Below the pieces are notes generated by a model. It was not told the DNA's origin. It did no database searches and was given only the letters and a program-made list of their open reading frames with translations. The translations under genes were made by a program, and so were the position numbers. A stretch of 64,000 nt of DNA. Origin: Chryseobacterium sp. SC28. Its GTDB lineage: Bacteria > Bacteroidota > Bacteroidia > Flavobacteriales > Weeksellaceae. Below, piece after piece: positions 1 to 64,000 of this stretch (its first letter is position 1; each line of letters opens with the position of its first letter). The stretch covers positions 1 through 64,000 of the forward strand of contig NZ_QOVY01000013.1 of NCBI RefSeq assembly GCF_003932955.1, given 5' to 3'.

Positions 1-117
1 TAAAACAAAAAAGTAAGTAATTGATTTACAAATAAATAAAAAATAAAACAGTCCAATTTTAATTTTTATCGGACATTAATGATATTTTTAAGAACTTTGT
101 CATCTAAAAAATTAGAA

Positions 118-2754
118 ATGAAAGAACAAAATCATCACCACGATAACATCCCACCCAATCAAAGAATCTCACCAAGCTCCGTCTATTACTGTCCGATGGA
201 ATGCGAGGGCGATAAACTCTACTTCCAACCCGGCCGATGCCCCGTCTGCAATATGTTCCTCGTACCGATAGAAGAGCGCGAAGATCACAGAACAAAACCA
301 CAAGCCTACTCTAAAAACAATCTTCCGGAGAGTTTCAAAACTAACATCGGAAAATATTACTGCCCAATGTTCTGCGAAGGCGACAAAGTCTATGATAAAA
401 AAGGCGACTGCCCCGTTTGCAAAATGCATCTGGAAAAGATTACACAAGAATTGGTAAATAGCGGAGCCAATGGAAATTCTCACCATCACGACCACCATCC
501 TGCCAGCCAGAATCAACAAAATGCTGGAAAATACTACTGCCCAATGTTTTGCGAAGGCGACAAAGTCTATGATTCCAACGTCGGATGCCCAGTTTGCGGA
601 ATGGATCTCGTAAAAATCCCCGAAAAAACAAGCACCGAATACACCTGTCCGATGCACCCGGAAATCATTCGCGACGAACCCGGCAGTTGCCCGATCTGCG
701 GTATGGATCTGGTGCCAAAGCCCTCCAAAAATAAAGATCACGAGGACGATACCTACAAGATTTTGAGCAGAAAATTCTGGATCGCCGTTGCATTTTCTGT
801 TCCCGTTCTTATCTTGTCTATGGGCGGAATGCTGATCAATTGGCCATTTTCGCATCAGGTGCAGGGCTACTTTGAACTAGTGCTCTCACTTCCCGTTATT
901 TTCTATGGCGGTTGGTTTCTGATGAAGCGCGGATGGATTTCCTTCAAAACGTGGAACCTCAATATGTTCTCACTAATCGCTTTGGGCGTGGCAGCAGCTT
1001 TTATTTTCAGTTTGATCGCATTAATTATTCCCGATCTCTTACCTCACGAATTATCCCACGGCGGCAGTGCTCCCCTCTACTTCGAGTCGGTCTGCGTCAT
1101 TTTGACTTTGGTGATTATGGGTCAAATGCTGGAAGCAAGAGCACACCAACGAACCGGAAAAGCCATCGAAGCGCTAATGAATCTGGCACCCGATACTGCC
1201 AATCTTTTGGTGGACGGCACCGAAAAAAAGGTTGCATTATCAGAAATTAAAGTTAATGACATTTTAAGAGTCAAACCCGGCGAAAAAATCCCTGTGGATG
1301 GACAAATCACTGAGGGCCATTCCAATATCGATGAATCGATGATTACCGGAGAACCAATCCCCGTAGAGAAAAAAATAGGAGACAAGGTGACTTCCGGAAC
1401 CATCAATGGTAGCGGATCTTTCTTGATGAAAACCGAAAAAATTGGTGAGGAAACGCTTCTTTCTAAAATCATCAAAATGGTTAATGAAGCCAGCCGCTCA
1501 AAAGCGCCGATCCAAAAATTGGCAGACCGGATTTCCAAAATATTTGTTCCCGCAGTCATTGTAATTTCAGTTCTGACGTTTGTGCTCTGGTACATTTTCG
1601 GAGAAGAAAACAAGTTGATTTACGCTTTCGTCAATGCGGTGGCTGTGCTGATCGTGGCCTGCCCTTGCGCCTTGGGTCTGGCAACGCCGATGAGTCTGAT
1701 GGTGGGTATCGGAAAAGGTGCGCAAAACGGAATCCTCATCAAAAATGGAGAAGCCCTGGAAGAAATGCATAAAATCAACATCCTGATTACCGACAAAACG
1801 GGAACTCTTACGGAAGGCAAGCCAAGCCTTGACATCATCGAAACGATCGCAAACGCTGACAAAAATGAGATTTTGAAATGGGTCGCTTCCCTTAACCAAA
1901 ACTCGGAACATCCCTTGTCCAATGCGGTTCTTAATGCTTACAAAAAATCAATTAATTCCGCTGAAGAAACCAAATTCGAGACCGTGCAGGATTTTGAAAA
2001 TATTTCCGGGAAAGGTGTGAAAGGGATGATCAATAACGAGGAAACACTGCTCGGAAATGAATCTTTGTTAAAACAATTTCAAATTGAAATTCCGGAAGAT
2101 TTAAAACAAAAAGTAATCCAGCAACAAAATGAAGCAAAAACCATTTCCTATCTCGCCAAAGGCGGCAAAGTATTGGGATATTTAGCATTTTCCGACCAAA
2201 TAAAAGCCACGTCTAAACAAGCTGTTCAATTTCTGCAAAGTCAAAACATCGAGGTGATGATGATGACCGGCGATAACGAAAATACCGCAAAAGCAGTCGC
2301 AGCAGAACTCGGCATCAAAAATTTCAAAGCCAACTGCCAGCCCGCCGACAAAATGAATGAAATTAAAAAACTTCAAAACGAAGGAAAAATCGTGGCAATG
2401 ACAGGCGACGGCATCAATGATGCACCGGCATTGGCCCAAGCCAACATTGGCATCGCTATGGGAACTGGAACCGATGTGGCCATCGAAAGTGCCGGAATTA
2501 CCTTGCTGAAAGGCGACATCCTGGGTGTTGCCAAAGCAAAAATACTGAGTGAAAAATTGCTTAGAAACATCAAGGAGAATCTGTTTTTCGCATTCATTTA
2601 CAACGTGTTGGGCATTCCATTGGCCGCAGGCTTGCTCTACCCTTTCTTCGGAATTTTGCTAAGTCCGATGATTGCCGCGGCAGCTATGAGCTTCAGTTCG
2701 TTGTCCGTGATATTGAATTCCTTGAGGCTTAACAGCGCCAAATTGGACGTTTAA
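118..2754 (+). CDS. copA: Copper-translocating P1B-type ATPase with four N-terminal metal-binding repeats
   Basis: Inner-membrane pump that uses ATP to export Cu(I). Counting from the ATG at 118, the CPC membrane metal site is near residue 515, the phosphorylated DKTGT Asp near 559, followed by the TGDN and [10 protein letters not shown] hinge motifs; TGEP marks the actuator domain. The last membrane helices carry the YN and MSFSS signature of the Cu(I) subgroup P1B-1. Instead of an HMA domain, the N-terminus has four copies of a short CPM...CPxC(G/N/K)M heavy-metal-binding repeat (nucleotides about 184-261, 355-433, 532-609 and 640-711), separated by His-rich linkers. An in-frame ATG at 79 would add 13 residues; 118 is preferred because the shorter protein begins with the Met-Lys, His-rich start expected of the family. 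It is first in an operon, 11 nt before the sirtuin gene. Confidence 0.93.
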
Positions 2755-2765
2755 AACCAAAAAAA

Positions 2766-3461
2766 ATGAAAAAGAAACTGGTCGTCCTATCAGGCGCAGG
2801 AATCTCTGCAGAAAGTGGTATACAAACCTTTCGGGATTCTGATGGCCTGTGGGAAAGCCACCGCGTCGAAGATGTGGCGTCGCCAGAAGGTTTTGCGAGA
2901 AATCCCAAGTTGGTTTTGGATTTTTACAATGCGAGGAGAAAGCAACTGAAAACAGTGGAACCCAATGCGGCTCACAAATTGCTTGCAGAATTGGAAGCAT
3001 ATTTTGATGTGCAGATCATCACGCAGAATGTGGACGATCTTCACGAGCGTTGCGGATCATCGAACGTTCTTCACCTGCACGGGGAGCTTAAGAAAGCAAG
3101 ATCCGTGAATGATGAGAATGCGATTTTGGATTGGGAAAATGATATTCTTTTGGGCGATCTTCATCCCGACGGTTCGCAGCTTCGGCCGCATATCGTCTGG
3201 TTTGGCGAGATGGTGCCGGAGATGGACAGAGCTATCGAAATGGCAGCAAAGGCGGATTTGTTTCTCGTGATCGGAACATCAATGCAAGTTTATCCGGCAG
3301 CCTCGCTGGTGCGATACGTGCCTCATCATTGCGAAATATTCGTCATCGATCTTAATCTCGAAAATCCCAATGCCTTCGCGCGCAATGAAAATTATTTCAA
3401 ATCTCGGGCAACAGAAGGGATGAAAAAATTAGCAGAAATATTAACAGAAAAATATCAATAA
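2766..3461 (+). CDS. Sir2-family NAD-dependent protein deacylase (sirtuin)
   Basis: Cytoplasmic enzyme predicted to remove acyl groups from protein lysines using NAD+. The Rossmann start GAGIS (residues 10-14), the TQNVDDLH motif (86-93) and the catalytic His105 in HLHGE are all present. Tyr54 and Arg57 form the YxxR pair that binds acidic acyl groups in SIRT5/CobB-class enzymes, so desuccinylation is plausible. The four zinc-binding cysteines of the small domain are absent; the only cysteine is Cys96. At 231 aa it is a compact class III form. It starts 11 nt after the copper ATPase, and its TAA stop overlaps the ATG of the next gene by one base, so the three genes are probably co-transcribed. 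Confidence 0.93.
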   Translation: MKKKLVVLSGAGISAESGIQTFRDSDGLWESHRVEDVASPEGFARNPKLVLDFYNARRKQLKTVEPNAAHKLLAELEAYFDVQIITQNVDDLHERCGSSNVLHLHGELKKARSVNDENAILDWENDILLGDLHPDGSQLRPHIVWFGEMVPEMDRAIEMAAKADLFLVIGTSMQVYPAASLVRYVPHHCEIFVIDLNLENPNAFARNENYFKSRATEGMKKLAEILTEKYQ

Positions 3462-4972
3462 TGCAGGTAGAAATAAGAAAACTCAGTGTTGATGATTATG
3501 ATGAACTGGCGGAAGCGATGCAAAAAGCTTATCCCGAAATGGACGACAATGTCTGGAGCAAACGGAATATCCAAAAACTGACTTCCATCTTTTCCGAAGG
3601 GCAAATCTGCATTTTGGTTGATGGCAAACTGGCTGCGGCCTCCTTGTCCATCATCGTGCAGTACGAACTTTTTGGCGATCAGCATACCTACAACGAGATT
3701 ACGGGAAACGAATCCTTCAACACACACAGCAACGTGGGAAATGTGCTCTATGGAATCGAAATATTTGTGGATCCGGAATTCCGGGCGCTGAGATTGGGAA
3801 GGCGATTGTACGATGCCCGAAAAGAACTTTGTGAAATACTGAATCTGCGATCCATCATCGTGGGCGGTAGAATCCCCAATTATCATTTGTACAGCAAAGA
3901 ACTGTCGCCACGGGAATACATCACAAAAGTCCGAAACAAGGAAATTTTTGATCCTGTTCTAAGTTTTCAAATCGGGAACAATTTTTCACCGGTCAAAATC
4001 ATCAAGGGTTATCTCAAAGGTGATACAGAATCGGAGGAATATGCCGTGCTGCTGCAATGGAACAACATCTACTACACTGCCAAGAAGAATACGATGCAGG
4101 ACAGCGTGATTCGTCTGGGATTGGTGCAATGGCAGATGCGACCTCTGAAGGATCTTGAAGATTTTTATAAGCAAGTGGAGTTTTTTGTGGATGCCGTTTC
4201 GGGTTATCAGTCGGATTTTTGTCTTTTTCCAGAACTTTTTAATACGCCATTGCTCGCGCCTTTCAATCATCTGAACGAGCGAGAATCGATGGAAAAATTA
4301 TCGGAGCTGACGGAAGAGATTAAAGATAAAATATCGGAATTTGCAGTGAGTTACAACGTGAACATCATCGCCGGAAGCATGCCCATCTTGGAAGAAGGAA
4401 AACTCTACAACGTGAGCTACCTGCTTCACAGAGATGGGAAAATCGATGAATACAGGAAAATCCACATCACACCAAATGAAACGAAATATTACGGAATGAC
4501 TGGCGGCGACGACATCAAAGTGTTTGATACCGATTGCGGAAAAGTGGGCATAATGATTTGCTATGACGTAGAATTTCCCGAATTACCAAGATTATTGGCA
4601 GATCAGGGGATGAAAATTCTTTTTGTTCCTTATCTCACCGATACCCAGAATGCCTACACCCGCGTTCGGCATTGCGCCGCTGCACGAGCGATTGAGAATG
4701 AATGTTATGTAGCCATTGCAGGCTGTGTGGGGAATTTGCCGGGTGTAAATAATATGGATATCCAGTACGGGCAGGCGACGGTTTTCACGCCATCAGATTT
4801 TGCATTTCCTTCCAACGCCATCAAAGGTGAAGCGACACCTAACACCGAGATGACGATCATTGTAGATGTGGATCTCAACCTTTTGAAAGAGCTTCATTAC
4901 AACGGATCTGTCAAGACGATGAGCGATCGCCGGCAAGATCTTTATGATGTTATTCTTAGAAATCAAAGTTAG
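3461..4972 (+). CDS. Fused GNAT acetyltransferase / carbon-nitrogen hydrolase (nitrilase superfamily)
   Basis: Two-domain cytoplasmic enzyme. Residues 1 to about 180 are a GNAT acyl-CoA N-acyltransferase domain, with the acyl-CoA-binding stretch around RALRLGRRLYDARKEL. Residues about 215-503 are a nitrilase-fold amidohydrolase with the full catalytic triad Glu258, Lys333 and Cys367 (the last in MICYDVEFPE). The substrate is unknown; nitrilase-fold relatives hydrolyse amides such as omega-amides or N-carbamoyl compounds. The start codon overlaps the stop of the sirtuin gene (TAATG), indicating translational coupling. The fusion is a known arrangement, so it is not an artefact of a lost stop. 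It converges on scoB; I found no convincing terminator in the 106 bp between them. Confidence 0.9.
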   Translation: MQVEIRKLSVDDYDELAEAMQKAYPEMDDNVWSKRNIQKLTSIFSEGQICILVDGKLAAASLSIIVQYELFGDQHTYNEITGNESFNTHSNVGNVLYGIEIFVDPEFRALRLGRRLYDARKELCEILNLRSIIVGGRIPNYHLYSKELSPREYITKVRNKEIFDPVLSFQIGNNFSPVKIIKGYLKGDTESEEYAVLLQWNNIYYTAKKNTMQDSVIRLGLVQWQMRPLKDLEDFYKQVEFFVDAVSGYQSDFCLFPELFNTPLLAPFNHLNERESMEKLSELTEEIKDKISEFAVSYNVNIIAGSMPILEEGKLYNVSYLLHRDGKIDEYRKIHITPNETKYYGMTGGDDIKVFDTDCGKVGIMICYDVEFPELPRLLADQGMKILFVPYLTDTQNAYTRVRHCAAARAIENECYVAIAGCVGNLPGVNNMDIQYGQATVFTPSDFAFPSNAIKGEATPNTEMTIIVDVDLNLLKELHYNGSVKTMSDRRQDLYDVILRNQS

Positions 4973-5078
4973 GATTTGGCAGCTGTTTTTTAGTCTGTTT
5001 TCGCCAGCAAATATTTTCGATAATAATTTTTCTGTTGGGACAAACTTTAGAAGTCGATTTTTTAGATTTCAATTTCTA

Positions 5079-5732
5079 TTAAAACTGCATCTCCGGAATC
5101 TCGCCTTCGACAATCAATTCTGCTTCTGTCGCTTTGATAATATCTTCCACAGAAATCCCCGGCGCTCTTTCCAAAAGTTTAAAACCTTTGTCAGTGACTT
5201 CAAGGACTGCTAATTCAGTGACCACTTTTTTGACGCAATTGACGCCCGTTAATGGTAAAGTACATTTTTTAAGAATCTTAGATTCTCCCGCTTTGTTCAC
5301 GTGCATCATTGCGACGATGATATTTTCTGCAGAGGCCACGAGATCCATCGCGCCGCCCATTCCTTTCACCATTTTCCCCGGGATTTTCCAGTTGGCAATA
5401 TCACCATTCTCGGAAACTTCCATTGCGCCAAGAATCGTGAGATCCACTTTGCGGCTTCGGATCATCCCAAAACTGAATGCTGAGTCAAAAAAAGAGCCTC
5501 CGGGAAGTATCGTGATCGTCTGTTTGCCCGCATTTATCAAATCGGCATCTTCCTCGCCTTCAAAAGGAAAAGGCCCCATTCCCAGAACGCCATTCTCACT
5601 TTGAAACTCCACCGAAATGTCCTCTGGGACGTAGTTGGCGACCAAAGTTGGAATTCCGATACCAAGGTTTACATACATTCTGTCTTTGACTTCTCGGGAG
5701 ATGCGTTGCGCAATTTGTTCTTTGGTTAGCAT
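5079..5732 (-). CDS. scoB: 3-oxoacid CoA-transferase subunit B
   Basis: Beta subunit of succinyl-CoA:3-oxoacid (acetoacetate) CoA-transferase, which moves CoA between succinate and acetoacetate in the cytoplasm. The N-terminal NLGIGIPTLVANY segment and the catalytic glutamate in SENG (Glu46) are present, and the C-terminal GISVEDIIKATEAEL end is typical. At 217 aa it is full length for a separate B subunit. It needs subunit A, which here lies 4.3 kb upstream on the same strand (10033-10734) rather than adjacent. The intervening genes, including one on the opposite strand, mean the two subunits cannot be a simple operon. The start is 87 nt from the divergent ABC exporter. Confidence 0.94.
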   Translation of the reverse strand: MLTKEQIAQRISREVKDRMYVNLGIGIPTLVANYVPEDISVEFQSENGVLGMGPFPFEGEEDADLINAGKQTITILPGGSFFDSAFSFGMIRSRKVDLTILGAMEVSENGDIANWKIPGKMVKGMGGAMDLVASAENIIVAMMHVNKAGESKILKKCTLPLTGVNCVKKVVTELAVLEVTDKGFKLLERAPGISVEDIIKATEAELIVEGEIPEMQF

Positions 5733-5819
5733 AGTAAAAACTTATTAGTGCAATATAAAGAAAATTCGTTTGATGGAAAAGTGCTTTCGATATATATCAG
5801 TATTTTTGCAACTATTATT

Positions 5820-7619
5820 ATGAAGACATTATTGCATTACCTCAAGCCGCACAAATGGCTGCTCATCACTTCTTTACTTTTAGCTACTATCAATCAGGTT
5901 TTTTCTTTATTTGGTCCGGCGATTACAGGGAATATTCTCGATCAATTGGTAACGCATCCCAATTTTTTTGACAAAGAGAAATTAATCCCCAGAAATTTGA
6001 ACCAATTTTTATACGGAACCGACAATTATCACGGTGCATTTTATTTTCTTGGATTGCTGATTGGCACGGCGATGGTAAGCCGGATTGCGAAGGCGTTTCA
6101 GGATTATGTCGTGAGCGTGATCACGCAGAAATTTGGCGCCCATATTTTTACCGATGGCTTGCAACACTCGATGGCGCTGCCTTATCAGGAATTTGAGGAC
6201 CAAAGAAGTGGCGAAACTCTATCGATTTTGACTAAGGTACGAGAAGATTCGGTGAAGTTCATTACCTATTTTATCAATATATTTTTCGGGATCTTGGTGA
6301 GTATTATTTTCGTATCGATCTATGCAGTTCGCTTGCATTGGTCGATAATGCCGGTTTACACGGTCGGCATTTTTCTCATTGCTTTCGTGACCAATTTATT
6401 AAGTAAAAGGATAAAAAATATTCAGAAAACAATCGTTGCAGAAACCACAAGCTTGGCAGGAAGTACCACGGAAAGCTTACGAAATATCGAAATCGTAAAA
6501 AGTTTAGGCTTAACGAAGCAAGAAATCAAAAGACTGAACAACAACACGTACAAAATCCTGGGTCTCGAGCTGAGAAAAGTCAAAAGCATCCGTTCTTTGA
6601 GCTTCATTCAGGGAACGATGGTCAATTTTCTACAACAATTAATTACGCTCACACTTTTATATCTGATTTTCCGAAACGTCGTCACGCCGGGCCAATATCT
6701 GTCGTTGATGTTTTACGGCTTCTTTATTTTCGGACCGATGCAGGAGATTGGAAATATCATTATTTCTTACCGCGAAGCGGAAGCGTCGTTGAAAAACTTC
6801 GACAATCTAATGAAAAAACCCGTCGAAGAAAAACCGAAAACGCCAAAACAAATCGGCGCTCTCGAGGAATTGGAGTTCCAGCACGTCTCTTTCAAGCACC
6901 AATCTGCCCATTTCAAAGCTCTGAATAATGTTTCCTTTAAGGTAATAAATGGCGAAACCATCGCATTTGTGGGGCCAAGCGGTGCCGGGAAAAGTACCTT
7001 GGTAAAACTTTTGGTGGGGCTTTACCGCGCCCAGGAAGGAAATATTTTTTATAATGGCATCAACGGAAAAGAATTTGATTTTGATGAACTGCGAAACCAA
7101 ATTGGTTTTGTAACCCAAGACACGCAACTTTTTGCAGGAACCATCCGAGAAAATCTTCTTTTCGTAAATCCCGATGCAAGTGAAGAAGATATCCAAATCG
7201 CCTTAAAAAAAGCAAGCTGCACCGGACTTCTTGAAAGAGCCGAAAAAGGCATCGAAACTGTGATTGGCGAAGGCGGATTGAAATTAAGCGGTGGCGAAAA
7301 ACAGAGAATTGCCATTGCCAGAGCATTATTGAGAAAACCTCATTTATTGATTTTTGACGAAGCCACTTCTGCTTTGGACAGCATTACCGAGGAAGAAATC
7401 ACAACGACCATCAAAGATATATCTGACCGAAAAGAACAAATCACCGTTCTCATCGCACACCGGTTGAGTACCATTATGCACGCCGACAGAATCTACGTTT
7501 TGGAACGCGGACAAGTGATAGAAATGGGCTCTCACGAAAATCTGCTGGCCGAAAAAGGTTTGTATTATGCGATGTGGCGGCAGCAGATTGGAGAGCGGAA
7601 AGCGGTGGAAAGCGTTTAA
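5820..7619 (+). CDS. ABC exporter, fused permease and ATPase
   Basis: Half-transporter of the ABCB/MsbA type, expected to work as a homodimer in the inner membrane. An N-terminal six-helix membrane domain (residues about 1-310) is followed by a nucleotide-binding domain with Walker A GPSGAGKST, signature LSGGEKQR, Walker B LLIFDEATSALD and switch His in IAHRLS. The substrate cannot be read from sequence; lipids or drugs are usual for the family. The start is placed at the ATG at 5820 (MKTLLHYLKPHKW); an in-frame ATG at 5748 would add 24 residues unlike the family and would reach into the scoB promoter area. A TATTTTTG -7 box at 5801-5808 lies just before this start. It separates scoB from the rest of the locus. 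Confidence 0.9.
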   Translation: MKTLLHYLKPHKWLLITSLLLATINQVFSLFGPAITGNILDQLVTHPNFFDKEKLIPRNLNQFLYGTDNYHGAFYFLGLLIGTAMVSRIAKAFQDYVVSVITQKFGAHIFTDGLQHSMALPYQEFEDQRSGETLSILTKVREDSVKFITYFINIFFGILVSIIFVSIYAVRLHWSIMPVYTVGIFLIAFVTNLLSKRIKNIQKTIVAETTSLAGSTTESLRNIEIVKSLGLTKQEIKRLNNNTYKILGLELRKVKSIRSLSFIQGTMVNFLQQLITLTLLYLIFRNVVTPGQYLSLMFYGFFIFGPMQEIGNIIISYREAEASLKNFDNLMKKPVEEKPKTPKQIGALEELEFQHVSFKHQSAHFKALNNVSFKVINGETIAFVGPSGAGKSTLVKLLVGLYRAQEGNIFYNGINGKEFDFDELRNQIGFVTQDTQLFAGTIRENLLFVNPDASEEDIQIALKKASCTGLLERAEKGIETVIGEGGLKLSGGEKQRIAIARALLRKPHLLIFDEATSALDSITEEEITTTIKDISDRKEQITVLIAHRLSTIMHADRIYVLERGQVIEMGSHENLLAEKGLYYAMWRQQIGERKAVESV

Positions 7620-7647
7620 AATCTACATTTTTTTAAATTTTGGTAAT

Positions 7648-7681
7648 TTGAATCGATGAAAAACGAATTTTTATAACTTTG
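7648..7681 (+). promoter_or_regulatory. Bacteroidota sigma-A-type promoter for the toxin-antitoxin pair
   Basis: TTG at 7648-7650 and TAACTTTG at 7674-7681, separated by 23 bp, match the Bacteroidota consensus TTG-N17-23-TAnnTTTG at the long end of the spacing. The -7 box ends 8 nt before the antitoxin ATG, so the mRNA leader would be very short. Confidence 0.55.
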
Positions 7682-7689
7682 TAAAAAAT

Positions 7690-7908
7690 ATGATTATGGA
7701 CAACATTTTAATCACACCTAAAAATGAAAAGCAATTACATTTACTCCAATTATTGTTGGAAGAAATGAAAATCCAGTTCAGATACGAGAAAAATGAAAAC
7801 GAATCTATAAACACTGAGCTCGAAAAGAAAATTAACGAAGCCCGAAAAGAGAAAAAAGAAGGAAAACTCTTGACCATTGACCCAAAAAATATATGGGAAA
7901 ATATATAG
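7690..7908 (+). CDS. Small antitoxin-like protein of a YoeB-type toxin-antitoxin pair
   Basis: A 72-residue charged protein. It begins with a short beta-prone segment (DNILITPKNEKQ), continues as a long Lys/Glu-rich helix and ends with a hydrophobic DPKNIWENI tail, as in small Bacteroidota antitoxins encoded directly before RelE/YoeB toxins. I do not recognise a named family with certainty. An alternative ATG at 7696 would remove two residues. Its last 16 bases overlap the start of the toxin reading frame at 7893, the usual coupling in type II systems. The antitoxin is intact although the toxin is interrupted. Expected role: bind and neutralise the toxin and repress its own promoter. Confidence 0.7.
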   Translation: MIMDNILITPKNEKQLHLLQLLLEEMKIQFRYEKNENESINTELEKKINEARKEKKEGKLLTIDPKNIWENI

Positions 7909-8174
7909 TTCAACTTTCAAAAAGAGCTGTGAAGGATTTAAAAGCTATAAAAAAGTCGGGCAGAAAACTGGATATGGAAAAGGTACAAACTTTTCTCGTC
8001 GAACTAGAAGAACATCCACGAACCGGAGCAGGCTCGCCAGAACAATTGAAATATCACGATGGCGAAATCTAGAGCAGAGAAGTGAATAAAAAAGACCGAT
8101 TTGTGTATGAAATTTTTGAGGAAGAAGTTTCTGTAACGCTCATCCAATCTTTGGGACATTACAACGATAAATAA
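7893..8174 (+). pseudogene. Txe/YoeB-family mRNA interferase toxin interrupted by an in-frame TAG
   Basis: Reading from the ATG at 7893 gives a YoeB-like protein (MGKYIVQLSKRAVKDLKAI...HPRTGAGSPEQLKYHDGEI) that meets TAG at 8070-8072 (codon 60). It continues in the same frame as SREVNKKDRFVYEIFEE...GHYNDK to TAA at 8172-8174, 93 residues in all, the normal family length. In YoeB relatives the interrupted position is the Trp of a GxWSR motif, so a single TGG to TAG change explains it. The catalytic C-terminal elements, the Arg after that Trp and the terminal HisTyr (89-90), lie downstream of the stop, so the truncated product should be inactive. Everything else is intact, which suggests recent loss. 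Confidence 0.85.
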
Positions 8175-8186
8175 AGCATATTAACA

Positions 8187-8226
8187 AAAACCGTGTCATT
8201 TGTACATGAAACGGTTTTATTTTTTA
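8187..8226. terminator. Bidirectional terminator hairpin
   Basis: AAAACCGTgTCAT and ATGAaACGGTTTT form a stem of about 12 pairs around a TTGTAC loop, followed by ATTTTTT on the plus strand and preceded by an A-run. It can end both the toxin-antitoxin transcript (+) and the DUF262 gene (-). Confidence 0.75.
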
Positions 8227-8249
8227 CAATTGAGATTAATAATAAAATT

Positions 8250-9983
8250 TTATGGTTTCCACTTTTCCATTATAAATTTCTGGATTTTCTTCCCTCTTTC
8301 AAGAATTGTTTTATCATTCCAATCATCATATTCCACTAATTCTCTTTCAGATGCAAAATTGGATTTCGCATAAGTATTCTTTTTAGATATAAATGTTCTA
8401 TTAGCTAAACCTGCATTATTAAAAGTTAAAACTAAATTTCCGAGCAAATTTATATTCTCCATAGGCTTGACTCCAGGAAGAATAGTTTGCGGAGCAATGT
8501 GTTCAATACTTATTTTACTATTGTGAATCAAATCCTTGATAGCTCCAATATCAAATTTTGTAACTGACTCCCCTTGTAAGAAATATTCATAATCTAAAAG
8601 GATAAGTTTTAAGGAATAATGATTAACACTGTTGTAAGCTCCAATATTCACAATGGATTTTTTCAAATCTGAATTATTACTATTTTTTTCAATAAGATTA
8701 CGAAGTTCTTTTTTAAGTTCTGTAAAATTGATTTGGTTAGTGAATACTTTATATGCTAGTTCGAATAACGCTGAATTTCCTGTATTTCCTTTTTTATTTC
8801 CGAAAACAAAAACTCTAATAGTAAATACTTCTAAGATTTCATTTATAGCAATCAGAAATTCTGGCTTGAACTTTTTATTATTTAGTATTGCTAAGTATAA
8901 GGGCAAAAAAGTTTCAATTTTACCTAATGTCTCGAGTCTGAAAAAAGAATTATTAACTCCCTCATTATCAAAACTTTGATTTAAAATTGCAGAATAATAA
9001 TTGGCACTTTTATGAAGAAAATTATTAAAATCTTTTATTTCTTTAATTTTTTTCTCTCTTTGTGCAGTATCATTGTCAAAAAGATTTTTTTTTACAAAAA
9101 TTTCTCTTTGTTTTATCAATTGAGTTTTTATTTTTTTTGGAACATCAGACAAATCTTTATTATCTCCACTATATACAATATAACAATGTTTTAGAAATTG
9201 ATTCTCTATTCTTGTGATTGAATAGTTTTTTATCTCCATCAGTTCTGTAAATATTTCACCAAATTTTTTATTGATTTCTTTGGCAAGTGTTTTTTCATTT
9301 AGACGATGAGTAAGATAAATTAGATAATTTTTCACTTTATCCATATCGGACAAAGGCAAACCTCTGTCATTCATTGTTTCAAATATTAAACCTACTTCAG
9401 ATTCTTCCTCTAATTCAAAAACGTTAACCTTAAATTTAGATAATAGGTTATTATAAATTTTAATAAGTGTGATTATAGATGTATAACGTTGTAAATATGT
9501 ATAAAAATGTATTCTTGAATTTATGAGATTTTTTTGAGTTTTACTTTTTGGAGTAAACTTCTTAATATCATTAATGTCTTGCTCATTCAATAAGGAAAAG
9601 AAGAATTCTTGATTGTCTTTATTATTTAGACGAAGTAAGGATTTCCCCTTACTTAAAACATTTTTAATAATTACTTCATCAGCTTCTGAAGCATTAATTT
9701 CCCTTATCCTATGATAAATGCTTACCAACAGTAAATGAAATGTTGTTAACCGCTGCTGACCGTCAACAATATCATATTTTGTTAAATCAGTAATTCCAAT
9801 TTTTTCTTGTCCAGATTTTATTAAGGTTATTGTTCCTGCATAATGTTCTTTTATGAACTCGACATCAGCTAAATCATTTAATAAATCATCTAACTGGTCT
9901 TCAGTCCAAGAGTAACCACGCTGATACTCCGGAATAGTAAAAATTCCGTAGCTTAGTAATTTTTCAACTGAATCGAATTTCAT
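8250..9983 (-). CDS. DUF262/DUF1524 protein (GmrSD/SspE-like restriction or nuclease protein)
   Basis: Predicted defence protein. The N-terminal DUF262 (ParB/sulfiredoxin-like NTPase) domain has IPEYQRGYSW at residues 17-26, the hallmark DGQQRLTT at 74-81 and FETMNDRG at 201-208. The C-terminal DUF1524 HNH-type nuclease domain starts with EHIAPQ (His495) and continues through LLGNLVL and a Lys/Tyr/Ser/Arg/Trp-rich tail. In GmrSD (type IV restriction of modified DNA) and SspE (phosphorothioate-linked defence) the same two domains couple NTP hydrolysis to DNA cleavage. At 577 aa this is a single-chain version. The gene is clearly more AT-rich than its neighbours and sits between scoA and scoB, pointing to horizontal acquisition. 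No modification methyltransferase or Dnd/Ssp gene is nearby. Target and trigger are unknown. Confidence 0.85.
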   Translation of the reverse strand: MKFDSVEKLLSYGIFTIPEYQRGYSWTEDQLDDLLNDLADVEFIKEHYAGTITLIKSGQEKIGITDLTKYDIVDGQQRLTTFHLLLVSIYHRIREINASEADEVIIKNVLSKGKSLLRLNNKDNQEFFFSLLNEQDINDIKKFTPKSKTQKNLINSRIHFYTYLQRYTSIITLIKIYNNLLSKFKVNVFELEEESEVGLIFETMNDRGLPLSDMDKVKNYLIYLTHRLNEKTLAKEINKKFGEIFTELMEIKNYSITRIENQFLKHCYIVYSGDNKDLSDVPKKIKTQLIKQREIFVKKNLFDNDTAQREKKIKEIKDFNNFLHKSANYYSAILNQSFDNEGVNNSFFRLETLGKIETFLPLYLAILNNKKFKPEFLIAINEILEVFTIRVFVFGNKKGNTGNSALFELAYKVFTNQINFTELKKELRNLIEKNSNNSDLKKSIVNIGAYNSVNHYSLKLILLDYEYFLQGESVTKFDIGAIKDLIHNSKISIEHIAPQTILPGVKPMENINLLGNLVLTFNNAGLANRTFISKKNTYAKSNFASERELVEYDDWNDKTILERGKKIQKFIMEKWKP

Positions 9984-10032
9984 TGTGATTTATTAGCTTT
10001 AATAAAGATACTAATTTGTAATAGAGAAAATT

Positions 10033-10734
10033 TTAATTTCTCTTCCTCACAGTCCGCTTCTCTATCCTTTTCTCATATTTCTCCCCTTGGAAAATCCTTT
10101 GAACCATAATTCCCGGGATGTGGATTTCGTTCGGATCCAGTTGTCCAGGTTCCAGCAACTCTTCCACTTCCGCAATCGTGATTTTCGCCGCGCCGGCCAT
10201 TGGTAAATTAAAATTCCGAGCCGTTCCTTTAAATATTAAATTGCCCGCGTAATCGCCTTTCCAAGCTTTTACAATGGAGAAGTCGGCTTTGTAAGCGTGT
10301 TCCAAAATGTGGGGCTTTCCGTCAAAATCTTTGACTTCTTTTCCTTCTGCTACCTCGGTTCCATATCCTGCCGGCGTATAAAAAGCGGGAATCCCAGCTT
10401 GTGCTGCTCTGCATTTTTCAGCAAGTGTTCCTTGGGGTGTGAGTTCTACTTCCAATTCTCCGGAAAGCATTTGTCGCTCGAATTCTGCGTTTTCGCCAAC
10501 GTATGACGAAATCATTTTTTTGATTTGCCGTTTCTGCAAAAGCAATCCCAATCCAAAATCGTCAACGCCGGCATTGTTGGAGATGCAGGTCAAATCTGTG
10601 ACGTTTTTTTTGACCAATTCTGCAATACAATTCTCGGGAATGCCGCAAAGTCCGAAACCACCGAGCATGATTGTCATTCCGTTTTGGATGTCCTTTATTG
10701 CTTCTTCAGCATTTTTTACTCTTTTATCTATCAT
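10033..10734 (-). CDS. scoA: 3-oxoacid CoA-transferase subunit A
   Basis: Alpha subunit of succinyl-CoA:3-oxoacid CoA-transferase. The N-terminal [13 protein letters not shown] CoA-binding loop, [15 protein letters not shown] and the Gly-rich TPAGYGTE segment are characteristic, and 233 aa is full length. It forms the enzyme with ScoB (5079-5732), four genes away. Together with the acetyl-CoA acetyltransferase at 19761 it could interconvert acetoacetate, acetoacetyl-CoA and acetyl-CoA. The DUF262 gene begins 49 nt past its stop, which looks like the insertion boundary. The C-terminal tail ([12 protein letters not shown]) is unusually basic. I saw no clear promoter in the 160 bp upstream. Confidence 0.94.
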
Positions 10735-10841
10735 AAAACTTCGTTTTAAATCACGTTTTTTGTCAGCTTATAAATATAGAAATTTCCGACTAAAGCAACG
10801 AAGAAAACCATAAAAAAATGCAGCATCCATAATGATCTCAC

Positions 10842-10877
10842 AAAAAAAAGCCATACACAAACTCGCGTATGACTTTC
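10842..10877 (-). terminator. Rho-independent terminator of the 131-aa exported protein gene
   Basis: On the minus strand AAAGTCATACGC pairs with GTGTATGGCTTT (all pairs Watson-Crick or G-U) around GAGTTT and is followed by eight T residues. It lies 20 nt after the stop of the gene at 10897-11292. Confidence 0.85.
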
Positions 10878-10896
10878 CTTGCTAACAATTAAATAT

Positions 10897-11292
10897 CTAT
10901 CTCTCACTGATTGTGACGCTCACCGGCATCACATACGTTGTCGCCAACATCTTTTGATTGAGGTGGTTCACATCTACTCTGTAGATAAGGTTTGCCAAAA
11001 CGTTTTCTAATTCCTTGCTTACCTCGGTGCAGTCGCCTGTGGCCTGGATGTTTGTAATTTTGCCATTCTCGGCAAGACTAAATCGAAGATCCGATTTGAC
11101 GGTGCCTTCTTTATAATCCGCTGCAGTGAAGTCGAAATTATCTCTTACCAGTTTCCTCAATTCGCCGAAGACATCCCCGGAACGAAGTGCCACTTCCTCA
11201 ATATTTTTCTCAGCTTGCTGAGCTTTGGCAAGATTAGACCAACCTGCAAATACAAGCATTGAAAAGGCCATCATTTTAATAATCTTTTTCAT
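10897..11292 (-). CDS. Exported protein with TonB-C-terminus-like fold, function unknown
   Basis: A 131-residue protein with a clear Sec signal peptide (MKKIIKMMAFSMLVFAGWSNLAKA, cleavage near residue 24-26). The mature part contains LRFSLAENGKITNIQATGDC...LENVLANLIYR, which resembles the C-terminal domain of TonB-type energy transducers, where residues after 'G.I..I.V' form a beta hairpin. It lacks the membrane anchor and Pro-rich linker of TonB and so is more likely a free periplasmic protein. It is a single-gene unit bounded by its own terminator. Substrate and partner are unknown. Confidence 0.75.
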   Translation of the reverse strand: MKKIIKMMAFSMLVFAGWSNLAKAQQAEKNIEEVALRSGDVFGELRKLVRDNFDFTAADYKEGTVKSDLRFSLAENGKITNIQATGDCTEVSKELENVLANLIYRVDVNHLNQKMLATTYVMPVSVTISER

Positions 11293-11499
11293 AACCTTAA
11301 TTTTTTATTAAATCAATCCATTACGGAACTGCAAATCTTCATCTTTCAAGATATTATTCAATATAGATTTCATAATTGGACTGATTTGAGTTAATATTTT
11401 TTCTAATTGTAATGTAAAGTTACAAAATTTTAATGTTAAGTTCACAATAAATTAACATTAAAATCTAAAAAAATTAATATCAAACCATGAAAAAGATCC

Positions 11500-11528
11500 A
11501 AAAAAAATCCAAGATCTCTAATCTTGGA
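11500..11528 (-). terminator. Rho-independent terminator of the small lipoprotein gene
   Basis: On the minus strand TCCAAGAT-TAGAG-ATCTTGGA is an 8-bp perfect stem followed by a run of T residues. It sits 29 nt after the stop codon of the 54-residue lipoprotein gene and supports that gene being real. Confidence 0.8.
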
Positions 11529-11556
11529 ATTTGGTTGTACTAAATTGTAAAAAAAT

Positions 11557-11721
11557 TTATTTGTTTTGTCCGGGTGCAAATGGCTTTGCGGATTGTGTTC
11601 CGTAGATTTTTTTGGCTTGCCCTGGAGGAATCTGACCACTATTGCCTGCTGTTCTTACTTCGCAAGAGACACAACTAATGGTGAAAACTAATAGTAATAG
11701 AAAACCTTTAATTGATTTCAT
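11557..11721 (-). CDS. Very small lipoprotein (54 aa), function unknown
   Basis: The frame from ATG at 11721 to TAA at 11557-11559 encodes a lipoprotein signal (MKSIKGFLLLLVFTISCVSC, with two candidate lipid-modified cysteines at 17 and 20). A short mature part follows, ending IPPGQAKKIYGTQSAKPFAP then GQNK. The Pro/Gly/Lys-rich PPGQAKK...SAKPFAPG tail recurs in small Flavobacteriia lipoproteins. Some databases, as I recall, label similar proteins 'quinol oxidase subunit 4', which nothing in this sequence supports. It has its own downstream terminator and lies between uvrA and the 131-aa exported protein, all on the minus strand. It is expected to be anchored to the periplasmic face of a membrane. 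Confidence 0.75.
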   Translation of the reverse strand: MKSIKGFLLLLVFTISCVSCEVRTAGNSGQIPPGQAKKIYGTQSAKPFAPGQNK

Positions 11722-11759
11722 AATTTATTTTGAAAATAATGGTCAAATTTGATACCAAT

Positions 11760-14588
11760 TTATAATTCCTTTTTCAAAAACCTCGCTGTCAGGCTTTTCT
11801 TAGACTTGATAATTTGTTCAGGCGTTCCCTCAGCGATGATTTGTCCGCCGTGCTTGCCACCTTCGGGGCCAACATCGATGATATGATCTGCGAGTTTGAT
11901 CACGTCCATATTATGCTCGATGATGATGAAAGAGTTTCCCAAATCCACCAACTGATTAATAGCTTCCATCAAAACTTTGACATCTTCGAAATGAAGTCCG
12001 GTTGTAGGTTCATCCAGAATATAAAGTGTGTTTCCGGTTTGTCTTTTGGAAAGTTCCGTCGCCAATTTTACCCGTTGCGCTTCTCCTCCACTCAAAGTGG
12101 TCGATTGCTGACCAATCGTGATATAACCCAAGCCAACATCCTGCAAAGTCTTGACTTTCAAAAAGATTTTAGGAATGGGCTGGAAGAAATCCACCGCTTC
12201 GTTAATCGTCATTTCCAGAACATCAGAAATCGATTTTCCCTTGTATCGCACTTCCAGAGTTTCTCGGTTGAAACGTTTACCGTGGCAAGTTTCACAATGA
12301 ACGTAAACATCGGGTAAGAAATTCATTTCGATCACCTTCAAACCGCCTCCTTGACAGGTTTCGCAACGCCCGCCTTTCACATTGAAGGAGAATCTTCCGG
12401 CTTTGTATCCTCGGATTTTACTTTCCGGCAATTCAGCAAAAAGATTACGAATATCGGTGAACATTCCCGTATAAGTCGCTGGATTGGAACGCGGTGTTCT
12501 CCCTATTGGACTTTGGTCCACATCTACGATTTTGTCGATGTTATCAATCCCTTCAACACTTTTATAAGGCAAAGGTTCCTGGATCGATCTGTAAAAATGG
12601 CGGTTCAGAATTGGATAAAGTGTTCCGTTTATCAAAGAAGATTTTCCACTGCCCGAGATCCCGGTTACCACCACCAATTTCCCTAATGGAATCTCGAGGT
12701 TTACATTTTTAAGGTTGTTTCCTGTCGCTCCTTTTAGTACAATTGATTTTCCGTTTCCGCCTCGTCTGGTCGATGGAACTTCGATTTTCCTCTTTCCTGT
12801 CAGATAATCTGCGGTGATTGTATCGGCTTTTTTGATGTCTTTCGGATGGCCTTGCCAAAGAATTTCGCCACCGAATTTCCCGGCTCTTGGACCGATATCC
12901 AAAACGTGATCGGCTTGCAAAATCATATCTTTGTCGTGCTCCACCACTAAAACCGAATTCCCGATATCGCGAAGATGTTTGAGCGAGGCAATCAGTCTTT
13001 CGTTATCTCTCTGATGAAGACCAATGGAAGGTTCATCCAAAATATAAAGAACATTGACCAATTGAGACCCGATCTGAGTCGCCAATCGGATTCGTTGAGA
13101 TTCTCCTCCGGAAAGGGTTTTCGAACTTCTGCTCAAACTTAAATAATCTAACCCGACGTCCAGAAGGAACTGCAATCTGGTTTCGATTTCCCTGAGAATT
13201 TCGTATGCAATAATCTGATTTTTGTGACTGAATTTATCTTTGACATCGGCCAACCATTCTTTCAAATCTAATAAAGACAGGCCATTGACTTCTGCAATAT
13301 TTTTTCCATCGATTTTGAAACTCAAACTTTCCTGACGCAATCGCGCGCCTTTGCAAGTGGGGCAAACTTCCTCGGTTGTGAAATTTCGTTCCACCAAAAC
13401 GGCATCATAACTCTCGCGTTCGTCCACCATCTCTTCGAGAATATGAACCAAACCGTCGAAATTGATTTTGATTTTTTTGGAAATTCCGGCGTGCTTCAAT
13501 TCTTTTGTAATGTCCTTATTATGACCATAATAGATGTAATCCAAAGCCTCTTTGGGGATATCTCGGAACGGTGTGGACAGACTCAAATCAAAAACCTCGA
13601 GGATTAATTTGATCTGAGAAAGAATCCATTTGCTGGATTTGATTTGCTCCAAAGGCAGTAGCGCACCCTGATTGATGGATAATTTCTCGTTTTCGACAAA
13701 ATAATCGGTATTCACTTTTTTGATGGTCCCCAGGCCTTTGCACGTTTCGCAGCTTCCTTTTGGCGAATTGAATGAGAATGTATTCGGTTCGGGCAAAGCC
13801 ATCGAATCTCCGGTGACATCGTCCATCAGGTTTTTAGAAAAAAAATGAATTTCGTCATTCCCCATTTCCTGAATGGCGATCAATCCTTCGCCCATTTCGG
13901 AAGCCGTTTTCAGAGATTTTGGCATTCGGAGTTCCGTTGCAGATTCTCCAATGATCCATCGATCTATCACTACTTCCACATCGTGGGTTTTGTAGCGGTC
14001 GAGCTTCAAATCATATTCGATGTCTTGCAAAACGCCGTCGATTCGTGCTTGCGAGAATCCTTTTTTGGAAAGATGGATGAACAATTCGTGGTAATGCCCT
14101 TTCCGCGAACGCACAACCGGCGCCAGGAGATAGACTTTTTTCCCTTTGAAATTCTCTTTGATGGTTTCCAGAATTTGCTCTTCCGTATAGCTTACCAAAC
14201 GTTTCCCGGAACTCATCGAATACGCATCGGAAACTCTGGCGAACAAAAGTCTCAGATAGTCGTACAGCTCGGTAATCGTTCCAACAGTGGAACGTGGATT
14301 TTTATTCGTAGTTTTTTGCTCGATGGCAATCACTGGCGACAAACCCTCAATCTTGTCGACATCCGGCCGTTCCAAACCGCCCAGAAACTGTCTGGCATAG
14401 GCAGAAAATGTTTCGATGTAGCGCCTCTGCCCTTCTGCAAAAATAGTGTCGAATGCCAAGGAAGATTTTCCGCTGCCGGAAAGCCCTGTGATTACAACTA
14501 ATTCGTTTCGTGGGATTTTGACGGTAATATTTTTGAGGTTGTGTTCTCGAGCGCCGTATATTTCGATAAATTCCTGATTATTCTTCAT
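11760..14588 (-). CDS. uvrA: Excinuclease ABC subunit A
   Basis: DNA-damage recognition ATPase of nucleotide excision repair; a UvrA dimer loads UvrB on lesions. Two ABC modules are visible: Walker [10 protein letters not shown] near the N-terminus with signature LSGGESQR, and GISGSGKSS in the second half with LSGGEAQR. Zinc-module CxxC pairs (CETCKG, CPTCKG, CETCQG, CETCHG) are intact, as is the long insertion domain for UvrB binding. At 942 aa it is standard length. It is transcribed alone, divergently from the secreted nuclease gene. A CAAAAATA (-7 box on the minus strand) is at 14614-14621, without a clear -33 partner. Confidence 0.97.
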
Positions 14589-14739
14589 TAAAAAGTCTCA
14601 TTCTGGGAAAACGCAAAAATACGGAAATTAATTGACGATTACGGTTTGGCTTTATTCAAGTTTAATAATATTTAATAGAGATTTCCAAGGAATTAAATCT
14701 GTGATAAAGCTATCTTTGTACCTTGAAAATAAATCCAAA

Positions 14740-15534
14740 ATGAAATCTATTTTATCGAAATTTGCACTGGCAGTTCTAATCTTTTCCTCAATCCACTGTT
14801 TTGCTTGGGGATTGACGGGTCATCGGGTGATTGCAGAGATTGCGCAGCATCATTTGACTTCTAAAGCAGAAAGAAACATCAAAAAACTTTTGGGCAACGA
14901 GAAACTGGCCTACTACGCCAATTGGCCGGATTTCATCAAGTCTGATACCACCGGCGTTTGGAAAGAAACTTCCGCTTGGCATTATGTCAACGTGAATCCG
15001 CAGAAGAATTTCCAACAATTCAAAGATTCATTAGAAGCGCAGAAAAGCCCGAATCTTTATACACAAATTGAAAATTTAGCCAAGAAAATTAAAGATAAAA
15101 ACACTTCGGACGCCGATAAAAAAACCGCTTTGATGTTTCTCATCCATTTGGTTGGCGATCTTCATCAGCCACTTCACGTGGGACGTTACGAAGATTTAGG
15201 TGGGAATAAAATCAATGTCACTTATTTTGGACAAGCAACGAATCTGCATTCGCTTTGGGATACCAAAATGGTGGAAGACCGCAAATATTCTTACACCGAA
15301 TTTGCAAATTTGCTTGACAATAAATCAAAAGATGAAGCGAAAAATATTCAAGGCGGAACTCTGGAGGATTGGTTTTATGACAGTCAGAAAATTGCCAATT
15401 CCATCTATTTTCACACGCCGAAAGATTCTAAATTGAGCTACGATTACAATTATCGCTACGAAGCTACTGTTGAAAGACAATTGTTGTACGGCGGACTTCG
15501 CTTGGCGAAAGTTTTGAATGATATTTTTGGCTAA
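14740..15534 (+). CDS. Secreted S1/P1-type nuclease
   Basis: Zn-dependent phosphodiesterase that degrades single-stranded DNA and RNA outside the cytoplasm. A Sec signal peptide (MKSILSKFALAVLIFSSIHCFA) leaves a mature N-terminus beginning WGLTGHR, where the first Trp and the His are zinc ligands in this family. Other ligands are visible in NWPDFIKSD, WHYVN, HLVGDLHQPLHVG and HSLWDT. An upstream in-frame ATG at 14632 would put 36 non-secretory residues before the signal and is rejected. A TATCTTTG -7 box at 14711-14718 lies 22 nt before the chosen ATG. It converges with the GNAT gene, whose stop is 3 nt away, with a weak shared hairpin (AAAAATC/GATTTTT) over the junction. Confidence 0.92.
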   Translation: MKSILSKFALAVLIFSSIHCFAWGLTGHRVIAEIAQHHLTSKAERNIKKLLGNEKLAYYANWPDFIKSDTTGVWKETSAWHYVNVNPQKNFQQFKDSLEAQKSPNLYTQIENLAKKIKDKNTSDADKKTALMFLIHLVGDLHQPLHVGRYEDLGGNKINVTYFGQATNLHSLWDTKMVEDRKYSYTEFANLLDNKSKDEAKNIQGGTLEDWFYDSQKIANSIYFHTPKDSKLSYDYNYRYEATVERQLLYGGLRLAKVLNDIFG

Positions 15535-15537
15535 AAA

Positions 15538-16026
15538 TCAATCCAGATTTTTAATCATCCACAGGTCGCAGCCGCAATGTCCGGAATTTCCCAGAGGCTT
15601 TTCCAAATACTGAAAACCTTGTTTTTCGTAAATGGAAACCGCTTTGCCGAATTCGGGAATGCTTTCCAGATAAACTTTTTTGTAGCCAAACTCTTTGGCT
15701 TTTGCGAGGCATTTTTCCATCAGCAATTTTCCGATACCTTGCCCTCTCGCCTCTTTTTTCAGATAGAATTTGGCGAGCTCGGTGGTGTCTGCCGGCAAAT
15801 TTTCCGTTGGAAAAATCCCGCAGCAACCGGCGATTTCACCATCTTGTTCTGCTACGAACAAAGCCGATTTTTCCGTTTGAAATAAAGAAAAAAGATCGTC
15901 GGTCGTGGGATCGGCATAGACGGTTCCGGAGGTATTCTTCACATTAAAATCGTGAAAAGAAGTTCTGATAATCTCGGCAAGAATCTCGTTGTCTTCAATT
16001 TTATTTTCTCTAATAATGACTGACAT
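15538..16026 (-). CDS. GNAT family N-acetyltransferase
   Basis: A 162-residue single-domain acetyltransferase with the acyl-CoA loop motif A ARGQGIGKLLME and the C-terminal YEKQGF element of motif B. The substrate is unknown. The start at 16026 (MSVIIRENKIED) is chosen because the longer frame to 16212 runs through the 3' end of the neighbouring prenyltransferase gene and adds 62 unrelated residues. It follows the prenyltransferase with a 14 nt gap, so the two are probably one transcript. Confidence 0.88.
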   Translation of the reverse strand: MSVIIRENKIEDNEILAEIIRTSFHDFNVKNTSGTVYADPTTDDLFSLFQTEKSALFVAEQDGEIAGCCGIFPTENLPADTTELAKFYLKKEARGQGIGKLLMEKCLAKAKEFGYKKVYLESIPEFGKAVSIYEKQGFQYLEKPLGNSGHCGCDLWMIKNLD

Positions 16027-16040
16027 TTTTTGAAAATATT

Positions 16041-16958
16041 TTAAATTAACCAAGGATATTTGTGGTAGATTCCGTCCAATAAAATTGCCAAAATACCGAC
16101 GAAAATCCACAGTCGAAGAAGATTCAATGCCTTGAATTTGTCGTTTTTTTGATTTCTGAACAGCATATAAATCGTTCCTACAATGACAATGATCGTGAGC
16201 AAAAAGTACCAAGCGATAATATTCCTAAAGCCAATTCCGATACTTAGAATTAATGAAACGATAAAGGTTACGATCAATAAAATCAATAAAATCCACCTCG
16301 TTTTCCGGAATCCCAGGCGGTTGGCAATCGTCTCGTAACCAAAGATTTTGTCGGCATTTCTTGTCAAAGTATCTTTTGTAACATCGATGATGAAAAGCAT
16401 TAGAAATAGGAATATTGCCAAAAAGAAAATCTTGAGGGAAAATGTCTGGTAATAAATCAACATTCCGAAGAATGGATAGAGCGTCAAAGCCACGAAAGTA
16501 ATGTTGTTGACGACCATAATTTTACTCAATTTATGACTGTAGAACCACATCAAAAATTGGTAAACCAGAAAGAACACAAAGACCCGATGCGAGACAAAAA
16601 ATGCCAAGCCGAGCGATAATAAATTGAGCAAAATATAAGCGGTGAGAAAATATTTCTCCTGCAAAAAACTCTGCAATCTGGATCGAAAAGGCTTCGTGAG
16701 CTGATCTTTTTCCTTGTCGTAAAACCGATTGATAATGCCGCCCGCCAAAATGCTGAGAACGGCACAAATGATAATGACGTGGACTTTGTAATCGAAGACA
16801 AACTTCCGGAAACTTTCTTCTCTGTTAAACAGAAAAAACGTAGAAACGTACAGCGCAAAAGTGAGCAAAAATGCAACGGAAAAGCGAGCACCGGAGATGA
16901 AACCGATCAACTGAGAAATACGGTAAAGGGCATTTCGGGAAGCTGGTTTTTCTGTCAT
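16041..16958 (-). CDS. UbiA-family prenyltransferase
   Basis: Integral membrane enzyme that attaches a polyprenyl chain to an acceptor. The first prenyl-diphosphate motif N77-x3-D81-x3-D85 (in GGIINRFYDKEKD) and the second (DVTKDTLTRNAD) are both present, embedded in about 8-9 hydrophobic helices. The acceptor is not clear; menaquinone precursors, haem, or glycerol phosphate are used by different UbiA members. The neighbouring GHMP kinase on the same strand has a mevalonate-pathway role, so a link to isoprenoid metabolism is likely. Flavobacterial relatives are often named geranylgeranylglycerol-phosphate geranylgeranyltransferase, but the sequence alone does not settle this. The 170 bp before its start hold nothing I recognise. 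Confidence 0.85.
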   Translation of the reverse strand: MTEKPASRNALYRISQLIGFISGARFSVAFLLTFALYVSTFFLFNREESFRKFVFDYKVHVIIICAVLSILAGGIINRFYDKEKDQLTKPFRSRLQSFLQEKYFLTAYILLNLLSLGLAFFVSHRVFVFFLVYQFLMWFYSHKLSKIMVVNNITFVALTLYPFFGMLIYYQTFSLKIFFLAIFLFLMLFIIDVTKDTLTRNADKIFGYETIANRLGFRKTRWILLILLIVTFIVSLILSIGIGFRNIIAWYFLLTIIVIVGTIYMLFRNQKNDKFKALNLLRLWIFVGILAILLDGIYHKYPWLI

Positions 16959-17128
16959 TTTTTGTTTTAGATCAATCTTTCAGACCACAAATGTGACAAA
17001 AGATTTTTAATGAATTTAGAAATCAAAAATTTGAAAAAGCAGATTCAGAACAACAAAAAACGTCAAAATTTTGTAAACTTTTAAATACAAATTTTCAAGT
17101 CTTCCCTTTGTGACTTTCGTGCTTGATA

Positions 17129-18055
17129 CTAGAATCTGTAGATCACTTCTTTGTGAAAACCTTCCAGCATTTTCTCGGCTTTTGCGTAATCTTTGGAAAA
17201 TCCGAGGATGTAGCCGCCGCCACCGCTGCCGCAAAGTTTGAGGTAATAGGCATTGGAATCCAAGCCGGTTTTCCAAGCCTTGAAAATGTTTTCCGGGATC
17301 ATCGGGCGAAAATGTTCGTAAGCCCAGACAGATAATTTTTTCAGGTTGCGAAAAAACGGATTCATATCTTTTTTGAGGAAAGCGTCGATGCAAGCATTGT
17401 TGTAGCGGATGAATTCTTCTTTCAATGTTTTGCGGAAGCCTTCGTTTTTCAGCTTTTCGAAGAAGATTTGGATCATCGGTCCAGTTTCGCCCGTCATTCC
17501 CGAATCTATGAGGAAAATCGCACCTTTGCCCAACTCTTCTGCCGGGATAGAAACCGTATCTACACTTTCTTTGCTCTCGATCAGGATCGGAAGATTCATA
17601 AAGCAAATCAGAGGATCGATGCCAGAACTTTTGCCGTGGAAATAGCTTTCCAACAAACCAAAAATCATCTTCAGATCTTTCAGTTCGTTTTTGGAAACAG
17701 ATTCAGGATCTCTTTTGGTAACTGAATATTTTTCGAAAATCGCAGCAACCAAAGCGCCGGAACTTCCCACGCCGTAACCTTGCGGAATATTAGAATCGAA
17801 AAACAAACCTCTCTCAATGTCATTTCTAAAAGAATCGACATCCAGTTGGTATTCTTCAGGCAACTCTAAATCAAGAAGATAATCGGAATATTTTGCCAAA
17901 GACTGGTTGGATTTTTTTTCGAAATCATTGTCCAGATCAGAAAATTTGAGTGTTCCTTTATAAAAACTGTAGGGCAACGTGAGGCCTTGAGAATCTTCGA
18001 TAATGCCATACTCGCCGAACAAAAGTATTTTTGCGTAAAATAAAGGGTTATTCAT
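17129..18055 (-). CDS. GHMP kinase, mevalonate-kinase-like
   Basis: Cytoplasmic ATP-dependent small-molecule kinase. The N-terminal AKILLFGEYGII segment matches mevalonate kinases, the phosphate-binding loop PQGYGVGSSGALVAA is at residues 91-105, and the C-terminal GHMP motif LCGSGGGGYILGFS is intact. Bacteroidota make isoprenoids by the mevalonate or MEP route depending on lineage; a mevalonate kinase here implies the mevalonate route, with the acetyl-CoA acetyltransferase at 19761 as its first step. At 308 aa it is typical. A CAAATTTA (-7 box on the minus strand, 18073-18080) lies 17 nt upstream of the start. Confidence 0.87.
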   Translation of the reverse strand: MNNPLFYAKILLFGEYGIIEDSQGLTLPYSFYKGTLKFSDLDNDFEKKSNQSLAKYSDYLLDLELPEEYQLDVDSFRNDIERGLFFDSNIPQGYGVGSSGALVAAIFEKYSVTKRDPESVSKNELKDLKMIFGLLESYFHGKSSGIDPLICFMNLPILIESKESVDTVSIPAEELGKGAIFLIDSGMTGETGPMIQIFFEKLKNEGFRKTLKEEFIRYNNACIDAFLKKDMNPFFRNLKKLSVWAYEHFRPMIPENIFKAWKTGLDSNAYYLKLCGSGGGGYILGFSKDYAKAEKMLEGFHKEVIYRF

Positions 18056-18140
18056 ATTGTGTTTTGGTGTTGCAAATTTACAAAAAATAAATTAGTGGTC
18101 TATTATCAAAAAACGAACCGATGTTTTAAATTTTCATTAA

Positions 18141-19631
18141 TTATTTGGTATTATTTTTCACTTTCATAAAACGAATCAGAATCAATCCAATGGCGAAGAA
18201 AACCGTCATCGACAAAGCAGCGTACCGCATATTGTTGTATTGCTCTATCAGCGTAGCGAAGATGAAAGTTCCTAAAATAATCGCCAATTTTTCCAACACA
18301 TCATAAAAACTGAAATACGTGGTATTATCCATCGAATCCGTTGGAAGGAGTTTGGAATAAGTTGATCTTGACATCGCCTGCAAACCACCCATCACGAGAC
18401 CGATTATGGCTGCAATGCCGTAAAACTGATATTCTACATTTGGATTTTCTTTGTTGAGATAGTAGGCCGAAAGGCAAGCGCCGATCCACAAAGCCACGGT
18501 GATACTGATGACATTTTTGTTCCCGATTTTCGTGGAAAGCCAGGAGAAAAACAAGGCGCCGATAATGGCTTCAATCTGAATCAGCAGCAAAGTCATTATC
18601 AATTTTTCCTGAGCCATATTGATTTCGCTTTTCCCAAACAAGGTGGCCATAAGGAAGATGGTCTGCATCCCGACGCTGTAGAAAAAGAAACTGGAAAGGA
18701 AATATTTCAGATTTTTGTCCCCGAAAAGATGATTTCCCACTTTGAATAATTCTCGGAAACTCTCTTTGCCGATATCGATATAAAAACTGATGTTATCTTT
18801 CAAAACCTCCAGAAAACCGCCTTGCTCGGTGTGACTTTTGAAAATATTTTTATAATTAAGCAAAACCAAATCCTTGGGTAATTGATCTTTCACTTGCCCA
18901 AACTGAGGCAGATATTTGAAAGTATATTGCGAAAATCCGAACCACCAAGCACCCGTCAAAAGGAAACTAATTCTGGTGTAAATCACAGCCTGCTTGGGAG
19001 TTTCTGCTAGAACCTGAATCAAAACCAGACAAATCACCACCAAAATGACGGAACCGATATAGCCGTACACATATCCCCTGGCAGAAAGCGCATCCTGCTT
19101 GTCGGGCGTTGCAATATCGGGCAAAAAGGAGTTGTAAAAAACCAAACTGCCCCAAAAACCAACACTGGCCGTCATACTGAATAATAATCCCAGCCAAACG
19201 CTTCCCATCCCGGTAAACATCGCCAATCCCATACAGGAAGTGGCACCCAGATAACAGAAAAACTGAAGAAACGATTTTTTGTTCCCAATCGTATCGGCCA
19301 AGGAGGACAAAAATGGCGAGAGCAAAACCACGATCAGGAAAGAAAGGGTGAGAGAATAGCCATAAATAGCGTCGGGCTGATATTCTTTCCCGAATATTTT
19401 GACAAGATGCCGCACCGGAACTTTGATCCATTGTCCGGTTTCTTTGACATATTCGTCTTTTTCGTAAGCCGTCGTCAAAATCGAATAATATATTGGAAAA
19501 ATCGTGGAAGTAATCACCAATGAATAAACCGAGTTGGCCCAATCGTAGAATGCCCAGGCGCGCATTATTTTGGGGTTGTTCTTGATCGGATTTTCGGGAA
19601 TTGCTTTTTCTAATTCAGGCATTGGAAACAA
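18141..19631 (-). CDS. MFS transporter of the Atg22/UMF1 type
   Basis: Polytopic inner-membrane transporter, about 12 hydrophobic helices in 496 aa. The opening RAWAFYDWANSVYSLVITS is the signature of the UMF1 family, related to the yeast vacuolar amino-acid effluxer Atg22. Substrate unknown; amino-acid or peptide efflux is the family guess. A second in-frame ATG three codons in (19622) is equally possible. A good promoter lies 9 nt upstream of the start and a terminator for the preceding thiolase gene separates the two, so it is its own transcription unit. Confidence 0.85.
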   Translation of the reverse strand: MFPMPELEKAIPENPIKNNPKIMRAWAFYDWANSVYSLVITSTIFPIYYSILTTAYEKDEYVKETGQWIKVPVRHLVKIFGKEYQPDAIYGYSLTLSFLIVVLLSPFLSSLADTIGNKKSFLQFFCYLGATSCMGLAMFTGMGSVWLGLLFSMTASVGFWGSLVFYNSFLPDIATPDKQDALSARGYVYGYIGSVILVVICLVLIQVLAETPKQAVIYTRISFLLTGAWWFGFSQYTFKYLPQFGQVKDQLPKDLVLLNYKNIFKSHTEQGGFLEVLKDNISFYIDIGKESFRELFKVGNHLFGDKNLKYFLSSFFFYSVGMQTIFLMATLFGKSEINMAQEKLIMTLLLIQIEAIIGALFFSWLSTKIGNKNVISITVALWIGACLSAYYLNKENPNVEYQFYGIAAIIGLVMGGLQAMSRSTYSKLLPTDSMDNTTYFSFYDVLEKLAIILGTFIFATLIEQYNNMRYAALSMTVFFAIGLILIRFMKVKNNTK

Positions 19632-19640
19632 TTATTTAGA

Positions 19641-19672
19641 CAAATGTAAAAAAAGGAATTACAAGTTGACAA
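19641..19672 (-). promoter_or_regulatory. Bacteroidota promoter of the MFS transporter gene
   Basis: Read on the minus strand, TTG (19672-19670) is followed after 21 bp by TACATTTG (19648-19641), matching TTG-N17-23-TAnnTTTG. The -7 box ends 9 nt before the ATG. Confidence 0.6.
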
Positions 19673-19705
19673 AAAAATGCGTTTGTAACCAAAATTTAAC
19701 AGCAA

Positions 19706-19745
19706 AAAACCCTTTCAGATTCTAAGTCCTAAAAGGGTTTTTGAA
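19706..19745 (-). terminator. Terminator of the acetyl-CoA acetyltransferase gene
   Basis: AAAAACCCTTTcAG and CTaAAAGGGTTTTT form a long stem around ATTCTAAGTC. On the minus strand the stem is followed by a T-rich tail. It lies 15-55 nt past the thiolase stop codon. Confidence 0.85.
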
Positions 19746-19760
19746 TTTATTTTAAAAAAA

Positions 19761-20942
19761 TTATTGCAAATTTTCTATTACAATGGCCGTAGCGCCGCCG
19801 CCGCCGTTGCAAATGGCTGCCGCACCGTATTTTCCCTTATTTTGTTTCAGAACATTAATTAACGTCACTATAATTCTGGAACCAGAACTTCCCAAGGGAT
19901 GACCGATGGAAACTGCACCACCGTTGACATTGACTTTGGCGGCGTCCAGTCCCATCACTTTGCTATTGGCCAAACCAACCACCGAAAACGCTTCATTCAG
20001 TTCGAAAAAATCGATGTCGTCTTTTGTAAGATTCGCTTTCTCCAGAGCGAGTGGTAGAGCTTTCGAAGGTGCCATTGTGAATCTATCTGGCTCAACGGCC
20101 GCATCGGCATAAGAAATAATTTTCGCAAGCGGTTTTAATCCCAACTCTTCCATTTTTTCTTTAGACATCAAAATCAAAGCAGAAGCGCCGTCATTCAATG
20201 TGGAGGCGTTGGCAGCGGTGACCGTTCCGTTTTCTTTTTGAAAAACGGTTGGCAAAGTCGGGATTTTGTCAAATTTAACGGCTTTATATTCTTCATCTTC
20301 TGAAAATACGACCGGATCTCCTTTTCTTTGAGGAACCGAAACCGGAACCACTTCCTCAGAAAATTTTCCTGCTTCCCAAGCAGCGGCAGATCTTTTGTAG
20401 GATTGGATGGCGAAAGCATCTTGCTCCTCTCTGCTAATATTATTTTCTTGGGCGCACAACTCTGCGCAAACACCCATATGCTGTTTATTGTAAACGTCGG
20501 TCAGCCCGTCTTTCAGGACGCCATCTTGGAGTTTTACATCGCCCAATTTTACGGCATTTCTTGCATCCAAATAGTGTGGAACCATCGACATGTTTTCCAT
20601 TCCGCCGGCCACAATAATGTCCACATCGCCAGCTTTGATCGCCTGAGCGGCCATTGTGACGGCTTTCATTCCGGAAGCACAAACTTTATTAATCGTTGTG
20701 GCAGGCGTATGAATAGACAAACCGGCACCCAAAGCCACTTGCCTCGCAGGCGCTTGCCCCTCGCCGGCCTGCAAAACATTGCCCATATAAATTTCCTGAA
20801 CCAAAGCCGGGTCAAGATTTATTTTGTCTAAAGCGCCTTTCACGGCGGTAATTCCCAATTGTGTCGCTGGCACCGTGGAGAGGCTTCCAAGAAAACTTCC
20901 CATTGGCGTTCTGACTGCTGACACAATAAATACTTCTTTCAT
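19761..20942 (-). CDS. atoB: Acetyl-CoA C-acetyltransferase (thiolase)
   Basis: Condenses two acetyl-CoA to acetoacetyl-CoA or cleaves it. The catalytic residues fall exactly where expected for the biosynthetic thiolase family: Cys88 ([10 protein letters not shown]), His348 ([10 protein letters not shown]) and Cys378 (CNGGGG). NEAFSV and the Gly-rich C-terminus are intact, and 393 aa is standard. It acts in the cytoplasm and could serve two nearby functions: supplying the mevalonate pathway (GHMP kinase at 17129) and working with ScoAB in acetoacetate use. Single-gene unit with a strong terminator. Confidence 0.95.
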
Positions 20943-21037
20943 TATTTTTTGATTTTGATTATGTTGCTACTTATTTCCTAACCTATGTTTTTGTGATTTA
21001 ATGGTTTTGAATCATTTTTTAAATAGGCTCTAAATTA

Positions 21038-21451
21038 TTAATAATTATCGATATTATTTTTGTCAGCATTAATATTTCTTCTCGATGCCAATAAAATCAC
21101 AACTGCGCCTAAAAACGCTATGAACCATCCCCAGGATAATTTCACAATTCCTGCGAAAGTGGATTGCCAGGATTTGAATGGTAAAAAGCTAAAATAATTC
21201 AAAGATTTTAACTTAATGGCAACAATTGTGAAGACAAAAAGGAAGATCATTAGAAAAGCCATTATTCGCACAGGTTTAGTTTTGTCAATCAAGATAAAAA
21301 CCAGTGTTAATAAGGAAAATCCCCAAAGTACGATGGCGAGTGTATTATCCACTTTCCAATAGTTCCAGTTGCCCACGATGGGAATATGAACCAACGGCAG
21401 AAAACTGCCAGCCACAACCAAAAACAATCCGATTAATTGTAAATTCTTCAT
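21038..21451 (-). CDS. Small four-helix membrane protein, function unknown
   Basis: From the ATG at 21451 (MKNLQLIGLFLVVAGSFLPL) the protein is 137 residues with four hydrophobic segments: about 5-25, 43-60, 66-88 and 104-127, ending in a charged tail rich in Asn/Asp/Lys. The 45 nt longer frame from 21496 adds a polar segment before the first helix and is less likely. No catalytic motif is visible. It lies between the thiolase and the barrel-protein terminator on the same strand. I do not recognise the family. Confidence 0.7.
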   Translation of the reverse strand: MKNLQLIGLFLVVAGSFLPLVHIPIVGNWNYWKVDNTLAIVLWGFSLLTLVFILIDKTKPVRIMAFLMIFLFVFTIVAIKLKSLNYFSFLPFKSWQSTFAGIVKLSWGWFIAFLGAVVILLASRRNINADKNNIDNY

Positions 21452-21533
21452 TTCTAAAACCGCTTTGCCAATGTAATTAAAATTCTCGATTTGCAAAAGT
21501 GATGTTGGATGAATTTTTTCTAAGATTTAAAAT

Positions 21534-21565
21534 CAAAAAAGCACACTTTTTTCAAAGTATGCTTT
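21534..21565 (-). terminator. Terminator of the ECF-sigma operon
   Basis: On the minus strand AAAGCATACTTT-GAAA-AAAGTGTGCTTT is a 12-pair stem with one G-U pair and a GAAA tetraloop, followed by a T-rich tract. It lies 48 nt beyond the stop of the barrel gene. Confidence 0.88.
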
Positions 21566-21613
21566 CGAGAAATAATAAAAATAGTGTTCTATGAAAAATT
21601 TAATCTGTTTTTA

Positions 21614-22690
21614 TTAGAAGTCAATATTGGCAATTTCGATCCCGATTTGGATGCCGTTTTTGTTTGGTAAAAGGGCTCTGTCATTAAAAATAGGTGTGAA
21701 ATCTTTCTTGATGAATAAATTAACTCCGCCATAACCCAAACTGAATTTCCCTCCGAAAAGAAACGCATTCACGCCGTCGTCCAAAGTGTAATCATACTTT
21801 TTGAAGTGGTCATTTTCGTTATAATATTTTACTTTTACGATGCTTCTCGTGTTGATTCCCGCGTAAGCTCCTAAACCGATTTTCCACATTTTCTTTTTGG
21901 CGTCCAGATATTGTTTTCCGTCATATTCTGTGTATTTCGGATTCAGATAAAGCTGAAACTCAACCGGCAATGTGAGGTAAACATTTCTTAGTTTTGACCG
22001 TTTGAGCCTTCCATTTTCAAAATTATCAAGGAACAACTGCGAATTTTCCTGCACAAAAACCTGTGGACGTTTCGGCATATAAGTGTCGGTTCTGTAAGCC
22101 AAGCCGTATCTGATAAACCACGGACTGGCGAAGTTTCCCAGTTGCTTATCTTTTCTAAATTGCACTTCGACACTGTGAGAATTCCCGATCCTCATCTCAG
22201 AATCGTTTTCAAAAGGATTGAAACTGCCTTTGTCTTTAGTCAAATTTGCGAAGGCATAAGCCACGTTCAGCGAGCTGCTGTTGAGATATTGCGCCGGAGA
22301 TTTTCCGCTCTTTTTGATGCTCAAGCCCTTGCTGCTGAAGACAAAAACATCTTTACTTTTCACAGTATCCATTTTGGTGTTGTAAACCGAATTGGTTACG
22401 GCCGTTTTGGTGATATTTTCCAGTTGCTGGCGCTCATTCTCGATTTTTTCATTGATGATGATTTCGTATTTTTTAGAAACCGCTTCTTTCTGCGCAATTT
22501 GTTCCGCTTTTGTGATTTTGCCTGAGGAAAAATCGCCATCGATTTTGTCGGTCTCGGACTTCATATTCGCCTTTTCTGTCGATACGATGGAATTGACTTT
22601 TTGTGTGTAAGATTTCATCTGGTCGTCGAGCGTAGTTTGGGCTGTGGCAAAGCTGGAGAGCATTGCCAAAAGTAGAATTTTGACTTTCAT
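21614..22690 (-). CDS. Outer-membrane beta-barrel protein in an ECF-sigma operon
   Basis: A 358-residue exported protein with signal peptide MKVKILLLAMLSSFATA. Residues about 20-105 are a charged helical, probably coiled-coil region (Lys/Glu/Gln-rich). Residues about 140-358 alternate hydrophobic and polar residues with repeated aromatic ends (VEVQFRKD, RYGLAYRTD, LPVEFQLYLNP, GLGAYAGINT, FGGKFSLGYGG), the pattern of a small outer-membrane barrel. The C-terminus ends with Phe (ANIDF), as barrel proteins commonly do. It begins 6 nt after the anti-sigma-like gene, so it is the last gene of the three-gene operon and may be its regulatory target. Function unknown. Confidence 0.75.
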   Translation of the reverse strand: MKVKILLLAMLSSFATAQTTLDDQMKSYTQKVNSIVSTEKANMKSETDKIDGDFSSGKITKAEQIAQKEAVSKKYEIIINEKIENERQQLENITKTAVTNSVYNTKMDTVKSKDVFVFSSKGLSIKKSGKSPAQYLNSSSLNVAYAFANLTKDKGSFNPFENDSEMRIGNSHSVEVQFRKDKQLGNFASPWFIRYGLAYRTDTYMPKRPQVFVQENSQLFLDNFENGRLKRSKLRNVYLTLPVEFQLYLNPKYTEYDGKQYLDAKKKMWKIGLGAYAGINTRSIVKVKYYNENDHFKKYDYTLDDGVNAFLFGGKFSLGYGGVNLFIKKDFTPIFNDRALLPNKNGIQIGIEIANIDF

Positions 22691-22696
22691 AATAGT

Positions 22697-23398
22697 TTAT
22701 TTGGTTGTTATAGAATCTTTTTCGTAGAGCGTGATTCCGAAGAGTTTGATGCGTTTTGGGTTGGGAAAATCCGACTCTATTTTGGGTTTCGACATATTAA
22801 TTCCCATCGCCGATTTTGGCATTTCAGATTTCGCTTTGTCAATTTCTACTCCGAAAAGTAAGTCAGATGATGACACATATTTTACTTTCGGTTTCTGTGG
22901 GTTGAGCGAAGTGGAAGCGTCGTTTTGAGCCAGTTTTTCTTCAGGTTTTGGAATTGAAATTTCTTCATTTTTGATTAAAATTTCTTTATCTGAAATCGAA
23001 CTTTGCTCTCCATTTCCAATTTTTTCTGTCATTCTGACCGGAGTCGAAGAATCTTTATTTTCAACAGCCCATCTGTCATTTCGATTTTCAGAATTGTTTT
23101 TGATTGGATTAATTGTCTCAACTTCATTATTTTCCGCCGGTTCAATTGGAATTGAATTTCGATTTTTAGTTTGACTGGCCAATTCCTGGTTTTCACGAAT
23201 GTCAGATTTATGATTAATCATCCAAAAACTTCCGCCCAAACCAAACATTAATAAAACAACTGCGGCATATTTCAACCAAACCATTTTCGGCTTCTCTTTT
23301 TTCGCAGGAATTTGGTCGAGTTTTTCTTCCAATCTGTCCCAAAGACCGTTGGAAACTTGCATTTCCCTTTGCTCGTATTTAGATTTCAGATTCTGCAT
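22697..23398 (-). CDS. Anti-sigma-factor-like single-pass membrane protein
   Basis: A 233-residue protein with a short cytoplasmic N-terminus (about 40 residues, WDRLEEKLDQIPAKK), one transmembrane helix (WLKYAAVVLLMFGLGGSFWMI) and a long, low-complexity, Asn/Glu/Ser/Pro-rich periplasmic part. The topology and its position directly behind an ECF sigma gene fit an anti-sigma factor, although the cytoplasmic part lacks the Zn-binding HxxxCxxC motif. Its start lies inside the sigma gene (20 nt overlap) and its stop is 6 nt before the barrel gene. Confidence 0.7.
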   Translation of the reverse strand: MQNLKSKYEQREMQVSNGLWDRLEEKLDQIPAKKEKPKMVWLKYAAVVLLMFGLGGSFWMINHKSDIRENQELASQTKNRNSIPIEPAENNEVETINPIKNNSENRNDRWAVENKDSSTPVRMTEKIGNGEQSSISDKEILIKNEEISIPKPEEKLAQNDASTSLNPQKPKVKYVSSSDLLFGVEIDKAKSEMPKSAMGINMSKPKIESDFPNPKRIKLFGITLYEKDSITTK

Positions 23399-23936
23399 TT
23401 TGTTTGGTGTTTTGTTGATTAAAATAATCTGTCAGCCATTTTTTCGCTTTACTCAGCTGGCTTTTGCTGGTTCCTTCCGTGATATTCAGGATTTCTGCAA
23501 TCTCCAGATGTTTCTTCTCCTCAAAAACCGAAAGATTGAAAACCAATTTGTAACCAATCGGCATTTCCTTGAAAATCACTTCCAGATCGATGTCTTGCGA
23601 AAACGCACCGATATCTTCCGTCTGTTCCGCAATAGCGTCTGTAAACTCAGTTTCCGCATAAAGAATATGTTTATTTTTCCGAATAAAACTAATCGCATCA
23701 TTCACCACGATTTTCCTGAGCCAAGCCGGAAACGATTCGTGATTTTTACAGTCATCCAGCTTCGTAAACGCTTTATAGAAAGCATTCATCAGAACATCTT
23801 CGGCATCATCCCGATTGTTGATATAAGAATTGGCAACCGACAACATTTTCCCCGAAAACATTTCGAACAGGCGCTTCTGAGCCAGTCGGTCGTTTTTCTT
23901 TGCCTCGGAAAAGATCTGTTGTAACTCTGTTTTCAT
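23379..23936 (-). CDS. ECF-type RNA polymerase sigma factor
   Basis: A 185-residue sigma-70 family protein with only regions 2 and 4. Region 2 is recognisable in YINNRDDAEDVLMNAFYKAF and PAWLRKIVVNDAISFIRK; region 4 in YKLVFNLSVFEEKKHLEIAE followed by a helix-turn-helix with SKSQLSKAKKWL. The ATG at 23936 (MKTELQQIF) is preferred over 23963, which adds nine residues not seen in the family. It heads an operon with an overlapping anti-sigma-like gene and a barrel protein, so it probably senses an envelope signal. No promoter is obvious upstream. Confidence 0.9.
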   Translation of the reverse strand: MKTELQQIFSEAKKNDRLAQKRLFEMFSGKMLSVANSYINNRDDAEDVLMNAFYKAFTKLDDCKNHESFPAWLRKIVVNDAISFIRKNKHILYAETEFTDAIAEQTEDIGAFSQDIDLEVIFKEMPIGYKLVFNLSVFEEKKHLEIAEILNITEGTSKSQLSKAKKWLTDYFNQQNTKQNAESEI

Positions 23937-24080
23937 TTTATCTTTCTGACAATAAGACGGCAAAATACCAAAATGGTTGCCTCGATTTTTAAAATAAATT
24001 AAAATTAAATCATATATAACTGATTATCAATAAAATAAATTTTAACTTATTTACGTTTTACCTCATACATTTTACAAAAT

Positions 24081-24229
24081 TTGGGCAATCCCCTCGCCTT
24101 TCCAAATGCCGCCGCTCGGGTCGGGCTATCCGTTGCAATCTTTTTTGTGGAAGATGTTTTCCCCAATTGATTGGAACATTTACCAACCACAAAAAAGGAT
24201 TTCCACTACTATCCCTATTGCAGCTTCGC
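24081..24229. repeat. Palindromic intergenic element, copy A
   Basis: First of two copies of an unannotated element (copy B at 40811-40950). Shared landmarks in order are TTTGGGC, a C/G-rich spacer, G(G/C)GCTATCC, ATCTTT, a variable stem-loop, AAAGGAT, TACTATC and GCAGCTTCGC. Here the variable stem is ATCTTTTTTGTGG (24138-24150) against CCACAAAAAAGGAT (24187-24200), with one unpaired G near the base of the right arm. It occupies the gene-free 0.78 kb between the ECF-sigma operon and prfB. Confidence 0.7.
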
Positions 24230-24269
24230 AACAAATAAAGTTTTGCGCATCAAAAAAAGATTTTTCCCT

Positions 24270-24675
24270 GAGCGAAGCGCCTTTGCGAACCTTAAAATAT
24301 TTTCAAGAATGTCAAAATCTTCGCGAACTTTGCGTTAAAATTTCTGCTTCAATCTTTAATTCCATAGGAAATACAAGCAGTTGAGATTCCTATTGAACGA
24401 CAATATTGTATTGAAAATGATTCTTGTCTGAGCGAAGCGCCTTTGCGAACCTTAAAATATTTTCAAGAATGTCAAAATCTTCGCGGACTTTGCGTTAAAA
24501 TTTCTGCTTCAAACTTTAATTCCGTAAAAATATAAGCAGTTGAGATTTCTATTGAACGACAATATTGTATTGAAAATGATTCTTGTCTGAGCGAAGCGCC
24601 TTTGCGAACCTTAAAATATTTTCAATTAGATAAAAAAATCTTCGCGCCTTTTGCGTTAAAATTTTTGAATCAACC
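24270..24675. repeat. Tandem array of about 160 bp units (2.5 copies)
   Basis: Units begin with GAGCGAAGCGCCTTTGCGAA at 24270, 24430 and 24589, giving periods of 160 and 159 bp; the third copy stops after about 85 bp, next to prfB. The first two units are nearly identical, differing mainly in a short A-rich stretch near the middle. Each unit includes TTCGCG(A/G)ACTTTGCGTTAAAA, itself an echo of its own first 30 bases. No coding frame is conserved across units and I see no transposase, so this is non-coding repeat sequence. The array directly follows palindromic element copy A. Confidence 0.9.
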
Positions 24676-24720
24676 ATTAAACATTAATTTCTTCTTATTT
24701 TTGCAAAAATCAAAACAAAG

Positions 24721-25833
24721 GTGGTAAACACAGACCAAATAAAAGATATCCAATCCAGAATAGAAGACCTGCACAAGTTCCTCCAAATCGAAAAGAAAAA
24801 AATCGAAATCGCCAACGACGACGAGAAAACAGCCGCCCCCGACTTCTGGAACAACTCCAAAGACGCCGAAGTTTTCCTGAAACAACTCCGTTCCAAAAAA
24901 AAATGGGTGGAAAGCTATGAAGAGATCAAAACGCAATTTGATGATCTTCAGGTTTTGATGGAATTCGCAAAAGAAGACCCAGAATCTGAGAAGGAATTGG
25001 ACGAAGCTTTTCCAAAATTGGTGGAGAAAATCGAAAATCTTGAATTCAAAAATATGCTTTCCAACGAAGGCGATGAACTTTCTGCCGTTCTTCAAATCAC
25101 AGCCGGAGCCGGAGGAACAGAATCTTGCGACTGGGCCAATATGCTGATGCGGATGTACACGATGTGGGCAGACAAGCAAGGGTACAAAATCCGCGAACTC
25201 AACTTCCAAGAAGGCGATGTGGCCGGAATCAAAACGGTGACTCTGGAAATCGATGGGGATTTTGCTTTCGGCTATTTGAAAGGTGAAAATGGCGTTCACA
25301 GATTGGTGAGAATTTCGCCTTTTGACAGCAATGCTAAAAGACACACGAGTTTCGTTTCGGTTTACGTTTATCCTTTGGTGGACGATACGATTGAAATCAA
25401 TATCAATCCGGCCGACATCAGTTTTGAAACAATGCGAAGCTCGGGAGCCGGTGGACAAAACGTAAATAAAGTAGAAACTGCAGTTCGTCTTCGTCACGCA
25501 CCAACTGGAATTATTATTGAAAATTCAGAGTCGCGTTCTCAGCTTCAGAACAAGGAAAAGGCGATGCAGCTCCTGAAATCAAGACTTTATGAAATGGAAT
25601 TGGAAGAACGCCTGAAAGCCAGAAACGAAATCGAAGCCGGAAAAATGAAAATCGAATGGGGTTCGCAGATCCGAAATTATGTGCTGCATCCTTACAAATT
25701 GGTAAAAGACGTCCGTTCGGGATATGAAACCTCGGATGTGGACGGCGTTCTGAACGGGAATATCACGCCTTTTTTAAAAGCTTATCTAATGAATGAAGGG
25801 CAAGCCGGAAGTGGGGAGATGGATGAGTTGTAA
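24721..25833 (+). CDS. prfB: Peptide chain release factor 2, uninterrupted frame
   Basis: Terminates translation at UGA and UAA. The stop-recognition tripeptide SPF is at residues 199-201 and the peptidyl-hydrolysis GGQ at 244-246 within [11 protein letters not shown]. At 370 aa the length is normal. Many bacteria control prfB by a programmed frameshift at a CTTTGA near codon 25; here the corresponding region ([12 protein letters not shown]) has no stop and no slippery site, so that autoregulation is absent. The start is GTG at 24721, as no suitable in-frame ATG lies upstream. A TATTTTTG -7 box is at 24696-24703, so the leader would be about 10 nt. The LRR gene begins 24 nt downstream. Confidence 0.95.
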
Positions 25834-25857
25834 AGTTCAATTTTTTATTTTTTTAAA

Positions 25858-26856
25858 ATGACTAAAAATATACTTTGCAACATTGGGGAAGAAATTACTT
25901 TAAATATAGGTGGAAAATTTCAAGTTGTAACTGAAGCTGATTTATTAAATAGAGTAAATCAAATTTATAGAATTCAGTTCAGTGAAGCTCCACAGAAAAA
26001 ACATTTAGAATTAGTAATTAATATTCTAAAAAGTAATAGTAAAATGGATTTACGATTTTATGGAAATTATTCCGAAAATTCTATAGATTGGAAATCACTA
26101 AATTTTGTGGAAAATCTACAAATTGACCTTTGGGAAACTAATAATTTAGAAGAAATAAAAGATTTACATAATTTAAAAAAATTAGGCATATCTAAGAATG
26201 TAAAATCAACTGTATCATTAAAAATCTTAGAAAATTTAAATAAACTTGAAATCCTTTACACATCAATATCAAAAGATGTTGACAAAGTCGGAAGTCTTCA
26301 GAGTTTAAAATTTTTAACCTTACGAGAAATCAAAACAAAAAATTTAGACTTTCTTTCTAAGTTAAAAAACCTTACTGATATTTGGCTCACTCTGGGAAGC
26401 TATGAAGACATAAATGGAATAACTCAGGTAGAAAATCTTAGAAAATTATCTATTCATCAAATTAGAAATTTTGATAATGAGGAATTGAACTCCATTATAT
26501 CAAATTGCAAACATCTTACAGCTTTAGAATTACAAAATTTAAAAAATCTGTCTCAAATTAATTTCGTCAATAAACTTAATAATTTGTCATATTTATATTT
26601 AGATGCTAACAAAAACATTGAGACATTTAAAGATATTAATAATTCAAAATCTTTGAAAACATTAGTCACTTCTAATTCCCGTCCACTTGACAAAGTATTG
26701 ATTTATTTGGAAAATGTAGAAAATGTTTTCTTAGGAGATAGCTATCCAAAATCAGAAATAGAAAAATTTTCAAAAGACTTCAAGGGAAAAAATCTTTGGA
26801 TTCACGGTAAAGAAATTATTGGAAAACACGAGTACGAAAATCCTTTTCTAAAATAA
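25858..26856 (+). CDS. Leucine-rich-repeat protein, AT-rich, function unknown
   Basis: A 332-residue cytoplasmic protein without signal peptide or membrane segment. From about residue 95 to 290 it shows irregular repeats of 20-24 residues of the form L..L..L.L......L..I....NL..L (for example LKKLGISKNVK, LNKLEILYTSI, LQSLKFLTLREI, LENLRKLSIHQI), the pattern of a leucine-rich-repeat solenoid for protein binding. The N-terminal 90 residues are a separate small domain. Codon use is strongly A/T-biased compared with prfB next door, suggesting recent transfer. It starts 24 nt after the prfB stop and is followed by a toxin-antitoxin pair. Possible roles are an immunity or sensor protein; nothing in the sequence decides this. 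Confidence 0.7.
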   Translation: MTKNILCNIGEEITLNIGGKFQVVTEADLLNRVNQIYRIQFSEAPQKKHLELVINILKSNSKMDLRFYGNYSENSIDWKSLNFVENLQIDLWETNNLEEIKDLHNLKKLGISKNVKSTVSLKILENLNKLEILYTSISKDVDKVGSLQSLKFLTLREIKTKNLDFLSKLKNLTDIWLTLGSYEDINGITQVENLRKLSIHQIRNFDNEELNSIISNCKHLTALELQNLKNLSQINFVNKLNNLSYLYLDANKNIETFKDINNSKSLKTLVTSNSRPLDKVLIYLENVENVFLGDSYPKSEIEKFSKDFKGKNLWIHGKEIIGKHEYENPFLK

Positions 26857-26888
26857 ATGTTATAAATTTGATTCAAAGTATTGAAATA

Positions 26889-27122
26889 ATGAATACACAA
26901 ATTCTCAATAAAAAACTTGAATTAATCCAATGGCTATCGACTTTGGAGGATAATACCATTATCGAAAAACTTTTAAAATTCCGACAGGAAGAAATTAAAG
27001 ATTGGTGGGAATCTATCTCTGAAGAAGAAAAACAATCTATTGAAAAGGGAATTTCTGAAGCAGATAAAAACGATTTAAAACCACATTCTGAAGCAAGAAA
27101 GCTGTATGAAAAGTGGTTATGA
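26889..27122 (+). CDS. Antitoxin-like protein of a ParE/RelE toxin-antitoxin pair
   Basis: A 77-residue acidic, helical protein. NTQILNKKLELIQWLSTLED (an N-terminal helix bundle typical of this Bacteroidota antitoxin type) is followed by EEIKDWWESISEEEKQSIEK and a C-terminal SEARKLYEKWL. The ATG at 26889 is preferred over 26868 because the family starts with this Met. Its last 17 bases overlap the toxin frame that begins at 27106. The antitoxin is intact while the toxin is broken. The family name is uncertain but the pairing is clear. Confidence 0.75.
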   Translation: MNTQILNKKLELIQWLSTLEDNTIIEKLLKFRQEEIKDWWESISEEEKQSIEKGISEADKNDLKPHSEARKLYEKWL

Positions 27123-27405
27123 AATTGTTTGGACGCCAAATGCCTTAAGAGAATTAGCTCAAACCATTGAATATCTCGAAAAGAATTTTTCAGAAAAATA
27201 AATTAAAAAATTGGCTGAAAAAATTGAAAATATACTTGCGCTAATCTCAAAAAATCCTAATCTTTTTCCAATTTCAGAAAATCGGAATATTCATAAAGCA
27301 GTTTTGCTGAAATACAATTCAATGTATTATCGTATAAAAAATGAGAACATTGAAATTTTATCATTTTTCTCCAACCGACAATCTCCAAATAAAAGAAAAA
27401 CATAA
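27106..27405 (+). pseudogene. ParE/RelE-family toxin interrupted by an in-frame TAA
   Basis: From ATG 27106 the frame reads MKSGYEIVWTPNALRELAQT...EKNFSEK and meets TAA at 27199-27201 (codon 32). It then continues in frame as IKKLAEKIENILALISKNPN...YYRIKNENIEILSFFSNRQS to TAA at 27403-27405, 99 residues in total, the usual length of a RelE/ParE toxin. Relatives typically have Glu in the EKEIKKL-like position, so one GAA to TAA change would explain the stop. The essential C-terminal strands (YYRI, IEILSFFSNRQ) are past the stop. A TTG at 27211 could in principle restart translation of the distal part, but without the N-terminal helices it should not be a working toxin. Confidence 0.83.
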
Positions 27406-27406
27406 A

Positions 27407-27432
27407 AAAGCCTCAGAAAATTCTGAGGCTTT
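27407..27432. terminator. Bidirectional terminator between the TA pair and the E2 gene
   Basis: AAAGCCTCAGAA (27407-27418) and TTCTGAGGCTTT (27421-27432) form a 12-bp perfect inverted repeat with an A-run before and a T-rich tract after. It serves both convergent transcripts. Confidence 0.88.
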
Positions 27433-27436
27433 GATT

Positions 27437-28771
27437 TTATATTTCTGTATTGAGGTCCCAATTTTCGAGATAATCGTTGACGTGTTTCAGGAACATTCCG
27501 CCTAAACTGCCGTCCACTACTCTATGGTCATAAGAATGCGACATAAACATCTTCTGACGAATCGCAATCACATCTCCAAACTCCGTTTCGATAACGGCGG
27601 GTTTTTTCACAATAGCTCCAACAGCTAAAATTGCAACTTGAGGCTGCGGAATAATCGGCGTTCCCATCAGGTTTCCGAAAGTTCCGACGTTGGTAATGGT
27701 GTAAGTGGCGCCTTGTGTGTCGGTAGGCGTCAGTTTTTTGTTTCGTGCTCTGTAAGCCAGATCGTTGATTGCTTTTGCCAAACCGGATAAGCTTAATTGA
27801 TCTGCATTTTTGATCACGGGAACAATCAGATTTCCGTCCGGAAGAGCCGTTGCCATTCCGATATTGATATTCTTTTTCTTGATGATTTTATCGCCATCCA
27901 CAGAAACGTTGATCATCGGATAATCCTGAATGGCTTTCACAATGGCTCTAACGAATATCGGCATAAAAGTCAGTTTTTCGCCTTCTCTCTTTTGGTAAGA
28001 ATCTTTGTTTTTTGCCCGCCACGATACCACGTTGGTCACATCGGTTTCTATGAAGGAAGTCACGTGCGGAGCGGTGTGTTTGCTGCTCACCATTGCATCA
28101 GCAATGATTTTTCGCACCCGATCCATCTGGATAATCTCATCACCTGCACTTATAGAAATCGGCTGAGCCGGAGGAGATACAGGTTGAGGAGTTGGAATAT
28201 CCTCCTGCGGTGTTTGAGCAATCGCCGCTGATGGGGTTTCAATTTTTTTACCTCTATTATTTACAAAATCCAGAATATTTTCTTTGGTGATTCGGCCATC
28301 CAACCCTGTACCTTTGATGGTTTTCAGTTCTTCTGCGGAGATGTTTTCTTGCTGCACGATCGATTTTACCAAAGGAGAAAGATACAGATCCGAATTTTGA
28401 TTGGTAGATTTAGAAACGTCGGATAACGGCTGTTCCAAAGTACTGATGACGTCCGGATCGGGCTGAGGAATTTCGTGTTGTACTTCCTCGTAAGATTTTG
28501 CTTCCGGAGTTTCCTGTGGATGAGAATCATCTTCGGTTTCCAATATGGCAATGGGTTCACCAATCTTTGCCACCTCATCTTTTTGTTTCAGAATTTTGAC
28601 GATTTTCCCCGATACGGGTGTCGGGACATCAGAATCTACTTTGTCTGTGGCTATTTCCACCACAGATTCGTCTTCTTTTACGGCATCGCCCTCATTGAAC
28701 ATCCAATTGATGATTGTCGCTTCCATTACCCCTTCGCCCATACTTGGGAGCAGTAGTTTGTATTCTGCCAT
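27437..28771 (-). CDS. 2-oxoacid dehydrogenase complex E2 (dihydrolipoamide acyltransferase)
   Basis: Transfers an acyl group from lipoate to CoA in a 2-oxoacid dehydrogenase complex. One lipoyl domain (residues 1-76) carries the lipoylated Lys44 in ATDKVDSDV. A peripheral subunit-binding domain (about 129-169) is recognisable, followed by a Pro-rich linker and a catalytic domain ending in the active-site HRVVDG (His416, Asp420). A single lipoyl domain and the overall pattern fit a branched-chain or generic E2 rather than a multi-lipoyl pyruvate E2, but substrate cannot be assigned. No E1 or E3 genes are adjacent. It is a single-gene unit with its own promoter and terminator. Confidence 0.92.
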   Translation of the reverse strand: MAEYKLLLPSMGEGVMEATIINWMFNEGDAVKEDESVVEIATDKVDSDVPTPVSGKIVKILKQKDEVAKIGEPIAILETEDDSHPQETPEAKSYEEVQHEIPQPDPDVISTLEQPLSDVSKSTNQNSDLYLSPLVKSIVQQENISAEELKTIKGTGLDGRITKENILDFVNNRGKKIETPSAAIAQTPQEDIPTPQPVSPPAQPISISAGDEIIQMDRVRKIIADAMVSSKHTAPHVTSFIETDVTNVVSWRAKNKDSYQKREGEKLTFMPIFVRAIVKAIQDYPMINVSVDGDKIIKKKNINIGMATALPDGNLIVPVIKNADQLSLSGLAKAINDLAYRARNKKLTPTDTQGATYTITNVGTFGNLMGTPIIPQPQVAILAVGAIVKKPAVIETEFGDVIAIRQKMFMSHSYDHRVVDGSLGGMFLKHVNDYLENWDLNTEI

Positions 28772-28793
28772 TGTCTTGGTTTATGAATTTTTC

Positions 28794-28824
28794 CAAAAAT
28801 ACTTTTTTTTTGTGAATTATACAA
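28794..28824 (-). promoter_or_regulatory. Bacteroidota promoter of the E2 gene
   Basis: On the minus strand TTG (28824-28822), 20 bp spacer, TATTTTTG (28801-28794): an exact match to TTG-N17-23-TAnnTTTG. It lies 23 nt upstream of the E2 start codon. Confidence 0.7.
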
Positions 28825-28896
28825 TTGTATTTTTTTCAAGATTGCGAAATGTTTTTTTTATACATTTGATTGTCAAATATTTTATACCGTTAGATA

Positions 28897-29187
28897 ATGC
28901 AAATTTACTTAAGTGCGGTCTTTCATATCAAAGAGAATGCGATGATGGACGCTATCGAACTACTAAAAAAACTGGTGATAGAAACCCGTAAGGAGCAGGG
29001 ATGCGTGCAGTATGACCTTTTCGAAGATCACAGAAACAAAGGTGTTTTTTTCGTCCACGAAAATTGGCAATCTGCAGAAGATTTGCATAGCCATCAAGTT
29101 TCCGATTATTTGGCAGATTTTCGCGAAGACATCGCTCCGATGTTGGAAAATCCTACCATAGTCTATATGGGCAATAAACTTTTCTGA
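28897..29187 (+). CDS. Antibiotic biosynthesis monooxygenase (ABM) domain protein
   Basis: A 96-residue single ABM domain of the YgiN/quinol monooxygenase type: a dimeric alpha-beta barrel with no cofactor. The characteristic central segment ETRKEQGCVQYDLFEDHRN (acid, Gly-Cys, Tyr) and FVHENWQSAEDLHSHQ with its His are visible. The substrate is unknown; cytoplasmic quinone or reactive-species detoxification is the common suggestion. A TACATTTG -7 box at 28861-28868 with TTG 16 bp upstream (slightly short spacing) may be its promoter, divergent from the E2 gene. Confidence 0.88.
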   Translation: MQIYLSAVFHIKENAMMDAIELLKKLVIETRKEQGCVQYDLFEDHRNKGVFFVHENWQSAEDLHSHQVSDYLADFREDIAPMLENPTIVYMGNKLF

Positions 29188-29325
29188 TTCTTTTATTGAT
29201 AAAATATAACCGCTAATTTTAATAAATCTTTAAAACATCAAAATATATTTGCATTTATTGATAAAAGAAAGAAATTTTTAAATATTTTTGTTAACTAATT
29301 TTTTACAAATAATTTACAGTTTAAT

Positions 29326-31914
29326 ATGAAAATAAATCATCTGTCTAAATGTGCCGGGATGGGCGTCTTCTTTCTATTTGCCAGCCTCAATGCCCAGTCT
29401 AGTGAGAACCTCATCAAAAATTTTATTCAAAACGATGTCAGTTTTCGCAACAATCCTGCTGCTGAATTTAAAATCTTAAACGAAGATAATTCTGCCAGTC
29501 TGAAATCGAATATTGTGAACGTGCAGCAATATCATGGCAATACGCCGATCTACAAATCTCTGGCTAAAGCCGTTATCAAAGACGGAAAAATAGTTTCCTT
29601 CAACAATAATTTTACGATAGTTAATCACAATATTGTAGCAGATAAAATCGATAAGTCTGAGGCTTTCTCTGCTGCGCTGCGTGCATTGGATATCAAAGAA
29701 TCAGGATTTCAGCTGATGGATGAGAAAGATGGCGACCTCATCAACCTGCCGGATGACAAAATTGTGAATCTTCGTTTCTATTTCCAGAAAGAAAATGGCT
29801 TGGTGCCTGCTCAGCTATTCTTCATCAATCAAAGCAAGGAGAATAAGTATTACAGTATAATGGTAAGTCTTGCGGATGGTGAGATTCTGGAAAAAAACAA
29901 TATGATTGATGAATGTGCTTTTGACATCAATCGCTACGGAGATCATACGGAAGAGACTGCTAATCGAGCCGTGACTAACGTAGCTCAAAACCAGACGTCT
30001 AAAAAGCCGACCAAAGCTATTACCGATGCTACTTACAACGTATTTCCGTTTCCAACGGAAGCACCGACGTTTGGTTCAAGATCTTTGCTTACAAATCCGT
30101 GGGATCCAACGGCATCGCCCGAAGGCTGGCAGTCGGATGGGACGACGACTTACACCACCACCAGAGGAAATAACGTGCTGGCATACGTGGATAACACATC
30201 TACCAATAGTCTCAATGGTTTTTCTCCGCAAAGTACTACGACCGGCAGTCTGACTTTTGATTTTCCTTTTGCTGAAAGCAGCACATTGAGTGCTTATGAC
30301 AATAGAAGTTCTGCTATTACCAATCTGTTTTATGCCAATAACATGATTCATGATATTTTTTATAAATTCGGGTTTACAGAAGCAACTCGGAATTTCCAAA
30401 CCAACAATTTCGCAAGAGGTGGCGCGGGCAACGATGCGGTGCGGGCAGAAGGCTTTGACGGAAGTGGCTACAACAATGCTAATTTTGCTTCCGGATACGA
30501 AATACTAAACGGAGGCGGCACTTATGTCGTGCAGGCACCCCGCATGCAAATGTATCTTTGGAATTACAACGTTCCGCTCAAAAAAAGGTTATTCTACACG
30601 GATCCTGTATATGCTGCGAGGCCAGATGTCAATACAGGCGTGGCCAATTTCGGGAAGCAGTTGATGGAAACAGGCATTACAGCCGACATCGCTTTACCAT
30701 CTGTAGCAACAGGTTGTACAGCTTTGCCCGCCGGTAGCCTTGCCGGCAAAATCGCGATGGTAAATACGAGCGGTTGCGCCTACAACGTAAAAGCGAAAAC
30801 AGTACAGGATGCCGGTGCAATCGGGATGATTGTCCATAGAACGAGTTCCAACCTTGTGTCCGATATCTACATATCCGGCGTTACAAACGTTACGATTCCC
30901 ACTGTGATGATTCCAAAAGACGAAGGAGATTTTATAATGGCAGAAATCAACGGCGGCAGAACGGTGAATGTGAATTTAAAAGATTTGGCAGTAGGCTATA
31001 AAAATTCTAGTTTTGATAACGGAGTGATGATTCACGAATACGGTCACGGCATCTCGAACCGGCTGACCGCAAGTGGCTACAACTGTCTTAATAGTTTGGA
31101 ACAAATGGGCGAAGGATGGTCGGACTTCTTTGCTCTGATGCTCACCAATACGCCAAGTTATACTGCCACAACCGCCAGAGGTATTGCTACTTATTCCGTC
31201 AATAGTTTTCCTACGGGTCAAGGCATACGAAGCTACAAATATACGACCGATATGAGTGTCAATCCGCATACTTACGCCGATACGAATGCTACCGGGGGGC
31301 AGCCGCACGCTGTAGGAGAGATCTGGGCAACCATGCTTTGGGATCTTCATTGGGCAATGGCCGAAAAATATGGATATAATTACGACATTACGGCCGATCC
31401 CAATTCAGGAAGTGCAAAGACCTTGCAGTTGGTAATGGACGGGCTTAAATTGCAACCTTGCAACCCCAATTTCGTCTCCGGAAGAGATGCGATCTTGCAG
31501 GCGGATCAATTAGCCGGTGGTGCAGACAATTGCCTTATATGGAAAGTCTTTGCCAGAAGAGGTCTTGGTCTATCCGCCTCTGCCGGAACCGCTTCGAATA
31601 TTGCAGATCAGGTTGAAAAATTCGATATTCCTTCAGCTTGCGTACTCGCAACAGACGATATTATTAAAAATAAAGCCTTCGGAATATATCCCAACCCTGC
31701 AAAAGAAGAATTCTTCCTCAAAACTACTCCGACGGTGGGCAATGCAATCCTGAAAGTGGACATATTGGATATGAACGGAAAATTGATAAAAACGCTTGAG
31801 AGAAAGAAAAACAGCTCAGAGTCTATTTCTACCAAAGGACTTATAAAAGGCACTTACCTTGTTGTAATTACAGAAAATGGCAAATCCCAAGCCGAGAAAT
31901 TGATCGTAGAATAG
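29326..31914 (+). CDS. Secreted M36 (fungalysin-type) metalloprotease with T9SS sorting domain
   Basis: Extracellular zinc protease. It has a signal peptide to about residue 24 (ending LNAQS) and a propeptide region to about residue 240. The catalytic domain carries HEYGH at 570-574 and the third ligand Glu596 in GEGWSDF. A PA (protease-associated) insert (about 450-545, with ALPAGSLAGKIAMVNTSGC) precedes the active site. The last 75 residues begin GIYPNPAKEEFFLK and end EKLIVE, a type A T9SS C-terminal signal that targets the protein to the cell surface or medium. At 862 aa the architecture is complete. It is likely used to degrade protein for nutrition. It has its own terminator. Confidence 0.93.
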   Translation: MKINHLSKCAGMGVFFLFASLNAQSSENLIKNFIQNDVSFRNNPAAEFKILNEDNSASLKSNIVNVQQYHGNTPIYKSLAKAVIKDGKIVSFNNNFTIVNHNIVADKIDKSEAFSAALRALDIKESGFQLMDEKDGDLINLPDDKIVNLRFYFQKENGLVPAQLFFINQSKENKYYSIMVSLADGEILEKNNMIDECAFDINRYGDHTEETANRAVTNVAQNQTSKKPTKAITDATYNVFPFPTEAPTFGSRSLLTNPWDPTASPEGWQSDGTTTYTTTRGNNVLAYVDNTSTNSLNGFSPQSTTTGSLTFDFPFAESSTLSAYDNRSSAITNLFYANNMIHDIFYKFGFTEATRNFQTNNFARGGAGNDAVRAEGFDGSGYNNANFASGYEILNGGGTYVVQAPRMQMYLWNYNVPLKKRLFYTDPVYAARPDVNTGVANFGKQLMETGITADIALPSVATGCTALPAGSLAGKIAMVNTSGCAYNVKAKTVQDAGAIGMIVHRTSSNLVSDIYISGVTNVTIPTVMIPKDEGDFIMAEINGGRTVNVNLKDLAVGYKNSSFDNGVMIHEYGHGISNRLTASGYNCLNSLEQMGEGWSDFFALMLTNTPSYTATTARGIATYSVNSFPTGQGIRSYKYTTDMSVNPHTYADTNATGGQPHAVGEIWATMLWDLHWAMAEKYGYNYDITADPNSGSAKTLQLVMDGLKLQPCNPNFVSGRDAILQADQLAGGADNCLIWKVFARRGLGLSASAGTASNIADQVEKFDIPSACVLATDDIIKNKAFGIYPNPAKEEFFLKTTPTVGNAILKVDILDMNGKLIKTLERKKNSSESISTKGLIKGTYLVVITENGKSQAEKLIVE

Positions 31915-31943
31915 CCTTCATTTTCTCATCCTGACATTTTTAC

Positions 31944-31974
31944 ATCCTTTCCCAATTCGGGAAGGGATTTTTTT
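31944..31974 (+). terminator. Terminator of the M36 protease gene
   Basis: ATCCTTTCCC-AATTC-GGGAAGGGAT (one G-U pair) followed by seven T residues, 30 nt after the stop codon. Confidence 0.88.
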
Positions 31975-32007
31975 CTGTCCCGCACCAACTTTGTCAGTCA
32001 TCGAAAA

Positions 32008-32036
32008 TTGGCATTAATATTGAGAACTTACCTTTG
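32008..32036 (+). promoter_or_regulatory. Bacteroidota promoter of the LolA-like gene
   Basis: TTG at 32008-32010, 18 bp spacer, TACCTTTG at 32029-32036, an exact fit to TTG-N17-23-TAnnTTTG. It ends 25 nt before the ATG. Confidence 0.72.
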
Positions 32037-32061
32037 TAAAACCATAAATTGAAAATATTAA

Positions 32062-32691
32062 ATGAAAAATTATTTCAGAAAGTCTTTATTTATTGCAGCA
32101 TTATTATCGATGGGTATGATATTCGGTCAGACCATTGACCCAAAGTCGAAGACCATACTTGATGATCTTACAAACAATTACAAAAGCAAAAAAAATTCCT
32201 ATTTCAAATTTACGTACACTTCCGGGTCATCTACACAAACCGGAATATTTTATTCAGACAATGCCAAGTACAGATTGAAAATTATGGGTACGGAGCAACT
32301 TTTTGACGGCTCCAAAATTTACAATATTAATGAAGATGACAAGGAAATCACCATTGCAAAACCGAGCGAAAATCAAGTAGCATTTTCGCCATTGAGCTAC
32401 CTCGATTCCTATAAAAAAGATTATAACGTACGCTATGCCGGGAAAAAAGTGCTCAACGGCATTCCGGTGGATGTGATCAAAATGACACCTGCCAAACCCA
32501 ATGGTTTGAAACAAGTGATGCTCTACGTGAACAGACCGCAGAAAAAGCTGGTCAAAATAGAGCAGGTTTCTAAAAATGATGGCTTGGCAGTCATTAAAAT
32601 TATGAATTATAAAGAGAATCAAAATCTTCCCACGTCACTTTTCACCTTCGACAAGTCAAAATACCAAAACTATCTGATCACAGAATTATAA
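32062..32691 (+). CDS. lolA: LolA-like outer-membrane lipoprotein carrier protein
   Basis: Periplasmic chaperone that would ferry lipoproteins from the inner to the outer membrane. A signal peptide (MKNYFRKSLFIAALLSMGMIFG, mature from about QTIDPK) is followed by the LolA half-barrel pattern: KFTYTSGSSTQTGIFYSDNA, YRLKIMGTEQLFDGSKIYNI and the C-terminal VKIEQVSKNDGLAVIKIMNY strands. The length (209 aa) fits. In Bacteroidota the LolA-like gene often stands alone without LolB, as here. It has its own promoter and terminator. The match is at fold/pattern level, so a non-Lol role is possible. Confidence 0.83.
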   Translation: MKNYFRKSLFIAALLSMGMIFGQTIDPKSKTILDDLTNNYKSKKNSYFKFTYTSGSSTQTGIFYSDNAKYRLKIMGTEQLFDGSKIYNINEDDKEITIAKPSENQVAFSPLSYLDSYKKDYNVRYAGKKVLNGIPVDVIKMTPAKPNGLKQVMLYVNRPQKKLVKIEQVSKNDGLAVIKIMNYKENQNLPTSLFTFDKSKYQNYLITEL

Positions 32692-32716
32692 AAATCGGAA
32701 ATTGATCAAAAATAAG

Positions 32717-32747
32717 AATGCATTACTTTTTCGGTAATGCATTTTTG
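32717..32747. terminator. Bidirectional terminator between lolA and the DUF4294 gene
   Basis: AATGCATTAC (32717-32726) pairs with GTAATGCATT (32733-32742) around TTTTTCG, followed by TTT. Confidence 0.83.
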
Positions 32748-32767
32748 TTTGGGGTTTTGTCATCATC

Positions 32768-33472
32768 TCATTTGGTAACTTTAAAATCATTGGCTCCGGG
32801 ATAGGGTTGAAGGTAGCCCAGATTCCAATTGGACTGCAGCAAGGATTCTATAAAAAGATCTTCTCGGTATTTATGAGGATCATAAGGTGTTTTCAAACTG
32901 ATCTCGGCCACATTTCCTTTTACATTCCACCAAAATGCACTCCATCCGCCTCTTAGCTCTTTAATAATTTCATACACCGTTTTTCCGGTGGCTCTGTTCA
33001 TGAGCTTAGCAAAAACCTGACCTTCCGAGGTGGTGAGTTCCCGAAGTTGCTTCTCGTAGCTTGCAGCCAACTCTGTTTGTTTCTGCTTGATAAACCTGCT
33101 TTTTGCAGCACCTTTTAAATTGGCGCTTTCAATTTTGATATTTCGATATTGCTCCAGCGCTTCTAAGAACAAAGGATAAACACGATTGAGCTTTTTATTA
33201 AGGAAAAAATAAAAATTCTTGTCGAGTTGATTGTTAAAATGTGGGTTTGCTCTCAAGATTAGCTCATCGAGCACCACGACCTGTTCCCCATTGATCTTGT
33301 AGATCTTAGCCTTCTGCACCTCATCGTAGAAATATTCGTTTCCGAATTCGTCCTTTTGTAGTCTGCTTTTAGGTATTTCGTCAAAAGACTTTATTTGCAA
33401 AGTATCCGTTTGAGAATAGTAAAGCATACCTATAAATAAAAAGAGAACCGCTATCAGTTTACGAAAAATCAT
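32768..33472 (-). CDS. DUF4294 family exported protein
   Basis: A 234-residue protein with a signal peptide (MIFRKLIAVLFLFIGMLYYSQ) and a long charged helical body (residues about 80-150). The conserved C-terminal segment GKTVYEIIKELRGGWSAFWW followed by YDPHKYREDLFIE is the DUF4294 hallmark known from Bacteroidota. Function unknown. It is divergent from an M42 peptidase (57 nt apart). Predicted periplasmic. Confidence 0.87.
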   Translation of the reverse strand: MIFRKLIAVLFLFIGMLYYSQTDTLQIKSFDEIPKSRLQKDEFGNEYFYDEVQKAKIYKINGEQVVVLDELILRANPHFNNQLDKNFYFFLNKKLNRVYPLFLEALEQYRNIKIESANLKGAAKSRFIKQKQTELAASYEKQLRELTTSEGQVFAKLMNRATGKTVYEIIKELRGGWSAFWWNVKGNVAEISLKTPYDPHKYREDLFIESLLQSNWNLGYLQPYPGANDFKVTK

Positions 33473-33529
33473 TACTTTTACATCATCAAATTAACAAAGA
33501 GTGCAATCAAAAATCATTCCTAATCAAAG

Positions 33530-34606
33530 ATGAAATTCGAAAAGAAATCAATTAAATTCTTACAAGAATATTTGAATACCGCATCGCCCACCGGCTACGA
33601 ACATCAAGGTCAGAAAGTTTGGATGGATTATATCAGACCTTTTGTAGATAAAATCGAGGTCGATCATTACGGAACCGCTTATGGCATTGTAAATCCCGAA
33701 GCTGAGTTTAAAGTCGTGATAGAAGCCCACGCAGACGAAATCTCGTGGTACGTGAACTACATTACGGATGATGGATTGATCTACGTCATCCGAAACGGCG
33801 GATCTGACCAAACCATTGCTCCTTCCAAAGTGGTCAATATCCACGGAGAAAAGGGCTTGATAAAGGGCGTCTTCGGATGGCCTGCCATCCACACGAGAAG
33901 TGCGGATCAAAATGAACCCACACCAAAACTGGAGAATATCTTCATCGACTGCGGTGCGACAAGCAAAAAGGAAGTTGAGGAAATGGGAATCTTTGTGGGT
34001 TGTATGATTACTTATCCGGATGAATTTTTCCAACTGAATGACCGGTATTTCGTTTGCCGTGCTTTGGACAATAGAATCGGAGGATTTATGATCGCCGAAG
34101 TGGCAAGACTTTTAAAAGAAAACCAGAATAAACTTCCTTTCGGGCTCTACATCACCAATTCCGTGCAGGAAGAAGTGGGTCTCTACGGCGCCGATATGAT
34201 TGCCGACACCATCAAACCCAACATTGCCATTGTGACAGATGTGACACACGACACCAGCACGCCGATGATCGAAAAGAAAAAAGAAGGCGACCAAAAATGT
34301 GGCGACGGACCGGTGGTTTTCTTCGCACCAAGCATTCACCACACCATTCGGCAATTGATTATCGAGACCGCGAGAGAAAAGCAAATCCCTTTCCAAAGAG
34401 CTGCCTCAAGCCGGGTCACCGGAACTGACACGGATGCTTTTGCCCATTCCAACGGTGGCGTTCCAAGTGCATTGATCTCTCTGCCTTTGCGATATATGCA
34501 TACCACGGTGGAAATGGTTGCCAAAGAAGACGTAGGCAATGTTATTAAACTAATCTACGAAAGCCTTCTGAAAATAGAGCCAACAATGAAATTGAAATAT
34601 CATTAA
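33530..34606 (+). CDS. M42-family metallo-aminopeptidase
   Basis: Cytoplasmic two-metal aminopeptidase (glutamyl aminopeptidase / tetrahedral aminopeptidase family). Metal and catalytic residues appear in order: His in EAHADE, Asp in RALDNRIGG, the catalytic Glu pair in SVQEEVG, Asp in VTDVTHD and His in LPLRYMHTTVEM. The 358 aa length is standard. These enzymes form large oligomers that trim peptides made by other proteases. Divergently transcribed from the DUF4294 gene. Confidence 0.93.
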   Translation: MKFEKKSIKFLQEYLNTASPTGYEHQGQKVWMDYIRPFVDKIEVDHYGTAYGIVNPEAEFKVVIEAHADEISWYVNYITDDGLIYVIRNGGSDQTIAPSKVVNIHGEKGLIKGVFGWPAIHTRSADQNEPTPKLENIFIDCGATSKKEVEEMGIFVGCMITYPDEFFQLNDRYFVCRALDNRIGGFMIAEVARLLKENQNKLPFGLYITNSVQEEVGLYGADMIADTIKPNIAIVTDVTHDTSTPMIEKKKEGDQKCGDGPVVFFAPSIHHTIRQLIIETAREKQIPFQRAASSRVTGTDTDAFAHSNGGVPSALISLPLRYMHTTVEMVAKEDVGNVIKLIYESLLKIEPTMKLKYH

Positions 34607-34691
34607 AATAAGTAGAATCAGTAATCGCCCAAAATATTTTATCAAATTATGGACTATGATTTCAGTATTTTTATAATCCCATCTTAAATAA

Positions 34692-35342
34692 ATGAAAACA
34701 AAACTGATTGCACCTTCCCTTCTTTCCGCAGATTTTGGGAATCTCCAGAGGGATATCGAGATGCTCAACCGTTCTCAGGCAGACTGGTTCCACGTAGATG
34801 TGATGGACGGCCGTTTTGTCCCAAACATCTCTTTCGGATTTCCTGTGATGAAAACCGTTCAGCAGCACGCCAAGAAATTCGTGGACGTCCATTTGATGAT
34901 CGTGGAGCCGGAAAAATATGTCGAAGAATTCATCGAGTTGGGAGCAGATCTCGTTTCCGTGCATTACGAAGCCTGCGTTCATCTTCACAGAACCATTCAC
35001 CAGATTCAAAGCAAAGGCGCGAAAGCCGGCGTAGTTCTGAATCCTGCGACGCCGGTTTTGATGTTGGAAGATATTATTGCAGACGTCGATTTGGTTTTAT
35101 TGATGAGCGTCAATCCCGGGTTTGGCGGACAAAGATTCATCGAAAATACCTACAAAAAAATCAGCGAGACCAAAGATTTGATCCTTAGCAACAGTTCCAC
35201 CGCCTTGATCCAAGTTGACGGCGGCGTGACGCTCGACAATGCTTCCAAATTATTTGAGGCCGGAGCCGACGTTCTCGTTGCGGGTCATTCGGTTTTCTCG
35301 TCACAGGATCCCGAGAGAACCATTGAGCTGCTTAAATTTTAG
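34692..35342 (+). CDS. rpe: Ribulose-phosphate 3-epimerase
   Basis: Pentose phosphate pathway TIM-barrel enzyme interconverting ribulose 5-phosphate and xylulose 5-phosphate. Signature elements are present: APSLLSADFGNL, the metal and catalytic WFHVDVMDGRFVPNIS, VHLMI, LLMSVNPGFGGQ and the second catalytic Asp in QVDGGV. At 216 aa it is full length. Separate from its neighbours by 85 and 196 nt. Confidence 0.97.
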   Translation: MKTKLIAPSLLSADFGNLQRDIEMLNRSQADWFHVDVMDGRFVPNISFGFPVMKTVQQHAKKFVDVHLMIVEPEKYVEEFIELGADLVSVHYEACVHLHRTIHQIQSKGAKAGVVLNPATPVLMLEDIIADVDLVLLMSVNPGFGGQRFIENTYKKISETKDLILSNSSTALIQVDGGVTLDNASKLFEAGADVLVAGHSVFSSQDPERTIELLKF

Positions 35343-35538
35343 GAGTTAAGTCTCTCTATATCAAATTTTTGGTTTTTTTTCCGAAACTATCTTTATCGCT
35401 TACGATAATTGCTTTACCGATGTTTATTTTTGTTAAACCTAATCCATTTTCCACTGAACATTTTATTGAGAAATTAATGTTTTTATTGATTAAAAATCCA
35501 TATATTTGCGCTTCAAAATTGATCCCTAAGACTATATT

Positions 35539-35868
35539 ATGAGCACAATATTTACGCTGTTTATGATTCTGATTATCATTGCCTGCATCCTATTAATTAT
35601 CATCATTATGGCTCAAAATCCAAAAGGAGGCGGACTTTCCGGTACTTTCGGAGGCACATCTGCTGCCAATTTTGGGGTGCAGAGAACCAATGATTTTATG
35701 GAAAAAGCAACGTGGACTCTGGGTGCCACGATCGTTGTTTTGATCTTGCTCAGTATTGTCCTGACGGGAAAACCGTCCCAAGCGGCGCCCACGACGCCTA
35801 AGCCTGTAAAATCTGAGGCGCCCGCAAATCAAGCTCCGACCTCAAATCAATTGCCGGCAACAAAATAA
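35539..35868 (+). CDS. secG: Preprotein translocase subunit SecG
   Basis: Small inner-membrane subunit of the SecYEG channel. Two transmembrane helices (about 4-26 and 55-77) flank the conserved loop MAQNPKGGGLSGTFGG. The C-terminal 30 residues form a Pro/Ala/Thr/Lys-rich cytoplasmic or periplasmic tail, commonly variable in Bacteroidota. 109 aa. A TATATTTG -7 box at 35501-35508 lies 30 nt before the start without a well-spaced -33 TTG. Terminator follows at 35894. Confidence 0.94.
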   Translation: MSTIFTLFMILIIIACILLIIIIMAQNPKGGGLSGTFGGTSAANFGVQRTNDFMEKATWTLGATIVVLILLSIVLTGKPSQAAPTTPKPVKSEAPANQAPTSNQLPATK

Positions 35869-35893
35869 CGTAGAGATTATTCTAAAAAAATAG

Positions 35894-35926
35894 AAATCGC
35901 CTGAAATGCTTCGGCGATTTTTTTTG
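35894..35926 (+). terminator. Terminator of secG
   Basis: AAATCGCCTGAA pairs with TTCGGCGATTT around ATGC, followed by a long T-run. Confidence 0.88.
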
Positions 35927-35975
35927 TTCAATTCTATGAGCAAATTTTTATATCGAAAATGAAAGTTTATTCCAT

Positions 35976-36005
35976 TAAAAAGCCCACAAACTCAATTGCG
36001 GGCTC
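35976..36005 (-). terminator. Terminator of the lipoprotein/TonB-receptor operon
   Basis: On the minus strand AGCCCGCAA and TTGTGGGCT (one mismatch) form a stem around TTGAGT and are followed by TTTTTAATGG. It lies about 60 nt past the lipoprotein stop codon. Confidence 0.7.
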
Positions 36006-36063
36006 AAATAAAATTTGATTTGATATGAAGAAAAAAGAAAGTACTAATTAATTATGTAACCTC

Positions 36064-37290
36064 TTAGTTACCTGCATCTGCCACATCAAAAGCGACAACA
36101 CCAGACCATCCTTTTCCCCACTCCGGCAAAGCGGTGACACTTCCGGCTCCAACAGCGTTTTCGTTTACAGAGAAGACTGTGGATAAGGTCGTAGTAGCAT
36201 CAGGATATACTGTGGTATTTTTAGCTTTCACAAGAGTTGACACATTTACAAATTTGAAATTCGTCATATATGATCCACTTGTAAACCAAGCATAGGTTCT
36301 ATCTGTCTCAAAATCAAGACCGGTAGTATAATTTGCGAGTACAATGTTGTCAAACTTACCGTTGGAACCAGCTCTGATTTTCATACCTTGAGATTCAGAT
36401 CCCTTGACGTTACCAATAAAAGTAGCATTTCTGATTGTAGGATTTGAGGCGCCATTACCGTTGTTGGTATTGGGATCTGTGTCTTGTGTATCGGCTTCTA
36501 TACCTCTGTTTCCCGGCTCTGCAGCATTTACGTATTCTTTTTTCCTTGCAGCATAGATATATTCCGCAGTTCCCTGCCATCCTTCTGTCCAGTCAAAAGT
36601 GTCGTCACCATTTCCTAAGATTACAAGGTGATCCGCATTTACATTTCCTCCAAAGAATTCTATACCATCATCGGCACCATCTGTTATGCTGACGTAAGAA
36701 ACCACTGTTTGGCTTCCAACTCCAAAAAGAGAAAGACCGTTGAATTCTTTTTCCGGGTTATATTTGAAACCGCTGTCCTTGATAACCAGATATTTGATAA
36801 CTCCGGAATTATCAGCTTTGTTGGTTCCGCCGTAGGTAAGATCTCCCAATTCGGAAGTGGATGTTCCGGAAGCACTTCTGTTGCTTGGTGCATTTCCTAA
36901 AACCACGATACCTCCCCAATATCCTTGTGTGTGCTGAGCACCTTCGAAAACAACAGGATTGGTTTGCGTACCGTTGATGAAGATTTTACCCCCTCTGTCC
37001 ACAATCAGATAGTTGGCACCTTGAGCACCAACCACTCTGGTTCCTGCAGGGATAATCAAAGTCGCCCCATTTTCCACAAGAAGTTTACCATTCAGATTAT
37101 AAGTCTTTGAAGGATCTAAAGTTACCGTTGTACCGGTAGCTATTGAGCCTTTGAAGTTGGCAGGATCGATGGTAGGTCCAGCGGGTACAACGTCGTTATT
37201 ATCATCGTCATCATTACAAGAGACGTAAAGCGTGGAGACCGACGCCATCATCGTTAAGCATAAAGCTGCTTTAAAAAAGTTCTTTTTCAT
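36064..37290 (-). CDS. Surface lipoprotein with beta-helix-like repeats, partner of a TonB receptor
   Basis: A 408-residue lipoprotein. The signal peptide ends in STLYVSC with lipidated Cys25, and the next residues NDDDDNND are acidic, as in the Bacteroidota export signal that sends lipoproteins to the cell surface. The mature region is Gly/Asn/Thr-rich with short repeats such as GKLLVENGATLIIPAGTRV, GYWGGIVVLGNA and DGADDGIEFFGGNV, suggestive of a right-handed parallel beta-helix. It is encoded 37 nt after a TonB-dependent receptor gene on the same strand, so the two probably form a ligand-capture and transport pair. The ligand is unknown and the protein is not a SusD homologue by sequence. 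Confidence 0.82.
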   Translation of the reverse strand: MKKNFFKAALCLTMMASVSTLYVSCNDDDDNNDVVPAGPTIDPANFKGSIATGTTVTLDPSKTYNLNGKLLVENGATLIIPAGTRVVGAQGANYLIVDRGGKIFINGTQTNPVVFEGAQHTQGYWGGIVVLGNAPSNRSASGTSTSELGDLTYGGTNKADNSGVIKYLVIKDSGFKYNPEKEFNGLSLFGVGSQTVVSYVSITDGADDGIEFFGGNVNADHLVILGNGDDTFDWTEGWQGTAEYIYAARKKEYVNAAEPGNRGIEADTQDTDPNTNNGNGASNPTIRNATFIGNVKGSESQGMKIRAGSNGKFDNIVLANYTTGLDFETDRTYAWFTSGSYMTNFKFVNVSTLVKAKNTTVYPDATTTLSTVFSVNENAVGAGSVTALPEWGKGWSGVVAFDVADAGN

Positions 37291-37327
37291 AAAGTCAATT
37301 TTTAATTATTATTATTTAAATTTTTTT

Positions 37328-39793
37328 TTAAAATTCATAAGATAAGTTTAGGCCTATCTGCCTTCCTTTGGTGTAGCTGCGGTTGGTATATTTACCAACA
37401 TTGTCTATAACTTGTTCGATTTTATTGTCGGAGTTGATCAGGTTTTTTGCACTGATTCCTATGCCTATCTGATCAAAATAGAACTTGAGGTTGGCATCCA
37501 AAATATGAATGGGGTTTTCGTATAAATTCCCGACATTATTGGTTCCTAGCGCGAACAAGCTCTTCCCGACATAGGAATAAGACACTACGAAGTCTACGGA
37601 ATTTTTATCCGCAAATTTCTGGTTGTATCCTAGGTTGACATTGGCTAGGAAATCGGCGACGCCCTGCACGTCTTCTTTATCCTTGGCAAACTGAATGATC
37701 TTGCCTTCATTTTCCAAAGACAATTCTGCTTCGGATTTTAGTTTCTGTTCAGAGTGCATATAGGTGGCGTTCATAAAAGTGTACAGTCTGGAAGCGCTCC
37801 ACTTGTAGATGTCTTTTCTCAGCTCCACCTCTGCTCCCACAACGTAGCCGGAATTGGCGATGTTAAAGTATGTTTGGTCGCTGGATGATGCTGTAGAAAA
37901 TGTCGTGCGGGCAATTGGATTTTCGATATATTTCCCAAAAGCCGTGATGGAAAATACTTCTCCGGAATTAGGAAAAATCTCCCATTTCAGATCTACATTG
38001 TAATTGTCGGACGGATATAATGATGGATTACCATAAACGTTACTGGTGACATCGTAGTACGCAATCGGAATCAATTCTTTTGCTTGCGGCAAGGTATAAG
38101 TTTTGGATGCGGAAAGTCTCAGATTCTGTTTGTCGTTGACGCTGTATTTGGCATTAAACGCCGGCAAAAACTTTTTATAGGTCTTGTCTTTCTTTCCGTT
38201 TGGAAAGATGACATCATCCCAGTCGGTCTTTAGATCTACATAGTCATATCTGCCTCCCAACTGAACGACCAATCTTTCGCTGAATTTATAATCGAAATTT
38301 GCAAATCCGGACTGGATATTCTGTTTAAAGTTATAATAAAATGGTTTGAAAAGATCACTATTTGTCCTGAAGGTATTGTAGGTGATGATGCCATTGTTGT
38401 AAGCATTGATAAAGGCATCTACGTTGTTGGGATCTACCGCTGTAATGACGGAGAAGTTAAGACCAATCGTTGTGTTGTCGAACTGGCGATCTTTATAAGT
38501 ACCGTTGTAGCCGAGGTTTATTTTCAGATCGTTAATTTGTTTGGATAGGCTTACAAAACCATTGACTGTATTGTCCTTCAACTCATCAAAATATCGGTGG
38601 TTATTGATCGCACTGCTGGCAATCAAGTTATTGGTATTGGCATCAAAAGTATTCTGAAGCCTGTCTGGTCGTTTGCTGTTCAACATATTGTAACCCACAC
38701 CCCAGTCTGCAGACCAAGTGTCTGTGAGTTTGTGATTACCATACAATTGGTTGATCCAAGTAGATGTAATCTTATTATCCCCTCGGTTGATAATCACATT
38801 TGTCCCGATTTCCCGCATATAACCGTTGAAAAAACGGGCATCCTGACTGGACGAATGGATAAAATTACTGGTGAAATTGATCTTGTTTCTGGAGTTCAAT
38901 TTATAAGCCAGATTGACCAATGCCGTACTGTTTGTGCCATAGGTGTAGCGTTCTACATTCAATGCTTTGATAGCGTCGCCGGTCGCATCATAGAAGCCTT
39001 CCTGACCGGAACTGTAAACGTAACTGTTTTCAAATCCTGCATAGGCGAAAGCAGATAATTTCCCGAAGCTGTAGCCACCCTCAAAACTCATATTGGAGTT
39101 GAAAGGATTTTCGGCATTTTTAAAATTCCACTGTGTTTTGAACGGATAAGTGACGTAAGGATTTCCTTTTCTAAAATCTGCTTCTTCGTAGCCAAAGAAT
39201 CCCGGACCACCGTCCTGAAGTTTGAAGTTGCTTTTGTCAAAAGTCTGAAGATTGAGACTGCTGCCAATCTCCACTTTGAAGTAAGGTCTGCCCGAATGTT
39301 CCTTTGAAACAATATTGATGCTGGCGCCGCCAAAATCGCCCGAGAGCTTCGGATTATATACTTTATCCAGAGAGATATACTCTATGATAGATGTTTTGAA
39401 AATTTCGAGATTGATATTTTTATATTCCGGATTGTCCGAAGGAATGGTTAGTCCATTGAGGGTGGTGGCATTATAGCGGTCGCCCAAGCCACGGATCACG
39501 ATCTGTCCGCTTCCTTCTTGCTTCTGGGTTCCGGTTGCTTTGGTTACTGCCGAAGCCACATCCCCGATGCCCTGTTTTTCCAACTGCACAGCTCCCACTC
39601 TCTCTATCACTTCCACAGATTTTTTCTGGGTATTGATGATATTGGCTTCGGCACCTTTTTTGGCATTCCCAATGATCTTTACCTCATCGATTTTCTTTTC
39701 ATTTTTGAGTGTATCGGTAGTCGTTTGAGCCAACAGAATTGTGGTTGACATACAGAGAAACAAAGCACTGATGCTTATTGTTTTTACTTTCAT
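37328..39793 (-). CDS. TonB-dependent outer-membrane receptor
   Basis: Energy-coupled outer-membrane transporter. The signal peptide (MKVKTISISALFLCMSTTILLAQ) starts at the ATG at 39793; the Met ten codons upstream (39823) would add a polar Lys-rich segment and is less likely. The TonB-box/plug region IDEVKIIGNAKKGAEANIIN, then QIVIRGLGDRYNATTLNG in the plug, is followed by a 22-strand barrel and a C-terminal aromatic end (LNLSYEF). About 821 aa. It lacks the N-terminal carboxypeptidase-like domain of SusC proteins, so it is closer to siderophore/metal or small-ligand receptors. It is the upstream gene of a two-gene operon with the surface lipoprotein. Confidence 0.92.
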   Translation of the reverse strand: MKVKTISISALFLCMSTTILLAQTTTDTLKNEKKIDEVKIIGNAKKGAEANIINTQKKSVEVIERVGAVQLEKQGIGDVASAVTKATGTQKQEGSGQIVIRGLGDRYNATTLNGLTIPSDNPEYKNINLEIFKTSIIEYISLDKVYNPKLSGDFGGASINIVSKEHSGRPYFKVEIGSSLNLQTFDKSNFKLQDGGPGFFGYEEADFRKGNPYVTYPFKTQWNFKNAENPFNSNMSFEGGYSFGKLSAFAYAGFENSYVYSSGQEGFYDATGDAIKALNVERYTYGTNSTALVNLAYKLNSRNKINFTSNFIHSSSQDARFFNGYMREIGTNVIINRGDNKITSTWINQLYGNHKLTDTWSADWGVGYNMLNSKRPDRLQNTFDANTNNLIASSAINNHRYFDELKDNTVNGFVSLSKQINDLKINLGYNGTYKDRQFDNTTIGLNFSVITAVDPNNVDAFINAYNNGIITYNTFRTNSDLFKPFYYNFKQNIQSGFANFDYKFSERLVVQLGGRYDYVDLKTDWDDVIFPNGKKDKTYKKFLPAFNAKYSVNDKQNLRLSASKTYTLPQAKELIPIAYYDVTSNVYGNPSLYPSDNYNVDLKWEIFPNSGEVFSITAFGKYIENPIARTTFSTASSSDQTYFNIANSGYVVGAEVELRKDIYKWSASRLYTFMNATYMHSEQKLKSEAELSLENEGKIIQFAKDKEDVQGVADFLANVNLGYNQKFADKNSVDFVVSYSYVGKSLFALGTNNVGNLYENPIHILDANLKFYFDQIGIGISAKNLINSDNKIEQVIDNVGKYTNRSYTKGRQIGLNLSYEF

Positions 39794-39884
39794 TTTTGGA
39801 TTTACTTTTTTCTTCGTTGCCAAAGAAATGCTTTACAAAGCAATCCTAATGTATAATAATTAACAATTAATCTTTAATATCTTG

Positions 39885-39918
39885 TTACCAAAACCAAGGT
39901 AATATTAAATCAATATTA
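39885..39918. promoter_or_regulatory. Inverted repeats upstream of the TonB-receptor operon
   Basis: Within the 287 bp gene-free region between the receptor and the Sua5-type gene lie TTACC-N8-GGTAA (39885-39902) and TAATATT-N5-AATATTA (39900-39918), two overlapping inverted repeats about 100 nt before the receptor start. They could bind a dimeric regulator. No consensus for a known regulator is matched, and AT-rich palindromes occur by chance. Confidence 0.3.
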
Positions 39919-40080
39919 ACAGATTAAGTATTTTTAAAAATCCGTTCATTTATTGTTAAATTTGCGACAGATAATTCTAACTGCAAAAATGCTTTTAAAT
40001 TATTAAAATACTGTAAATCAGTGGTTTGAATTTTTAAAAATCTATTAACACCCCCAATTTCCCAAAAAGCAGCCTCAACC

Positions 40081-40635
40081 ATGGATTTTACCAAAGTCGT
40101 CGAAATTTTACAATCCGGAGGAAGCATTCTCTACCCCACCGATACGATCTGGGGAATCGGGTGCGACGCTACAAACACAGATGCCATCAAAAAAATCTTC
40201 GAAATAAAAAAAAGAGAGACCAACAAATCCCTTATTATTTTGGTAGAATCAGAAAAACGTCTCCAAGATTTGGTAGATGTTCCCGAAATGGCTTGGCAAA
40301 TAATGGATCTCAGCGAAAAACCCGTAACCATCGTCTACGACAAGCCTAAAAATCTGCCAAAAGAATTGCTCGCCCAAGACGGAAGCATCGGCATCCGAGT
40401 GGTCAAAAATGATTTCTGCAAAACACTCATCACCAAGCTCAACAAACCTTTAGTATCAACTTCGGCTAATCTGAGCGGACAAAAATCGCCAATGAAATAT
40501 AGTGATATTTCCGATGAGATAAAAAACTCAGTAGATTATATAGTAGAAGAATTTCACGACAAGGTTTCGGAATTCTCGGGCTCCTCCGTCATCAAAGTTT
40601 GGAACAACAACCAAATCAAAGTTTTGAGAGAATAA
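40081..40635 (+). CDS. tsaC: L-threonylcarbamoyladenylate synthase (Sua5/YciO/TsaC family)
   Basis: Makes threonylcarbamoyl-AMP for t6A modification of tRNAs reading ANN codons. The YrdC-type fold is indicated by the substrate loop ILYPTDTIWGIGCDA, KKRETNKSLIILV, EKPVTIVY, GSIGIRVV and the C-terminal KPLVSTSANLSGQ. At 184 aa it is the single-domain form without the Sua5 extension. A TAAATTTG -7 box is at 39956-39963. The downstream hairpin at 40640 is described separately. Confidence 0.92.
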   Translation: MDFTKVVEILQSGGSILYPTDTIWGIGCDATNTDAIKKIFEIKKRETNKSLIILVESEKRLQDLVDVPEMAWQIMDLSEKPVTIVYDKPKNLPKELLAQDGSIGIRVVKNDFCKTLITKLNKPLVSTSANLSGQKSPMKYSDISDEIKNSVDYIVEEFHDKVSEFSGSSVIKVWNNNQIKVLRE

Positions 40636-40673
40636 AAAACCGGCGGATGACCTTTTGCAAGATCATCCGCCGG
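40635..40673. terminator. GC-rich hairpin after tsaC; T-run only on the minus strand
   Basis: CCGGCGGATGA (40640-40650) pairs perfectly with TCATCCGCCGG (40663-40673) around CCTTTTGCAAGA. On the plus strand the 3' flank is A-rich (AAAAATAAAC), so it is not a standard terminator for tsaC; on the minus strand it is followed by TTTTTTATT. It may still block readthrough or protect the mRNA 3' end. A ten-codon frame MKKKLLLFSF begins at 40685. Confidence 0.6.
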
Positions 40674-40810
40674 AAAAATAAACTATGAAAAAAAAACTAC
40701 TTTTGTTTTCATTCTAATCTCAAAAAAAATACCGAAACGTTTTTGCGGACAGAATTTCCCGATTGCAGTGTTCGATTCAATTTTTAAAGTCAAAATGTCT
40801 TGATTCGGGA

Positions 40811-40950
40811 TTTGGGCGTATCTTCCTATTTTCCCAATCCTAAAAATCCAACGCAAAAATAGGAAGACCGCGCTATCCACTATTATCTTTCTTATGGGCT
40901 AGCAAGCCCATAAGAAAGGATAACCGTTACTATCGCTTACGCAGCTTCGC
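40811..40950. repeat. Palindromic intergenic element, copy B
   Basis: Second copy of the element at 24081-24229. It shows two hairpins. The first is TCTTCCTATTTT (40821-40832) with AAAATAGGAAGA (40856-40867), 12 perfect pairs. The second is ATCTTTCTTATGGGCT (40885-40900) with AGCCCATAAGAAAGGAT (40905-40921), 16 pairs with one bulged G. Conserved borders CGCGCTATCC and TTACTATCGCTTACGCAGCT follow copy A closely, while the stem sequences differ. It fills most of the 430 bp between tsaC and cca. Confidence 0.75.
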
Positions 40951-41000
40951 CATAGTAGAAACTTTTTCCAAAAGAATTATCTTTGCCTATTATTATAAAT

Positions 41001-41028
41001 GATAATTGATAATTGATAATTGATAATT
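41001..41028. repeat. Four tandem copies of a 7-bp repeat upstream of cca
   Basis: GATAATT is repeated four times without interruption (41001-41028), ending 38 bp before the cca start codon. Copy number of such short repeats can change by slipped-strand replication and may alter leader length. A TATCTTTG -7 box lies just upstream at 40978-40985, so the repeat would be in the cca mRNA leader. Confidence 0.85.
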
Positions 41029-41066
41029 GATTAATGATCACATTTATCTAATATTTTATTTTTCCA

Positions 41067-42500
41067 ATGATTATCAGCCTTACTCAAAATAAAAACTTCA
41101 AACTTTTCAAGATTATTTCGGAAGTTGCTTCCAGAAATGGCCAATCGGTGTACGCCGTTGGTGGTTTTGTAAGAGATCTTTTGATGAAAAGAAAAGCACC
41201 CACCGACATCGATTTTGTCACAGAATCCAACGGAATCGCCCTTGCAGAAAGCGTTGCCAAAGAAATGGATCCCACAACAAAAGTATCAATTTTCAAAACT
41301 TATGGCACCGCAATGTTCCGATACAAAGACTTGGATTTAGAATTTGTGGGCGCCAGAAAAGAAAGCTACAGCGAAGATTCCAGAAAACCATCCGTTGAAA
41401 CGGGAACCCTTGAGGATGACCAAAAACGCAGAGATTTCACCATAAACGCTATGGCAATTTCGCTTAATAAAGAAAATTTCGGAGAATTGATCGATCCTTT
41501 TGATGGCCTTCAAGATTTGAAAAAGAAAATCATCAGAACCCCTCAAAATCCCCATCAGACCTATTCCGACGATCCTTTGCGAATGATGCGAGCCATCCGC
41601 TTTGCAACGACTTTGGATTTTAAAATTGAAGAAAATTCTTTGAAAGCCATAAAAGATGAAGCCGAAAGACTCAAGATTGTGTCGATGGAAAGGATCATGG
41701 TTGAATTCAACAAAATAATGCTTTCCGAAAAACCTTCAAAAGGTTTAAAACTTCTTGAAGAAACTTCACTTTTACAATACATTCTTCCGGAACTTACTGC
41801 CCTGAAAGGCATCGAAGACATCGACGGACAGACGCACAAAGACAATTTTTACCATACGCTGGAAGTTGTGGACAACATCTCGAAGACAACAGACAAGCTG
41901 TGGCTTCGATGGGCAGCACTGCTCCACGACATCGGAAAAGCGCCAACAAAAAAATTTGTGAACGGCATCGGCTGGACGTTTCACGGCCACGAATTTCTGG
42001 GTTCGAAAATGATAAAATCGATTTTTAAAAGATTGAAACTTCCGCTGGGACAAGAACTGAGATATGTCGAAAAACTCGTGAGAATGCACGCCAGACCCAT
42101 TGCGCTGATTACGGATGAGGCTTCGGATTCTGCGTTGCGGCGTTTGCTTTTCGATTCTGGCGAAGATCTGGAAGATCTTTTCACACTTTGCAAAGCGGAC
42201 ATCACGACCAAGAATTATTCTAAACAGACCAAATTCAAACAAAATTTCGAATATGTGGCCACGAAAATCAAAGAAGTGGAGGAAAAAGACCAAGTCAGGA
42301 ACTTCCAACCACCGATTTCCGGGGAAGAAATTATGCTACTATTTGGTTTGAATCCGGGCAGAAAAATCGGAATTCTGAAAGAAAAAGTGAAGGAAGCAAT
42401 CTTGGAAGGCGAAATCCAAAATGATAAGACTGAAGCCAGAGAATTTGTGATCAATGAAGCCGAAAAATTGGGATTGGAAGTTAAAATTAAAAATGAATAA
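41067..42500 (+). CDS. cca: CCA-adding tRNA nucleotidyltransferase with HD domain
   Basis: Adds or repairs the 3' CCA end of tRNAs. The nucleotidyltransferase head has GGFVRD, the catalytic DIDF pair and RRDFTINAMA. The neck domain has DDPLRMMRAIRFA. An HD phosphohydrolase domain (LLHDIGK, HGHEFLG) follows in the second half, as in many class II enzymes. At 477 aa it is the long bacterial type. The 7-bp tandem repeats and palindromic element B lie just upstream. A short inverted repeat (AATGAATAAT/ATTATTCATT, 42490-42525) follows the stop but lacks a T-run. Confidence 0.95.
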   Translation: MIISLTQNKNFKLFKIISEVASRNGQSVYAVGGFVRDLLMKRKAPTDIDFVTESNGIALAESVAKEMDPTTKVSIFKTYGTAMFRYKDLDLEFVGARKESYSEDSRKPSVETGTLEDDQKRRDFTINAMAISLNKENFGELIDPFDGLQDLKKKIIRTPQNPHQTYSDDPLRMMRAIRFATTLDFKIEENSLKAIKDEAERLKIVSMERIMVEFNKIMLSEKPSKGLKLLEETSLLQYILPELTALKGIEDIDGQTHKDNFYHTLEVVDNISKTTDKLWLRWAALLHDIGKAPTKKFVNGIGWTFHGHEFLGSKMIKSIFKRLKLPLGQELRYVEKLVRMHARPIALITDEASDSALRRLLFDSGEDLEDLFTLCKADITTKNYSKQTKFKQNFEYVATKIKEVEEKDQVRNFQPPISGEEIMLLFGLNPGRKIGILKEKVKEAILEGEIQNDKTEAREFVINEAEKLGLEVKIKNE

Positions 42501-42604
42501 TATGTTTTTTTTCATTATTCATTTGTGAAAGAATTAACTTTTGACAAGCTTCTTTTGCATATTTATTGTTGCTTCTTGGTCACTAATCAAAACATTCATT
42601 TATT

Positions 42605-43354
42605 ATGAAAATTCTTGACAACAAAGTAGCTTTGGTTACTGGCGCAGGTTCCGGAATCGGACTTGCCATCGCAAAATTATACGCCAAAGAAGGCGCAAAA
42701 GTCATTGTTTCCGACATCAATGAGAAGCACGGACAATCGACGGTGGACGAGATTAAATCGGCGGGAGGCGAAGCCACATTTGTAAAAGCAGACACGACCT
42801 CGCCGGAACAGGTTGAGGCGCTCGTAAAAGCAGCGGTTGACACCTACGGCAGGTTGGACATCGCGTGCAACAATGCGGGAATCGGTGGCGAGCAAAACCA
42901 AGCCGGAGATTACAGCATCGATGGTTGGAAAAAGGTGATCGATGTAAATCTAGACGGCGTTTTCTACGGTTGCAAGTACGAACTGACGCAGATGGAAAAA
43001 AATGGCGGCGGCGTGATCGTCAATATGGCATCGATTCTGGGTTCTGTTGCAGCACCGTTTTCCTCCGCATATACCGCTGCAAAACACGCCGTGGTAGGGT
43101 TGACAAAAACAATTGGCGCAGAATATGGTCCGAAGAATATCCGCTGCAACGCCGTAGGTCCCGGTTATATAGAAACGCCGCTTTTGGAAAGCCTTAGCAG
43201 CGATCAAAGAAAAGGACTCGTCGAAAAACATCCCATCGGCAGACTTGGCAAGCCGGAGGAAGTGGCCGAGCTTGTACTTTTCCTTAGTTCAGAAAAATCG
43301 TCTTTTATGACTGGCGCCTACTACCTTGTGGATGGCGGTTATACGGCAGTTTAA
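42605..43354 (+). CDS. Short-chain dehydrogenase/reductase (SDR)
   Basis: NAD(P)-dependent oxidoreductase. Classical SDR features: cofactor loop TGAGSGIG (12-19), NNAG (89-92), Asn115 and the catalytic Ser143, Tyr156 and Lys160 (YTAAK), with the C-terminal YYLVDGGYTA end. Asp37 after the second strand (VSDIN) suggests a preference for NAD(H). At 249 aa it is a typical FabG-like enzyme, but the substrate cannot be assigned; it stands alone and not in a fatty-acid cluster. A terminator follows. Confidence 0.92.
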   Translation: MKILDNKVALVTGAGSGIGLAIAKLYAKEGAKVIVSDINEKHGQSTVDEIKSAGGEATFVKADTTSPEQVEALVKAAVDTYGRLDIACNNAGIGGEQNQAGDYSIDGWKKVIDVNLDGVFYGCKYELTQMEKNGGGVIVNMASILGSVAAPFSSAYTAAKHAVVGLTKTIGAEYGPKNIRCNAVGPGYIETPLLESLSSDQRKGLVEKHPIGRLGKPEEVAELVLFLSSEKSSFMTGAYYLVDGGYTAV

Positions 43355-43378
43355 GCAATTACAACAACAACTATAATT

Positions 43379-43412
43379 AAGGACATTCACTTTTTTGTGG
43401 ATGTCTTTCTTG
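43379..43412 (+). terminator. Terminator of the SDR gene
   Basis: AAGGACATTCAC (43379-43390) pairs with GTGGATGTCTTT (43396-43407) with one G-U pair around a T-rich loop and is followed by a T-rich tail. Confidence 0.75.
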
Positions 43413-43529
43413 TTTTAGCATCCAAATTTTTAGAAGATCTGTAAAACTTTCGGCGGTATAAATGAATGATCTAAGATTGTTTTTTTCTAAATTTGATACC
43501 GAAAATCAACAGTTCATTTTATATACAAA

Positions 43530-44324
43530 ATGCAAAACTATCTCGAGCTTTTACAACACATTTTAGACAACGGAACCGATAAAACCGATAGGACAGGAAC
43601 AGGAACACGAAGCGTTTTTGGCTATCAGTTACGTTATGATTTATCTAAAGGTTTTCCTTTGGTAACAACCAAAAAGGTGCATTTAAAATCCATTATTTAT
43701 GAGTTGCTTTGGTTTATCAAAGGCGACACCAACACCAAATATCTGACCGATAACGGCGTTTCCATCTGGAACGAATGGGCAGACGAAAACGGCGATCTCG
43801 GTCCAGTTTACGGCGCACAGTGGAGAAGCTGGAAGGGCGCAGACGGAAAAGTAGTCGATCAATTGTCCGAAGTCATCGAACAAATTAAGAAAAATCCCGA
43901 TTCACGCAGATTAATAGTCTCCGCCTGGAATGTTGCCGAAATCCCGAATATGGCTTTGGCGCCTTGTCACGCCCTGTTTCAGTTTTATGTGGCAGATGGA
44001 AAATTGTCTCTTCAATTGTATCAAAGAAGTGCAGATGTTTTCTTGGGCGTTCCTTTCAATATTGCGAGTTATGCGCTTTTATTGATGATGGTAGCGCAAG
44101 TTACAGGCCTTGAAGTTGGCGATTATGTTCACACGTTTGGCGATGTTCACATTTATAATAATCATTTTGAACAAGTCCGGAAACAACTTTCCAGAGAACC
44201 CAGACCTCTACCGACGATGAAACTGAATACTGAGATTAAAAACATTTTCGATTTTGATTTTGAGGATTTTACTTTAGAAAATTATGATCCGCATCCGGGC
44301 ATCAAAGCGCCTGTGGCAATATAA
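43530..44324 (+). CDS. thyA: Thymidylate synthase
   Basis: Converts dUMP to dTMP with methylenetetrahydrofolate. The catalytic Cys146 in [11 protein letters not shown], the phosphate-binding [11 protein letters not shown] loop and [10 protein letters not shown] and [19 protein letters not shown] are all intact. The length of 264 aa equals the E. coli enzyme. No dihydrofolate reductase gene follows, although thyA-folA pairs are common. Clear start, no alternative. Confidence 0.98.
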
Positions 44325-44434
44325 AGAATAACAATACGGGTGGGCTTTAAAAACCTTACCCTGCTAATTGTAACAAAGCTTTAAAAATAACCACTTATCT
44401 CATTTAAAATCAAATCAACGTTATAATTCCCAAA

Positions 44435-46945
44435 ATGAAGAAAATATTAATCGCAGCCCTTTTTCTAAGTGCAATCTTTAATCCAATTACAATATCCGCT
44501 CAAACGGAAACTTCCGGCAGAAATCCCATCTACAGAGCAACGCACACCAAAACCACCGAGCTAAAACACACCAAACTAAAAGTCGGTTTCGATTACGAGA
44601 AAGAAACGATGAATGGCGAAGAATGGCTGACAGCAAGTCCCTATTTCTACCCCACCAACGTTTTGGATCTCGACGCCAAAGGCATGCTGATCCACGAAGT
44701 GGCTTTGGACAAAAACGGTTCCAAACAGCCACTCAAATTCGATTATAAAAATGATATTCTGAAAATCAATCTCGATAAAACCTATCAGAAAAATCAGGAT
44801 TACACGGTTTACATCAAATATACAGCCCGACCAAATGAAGTAAAACAGCAAGGCAGCGCCGCCATCAATGATGCGAAAGGCCTTTATTTCATCAATGCTC
44901 AAGGGAAAGATAAAGAAAAGCCAACGCAAATCTGGACGCAAGGCGAAACCGAATCTTCATCGGCCTGGTTCCCAACCATTGATAAATCCAATCAGAAAAC
45001 CACCCAAGAAATTTATATGACCGTTCCGGATAAATATGTCACGCTTTCCAACGGAATCCTCAAAGATTCTCAGAAACAAGCCGGAAATCTGAGAACAGAC
45101 CATTGGGTGATGGACAAAAGACATTCTACTTATCTTTTTTTTATGGGCGTGGGAGATTATGCCGTTGTGAAAGACAAATGGCGGAATATTCCGGTGGATT
45201 ATTATGTAGAAAAAGAATATGAACCCTACGCAAAACAAATTTTCGGGAACACGCCCGAGATGATGGAATTCTATTCCAAAAAACTGAACTACGATTTTCC
45301 TTGGGCAAAATATGCACAGATCACCGGCAGAGATTTCGTTTCAGGAGCTATGGAAAATACCACCGCCACGCTTCATCAGGAATCGGCGCAACAAAAACCC
45401 GGCGACCTCATCGATGAAAACAAATGGGAAGATGTGATTGCCCACGAGCTTTTCCACCATTGGTTCGGAGATCTGGTGACGGCAGAAAGCTGGAGCAATT
45501 TGACGGTCAACGAGTCGTTTGCCAACTATTCCGAATATCTATGGGAAGAATACAAATATGGGAAAGACTATGCAGACTATCATTTGATGAACGATCTGGC
45601 GGGCTATATGCGCAATCCCGCGTTGTTCAACAAGGATTTGGTAAGATTTGATTACGAATCGCGCGAAGATGTTTTCGACGCGGTAACTTATAATAAAGGC
45701 GGCGGCATCCTTCATATGCTGAGAAACTATCTTGGCGATGCCGCCTTTTTTGCAGGCCTTAATGATTATCTCAAATCGTATGAATATCAAAACGGAGAAG
45801 CGCACCAACTGAGATTGTCTTTGGAAAAAGTTTCCGGGAAAGATCTCAACTGGTTTTTCAACCAATGGTATTTTGGCAGCGGCAATCCGAAGCTGAGCTA
45901 TACTTCTACGTATGAACCTGTGAAAAAGCAAGCGACGCTGGTCATCAATCAGTCTCAGAATCAGCCTTTTGAATTCCCTTTAGCCATCGATGTTTATGAC
46001 AATGGGAAACCAAAAAGAACGACGGTTTGGGTCAATGCGAAGGCAAAAAATACTTTTACTTTTGATTCTTCCAAAACGCCGGATTTGATTAACATTAATG
46101 CAGATGGCATCTTGCTTTCTGAAATCACTGAAACCAAAACTCCTGAGCAAAATCTATTGCAATTTACCAATTCCAAAGAATTCTTGAGCCGATACAGAGC
46201 TTTGGACGGCATAAAAGAAGCGGATGCCCAAAATCCTGCGGTCATCAAACTGCTTGCGGCCGCACTCAAAGATCCATTCTTTAGAATCCGAAAGCAGGCG
46301 CTGGAGCAGATTGACCTTTCAAACGCAGATCAGGCAAAAGCTTTGACCGCCGATGTAGAGAAATTGGCTTCCAACGATCCCAAAACTCTGGTTCAGGCTG
46401 CTGCCCTTTCTGCATTAGCCAAGACCAAAAATGCCAAATATGCTTCGCTCTACGACAAAGGAATGAACGCCGTTTCCAATGCGGTGAAAGGCGCATCTTT
46501 GGCAGCAATTGCCGAATCCGATCCCACGAAAGCGGTGGCTCTGGCTGATAAAATAGATTTGGAAAACGCATCGGAAGATCTGATGACCAAACTGCTTCCC
46601 ATCATCGTTAAAAATAAAATCGAGAAGCAAATGCCGGCGATAGGAACCACCGTTGCCTTCTACCCTTTCATCAAATTCCAAAATCCGGAACTGGGAAAAT
46701 CTGCTGAAGAAGGCTACAACTGGATTATGAGTTCCGACAATCTGAAAGCAACCGAGAAAGTGACGAAAGTTTTGACTCAGGCCAAATCACAAATACCAGA
46801 TAATCCGCAGGTCAAAATGATGATTGTCCAAATGCTGAAAGATGGACTTGCCAAAAAAATGGAAGTCCTAAAAGCCAATCCAAACAGCCCGACCATTCAT
46901 CAGCAAGTGGATGCCATCAATAAGACGTTGGAAGTTTATAAGTGA
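44435..46945 (+). CDS. Exported M1-family aminopeptidase
   Basis: Zinc aminopeptidase predicted to be periplasmic or outer-membrane associated: signal peptide MKKILIAALFLSAIFNPITISA, then the M1 N-terminal beta-domain. The exopeptidase motif GAMEN (about residue 307) and the zinc site HELFHH (His337, Glu338, His341) with the downstream NESFANY glutamate are intact. The C-terminal third (about 560-836) is an all-helical HEAT-like domain rich in Ala/Lys/Asp. 836 aa. It likely completes peptide breakdown begun by the secreted proteases. Strong terminator downstream. Confidence 0.93.
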   Translation: MKKILIAALFLSAIFNPITISAQTETSGRNPIYRATHTKTTELKHTKLKVGFDYEKETMNGEEWLTASPYFYPTNVLDLDAKGMLIHEVALDKNGSKQPLKFDYKNDILKINLDKTYQKNQDYTVYIKYTARPNEVKQQGSAAINDAKGLYFINAQGKDKEKPTQIWTQGETESSSAWFPTIDKSNQKTTQEIYMTVPDKYVTLSNGILKDSQKQAGNLRTDHWVMDKRHSTYLFFMGVGDYAVVKDKWRNIPVDYYVEKEYEPYAKQIFGNTPEMMEFYSKKLNYDFPWAKYAQITGRDFVSGAMENTTATLHQESAQQKPGDLIDENKWEDVIAHELFHHWFGDLVTAESWSNLTVNESFANYSEYLWEEYKYGKDYADYHLMNDLAGYMRNPALFNKDLVRFDYESREDVFDAVTYNKGGGILHMLRNYLGDAAFFAGLNDYLKSYEYQNGEAHQLRLSLEKVSGKDLNWFFNQWYFGSGNPKLSYTSTYEPVKKQATLVINQSQNQPFEFPLAIDVYDNGKPKRTTVWVNAKAKNTFTFDSSKTPDLININADGILLSEITETKTPEQNLLQFTNSKEFLSRYRALDGIKEADAQNPAVIKLLAAALKDPFFRIRKQALEQIDLSNADQAKALTADVEKLASNDPKTLVQAAALSALAKTKNAKYASLYDKGMNAVSNAVKGASLAAIAESDPTKAVALADKIDLENASEDLMTKLLPIIVKNKIEKQMPAIGTTVAFYPFIKFQNPELGKSAEEGYNWIMSSDNLKATEKVTKVLTQAKSQIPDNPQVKMMIVQMLKDGLAKKMEVLKANPNSPTIHQQVDAINKTLEVYK

Positions 46946-46965
46946 TAAAATTGTTATTAAAAATC

Positions 46966-46998
46966 AAAAACGCAGACGAAATTCTGCGTTTTTTTTGT
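46966..46998 (+). terminator. Terminator of the M1 aminopeptidase gene
   Basis: AAAAACGCAGA (46966-46976) pairs with TCTGCGTTTTT (46983-46993) around CGAAAT, followed by more T residues. Confidence 0.87.
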
Positions 46999-47098
46999 TT
47001 ATTGAATACCTCTTGCAGAGATGTCAAAAGTATTTTTTGTACTCCTTTATTTCAATTTTGGACTTATTTTCCGCCATTGAATTTTCATAAAAATTAAA

Positions 47099-49567
47099 TT
47101 AAAACTCAAGTAGTTTCAGCTTCAACTGAACGCCAAAATTGTCTTTGAAATTATTGGTATTGTAATAACCTACCCTGTAGAAAAATGCCAGATTAAACCT
47201 AGTACTCAGGAAGTTATTGTATTCGAAACCGATTTCTTGATAAAGATGATCGAGCGGAGACAAATCTTCAAGCTGATGATACTCCGGATTCTTCAAATCG
47301 CCCACAATGCTTCTGTATATGACATCGAAACTGGATGTGTTCTTGCCAAAACTTTTGAAATACCAAGGAATGCGGTGCGAGACATAATATCCCACAAACT
47401 TGTCGCTGAAATATTTTGCAGAGGTCATCGTAGCAAATCCCAAGTAGCTGGTGAGCGAGAAATTGGAAAAAATCCCTGTTCCATTGCTGGCATCCAGGCC
47501 GCCCATCTCGAAGTTGTGCCAGATTGGTGCCTTGCCAACATAGTATCCGCCGTAGATGCGGCCCAATGTTGTACCCCAAGAACTGCGAAACTGATGCGTC
47601 AGCAGGGCATCAAATCGGCTATAATTGAATTCTCCGCCCAAGCTTTTGTAACCCTGCTCGTAATTAAGAAAAACTTCGGGAAAGTTCTGGTCGTAGGTAT
47701 ATTTGCCATAAGGTGTCATAATATTCCGGCTGTTGGGCGAGAATTTGATGGTGGCCAAGGAGCTGAAATTTTCAAACTTGCCCGTCATACCCCGAAAAGC
47801 GTACGGATATGTGGATTCTTCGTTTTGCTTTTTCCCGGAAATATCCACGGTCAAAGCGTTGGTGAGATCTACCTGATAGCCCAGCCGGACGCCGTCATAT
47901 TTGTAATACTTCTCGTTGCGGATGTTCATTCCGCTGTTGTTAATATTCATCTTGACGCTCCAAAGATTCTGACTGTATTTCCCGGAAGGAGCTACATCAT
48001 TGAAATATTCCAAACGGAAGAACGAATTCCTGTTCAAAGTGGTTTTGACATCTACGCCGGCGCCAAATTTGAAGCCACTATCTTTGAAACCATAAGCCAA
48101 ATAAACGTCGGGCGAAATGTATTTGTGGAATCTTTCGTTTAGTTTGAAACCGGCACCCAATCGGAGGCCTTCGTACCAGTTGTATTTGGTTTGGAAAGGA
48201 TTGATATCTACCATCCCGACGGTGATTTTGCCTCGCAACAAGGCCGTGACCACCTGCGCCTTTCTGTCAAGCTTGTACTTTTTGCCAAGGCTGTCGATCG
48301 TGACGTAGGTGCGTTGCTCTCTTGCGGTAAGGCTGTCGGTTCTGTATTTATTTAATAGCGATCCATCGGCATTCTGCACACTCATCGTATAACCTCTGAA
48401 TTGCGACGGCTTCAGATCCGCAGGAGTTTGGAAATCGAAATAATCCGCTTTTAGGTAAACGTAGTTTCCGAATTTCTTGACTTGCTTCAGCCGTGCTTTT
48501 TTCTCTTCGGCCGTCTCATTGGGTTTCTTTGGAATCGTTTCAAATTCTGCAAACCCCATTTTGATTTTGAGATTTTCGGTCTTCAGAAACCATTTTTCGT
48601 TAATAGGAATCCATACCGAGGTGATATTGCCGTCTGATTTCACTTTGCTGTTGCTTTCTATTTTTTTGATTGCGTAAGAATCCTTGTCGATGTAGATATA
48701 TCCGTTATATTTTCTTCTATTGACGGGCACTTTGTAATCCACTTGGCGAAATCGGATCACGTAGTTCATTCGCCCATCGATCTCGATGGAATCGGTAAGG
48801 AAATATCGGTATAGACTTCTGTTCTCGGGCAGAATTTCGCGAGGAATCTTGTTTCGGTTCGATCTCAAAGCAAGCATTTCGTACACAGGATTCTTCAAAC
48901 CCGAGATTCTGTTGTCCAAGATATTGACTTTCTCACCGTATTTTTTGGAATATAAAAACTCCGTTGCCCGTTCCCACAGAAAAAGTTTGCTGTCTTTGAC
49001 CACAGACATCATCTGCTCGCCTTCGATGGAGTCTTTTCTATCCTGATCATTCTTAGGCAGCAAGCGGTGATATTTAGCCTGCGAAAGCGAGTCTTTCCTT
49101 GATTCCAAAAATTGGGAATAATTCTTTATGCTGTCTTCATCCAGATCGAAGGACATTTTTTCGTATGATTTGTAAGAATAGGAATCCAACGCGTTTGGGG
49201 AATTCTCTTTGAATTTTCGAAAGGTTTTTTCGAGAATGGCAAGCGCCCGGGGATCGCTTTCATTGGTAAGCGCCACGCTTTCTATTTGATTGGATTTGAT
49301 ATTGTCTCGGTCGAGGGACACCTCCATCACTTCGTCCACCACTACTTCATCGCTTATGTAATTATCAATCTTCACATCCACCTTTGCACATTTGGTGCTG
49401 AAGGTCAAAATTCCCTGGTCGTTGGTTCGGCCGAGGATTTTGCCATTGCAACTCACCACTGCTCCTTTTATGGGTTTTTGATTGTCGGATCGGGTAACTG
49501 TAAGTGTGTTCTGGGCGTACACCGAAAATGAAATGGAGAATAAAAGCAGATAAAGTAATCTCTTCAT
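47099..49567 (-). CDS. DUF5686 outer-membrane protein with carboxypeptidase-like N-terminal domain
   Basis: An 822-residue exported protein. After a signal peptide (MKRLLYLLLFSISFSVYAQ) comes a carboxypeptidase-D-like regulatory domain (about 20-95: PIKGAVVSCNGKILGRTNDQ). The DUF5686 body follows, and the C-terminal half has alternating strands and aromatic residues of a TonB-receptor-like barrel, ending in LKLKLLEF. The family is widespread in Bacteroidota and of unknown function; surface assembly or polysaccharide-related roles have been guessed. A sigma-54-type promoter match lies about 50 nt upstream of its start. It is convergent with the M1 gene. Confidence 0.88.
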   Translation of the reverse strand: MKRLLYLLLFSISFSVYAQNTLTVTRSDNQKPIKGAVVSCNGKILGRTNDQGILTFSTKCAKVDVKIDNYISDEVVVDEVMEVSLDRDNIKSNQIESVALTNESDPRALAILEKTFRKFKENSPNALDSYSYKSYEKMSFDLDEDSIKNYSQFLESRKDSLSQAKYHRLLPKNDQDRKDSIEGEQMMSVVKDSKLFLWERATEFLYSKKYGEKVNILDNRISGLKNPVYEMLALRSNRNKIPREILPENRSLYRYFLTDSIEIDGRMNYVIRFRQVDYKVPVNRRKYNGYIYIDKDSYAIKKIESNSKVKSDGNITSVWIPINEKWFLKTENLKIKMGFAEFETIPKKPNETAEEKKARLKQVKKFGNYVYLKADYFDFQTPADLKPSQFRGYTMSVQNADGSLLNKYRTDSLTAREQRTYVTIDSLGKKYKLDRKAQVVTALLRGKITVGMVDINPFQTKYNWYEGLRLGAGFKLNERFHKYISPDVYLAYGFKDSGFKFGAGVDVKTTLNRNSFFRLEYFNDVAPSGKYSQNLWSVKMNINNSGMNIRNEKYYKYDGVRLGYQVDLTNALTVDISGKKQNEESTYPYAFRGMTGKFENFSSLATIKFSPNSRNIMTPYGKYTYDQNFPEVFLNYEQGYKSLGGEFNYSRFDALLTHQFRSSWGTTLGRIYGGYYVGKAPIWHNFEMGGLDASNGTGIFSNFSLTSYLGFATMTSAKYFSDKFVGYYVSHRIPWYFKSFGKNTSSFDVIYRSIVGDLKNPEYHQLEDLSPLDHLYQEIGFEYNNFLSTRFNLAFFYRVGYYNTNNFKDNFGVQLKLKLLEF

Positions 49568-49617
49568 TTTGAATATTGTGTTTTTTTTTATCGGTTAGAT
49601 AGTAACTTACTCTGTAG

Positions 49618-49633
49618 GCAATTTTTCAGCCAA
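49618..49633 (-). promoter_or_regulatory. Candidate sigma-54 (-24/-12) promoter of the DUF5686 gene
   Basis: On the minus strand TTGGC (49633-49629) is followed after 7 bp by TTGC (49621-49618). The GG and GC dinucleotides are exactly 12 bp apart, as RpoN promoters require. The predicted start site near 49606 leaves a leader of about 40 nt. The inner A and flank bases (TTGGCTGAAAAATTGCC) deviate from consensus, and no activator site was identified. Confidence 0.42.
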
Positions 49634-49651
49634 ATGTTTAAAAAGCGCAAA

Positions 49652-49688
49652 AATAAAAAAACATTTCACAGGATCTATGAAATGTTTT
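49652..49688 (-). terminator. Terminator of the GH5 gene
   Basis: AAAACATTTCA (49658-49668) pairs with TGAAATGTTTT (49678-49688); on the minus strand a T-rich tract follows. It lies 23 nt past the GH5 stop codon. Confidence 0.83.
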
Positions 49689-49710
49689 GAATCTTTTACC
49701 GCCCGCTTTC

Positions 49711-51444
49711 TTAATGCAGTTCAAAATAATTGAGATTGGCATTGCCCGCTTCGATGTACACTCTCAGCTTGTTGTCCCCTGCATCCAGAGCGACATCACT
49801 TCCTGAAATAGTCTTCCAAATTCCGTTGCCTGTGGGCGGCAATTTCAGTGTTGCCAAGTGGGTGCCTGTTTCGTTTTTGAGAATCAATTCAGAAACTTGC
49901 TTGGAATCATTATTATATCGAACACTGAATTTGTAATGCTTGGCCTGCGGACTTTTCAGCGTATACTGCAACCACTCGCCTTTTTCGGTTTTTCCCACGT
50001 AATATTGATTCGTTATTTGATCATTACAAAGATAAATATCCACACCATCGTTTCGCATCTTGTTTCCCGAGTTCCATTCTGTACGATTCAACGTACTGAC
50101 CCACACATTCTGGAAATCCTTGTCGGAGTAGGCACTGCCGAGTCTTCCCAGATCATATTCGGTAGCAAAAATTCTTCCCGGAAGCGGATGATTTTGGTAA
50201 GGTTTTGTAGTGGCATCTTGGACTTGGCGGAACATAGCGTCGATCACATCGTATTTGATTTCCACATTTTCGATTTTGTAATTGTCCGCAATTTTCATCA
50301 AGGTATTTTTTGCAAAATCTTTAGAAGGTTTTTCGCCACCGTTTTTCCAGTAGTTCAGCAGTTTCTCGTATTCCGGCGTTATTTTCACGCTCGTGACGCC
50401 TGCGATATTGTCGATTTTTTTCATAGGCCAATAAGCCCATCCGATGTTGTTTTTTAAAAGCAACTGGTTCAGCTCGGTAAACCACACATTCGAATTTTCA
50501 CCGGTTTCGCCCAGCCAGACAGGGACATTTAGTTTTTGACGACTTTCCAATATGGTTTGAATAGATTCTGCGGTGTTGAAGGTCCAATATTTGTGAAAAC
50601 TCAGCACGATATTATCGTCCCAGAGCGGGATCAGGCCATTGTAATTGTTGCCCCAGCCGTTGCCTTCTATGATAATGATGTGGTTTTTATCGACTTCGCG
50701 GATGGCCTGCGAAATGTCTTTGAGCAATTTCCAAAGCGGCGCATTAGACTGCTCGTCCAGGCCGTTGGGGTCTTTACCGGTGAAGCCATAATTGGGTTCA
50801 TTGATCAGGTCGTAGCCGGCGACCCATTGTTTGTCTTTATATCTTTCGGCGAGTTTTTTCCAAAGGGCGATCGTCTTTTTCTGATTTTCTTCGCTTTGCC
50901 AGAGGTTTGGTTTGGTCTTGTCGTTATCAGAAATATTGGCATCGTTTCCTTGTCCGCCGGGTGCAGCGTGGAGATCCAGAATGAGATACATTTTATTGGC
51001 CTCGCACCATTTTAGAAGGTTGTCGGTCATTTCGAAACCTTGTCTCAGCCACGTGTTCTCACCTTTCACTTTTTCTTGTTCGATGGGCAAAGTGTAAAGG
51101 TTATAATGCATCGGCAGCCTGATAGAATTGAAACCCCATTTGGCTAAGGAATCTACGTCTTTTTTCGTGATTCCGTTTTTGAGATAAGCTTTGTAAAAAT
51201 CATTTTTCCCATCCTCTCCTGCAACTTCTGCTATTTTTTCTTTGATTTTAAATTGCGGACCGGCAAATTCATCGGTCTTCAGCATATAACCTTCCTGAAG
51301 CATCCAGCCTCCTAATCCCATTCCCTTCAAATACACATTTTCACCCTGAGGATTCACGATTTTTTGGCCTTGTGTCTTCAAAAATCCCTGAGCAGTCCCA
51401 AATTGAGACAATAAAAGTGCAGAAAAAACTACTAATCTCTTCAT
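49711..51444 (-). CDS. Secreted glycoside hydrolase family 5 enzyme with C-terminal carbohydrate-binding domain
   Basis: Predicted beta-glucanase acting outside the cytoplasm. Signal peptide MKRLVVFSALLLSQFGTA; GH5 (beta/alpha)8 domain to about residue 370 with acid/base Glu216 in NEPNYG and nucleophile Glu313 in WLGETGE, plus YLILDLHAAPGGQ. The C-terminal region (about 430-577) is a beta-sandwich with VWVSTLNRTEWNSGNKMRND and DVALDAGDNKLRVYIEAGNA, resembling CBM6/35-type carbohydrate-binding modules. The exact substrate (cellulose, beta-1,6- or beta-1,3-glucan) is not decided by sequence. No T9SS tail. It is 68 nt downstream of the zinc ATPase gene with no visible terminator between. Confidence 0.9.
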   Translation of the reverse strand: MKRLVVFSALLLSQFGTAQGFLKTQGQKIVNPQGENVYLKGMGLGGWMLQEGYMLKTDEFAGPQFKIKEKIAEVAGEDGKNDFYKAYLKNGITKKDVDSLAKWGFNSIRLPMHYNLYTLPIEQEKVKGENTWLRQGFEMTDNLLKWCEANKMYLILDLHAAPGGQGNDANISDNDKTKPNLWQSEENQKKTIALWKKLAERYKDKQWVAGYDLINEPNYGFTGKDPNGLDEQSNAPLWKLLKDISQAIREVDKNHIIIIEGNGWGNNYNGLIPLWDDNIVLSFHKYWTFNTAESIQTILESRQKLNVPVWLGETGENSNVWFTELNQLLLKNNIGWAYWPMKKIDNIAGVTSVKITPEYEKLLNYWKNGGEKPSKDFAKNTLMKIADNYKIENVEIKYDVIDAMFRQVQDATTKPYQNHPLPGRIFATEYDLGRLGSAYSDKDFQNVWVSTLNRTEWNSGNKMRNDGVDIYLCNDQITNQYYVGKTEKGEWLQYTLKSPQAKHYKFSVRYNNDSKQVSELILKNETGTHLATLKLPPTGNGIWKTISGSDVALDAGDNKLRVYIEAGNANLNYFELH

Positions 51445-51512
51445 AATTTTGATTTTGATAAAGATAATATTATTTTTTGATCGGAAAAGAAATTTCCAGA
51501 CAAGTTAAATAC

Positions 51513-53459
51513 TTAGCTGAACTTCATATTCTGAATCCGCACCGCGTTGAGGATGGCCAAGAGTGCGACGCCGACATCTGCGAAAACGGCCTCCCACATA
51601 TTGGCTAATCCACCGGCGCCTAAAATAAGGACAAGAGTCTTGACGCCCAAGGCCAAACCGATGTTTTGATACACGATTTTTTTGGTGGCTTTTCCGATGC
51701 AGATGGCAGTAAAAATCTTGGAAGGCTGATCGGTCTGGATGACCACATCGGCGGTTTCAATCGCCGCGTCGGAGCCTAATGCGCCCATTGCAATGCCCAC
51801 GTCACTCAAGGCTAAGACCGGCGCATCATTGATCCCGTCGCCTACGAAAGCCACGACTTCTTTTGGATTTGTCTTGATTTTTTCGAGTTTTTCCACTTTG
51901 TCTTCAGGCAGCAAAGCACCGAAGGCTTCATCAATTCCCAGTTTTGTGGCGACATCCTGTGTCAGTGCCTCTTTATCGCCGCTCAGCATCACCGTTTTGA
52001 TGCCGGCACTTTTTAATTTTTTGATGGCCAATGCTGCGTCTTCTTTGACTTCGTCTGCAATTACAACATAGCCTTTATATTGATTATCGACAGCCAGTGC
52101 GACGGTTGTTTCTACGATTTGGTCTAATTCGGGAGGATAATGGACGGCAAAATCATTCAGCAGTTTGGTATTTCCGGCAAGAATTTGCTTTTGATTAATG
52201 ACAGCCTTGATGCCTTTCCCCGAAATCTCTTCTACAGATTCCGGCGTTTGATTCGTAGGTTTATAAGCTGTAATGGCTTTTGCAATCGGATGATTCGAAT
52301 GACTTTCTATGGCTGATAGAATGGATAAAAATTCCTCTTCAGAAATAGCGTTTAGCACTACCTTTTGCACTTTGAAAACGCCTTTGGTCAGCGTTCCGGT
52401 TTTGTCCATCACCATTGTTGTGGTGTTGGCGATCAAATCCAGAAAATTTGAACCTTTGAACAGGATTCCGTTGCGCGAAGCGGCTCCTATGCCCCCGAAA
52501 TAGCCGAGCGGGATAGAAATTACCAATGCGCAAGGACACGAAACCACCAAGAAAACCAAGCCGCGATAAAGCCACTCCTTGAAAAGATAATGGTCTTCAA
52601 AAAAGTATGGAATGAAAGTGATCAACAATGCCAAAACGAAAACAATTGGCGTATAAACTTTTGCAAATTTGCGGATGAATAATTCAGTTTTAGCTTTTCT
52701 GGCGCTCGCTTCCTGAACCATTTGCAAGATTCTGACAATCGAACTGTCTTCGAACAATTTCGTTGCTTCTATTTCGATGACTTGGTTGAGATTCAGCATT
52801 CCCGCAAGGACATTATTGGATTTGACGATTGTCGAAGGCTTGCTTTCGCCCGTCAAAGCTGAGGTATCAAGACTGGCTTTTTCCGACAGCAACTTCCCGT
52901 CTAATGGCACTTTTTCCCCTACTTTGATTTGAATTTTTTCTCCCACTTTGACTTGCTCCGGCGCAATGGTTTCCCATCTATCATTGCGGAAAACAGTGGC
53001 TTTTTTTGGACGAACATCAACTAAGGATTTGATATTGTTCCTAGCTTTGTTGACGGCGGCTTCTTGAAAGATCTCGCCAATGGTGTAGAACAGCATCACC
53101 GCCACAGCTTCGGGAAACTCGCCGATGGCAAAAGCTCCGATGGTGGCAACCCCCATTAGAGAAAACTCATTGAAGAAATCGAAGTTCTTGGCCAGCTCTC
53201 CGGCTTGCTTGAAAACAGGAAAAGCAACCAAAACATAAGCCACAAAATACCAGCCGAATCTGATCCAAACGTGGTCTGAAAACCAATCTGCTTTGACGAG
53301 AAAATCTAATACCAATCCGGAAAAAAAGAGAATTAAACTGGCGATTAATCCAGGACGGAATTTGATGTAAGTTTCTTTCGGATTGCCCGGTTTGGGTTCT
53401 TCCAAATGTTCGAACTGCTGTTGATCTGATTCGCAAGCTCCACTGCTGCAATTTGACAT
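51513..53459 (-). CDS. Zn/Cd-type heavy-metal P1B ATPase
   Basis: Inner-membrane efflux pump for divalent metals. The CPC metal site is at residues 308-310 and the phosphorylated Asp352 in DKTGT, with [10 protein letters not shown] downstream. The last helices carry the Lys and ADVG (DxG) signature of the Zn2+/Cd2+/Pb2+ subgroup P1B-2. The N-terminus lacks an HMA domain but begins with a Cys-containing SNCSSGACESD segment that may bind metal. At 648 aa it is a short ZntA-like form. A CAAAGTTA (-7 box, minus strand) at 53481-53488 precedes it. No ArsR/MerR regulator gene is adjacent. Confidence 0.93.
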   Translation of the reverse strand: MSNCSSGACESDQQQFEHLEEPKPGNPKETYIKFRPGLIASLILFFSGLVLDFLVKADWFSDHVWIRFGWYFVAYVLVAFPVFKQAGELAKNFDFFNEFSLMGVATIGAFAIGEFPEAVAVMLFYTIGEIFQEAAVNKARNNIKSLVDVRPKKATVFRNDRWETIAPEQVKVGEKIQIKVGEKVPLDGKLLSEKASLDTSALTGESKPSTIVKSNNVLAGMLNLNQVIEIEATKLFEDSSIVRILQMVQEASARKAKTELFIRKFAKVYTPIVFVLALLITFIPYFFEDHYLFKEWLYRGLVFLVVSCPCALVISIPLGYFGGIGAASRNGILFKGSNFLDLIANTTTMVMDKTGTLTKGVFKVQKVVLNAISEEEFLSILSAIESHSNHPIAKAITAYKPTNQTPESVEEISGKGIKAVINQKQILAGNTKLLNDFAVHYPPELDQIVETTVALAVDNQYKGYVVIADEVKEDAALAIKKLKSAGIKTVMLSGDKEALTQDVATKLGIDEAFGALLPEDKVEKLEKIKTNPKEVVAFVGDGINDAPVLALSDVGIAMGALGSDAAIETADVVIQTDQPSKIFTAICIGKATKKIVYQNIGLALGVKTLVLILGAGGLANMWEAVFADVGVALLAILNAVRIQNMKFS

Positions 53460-53652
53460 AATTTTGCACTATTAATGAAACAAAGTTAAGCGAAATATGT
53501 CAAAATCCTTAATGAAGTGTAGGCTTCCCGCCAAGTTCTGTTCAGCAAAGTATTCGAAAAAAATAATTTTTATTACGCGCCCAATCGACTCTTAAAACTT
53601 TTTTTAATTGCAGGTTAATCTCGATGATTCTTTTTTAAGAAAAAGAGATTTT

Positions 53653-53669
53653 TTGGCATATCATTTGCT
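53653..53669 (+). promoter_or_regulatory. Candidate sigma-54 (-24/-12) promoter of a small RNA
   Basis: TTGGCATATCATTTGCT matches the RpoN consensus YTGGCACGRNNNTTGCW at 14 of 17 positions, including the whole TTGGCA and TTGC cores, with GG and GC exactly 12 bp apart. The predicted start is near 53680. It lies in the 479 bp gene-free region between the zinc ATPase and purF, pointing toward an orphan terminator. Confidence 0.55.
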
Positions 53670-53679
53670 TTTTAATGTT

Positions 53680-53748
53680 CGATTCTCATGTTTAATTTGA
53701 GTTTTCATGGTTATTAGTTTTTACCCCAACTTCGGTTGGGGTTTTTTA
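53680..53748 (+). ncRNA. Candidate small RNA of about 70 nt
   Basis: Bounded by the sigma-54-type promoter at 53653-53669 and the strong terminator at 53723-53748, with no plausible gene between: the only ATG frames are of a few codons (MFDSHV, MFNLSFHGY). The 5' part is A/U-rich and unstructured, available for pairing with targets; the 3' part is the terminator hairpin and U-tail, as in Hfq- or ProQ-type regulators. No known RNA family was recognised. Existence is inferred from signals only. Confidence 0.42.
53723..53748 (+). terminator. Orphan UUCG-capped terminator
   Basis: ACCCCAAC-TTCG-GTTGGGGT is an 8-bp perfect stem with a stabilising TTCG tetraloop, followed by TTTTT on the plus strand. 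No plus-strand gene lies upstream within 4 kb that could use it, which is the main evidence for a small transcript here. Confidence 0.88.
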
Positions 53749-53938
53749 TTTCTCCATTGGAATTGTTTTTTGTGATTACAATAGGTTTCATCCGATTGTA
53801 AATTAAACTGCCATTTCGTGGCTGAGGAAGACATCCAAAGAATTTGATATGAAAAAAATTAATCCATTTTCATCAACAAAAAATTCACCAAAAAAGTTGA
53901 ATCTTTAGTGGAAAGTGTTTAAAAAAAAGAGAATAATT

Positions 53939-55450
53939 TTAATCAAATAAGGCGAAAGCCTGCGGATTGGGAACGGGATATTTCTCCGTAAAACAGCCGA
54001 AACAATGGTTGGGCGATCCTAAGATACTAATCAGATTTTCGACGCTCAAAAATTCTAAACTGTCAACATCCAAATACTTTCTAAGTTCGTCTTTATTCAT
54101 GTTGGCCGAGATCAAATCATCTTTTGTCGGCGTATCGATGCCTAAAAAGCACGGCGCAATAATTGGCGGAGAAACACTTCGGAAATGGATTTCCTTCACG
54201 CCGGCATTCTTCAGAATCTTGACCAGACGTTTGGAAGTGGTGCCTCGTACGATAGAATCATCGATTATTACCACTCTTTTGTCCTTAATTTCGGAAACGA
54301 TGGGATTGAGCTTCAGATTGACAAAATGCTCTCTCATCTCCTGAGACGGGATGATGAACGAACGGCCGATATATCGATTCTTGATCAAAACGGGCCTGAA
54401 TGGAATGCCCGAAGCCTTGGAAAAACCAATCGCCGCCGGCACACCGGAATCCGGAACGCCGATTACGATGTCGGCTTCTACAGGCGCTTGCTCCCAGATT
54501 TTCATACCGGATTTCTCCCGCACTTCGTGTACGCTGATGCCTTCCAAAGTAGAATCCGGTCTGGCAAAATAAATATATTCGAAAGCACAAATCTTATTCA
54601 CGCAATCATCTTTGACGAGATAAGAATGCAAACCTTCTTCCTTATCGCTGGTGTAAACTATCTCTCCCGGAAGAATATCGCGGACGTACTGCGCTCCCAC
54701 CCCGTCTAAGGCACAAGTTTCCGATGCTACCACAAACGTATTCTCATCGATCGCTCCCAAAACCAAAGGCCTGATGCCATTAAAATCCCGGAAGGCAAAA
54801 AATTTATTTCTGGTAAGTCCCACAACGGAATAAGCACCTTCTATCTTTTCCATCGTTGCTTTGATGGCGCCGCGGAGACCCAAATCCAAATTTTTCTGAA
54901 TCAATCGCAGAATCACCTCGGTATCTGAGGTGGCGCGGAAAACCACACCCTCGTCCTCCAATTCTTTTCTGAGCTCTCTTGCATTGGTAAGGTTGCCGTT
55001 GTGTGCAATAGAAAGTATGATTTGATCGTACTCGTTCTTCGCAAAAAACGGTTGAAAGTTGTACTTCTTTTTGTCGCCCGCGGTGGTATATCGGGTATGA
55101 CCGATGACGGTGCTTCCCATATACTGTTGCGGATCTTTTATGGATTTGAAAACGTCTAAAACCAAACCTTCATCTTTCACAGACAGGATTTTGCCATTGT
55201 TCCCGACAGCGATGCCGCATGCTTCCTGACCGCGGTGCTGCAAGGCGAAAAGACCAAACTGAGCGAGCGAAAAAGTATCTTGATTTTCGGTTGAATGCAC
55301 TCCAAAAACGCCACATTCTTCTTCCATCTTATCGAACGGGTAATTCCCCATTTCTTCCTTGGAAAGATCTTTGGTCTCCTCGAATTCCCGATAGCGATTT
55401 TGGAAAGCATATTTGGGCAATGGGCTATAATCTTGAAATTCTAAATCCAT
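53939..55450 (-). CDS. purF: Amidophosphoribosyltransferase
   Basis: First committed step of purine synthesis: PRPP plus glutamine gives phosphoribosylamine. The N-terminal nucleophile Cys46 in EEECGVFGV must be exposed by removing a propeptide; at 45 residues that leader is longer than usual, so the true start may be Met34 or Met42. The glutaminase residues in ALQHRGQEACG and the phosphoribosyltransferase motif VVIIDDSIVRGTTSKR are present. The C-terminal CFGCFTEKYP resembles the Fe-S/metal-binding end of the B. subtilis type. It lies 17 nt after purC on the same strand. Confidence 0.95.
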   Translation of the reverse strand: MDLEFQDYSPLPKYAFQNRYREFEETKDLSKEEMGNYPFDKMEEECGVFGVHSTENQDTFSLAQFGLFALQHRGQEACGIAVGNNGKILSVKDEGLVLDVFKSIKDPQQYMGSTVIGHTRYTTAGDKKKYNFQPFFAKNEYDQIILSIAHNGNLTNARELRKELEDEGVVFRATSDTEVILRLIQKNLDLGLRGAIKATMEKIEGAYSVVGLTRNKFFAFRDFNGIRPLVLGAIDENTFVVASETCALDGVGAQYVRDILPGEIVYTSDKEEGLHSYLVKDDCVNKICAFEYIYFARPDSTLEGISVHEVREKSGMKIWEQAPVEADIVIGVPDSGVPAAIGFSKASGIPFRPVLIKNRYIGRSFIIPSQEMREHFVNLKLNPIVSEIKDKRVVIIDDSIVRGTTSKRLVKILKNAGVKEIHFRSVSPPIIAPCFLGIDTPTKDDLISANMNKDELRKYLDVDSLEFLSVENLISILGSPNHCFGCFTEKYPVPNPQAFALFD

Positions 55451-55467
55451 TTTGCGGGTTTTTTGGA

Positions 55468-56202
55468 TTATTTTTTTAAAGCTTTTTGGAGTCTTTCATA
55501 AATCTCCACGTAAGCTTCGGTAATCTCGCCCAAGTCTCGGCGGAATCGGTCTTTATCGAGCTTCTTCATGGTGTCTTTGTCCCAAAGTCTGCAAGTGTCG
55601 GGAGAAATCTCGTCTGCCAAAACGATTTTGCCATCGGCAGTTTTTCCCAATTCGATTTTGAAATCTACGAGGATCACGTTGGCTTTATCGAAAAGGTCTA
55701 TTAGGAGTTTGTTGATTTTGTCTGTCAAAGCGTACATTTCTTCCAACTCAGCATACGTTGCCGCTCCCAAGAAAACCGCGTGATGATCATTAATCAAAGG
55801 ATCGCCCAATTCGTCTTTTTTGTAGCAAAGATCAAAAATTGTGACAGGAGATTTAATGCCTTCTTCGACGCCTAATCGCTGAGCCATACTTCCGGCTACG
55901 TAATTGCGAACCACCATTTCCAGAGGAATAATATTCACTTTTTTTACCAGCTGTTCTCGGTCGTTTAGTTTTGCGATGAAGTGCGTGGGGATTCCATTAT
56001 CTGCAAGATATCCGAAAATCAGGGTAGAAATAGCGTTGTTCAACTCGCCTTTTCTATCAAATTGACCCCGTTTTTGAGCATTGAAAGCCGTGGCATCGTC
56101 TTTGTACCGCACAATCACTTCGTCGGGTTTCTCTGTGGCGAAAACCTGCTTTGCCTTGCCTTCGTAGAGCATTTCTTTCTTTTGACTCATAATACTTTTC
56201 AT
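55468..56202 (-). CDS. purC: Phosphoribosylaminoimidazole-succinocarboxamide synthase
   Basis: SAICAR synthetase of the purine pathway, ligating aspartate to CAIR with ATP. The family start MLYEGKAKQVFAT, PLEMVVRNYVAGSMAQR, and DFKIELGKTADGKIVLADEI followed by SPDTCRLWD are all present. At 244 aa it is standard. Starts at the first Met or at Met5 (MSQKKEM) are both possible. It forms a two-gene unit with purF (17 nt gap). A CAAATTTA (-7 box, minus strand) at 56274-56281 lies about 70 nt upstream. Confidence 0.96.
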   Translation of the reverse strand: MKSIMSQKKEMLYEGKAKQVFATEKPDEVIVRYKDDATAFNAQKRGQFDRKGELNNAISTLIFGYLADNGIPTHFIAKLNDREQLVKKVNIIPLEMVVRNYVAGSMAQRLGVEEGIKSPVTIFDLCYKKDELGDPLINDHHAVFLGAATYAELEEMYALTDKINKLLIDLFDKANVILVDFKIELGKTADGKIVLADEISPDTCRLWDKDTMKKLDKDRFRRDLGEITEAYVEIYERLQKALKK

Positions 56203-56345
56203 TTTTATTAATGGAATCCGAAACGCCCAGATTCCTTTGACTTTTTATTGTTAGATTTATCCACAAATTTACGAAATTATTTGGTAAATCTGATTTGATG
56301 AAAAGAAGCAAAAGTATTCCTAATATGTTCTAAATTAAACAAAAA

Positions 56346-56375
56346 AAAAACTCCTTGATCGAAAGGAGTTTTTGC
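56346..56375 (-). terminator. Terminator of the endonuclease I gene
   Basis: AAAAACTCCTT and AAGGAGTTTTT form an 11-bp stem around GATCGA. On the minus strand it is followed by the complement of a ten-base A-run. Confidence 0.87.
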
Positions 56376-56395
56376 ACAATCAAAAAGTGTATGTT

Positions 56396-58237
56396 CTACT
56401 TTTTAATAAATTTAACGGAATAGTCATCAATAGTCAAGATGTAAGTATTTGGCAATAAAGATTGGACGTTAATCGAATTCTGAGTAGTAAATGGACGATG
56501 AAAAGCCTTGATTAATTTGCCGGAAAGGTCGTATATCTTCGCAGATTTGGCTTTGCTTAAATCGCCGGCAATGTTCAGAATTTCTCCCACCGGATTTGGA
56601 TAGATTGCCAATTTTCGGATATTATTTACCATATCATTAGCACTTAAAATTCCCAAATTCAAACAATAATCGGACGGGTGAGCGATCCATTCAGCCATAT
56701 CAAAAGTTGCGCTTGGATTGCTGATGTTGGCGTTTCTGTATAGAGATATGTTGGCGTTAGAATTATCTAAATCTTTCGTTCCTACGGCATCGACTGTTGC
56801 AGATTTATAAGACAAATCGAGATAATTCGTACCGCTGAATGTGAGAGCAGGCGCCGCCGTCACATATCTTGCATCGGCCGTGTTGAAGCAACTGAAATCG
56901 GCGTATGGATTAATCGCCACCAGACTTTGATTGTGATCCAACTCGCCTTCCAGCTCAAATGGTTCAGCAAAATAATAAGCAGTTCCCTTGTATTGGATAT
57001 TCAATTTATAAGCATTCAGACTGACTTTGTGACCGGTTCTATTGGCGATTTCCAAAGCTTTGTTATTGCCACTACCTTCGAGATATTTGATGATTTGTAA
57101 ATCCTTCGCAAAAATATCACTGGCTAATGTCGTGACGTTCAATACATTACTTTCAGGACTCTCCAGATAGGCAGTGTCGTAGGCTTTTACGCTGAAATTA
57201 TATGTGGTGCCAGGCGTCAAATGGTCGATAGAAGCGGAATTGGTTTTGGACGTTGCCACCAAGACATTGTCTTGATAAATGCGGTAACCGATGACATCAG
57301 GTTGTGGACTGACTTGCCAATTCAGATCAACAAAATAAGCGGAATTTCTTGCCAAAACGAGAGAAGATGGCGCCGAAGGTGCTACATTGTCGGAGGTCTG
57401 GCTCCAGATCGCGGCGATCCACTCCGGATGGTCGATGAAAGGATTTCTATTTTTTTGAAGAGTGAAAACGGCGTTATTACGATCGATTTCGCGTTGGGAA
57501 ACCGGATCTTGCTGATGCCACAAAAGAAGCATCGCGATGTACCAATTTTCGTAAGCTTTCTCTTCGGTTCCGTCCAGTGGATTTACATCTTTGGTCGGAT
57601 CGATGTTGGTGGTGTAATTGAAACTTCCCAATTTGCCTTCATATCTTACTGCAAAATACAGCAGCGTTCTCGCAATATCACCTTTGAACTCGTCGATTGG
57701 TTCAAAGACTCTACCTGTATAGGTTGCATTGGGCGTTCCGTTGGAAGCTTGTTTCGATCCGTTCGTAAAATTGTAATAAACAGTAGAGCCCGCTTTGGCA
57801 TAAGGGTAATTGCTTCGCAACTGATTGATCCGCGCATCTGTGGGAACCACAAAGAAGATGTCCGAATACATTGGATAAGCGCTGTAGAAAGAGCTTTGCG
57901 GCATCATATGTTCTCTGTTCCACCCCTGCCCTTCTGCGCTGGCGTTTCCGATAATATTGGCGCTGGTGTAGTTATACGCGTCCGGACCTGTCGGGATTTC
58001 AGAATAAATATCCAGAATCGTCCCATCGTTTTCATAATATTTATCAAGATCGGTTTGGTTCACCGTTGTTTTGAGATCATCATAATTATAAGTGCGAACT
58101 TTTGTCGAAATGATCTCATGAAGCTTGGTCTTGAGTGCATAACCTGTCAAATTTTCTGTTCCCGAATAATAGTCAGCCGGCGCTTGTGCCAGCAATAAAA
58201 TGGGGAAAAGAGATACTATAAATAAGTATTTTTTCAA
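56396..58237 (-). CDS. Secreted endonuclease I with fibronectin III domain and T9SS sorting domain
   Basis: Extracellular non-specific nuclease. Signal peptide to about residue 18 (ILLLAQ); endonuclease I domain (about 25-280) with the beta-beta-alpha-Me motif GWNREHMMPQS and the long inserted strand region. A fibronectin type III domain (about 288-375: SAPSSLVLARNSAYFVDLNW) and a lamin-tail-like beta region (about 380-520) follow. The last 80 residues, starting KLAIYPNPVGEILNIAGDLS and ending VKFIKK, are a type A T9SS sorting domain. At 613 aa the protein is complete. It probably provides nucleotides or clears extracellular DNA, alongside the S1/P1 nuclease at 14740. Confidence 0.93.
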   Translation of the reverse strand: MKKYLFIVSLFPILLLAQAPADYYSGTENLTGYALKTKLHEIISTKVRTYNYDDLKTTVNQTDLDKYYENDGTILDIYSEIPTGPDAYNYTSANIIGNASAEGQGWNREHMMPQSSFYSAYPMYSDIFFVVPTDARINQLRSNYPYAKAGSTVYYNFTNGSKQASNGTPNATYTGRVFEPIDEFKGDIARTLLYFAVRYEGKLGSFNYTTNIDPTKDVNPLDGTEEKAYENWYIAMLLLWHQQDPVSQREIDRNNAVFTLQKNRNPFIDHPEWIAAIWSQTSDNVAPSAPSSLVLARNSAYFVDLNWQVSPQPDVIGYRIYQDNVLVATSKTNSASIDHLTPGTTYNFSVKAYDTAYLESPESNVLNVTTLASDIFAKDLQIIKYLEGSGNNKALEIANRTGHKVSLNAYKLNIQYKGTAYYFAEPFELEGELDHNQSLVAINPYADFSCFNTADARYVTAAPALTFSGTNYLDLSYKSATVDAVGTKDLDNSNANISLYRNANISNPSATFDMAEWIAHPSDYCLNLGILSANDMVNNIRKLAIYPNPVGEILNIAGDLSKAKSAKIYDLSGKLIKAFHRPFTTQNSINVQSLLPNTYILTIDDYSVKFIKK

Positions 58238-58365
58238 AGTAAAAATGTTTTAATAACCGAGCGTAAAAGTATTACTTTTATGGCAAGAAATTATTCATTT
58301 TTTCTTAATTGAATATTAATAATAGTTTACATCCCTTTTAAATAAAGAAAAAAGTGCTACAAAAA

Positions 58366-60324
58366 TTATTCTCCGGCAATCATCTGATGAAGGGTGAGCT
58401 TCAGGCTGTCCAACTGTTCTTTTTTGCTATCGAGTTTGTCGTAAGTGTCTTTGAGAAGAGGATTGTCGCGTTTCGCCGTTCCGAAGAACGAAAGATTATT
58501 TTCGAGTTGCACGACTTCGGCTTCCAGATCGGCGATTTGATTTTTAATCTTTCTGGCTTTATCTGTCAACTGGCTTTCGGAAAGGTTTTCTTCTTTCAGA
58601 TCGAATTCGTTGATCTTGTTGAGTTTTAGTTTTTCTTTGAGTGTTTTATTGAATTCCGTATTGATAGAAAGTTTGTCTTTTGGGACTTTTCCGATGGCAT
58701 TCCAAGCATTTTTTATGTTTTCGATTTTTTCTACCGTCCCATCTTCGTCGGTCAACGCTTTCAGCTCATCCAGCAATGCCTTTTTGCTTTTGTAATTGTC
58801 TTTCCAGTTGTCGCCAGAAACATTGTTTTTTTCTCTGTAATTCTTGAAAAACGTGTTGCAAGCGTCGCGAAACTCATCCCATACTTTGTTGGCCTGGCTT
58901 CTAGGAACGTGGCCGATCGTTTTCCAATCTTCTTGAAGTTTTTTGAACAGCGGCACCACGATGTCCCAATCTTCAGAATTCATATTATCCTGAGCGGTTT
59001 TTATCAGTGCTTGCTTGGCCTCGAGATTATGAATCTGAGAATCTTTCAAGGTTTTGTAAAAATCGTTTTTTCGGGCGTTAAATTCTCTCAACGCCAGTTT
59101 AAAATCTGTCCAGTTTTGATTTGAAATCTTTTTAGGAACCGGTCCCAGTTTTAAAAATTCGGTTCGCAACTCTTCCACTTTTTTGATGGCTTGCTGCCAG
59201 TAGCTGTGGGTGGGCGCTTCGGGTGCAGCAAGGGTTTGGAGTTCTTCGATGATTTTATTTTTCTTCTCCAGATTATCCTGTTGATCCGATTCCAAAACAG
59301 CAATTAATTCGGATTTTCTCTCGTGGATTTTATTGGAAATTTCTTTAAACTCTTCCCAGGTTTTCTCCCGAAACTCCTCTGCCACGGGCTCCGCTTCCTC
59401 TTTCCATAGTTTGTGCAGATATTGCAATTCGTTCAGCGCTTTTTGGACCACTTTTTCATCAAGTAGTTCTTTTGCTCTTTGGATGATGTGCTGTCTTTTT
59501 TCCAGATTGTGGGCAAACTCCTGTTCCAAATATTCTTTGTTCATATCCAACATCTCATTGAACATTTTCAGATGGTGGAAATAGTTGTTATTCAGATTTT
59601 TGAATTCGGATTTGGCTACTTGACCAGCATTTCCCCAGGCTTCTTTGATTTCTCTAATGGCTTTGAAAAGATTGACGCCAGGTTCTGAATTGGTGTAGAG
59701 ATTCTTCAATCTTTCGATGATTGCTAATCTTTCTTCCAAATTTTTCTGATAATCTGCCTCTTGAGCCTTGTGAAATTTGTCCTGCTTTTCTTTAAATATA
59801 TTCACGAGTGCCGATAATTTTGCAGTTTGCGGATGCTGAAATTCAAAATGCTCCTCAACATTGCCCTCTTCGAGGAACTCGTGTTTTTTGCTGTCCACTT
59901 CCTCCGCTATTTTCCGATTGGCGTGATCGCGCAGCGCATTGAATTTCTTCGAAAAAGAATGCGAATCTTCCCTGTTGACAATAGATTCCATCTCATCCAA
60001 AGTGTCTTTCAAAGATAGATCGGAATGGGTTTCTTCTGCGGTTTCGATTTCCTCCGACCCTGTTTCAGCATCCGATTGAGATTGGGGTTCAGATTCCGAC
60101 CCGTCGTCTCCGGCAATGGTCGCAGATTCTTCTTCGGCAATATCCGTTTCGGCAAGCGCCGGATTTTCGGCGGATACGTTTGCAAAATTGGTGGCAACGG
60201 TTTCAGATTCCGGATTTTCAACTCCTGATATTTCTTCCGGAGCTGATGTTTCGGGCTGATTTTCAGCGGGATCGACTTCCGAATTTAATTTTTCGATTTC
60301 AGGATTCTTCTTTTCAATACTCAT
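58366..60324 (-). CDS. DUF349-repeat protein
   Basis: A 652-residue cytoplasmic protein. The N-terminal 110 residues are very acidic and low in complexity (Glu/Ser/Ala-rich), likely disordered. Residues about 160-580 contain several DUF349 repeats, each a helical hairpin with a conserved Trp (for example EAWGNAGQVAKSEF, EDWKTIGHVPRSQANKVWDE, NAWNAIGKVPKDKL). The C-terminus is coiled coil (KIKNQIADLEAEVVQLENNL, DSKKEQLDSLKLTL). The family is widespread in Bacteroidota and Actinomycetota and has no settled function; it is often annotated as chromosome segregation ATPase although no Walker motif is visible. Confidence 0.88.
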   Translation of the reverse strand: MSIEKKNPEIEKLNSEVDPAENQPETSAPEEISGVENPESETVATNFANVSAENPALAETDIAEEESATIAGDDGSESEPQSQSDAETGSEEIETAEETHSDLSLKDTLDEMESIVNREDSHSFSKKFNALRDHANRKIAEEVDSKKHEFLEEGNVEEHFEFQHPQTAKLSALVNIFKEKQDKFHKAQEADYQKNLEERLAIIERLKNLYTNSEPGVNLFKAIREIKEAWGNAGQVAKSEFKNLNNNYFHHLKMFNEMLDMNKEYLEQEFAHNLEKRQHIIQRAKELLDEKVVQKALNELQYLHKLWKEEAEPVAEEFREKTWEEFKEISNKIHERKSELIAVLESDQQDNLEKKNKIIEELQTLAAPEAPTHSYWQQAIKKVEELRTEFLKLGPVPKKISNQNWTDFKLALREFNARKNDFYKTLKDSQIHNLEAKQALIKTAQDNMNSEDWDIVVPLFKKLQEDWKTIGHVPRSQANKVWDEFRDACNTFFKNYREKNNVSGDNWKDNYKSKKALLDELKALTDEDGTVEKIENIKNAWNAIGKVPKDKLSINTEFNKTLKEKLKLNKINEFDLKEENLSESQLTDKARKIKNQIADLEAEVVQLENNLSFFGTAKRDNPLLKDTYDKLDSKKEQLDSLKLTLHQMIAGE

Positions 60325-60473
60325 AACATAGCGAATTAATGGGCGATAACAACTTTTAATTGCACTAAATTAAATGTTTTTTATAGAAAACACCAAATAA
60401 GCTTATTAATTTTCCAAAAAATTTGAAATATTTCACAATCCCATCAATTTGAATTTCTAAAAATCATATTTAC

Positions 60474-60504
60474 TTGACAAAGGCTTCGTAATGTCGTATC
60501 TTCG
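60474..60504 (+). promoter_or_regulatory. Promoter of queA
   Basis: TTG at 60474-60476, 20 bp spacer, TATCTTCG at 60497-60504: one mismatch from TAnnTTTG. It leaves a leader of about 55 nt that contains a short inverted repeat (CCGCAGG/CCTGC). Confidence 0.55.
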
Positions 60505-60566
60505 CAGTCCTAAAAAATTAACCGCAGGTTTTTTCCTGCTTAAACACAATAAAATCCGTAAATTTT

Positions 60567-61616
60567 ATGAAGACATCCGATTTTAATTTTGATCTGCCTG
60601 CCGAATTGCTGGCCGAACATCCATCCGAAAACCGCGACGAAGCCCGATTGATGGTCTTGGACCGAAAAACTGAAACGATAGAGCACCGGCTTTTCAAAGA
60701 TGTTATCGACTATTTCGAAGAGAAAGATCTTTTCATCTTCAACAACACCAAAGTATTCCCTGCCCGACTGTTTGGAAACAAAGAAAAAACAGGTGCCAAA
60801 ATCGAAGTTTTCCTGCTTCGGGAATTAGATCCGGAAACCAGAGTGTGGGACGTGCTTGTAGATCCGGCAAGAAAAATAAGAATTGGCAACAAATTATTTT
60901 TTACCGAGGATGAATCCTTGGTGGCAGAAGTGATCGACAATACGACATCTCGGGGAAGGACTTTGCGATTCCTGTTCGACGGTTCTTATGAAGAATTCCG
61001 TGCAAAACTGACAGAACTTGGCGAGACGCCCTTGCCGAAATACATCAAAAGACCCGTAGAGCCCGAAGATGCGGAGCGCTATCAGACGATCTATGCCAAA
61101 GTAGAAGGTGCAGTGGCAGCGCCCACCGCAGGTCTTCATTTCTCAAAACACTTGATGAAGCGCTTGGAAATTAAAGGTATCGAATTTGCGGAGATCACAC
61201 TCCATATTGGATTGGGAACCTTCAATCCGATAGAAGTCGAAGACCTGTCTAAGCACAAAATGGAGTCTGAGGAAGCCATCATTGATGAAAAAAATGCCGC
61301 CATCATCAACAAAGCCGTGGAGGAAGGACGCCGCATCTGCGCGGTAGGCACCACCACGATGAGAGCATTGGAAACATCGGTCTCATCCAACAAAAAGATC
61401 TCTGCGTACCGAGGATGGACCAACAAATTCATCTATCCGCCGCACGATTTCGGCGTTGCCAATGCTATGATTACCAATTTCCACACCCCAAAGTCCACTT
61501 TATTAATGATGATTGCTGCATTCGCAAACAAGGATTTCATTATGAGAGCTTATGAAGAAGCCATCAAGGAAAAATACAAATTCTACTCTTATGGCGATGC
61601 GATGCTGATTCTTTGA
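60567..61616 (+). CDS. queA: S-adenosylmethionine:tRNA ribosyltransferase-isomerase
   Basis: Makes epoxyqueuosine at tRNA position 34 by moving the ribosyl part of SAM. The family N-terminus [20 protein letters not shown], the central [13 protein letters not shown] and the C-terminal [20 protein letters not shown] are intact, and 349 aa is standard. Single-gene unit with promoter and shared terminator. The 242 bp region upstream holds only the promoter. Confidence 0.97.
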
Positions 61617-61734
61617 TGATTGTAATCCTATCTACACCTTTTTTCTTTTTGGCAGTATTATCCAAGCTTTTTTTAAGCACTTTCTATTGGCTCATTTTGT
61701 AAGCATCAAGATAGTCTGCAACCCATATTAAACA

Positions 61735-61769
61735 AAAAAATGCGCAGTTTTAAAGCGCATTTTTTTGAT
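61735..61769. terminator. Bidirectional terminator between queA and the desaturase gene
   Basis: AAATGCGC (61738-61746) and GCGCATTT (61755-61763) pair around AGTTTTAAA, with A and T runs on either side. Confidence 0.85.
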
Positions 61770-61788
61770 TTTTGAGTATCCTTTTATT

Positions 61789-62886
61789 TTACATGGATTC
61801 CTCCATTACGGCTCTGATGCTTGTTGCATTGCTTTTCAAAAGTCTATAATGCAAATAGAGCGCTTGGAAAAGGGGGTATCGCTTGTAATGCAAATTGTGT
61901 TCTTGAGCGAAGAGCCTTATCTCCTCGGTGATTTCGGGATAATATTCGTAGCTGTAATTCGGAAAAAGGTGGTGAGCCACGTGATAGTTGAAATTTCCTA
62001 AAACATAGCGTATAAACTGGTTGTGATTGGTAAGATCATTGGTCACTTCGAACTGATGGCGCATCCAGCTGTAGGGCAGATTGCCGTTTTCATCGATCTC
62101 GGGAAACTCATTATGCTCTACGGCGTGCAGCGGTAAAAGCACGAACAAGGCAAAACAACTGGCTACGAGCATCTGCAACAGCCAAGCGGTGAGCGCCAAC
62201 TGCCAAGACACTCCAAAAAAAAGGATGGGAACGAAAATCTGGTAAAAAAAGTAAAATAATTTGTAGGCGATCATACGGATTTTTTCTGACAACGGAATTT
62301 TGGCCTGTGTTTTTTGGATGATCCGATTTTTATCGAAGAAATCGCGGAAGTCGCGGACAAACATCCAATTGAACAAATAAAGCGGATAGGCAAGGAAGAA
62401 GAATCGATGCTGATACTTTTGCAAACCTTTGGCTTGGCTGTGAGGGTAAACGAGGATTGGGCCGCTTTGTTCGATATCGGTGTCCCAACCATCGACGTTG
62501 GGGAAAGAATGGTGGCTCAGGATATGTCGCCTTTCCCAAATATAACTATTGGCTCCCAGAAGGTCAAAGATCTTCAGAAACCACTTGTTGTATTTTTTTG
62601 TTTTAAATATGTTGTTGTGTGCTGCTTCGTGAATCAGGTTGAGGTAGATGAGCACAATATTGATCCCCATAAAGATGTAGCACCCGATGTAAAGGCTGCG
62701 ATTTTCGCTATTGAAAATAGCTACAAAATATGCCAAGAAATATAGCAAAGGTAAAAGAAATGCTTTGAACCGCACGGTTCGATCTCTGCTCTGCCCGATG
62801 GATTTTAGTCTTGTGTTGACTCGTTTTCTTAATTCATTGAAGAGGTCTGTTTCCTCGTGATTTTTGTTGTATAAAGGTTTGTTCAT
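61789..62886 (-). CDS. Membrane fatty acid desaturase
   Basis: Integral membrane di-iron enzyme that introduces a double bond into an acyl chain. The three histidine boxes are present: HEAAH, HILSHH and HVAHH, plus the extra HAVEH motif, within about four transmembrane helices. At 365 aa it resembles FADS-type acyl-lipid or acyl-CoA desaturases. No cytochrome b5 domain is fused. Regiospecificity cannot be told. The 223 bp upstream of its start contain no recognisable element on the minus strand. Confidence 0.91.
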   Translation of the reverse strand: MNKPLYNKNHEETDLFNELRKRVNTRLKSIGQSRDRTVRFKAFLLPLLYFLAYFVAIFNSENRSLYIGCYIFMGINIVLIYLNLIHEAAHNNIFKTKKYNKWFLKIFDLLGANSYIWERRHILSHHSFPNVDGWDTDIEQSGPILVYPHSQAKGLQKYQHRFFFLAYPLYLFNWMFVRDFRDFFDKNRIIQKTQAKIPLSEKIRMIAYKLFYFFYQIFVPILFFGVSWQLALTAWLLQMLVASCFALFVLLPLHAVEHNEFPEIDENGNLPYSWMRHQFEVTNDLTNHNQFIRYVLGNFNYHVAHHLFPNYSYEYYPEITEEIRLFAQEHNLHYKRYPLFQALYLHYRLLKSNATSIRAVMEESM

Positions 62887-63109
62887 AGTGCCAAAAATGC
62901 TTTTATTGTAATTAATAGATGCATCAAACTGGTTGGTTACAGAGCAATATTCCGCTGAAGTGTGTTCTCAGATATTAGTTATATTTTTGTGTACTTTCCG
63001 GTTTTCTGCACAAATTTTATCGCCGTAAAATGAGCGCCGTAGATAGTACAGCAATTTATAAAAATGAATTCATAAAATTTTGTTTTTTAATTGTTATTGG
63101 TTTTAAGTT

Positions 63110-63967
63110 TTATTTGTTTTTTCGGTTATAAATCAGCAAAGCTGTTTTGGAATCGTGCAGCAGTCGATTGCTGTGATTGGGTCTGAACATTCTTTGAAAA
63201 TAAGATAAATTCCTGTGGATAATGCAGAGAATGTTCGTGTCATTTCTTTGTACATATTTTTCCAATCCTTTTTCAACATCGATATTGACCTCGATGTCAA
63301 CGTTGAGACGATCATTGCCCATTTCCTGCAGCCATTTGCTTATTTTGCTCTTGGCAGCTACTGCCATCTTGTCCGATTCTGCCACGTGGACGCAGTTCAA
63401 ATTGAAATTATATTTTAGCGAGTTCTGATATAATCTCTGAATGATCGGGTACTCGTTGGCGTTGAGCATCACGGCGACGGTAATGGTGTTCATCGCCACA
63501 AATACGGCTCGTTCCGGCACTGCCAAAAACGGAATGTCTATAAGATTGATCAGTTGCGCCGTATGCGAACCGAACAACTTCTTATCGATGGTATTGGCTC
63601 CCGCAGTCCCCATTACAACTACATCTATGAATTTTTCCGCAATATAATCAGAAGTTGTATCAAGAAATATACCTTTTTCGAAATGAAACTCAACAGGAAC
63701 ATTTAGTTTATTACTTTCCTTTGCTATTTTTTCCAGTTTTCCGGCTTCGATTTCGAATTGTTCCCATTCGTCGTCTTCTAAACTGTCATTAAAGACTTTG
63801 GCCAGCGGATGGATATTGGACATTTCGTCGGGGTCTTTAGCTTCTATAATTGGTACGATGTGGAGAATGTGAAGTTCCGCATTTATTTTTTCGGCGAGCG
63901 ACAATGCATAGATGAAAGCATGCTCTGCAATATCTGAAAAATCGGTTAAAAATAATATTTTCTTCAT
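63110..63967 (-). CDS. Tandem-domain universal stress protein
   Basis: Cytoplasmic protein with two UspA folds in 285 aa: residues about 1-150 begin MKKILFLTDFSDIAEHAFIYAL, residues about 155-285 begin MNTITVAVMLNANEYPIIQR. The ATP-binding loop G-x2-G-x9-G(S/T) is near-canonical in the first domain (VMGTAGANTIDKKLFGSHTA); the second domain has lost it (CIIHRNLSYFQRMFRPNHSN), so only the first likely binds nucleotide. Role: stress tolerance or signalling, partner unknown. Its start is 33 nt inside the window end. Confidence 0.9.
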   Translation of the reverse strand: MKKILFLTDFSDIAEHAFIYALSLAEKINAELHILHIVPIIEAKDPDEMSNIHPLAKVFNDSLEDDEWEQFEIEAGKLEKIAKESNKLNVPVEFHFEKGIFLDTTSDYIAEKFIDVVVMGTAGANTIDKKLFGSHTAQLINLIDIPFLAVPERAVFVAMNTITVAVMLNANEYPIIQRLYQNSLKYNFNLNCVHVAESDKMAVAAKSKISKWLQEMGNDRLNVDIEVNIDVEKGLEKYVQRNDTNILCIIHRNLSYFQRMFRPNHSNRLLHDSKTALLIYNRKNK

Positions 63968-64000
63968 TGGAGGTTATTTTGGCACATAACGGTAAAACTT

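Follow-up and report, generated by a model that had tools for sequence, protein, structure and literature searches.

The window, by which we mean the whole 64,000-nt stretch of Chryseobacterium sp. SC28 DNA that was analysed, contains a two-hairpin palindromic element at positions 40811-40950, between the genes encoding Sua5 and the CCA-adding enzyme. Both flanking genes are on the plus strand, while the conserved, folding strand of this element, and of a second copy at 24081-24229, is the minus strand. The original prediction, which had reported both copies with common borders, an unpaired base and stems that differ from each other but are still self-complementary, described these sequences correctly, but its statement that the element belongs to no named family does not hold. 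Both copies are members of Flavo-1 (RF01705), scoring 53 bits (40950-40862) and 62.5 bits (24223-24115) on the minus strand in a cmscan search of Rfam, where the gathering cut-off is 42 bits. The E-values over the 64 kb window (1.2e-8 and 3e-11), together with the 37 matches above the gathering score in the host genome, exclude chance for both copies. The coordinates of the features are given in Table 1.

Table 1. Features of the two Flavo-1 copies in the window.
Feature	Position	Strand	Details
Two-hairpin Flavo-1 element, border type B-like	40811-40950	-	orthologous element in 9 congeners
Outer helix P0, first arm	40816-40820	-	partner 40938-40942; GCGTA/TACGC; 10/10 sequences paired
Left hairpin hp1, first arm	40821-40832	-	partner 40856-40867; 99.2% paired
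Left hairpin hp1, second arm	40856-40867	-	partner 40821-40832
Flavo-1 (RF01705) match, 53 bits	40862-40950	-	cmscan against Rfam
Core hairpin with A.G/G.A mismatches and bulged base	40869-40937	-	covariance model built here, 50.2 bits
Apical (exchangeable) stem CTTATGGGCT/AGCCCATAAG, 4-base loop	40891-40914	-	
Outer helix P0, second arm	40938-40942	-	partner 40816-40820
Second copy, border type B	24081-24229	-	
Flavo-1 (RF01705) match, 62.5 bits	24115-24223	-	cmscan against Rfam
Second copy, outer helix P0, GCAAT on plus strand	24085-24089	-	partner 24217-24221 (ATTGC)
Second copy, outer helix P0, other arm	24217-24221	-	partner 24085-24089

At 40811-40950, P0 encloses hp1 and the core hairpin and so forms a three-way junction. 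Both window copies match the full Rfam model, but that model covers the core hairpin only, and P0, which lies outside it, is additional to the published family, as are hp1, the border types, the strand asymmetry and the exchange described below. Type-B copies carry P0 as GCGTG/CACGC, GCATG/CATGC, GCAAT/ATTGC or GCGTA/TACGC; it is paired in 10/10 of them, with compensatory two-sided changes at three pairs. The core sequence of the folded strand is ..CCCGAT-N-G-N-A-R-Y-GG-(AAA or CA)-TCC-TTTT..apex..AAAA-GAT-..-R-Y-GG-A-N-AGC-GGG.., with alternating A.G and G.A mismatches at fixed positions (three columns 37/37 and one 34/37 among 37 variants) and a bulged C in 36/37. When the fixed mismatch and bulge columns were recounted over 86 copies, the values were 86, 86, 82 and 85. 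The pairs beside these mismatches are free to vary in base identity and retain their pairing, and the apical region varied from 12 to 58 nt in the set used.

A covariance-model search of the genome, as proposed in the original prediction, revealed that further copies exist, 37 above the gathering score in the host genome and several weaker ones, and that their stems covary. Each of the 22 congeners searched has at least 52 and up to at least 90 matches, and the host has at least 44 at the E-value limit used for the congeners, so that none of the 23 genomes of the genus lacks Flavo-1. In a sample of the phylum, 35 of 296 genomes had matches, as did 16 of 140 genera; in one genus (g4), which is probably Flavobacterium, all listed genomes are rich in Flavo-1, and the genomes of the sister genus g18 range from at least 15 matches to none. 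Such a patchy distribution is a poor fit to an essential RNA. No match was found in the plasmids and phages searched. The discovery paper considers Flavo-1 to be probably RNA, neither cis-regulatory nor a switch (PMC2864571), and a review counts it with the sRNA families of highest abundance and gives no function for it (PMC9029176). Our search of the literature found no paper on Flavo-1 mobility or hairpin exchange. The family is thus already known, while P0, the strand-specific constraint and the exchange of hairpins at orthologous sites are new.

The CCA-tRNA-nucleotidyltransferase of the window is 86-91% identical to Epilithonimonas proteins and 94% identical to a protein of a Weeksellaceae MAG, so that the host most likely belongs to Epilithonimonas. 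We compared the Sua5-CCA intergenic region across 22 genomes from the genus and 69 named genomes, and Flavo-1 at this site is confined to part of Epilithonimonas, the element being absent from Chryseobacterium and from some congeners. In the closest relative, G002, there is a deletion between short direct repeats, and in G006 the borders are those of the host locus and the stems are different. In two further genomes (L132 in G020 and L134 in G013) Flavo-1 gives way to a stretch of about 600-700 nt containing two short ORFs, which we take to resemble a toxin-antitoxin pair. The window sequence that follows Sua5, 40636-40800, is strikingly conserved in all congeners compared and consists of a GC-rich hairpin CCGGCGGATG..CATCCGCCGG that lacks a T run, followed by AATAAACTATGAAAAAAAACTACTTTTTG and GACAAAAAGTCCTGA. 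No convincing Rfam family matched this stretch; it is possibly an undescribed RNA or leader. Near the other copy, a 113-nt repeat occurs as three direct copies (100/94/61%, spaced by about 160) at 24254-24685, between the second Flavo-1 element and a release-factor gene at 24721 with RF-1/PCRF domains.

The selection on pairing that had been suggested for these stems is borne out by strong covariation in the paralogues, in the orthologues of the 40811-40950 locus and in P0. Among the paralogues, 95.9% of cells are paired, versus 85.3% in shuffled and 41-53% in slid alignments, and eight pairs show two-sided changes. Ten distinct orthologues at the Sua5-CCA locus keep 98.4% of 43 pairs with seven two-sided changes, and three hp1 pairs have also changed on both sides at this locus. 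Here the orthologues changed gradually through G.T intermediates, as in G018, where pair 31-79 is at a wobble stage between G-C and A-T; in-place selection on pairing must therefore also act.

Covariation of this strength is what would be expected if Flavo-1 were a structured RNA, either a small RNA or a leader, whose compensatory changes result from RNA folding, and this reading, though doubtful in our opinion, deserves the most attention among the alternatives. It is in keeping with the listing of Flavo-1 as a probable RNA by its discoverers and with a G.U-like wobble on one strand: on the Flavo-1 strand the ratio of G.T to A.C is 38:2 in the core of the 37 variants, 32:2 among the ten orthologues of the 40811-40950 locus, whose ancestry is partly common, and 38:6 in apical stems, and 53 of 63 apices are more stable on that strand by folding energy. 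Since the G.T wobble is tolerated in RNA and DNA alike, the asymmetry is compatible with RNA as well. TAnnTTTG promoter-like motifs, whose position is not fixed, are also more frequent on the 5' side of the Flavo-1 strand (31 versus 8), so that some copies lie in 5' leaders, and some are preceded by such a motif and followed by a start codon on the sense strand. Against an RNA, over 51 independent loci Flavo-1 is antisense to both neighbouring genes more often than it is sense to both (23 versus 10, p = 0.035), and the asymmetry is still kept in copies antisense to both neighbours (16:2), indicating that folding matters on a strand that is often missing from the neighbouring mRNAs. Also, in RNA-seq of F. 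psychrophilum neither the strand nor the transcript is consistent, the Flavo-1 hits being sense or antisense to transcripts and many lying outside them (PMC9723704), and an RNA would not be expected to have whole hairpins swapped at fixed loci, as described below.

Over the 86 Flavo-1 loci, the distance from the right (AGGAGC) end to a stop or start codon tends to be about 2-120 nt, while the left end is farther from genes and nearer to promoter-like motifs. About 59% of copies are co-directional with replication (171 versus 119, p = 0.003) when the origin is set at dnaA, a count in which orthologues are non-independent and which is weakened by a GC skew suggesting that the origin may lie elsewhere. 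A role as intrinsic terminator was rejected, because in the stems the T-tract comes first and the A-tract second, opposite to the order in a terminator, and several copies lie beyond a terminator.

The original prediction had also raised the possibility that the central arm of the element is exchanged, and this is seen directly at orthologous loci. Type-A copies were clustered by flank similarity into 20 groups with 55 orthologous pairs, using hairpin and flank identities only; orthology is less certain for pairs with weaker flanks (e.g. L113/L118 and L011/L048). Hairpin identity is at least 0.78 in 26 of these pairs and at most 0.67 in the other 29, with none between, and 14 of the 20 groups contain a low-identity hairpin pair. 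Even when only pairs whose identity reaches 0.80 in one flank are considered, 10 of the 21 have low hairpin identity. The flanks of L046/L099 are 0.87 and 0.86 identical and the hairpin 0.63, and L062/L106, on the single-contig chromosomes of G022 and G004, are 87-92% identical over 3 kb with a hairpin identity of 0.54 and the outer arms kept. In the sister species G010 and G016 (L170/L171), the near-flanks are about 99% and 93% alike, as estimated from the alignment, and the whole hairpin has been replaced, while the type-C border, including a right border of roughly 35 nt, is kept across the swap. In L165/L179 it is the apex that has been replaced.

The exchange concerns whole units. Variable core pairs among orthologues have changed on both sides in 23 of 24 cases, and none is at a G.T or A.C stage; the subtypes of the inner left and right arms agree in 86/86 copies, without hybrids, while arm subtype and apex length class combine freely in the same copies. 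Swapped hairpins are 92-95% like hairpins at other loci, which is above their likeness to their own orthologous site, and the best donor candidate seen within the same genome is 92% identical. The gap in hairpin identity, the two-sided changes, the lack of hybrids and the likeness to other loci are as block exchange predicts, and point mutation, template switching and repeated insertion are disfavoured because each fails one of these observations. Neither a recombinase or transposase nor a donor event could be identified behind the swaps, no clean target-site duplication was found, and about 1.5 Mb contained no autonomous version with a long insert.

Unlike hairpins at one site could in principle be independent insertions of mobile elements into a hot spot, with no exchange at all. 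The absence of the element from the Sua5-CCA locus in Chryseobacterium and some congeners, and the presence of type-E elements in one sister species and not in the other, are in line with such insertions; but the bases of the hairpins and the element-specific borders survive the swap (the right border in L170/L171, the outer arms in L062/L106), and we consider this explanation improbable. Less probable still is that pairing was restored by template switching within quasi-palindromes, and not by selection or exchange: both arms would indeed change together without wobble intermediates, as observed, but this process should erase the near-invariant A.G/G.A mismatches and the bulge, it yields no strand asymmetry, and the new hairpins match family subtypes from other loci.

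A related repeat, type E (GCAGCCCGACTTGAGYGGAAATCC...GGGAGCGGAAGGCGGATTAGCTGCCC), scored 25-30 bits at L172 6916-7005, L181 6544-6633, L176 19378-19459, L302 19274-19341 and L284 16-105. Type-E elements are polymorphic between sister species, with filled and empty sites that lack a clear duplication, and the G010 orthologue of L181 has a different stem within unchanged borders. The stems of Flavo-1-like elements can be interrupted by other short repeats, CCTTCGACAAGCTCAGGATAAACTACA and ACTTCGTTAGGTTT; such insertions occur at L170, about 13700-14100 of G010 (concatenated positions 390840, 65652), and in the G010 orthologue of L183.

The least probable alternative, that Flavo-1 is a REP-like element moved by a Y1 (RAYT/IS200-type) transposase, finds an echo in its imperfect hairpin, strand polarity and many copies and in the occurrence in Bacteroidetes of RAYT subclass 2.6 genes flanked by 'atypical secondary structures' (PMC6006769), but G005 and G016 have no match to Y1_Tnp (PF01797) and yet at least 80 and at least 88 Flavo-1 copies, subclass 2.6-like genes are limited to 7 of the 23 genomes in the genus, and no strong Flavo-1 match lies within 1.5 kb of the 30 Y1 genes covered. 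A RAYT/Y1-type transposase had been proposed for examination in the original prediction, and Flavo-1 turned out not to be linked to such genes. No copy was found within 1.5 kb of Y1 genes with our model R1 at 30 loci or with the Rfam model at 20 of these, and both covariance models recover known Flavo-1 copies; nine wider regions around RAYT-like genes yielded a single match, about 2.7 kb away. Two subclass 2.6-like genes that we examined are flanked by palindromes unlike Flavo-1, e.g. CCCCGATGTCGCGGATTTGCAATCCGTG. RAYT regions with palindromes of their own are L086 (1224-1400 and 1947-2000) and L087 (about 1330-1370 and 1990-2040), and at L074 1279-1324 (minus strand) a weak match to the Acido-Lenti-1 RNA (36.6 bits, cut-off 37) lies beside a Y1 gene with the motif YIKNQKEHH.

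Flavo-1 nevertheless resembles REP in several ways, while failing the tests for being REP. The REP, REPIN and BIME sequences of Gammaproteobacteria are short imperfect palindromes with sub-families that have alternative stem bases (PMC3733652), and evolution of REP by gene conversion was proposed in 1988 (Higgins et al., listed in PMC3116915). With these Flavo-1 shares a short imperfect palindrome, many intergenic copies, a polarity given by mismatches and a bulge, and alternative stem bases; it differs in having no linked RAYT, a variable apical region and exchange that is seen at orthologous sites. The flanks of the Flavo-1 consensus contain no conserved tetranucleotide corresponding to the REP tag GTAG (or CGTC) at the hairpin foot, and GNAR inside the Flavo-1 arm is variable. 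ERIC, BOX and other MITE-like intergenic repeats are imperfect palindromes of about 100-150 bp between genes, and the centre of BOX is modular; Flavo-1 can be likened to them by architecture, in size, palindromy, intergenic position and modular centre. The attC sites of integrons fold in a strand-specific manner and have an extrahelical base and a variable terminal structure. In general architecture Flavo-1 is similar in all three respects, but its copies are scattered singly, unlike the cassette arrays of attC.

The explanation that we prefer, to which we assign a probability of roughly 0.5, is that Flavo-1 is a dispersed DNA repeat, an imperfect palindrome that folds as a single-stranded DNA hairpin and whose arm or whole hairpin is swapped between copies. 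Family membership, covariation, strand asymmetry and unit-wise exchange at orthologous sites are observed. From the strand asymmetry, the gene orientation and the published RNA-seq we infer that single-stranded DNA is the functional form; the donors would be dispersed copies of the family, and a dedicated or host recombination activity would act on the hairpin. One strand, when single-stranded, would fold into a hairpin with its fixed A.G mismatches and bulge, and some protein may recognize this mismatched and bulged hairpin. Copies would mostly be inherited in place, under selection for one foldable strand, and occasionally the distal arm or the whole hairpin would be replaced as a unit from another family member, by ectopic gene conversion or by hairpin-targeted re-insertion that leaves the base and flanks intact. 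That both arms always switch together favours either an event that acts on the hairpin when it is folded or extruded, or gene conversion with subsequent selection, and the two are equally compatible with the present data. Part of the mismatch conservation and the lack of hybrids could be due to selection after asymmetric exchange. A more speculative extension, which we think rather unlikely, is that a single-stranded DNA recombination activity in Flavobacteriales recognizes the folded strand and swaps hairpins between copies in the manner of cassettes, cutting both arms at equal depth, whereby the pairing would be passed on as one unit.

Among the predicted small RNAs of Bacteroidetes, Flavo-1 is listed as one of the most abundant. 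Should it be a DNA element whose hairpins can be swapped, this RNA annotation, which is applied tens of times per genome, is misleading. It would follow that covariation alone is insufficient evidence for RNA, since pairs can move as blocks, and the old question of gene conversion in palindromic repeats would become testable with existing genomes. The exchange of hairpins at orthologous sites is the most valuable part of these results, and it is measurable in existing strain collections.
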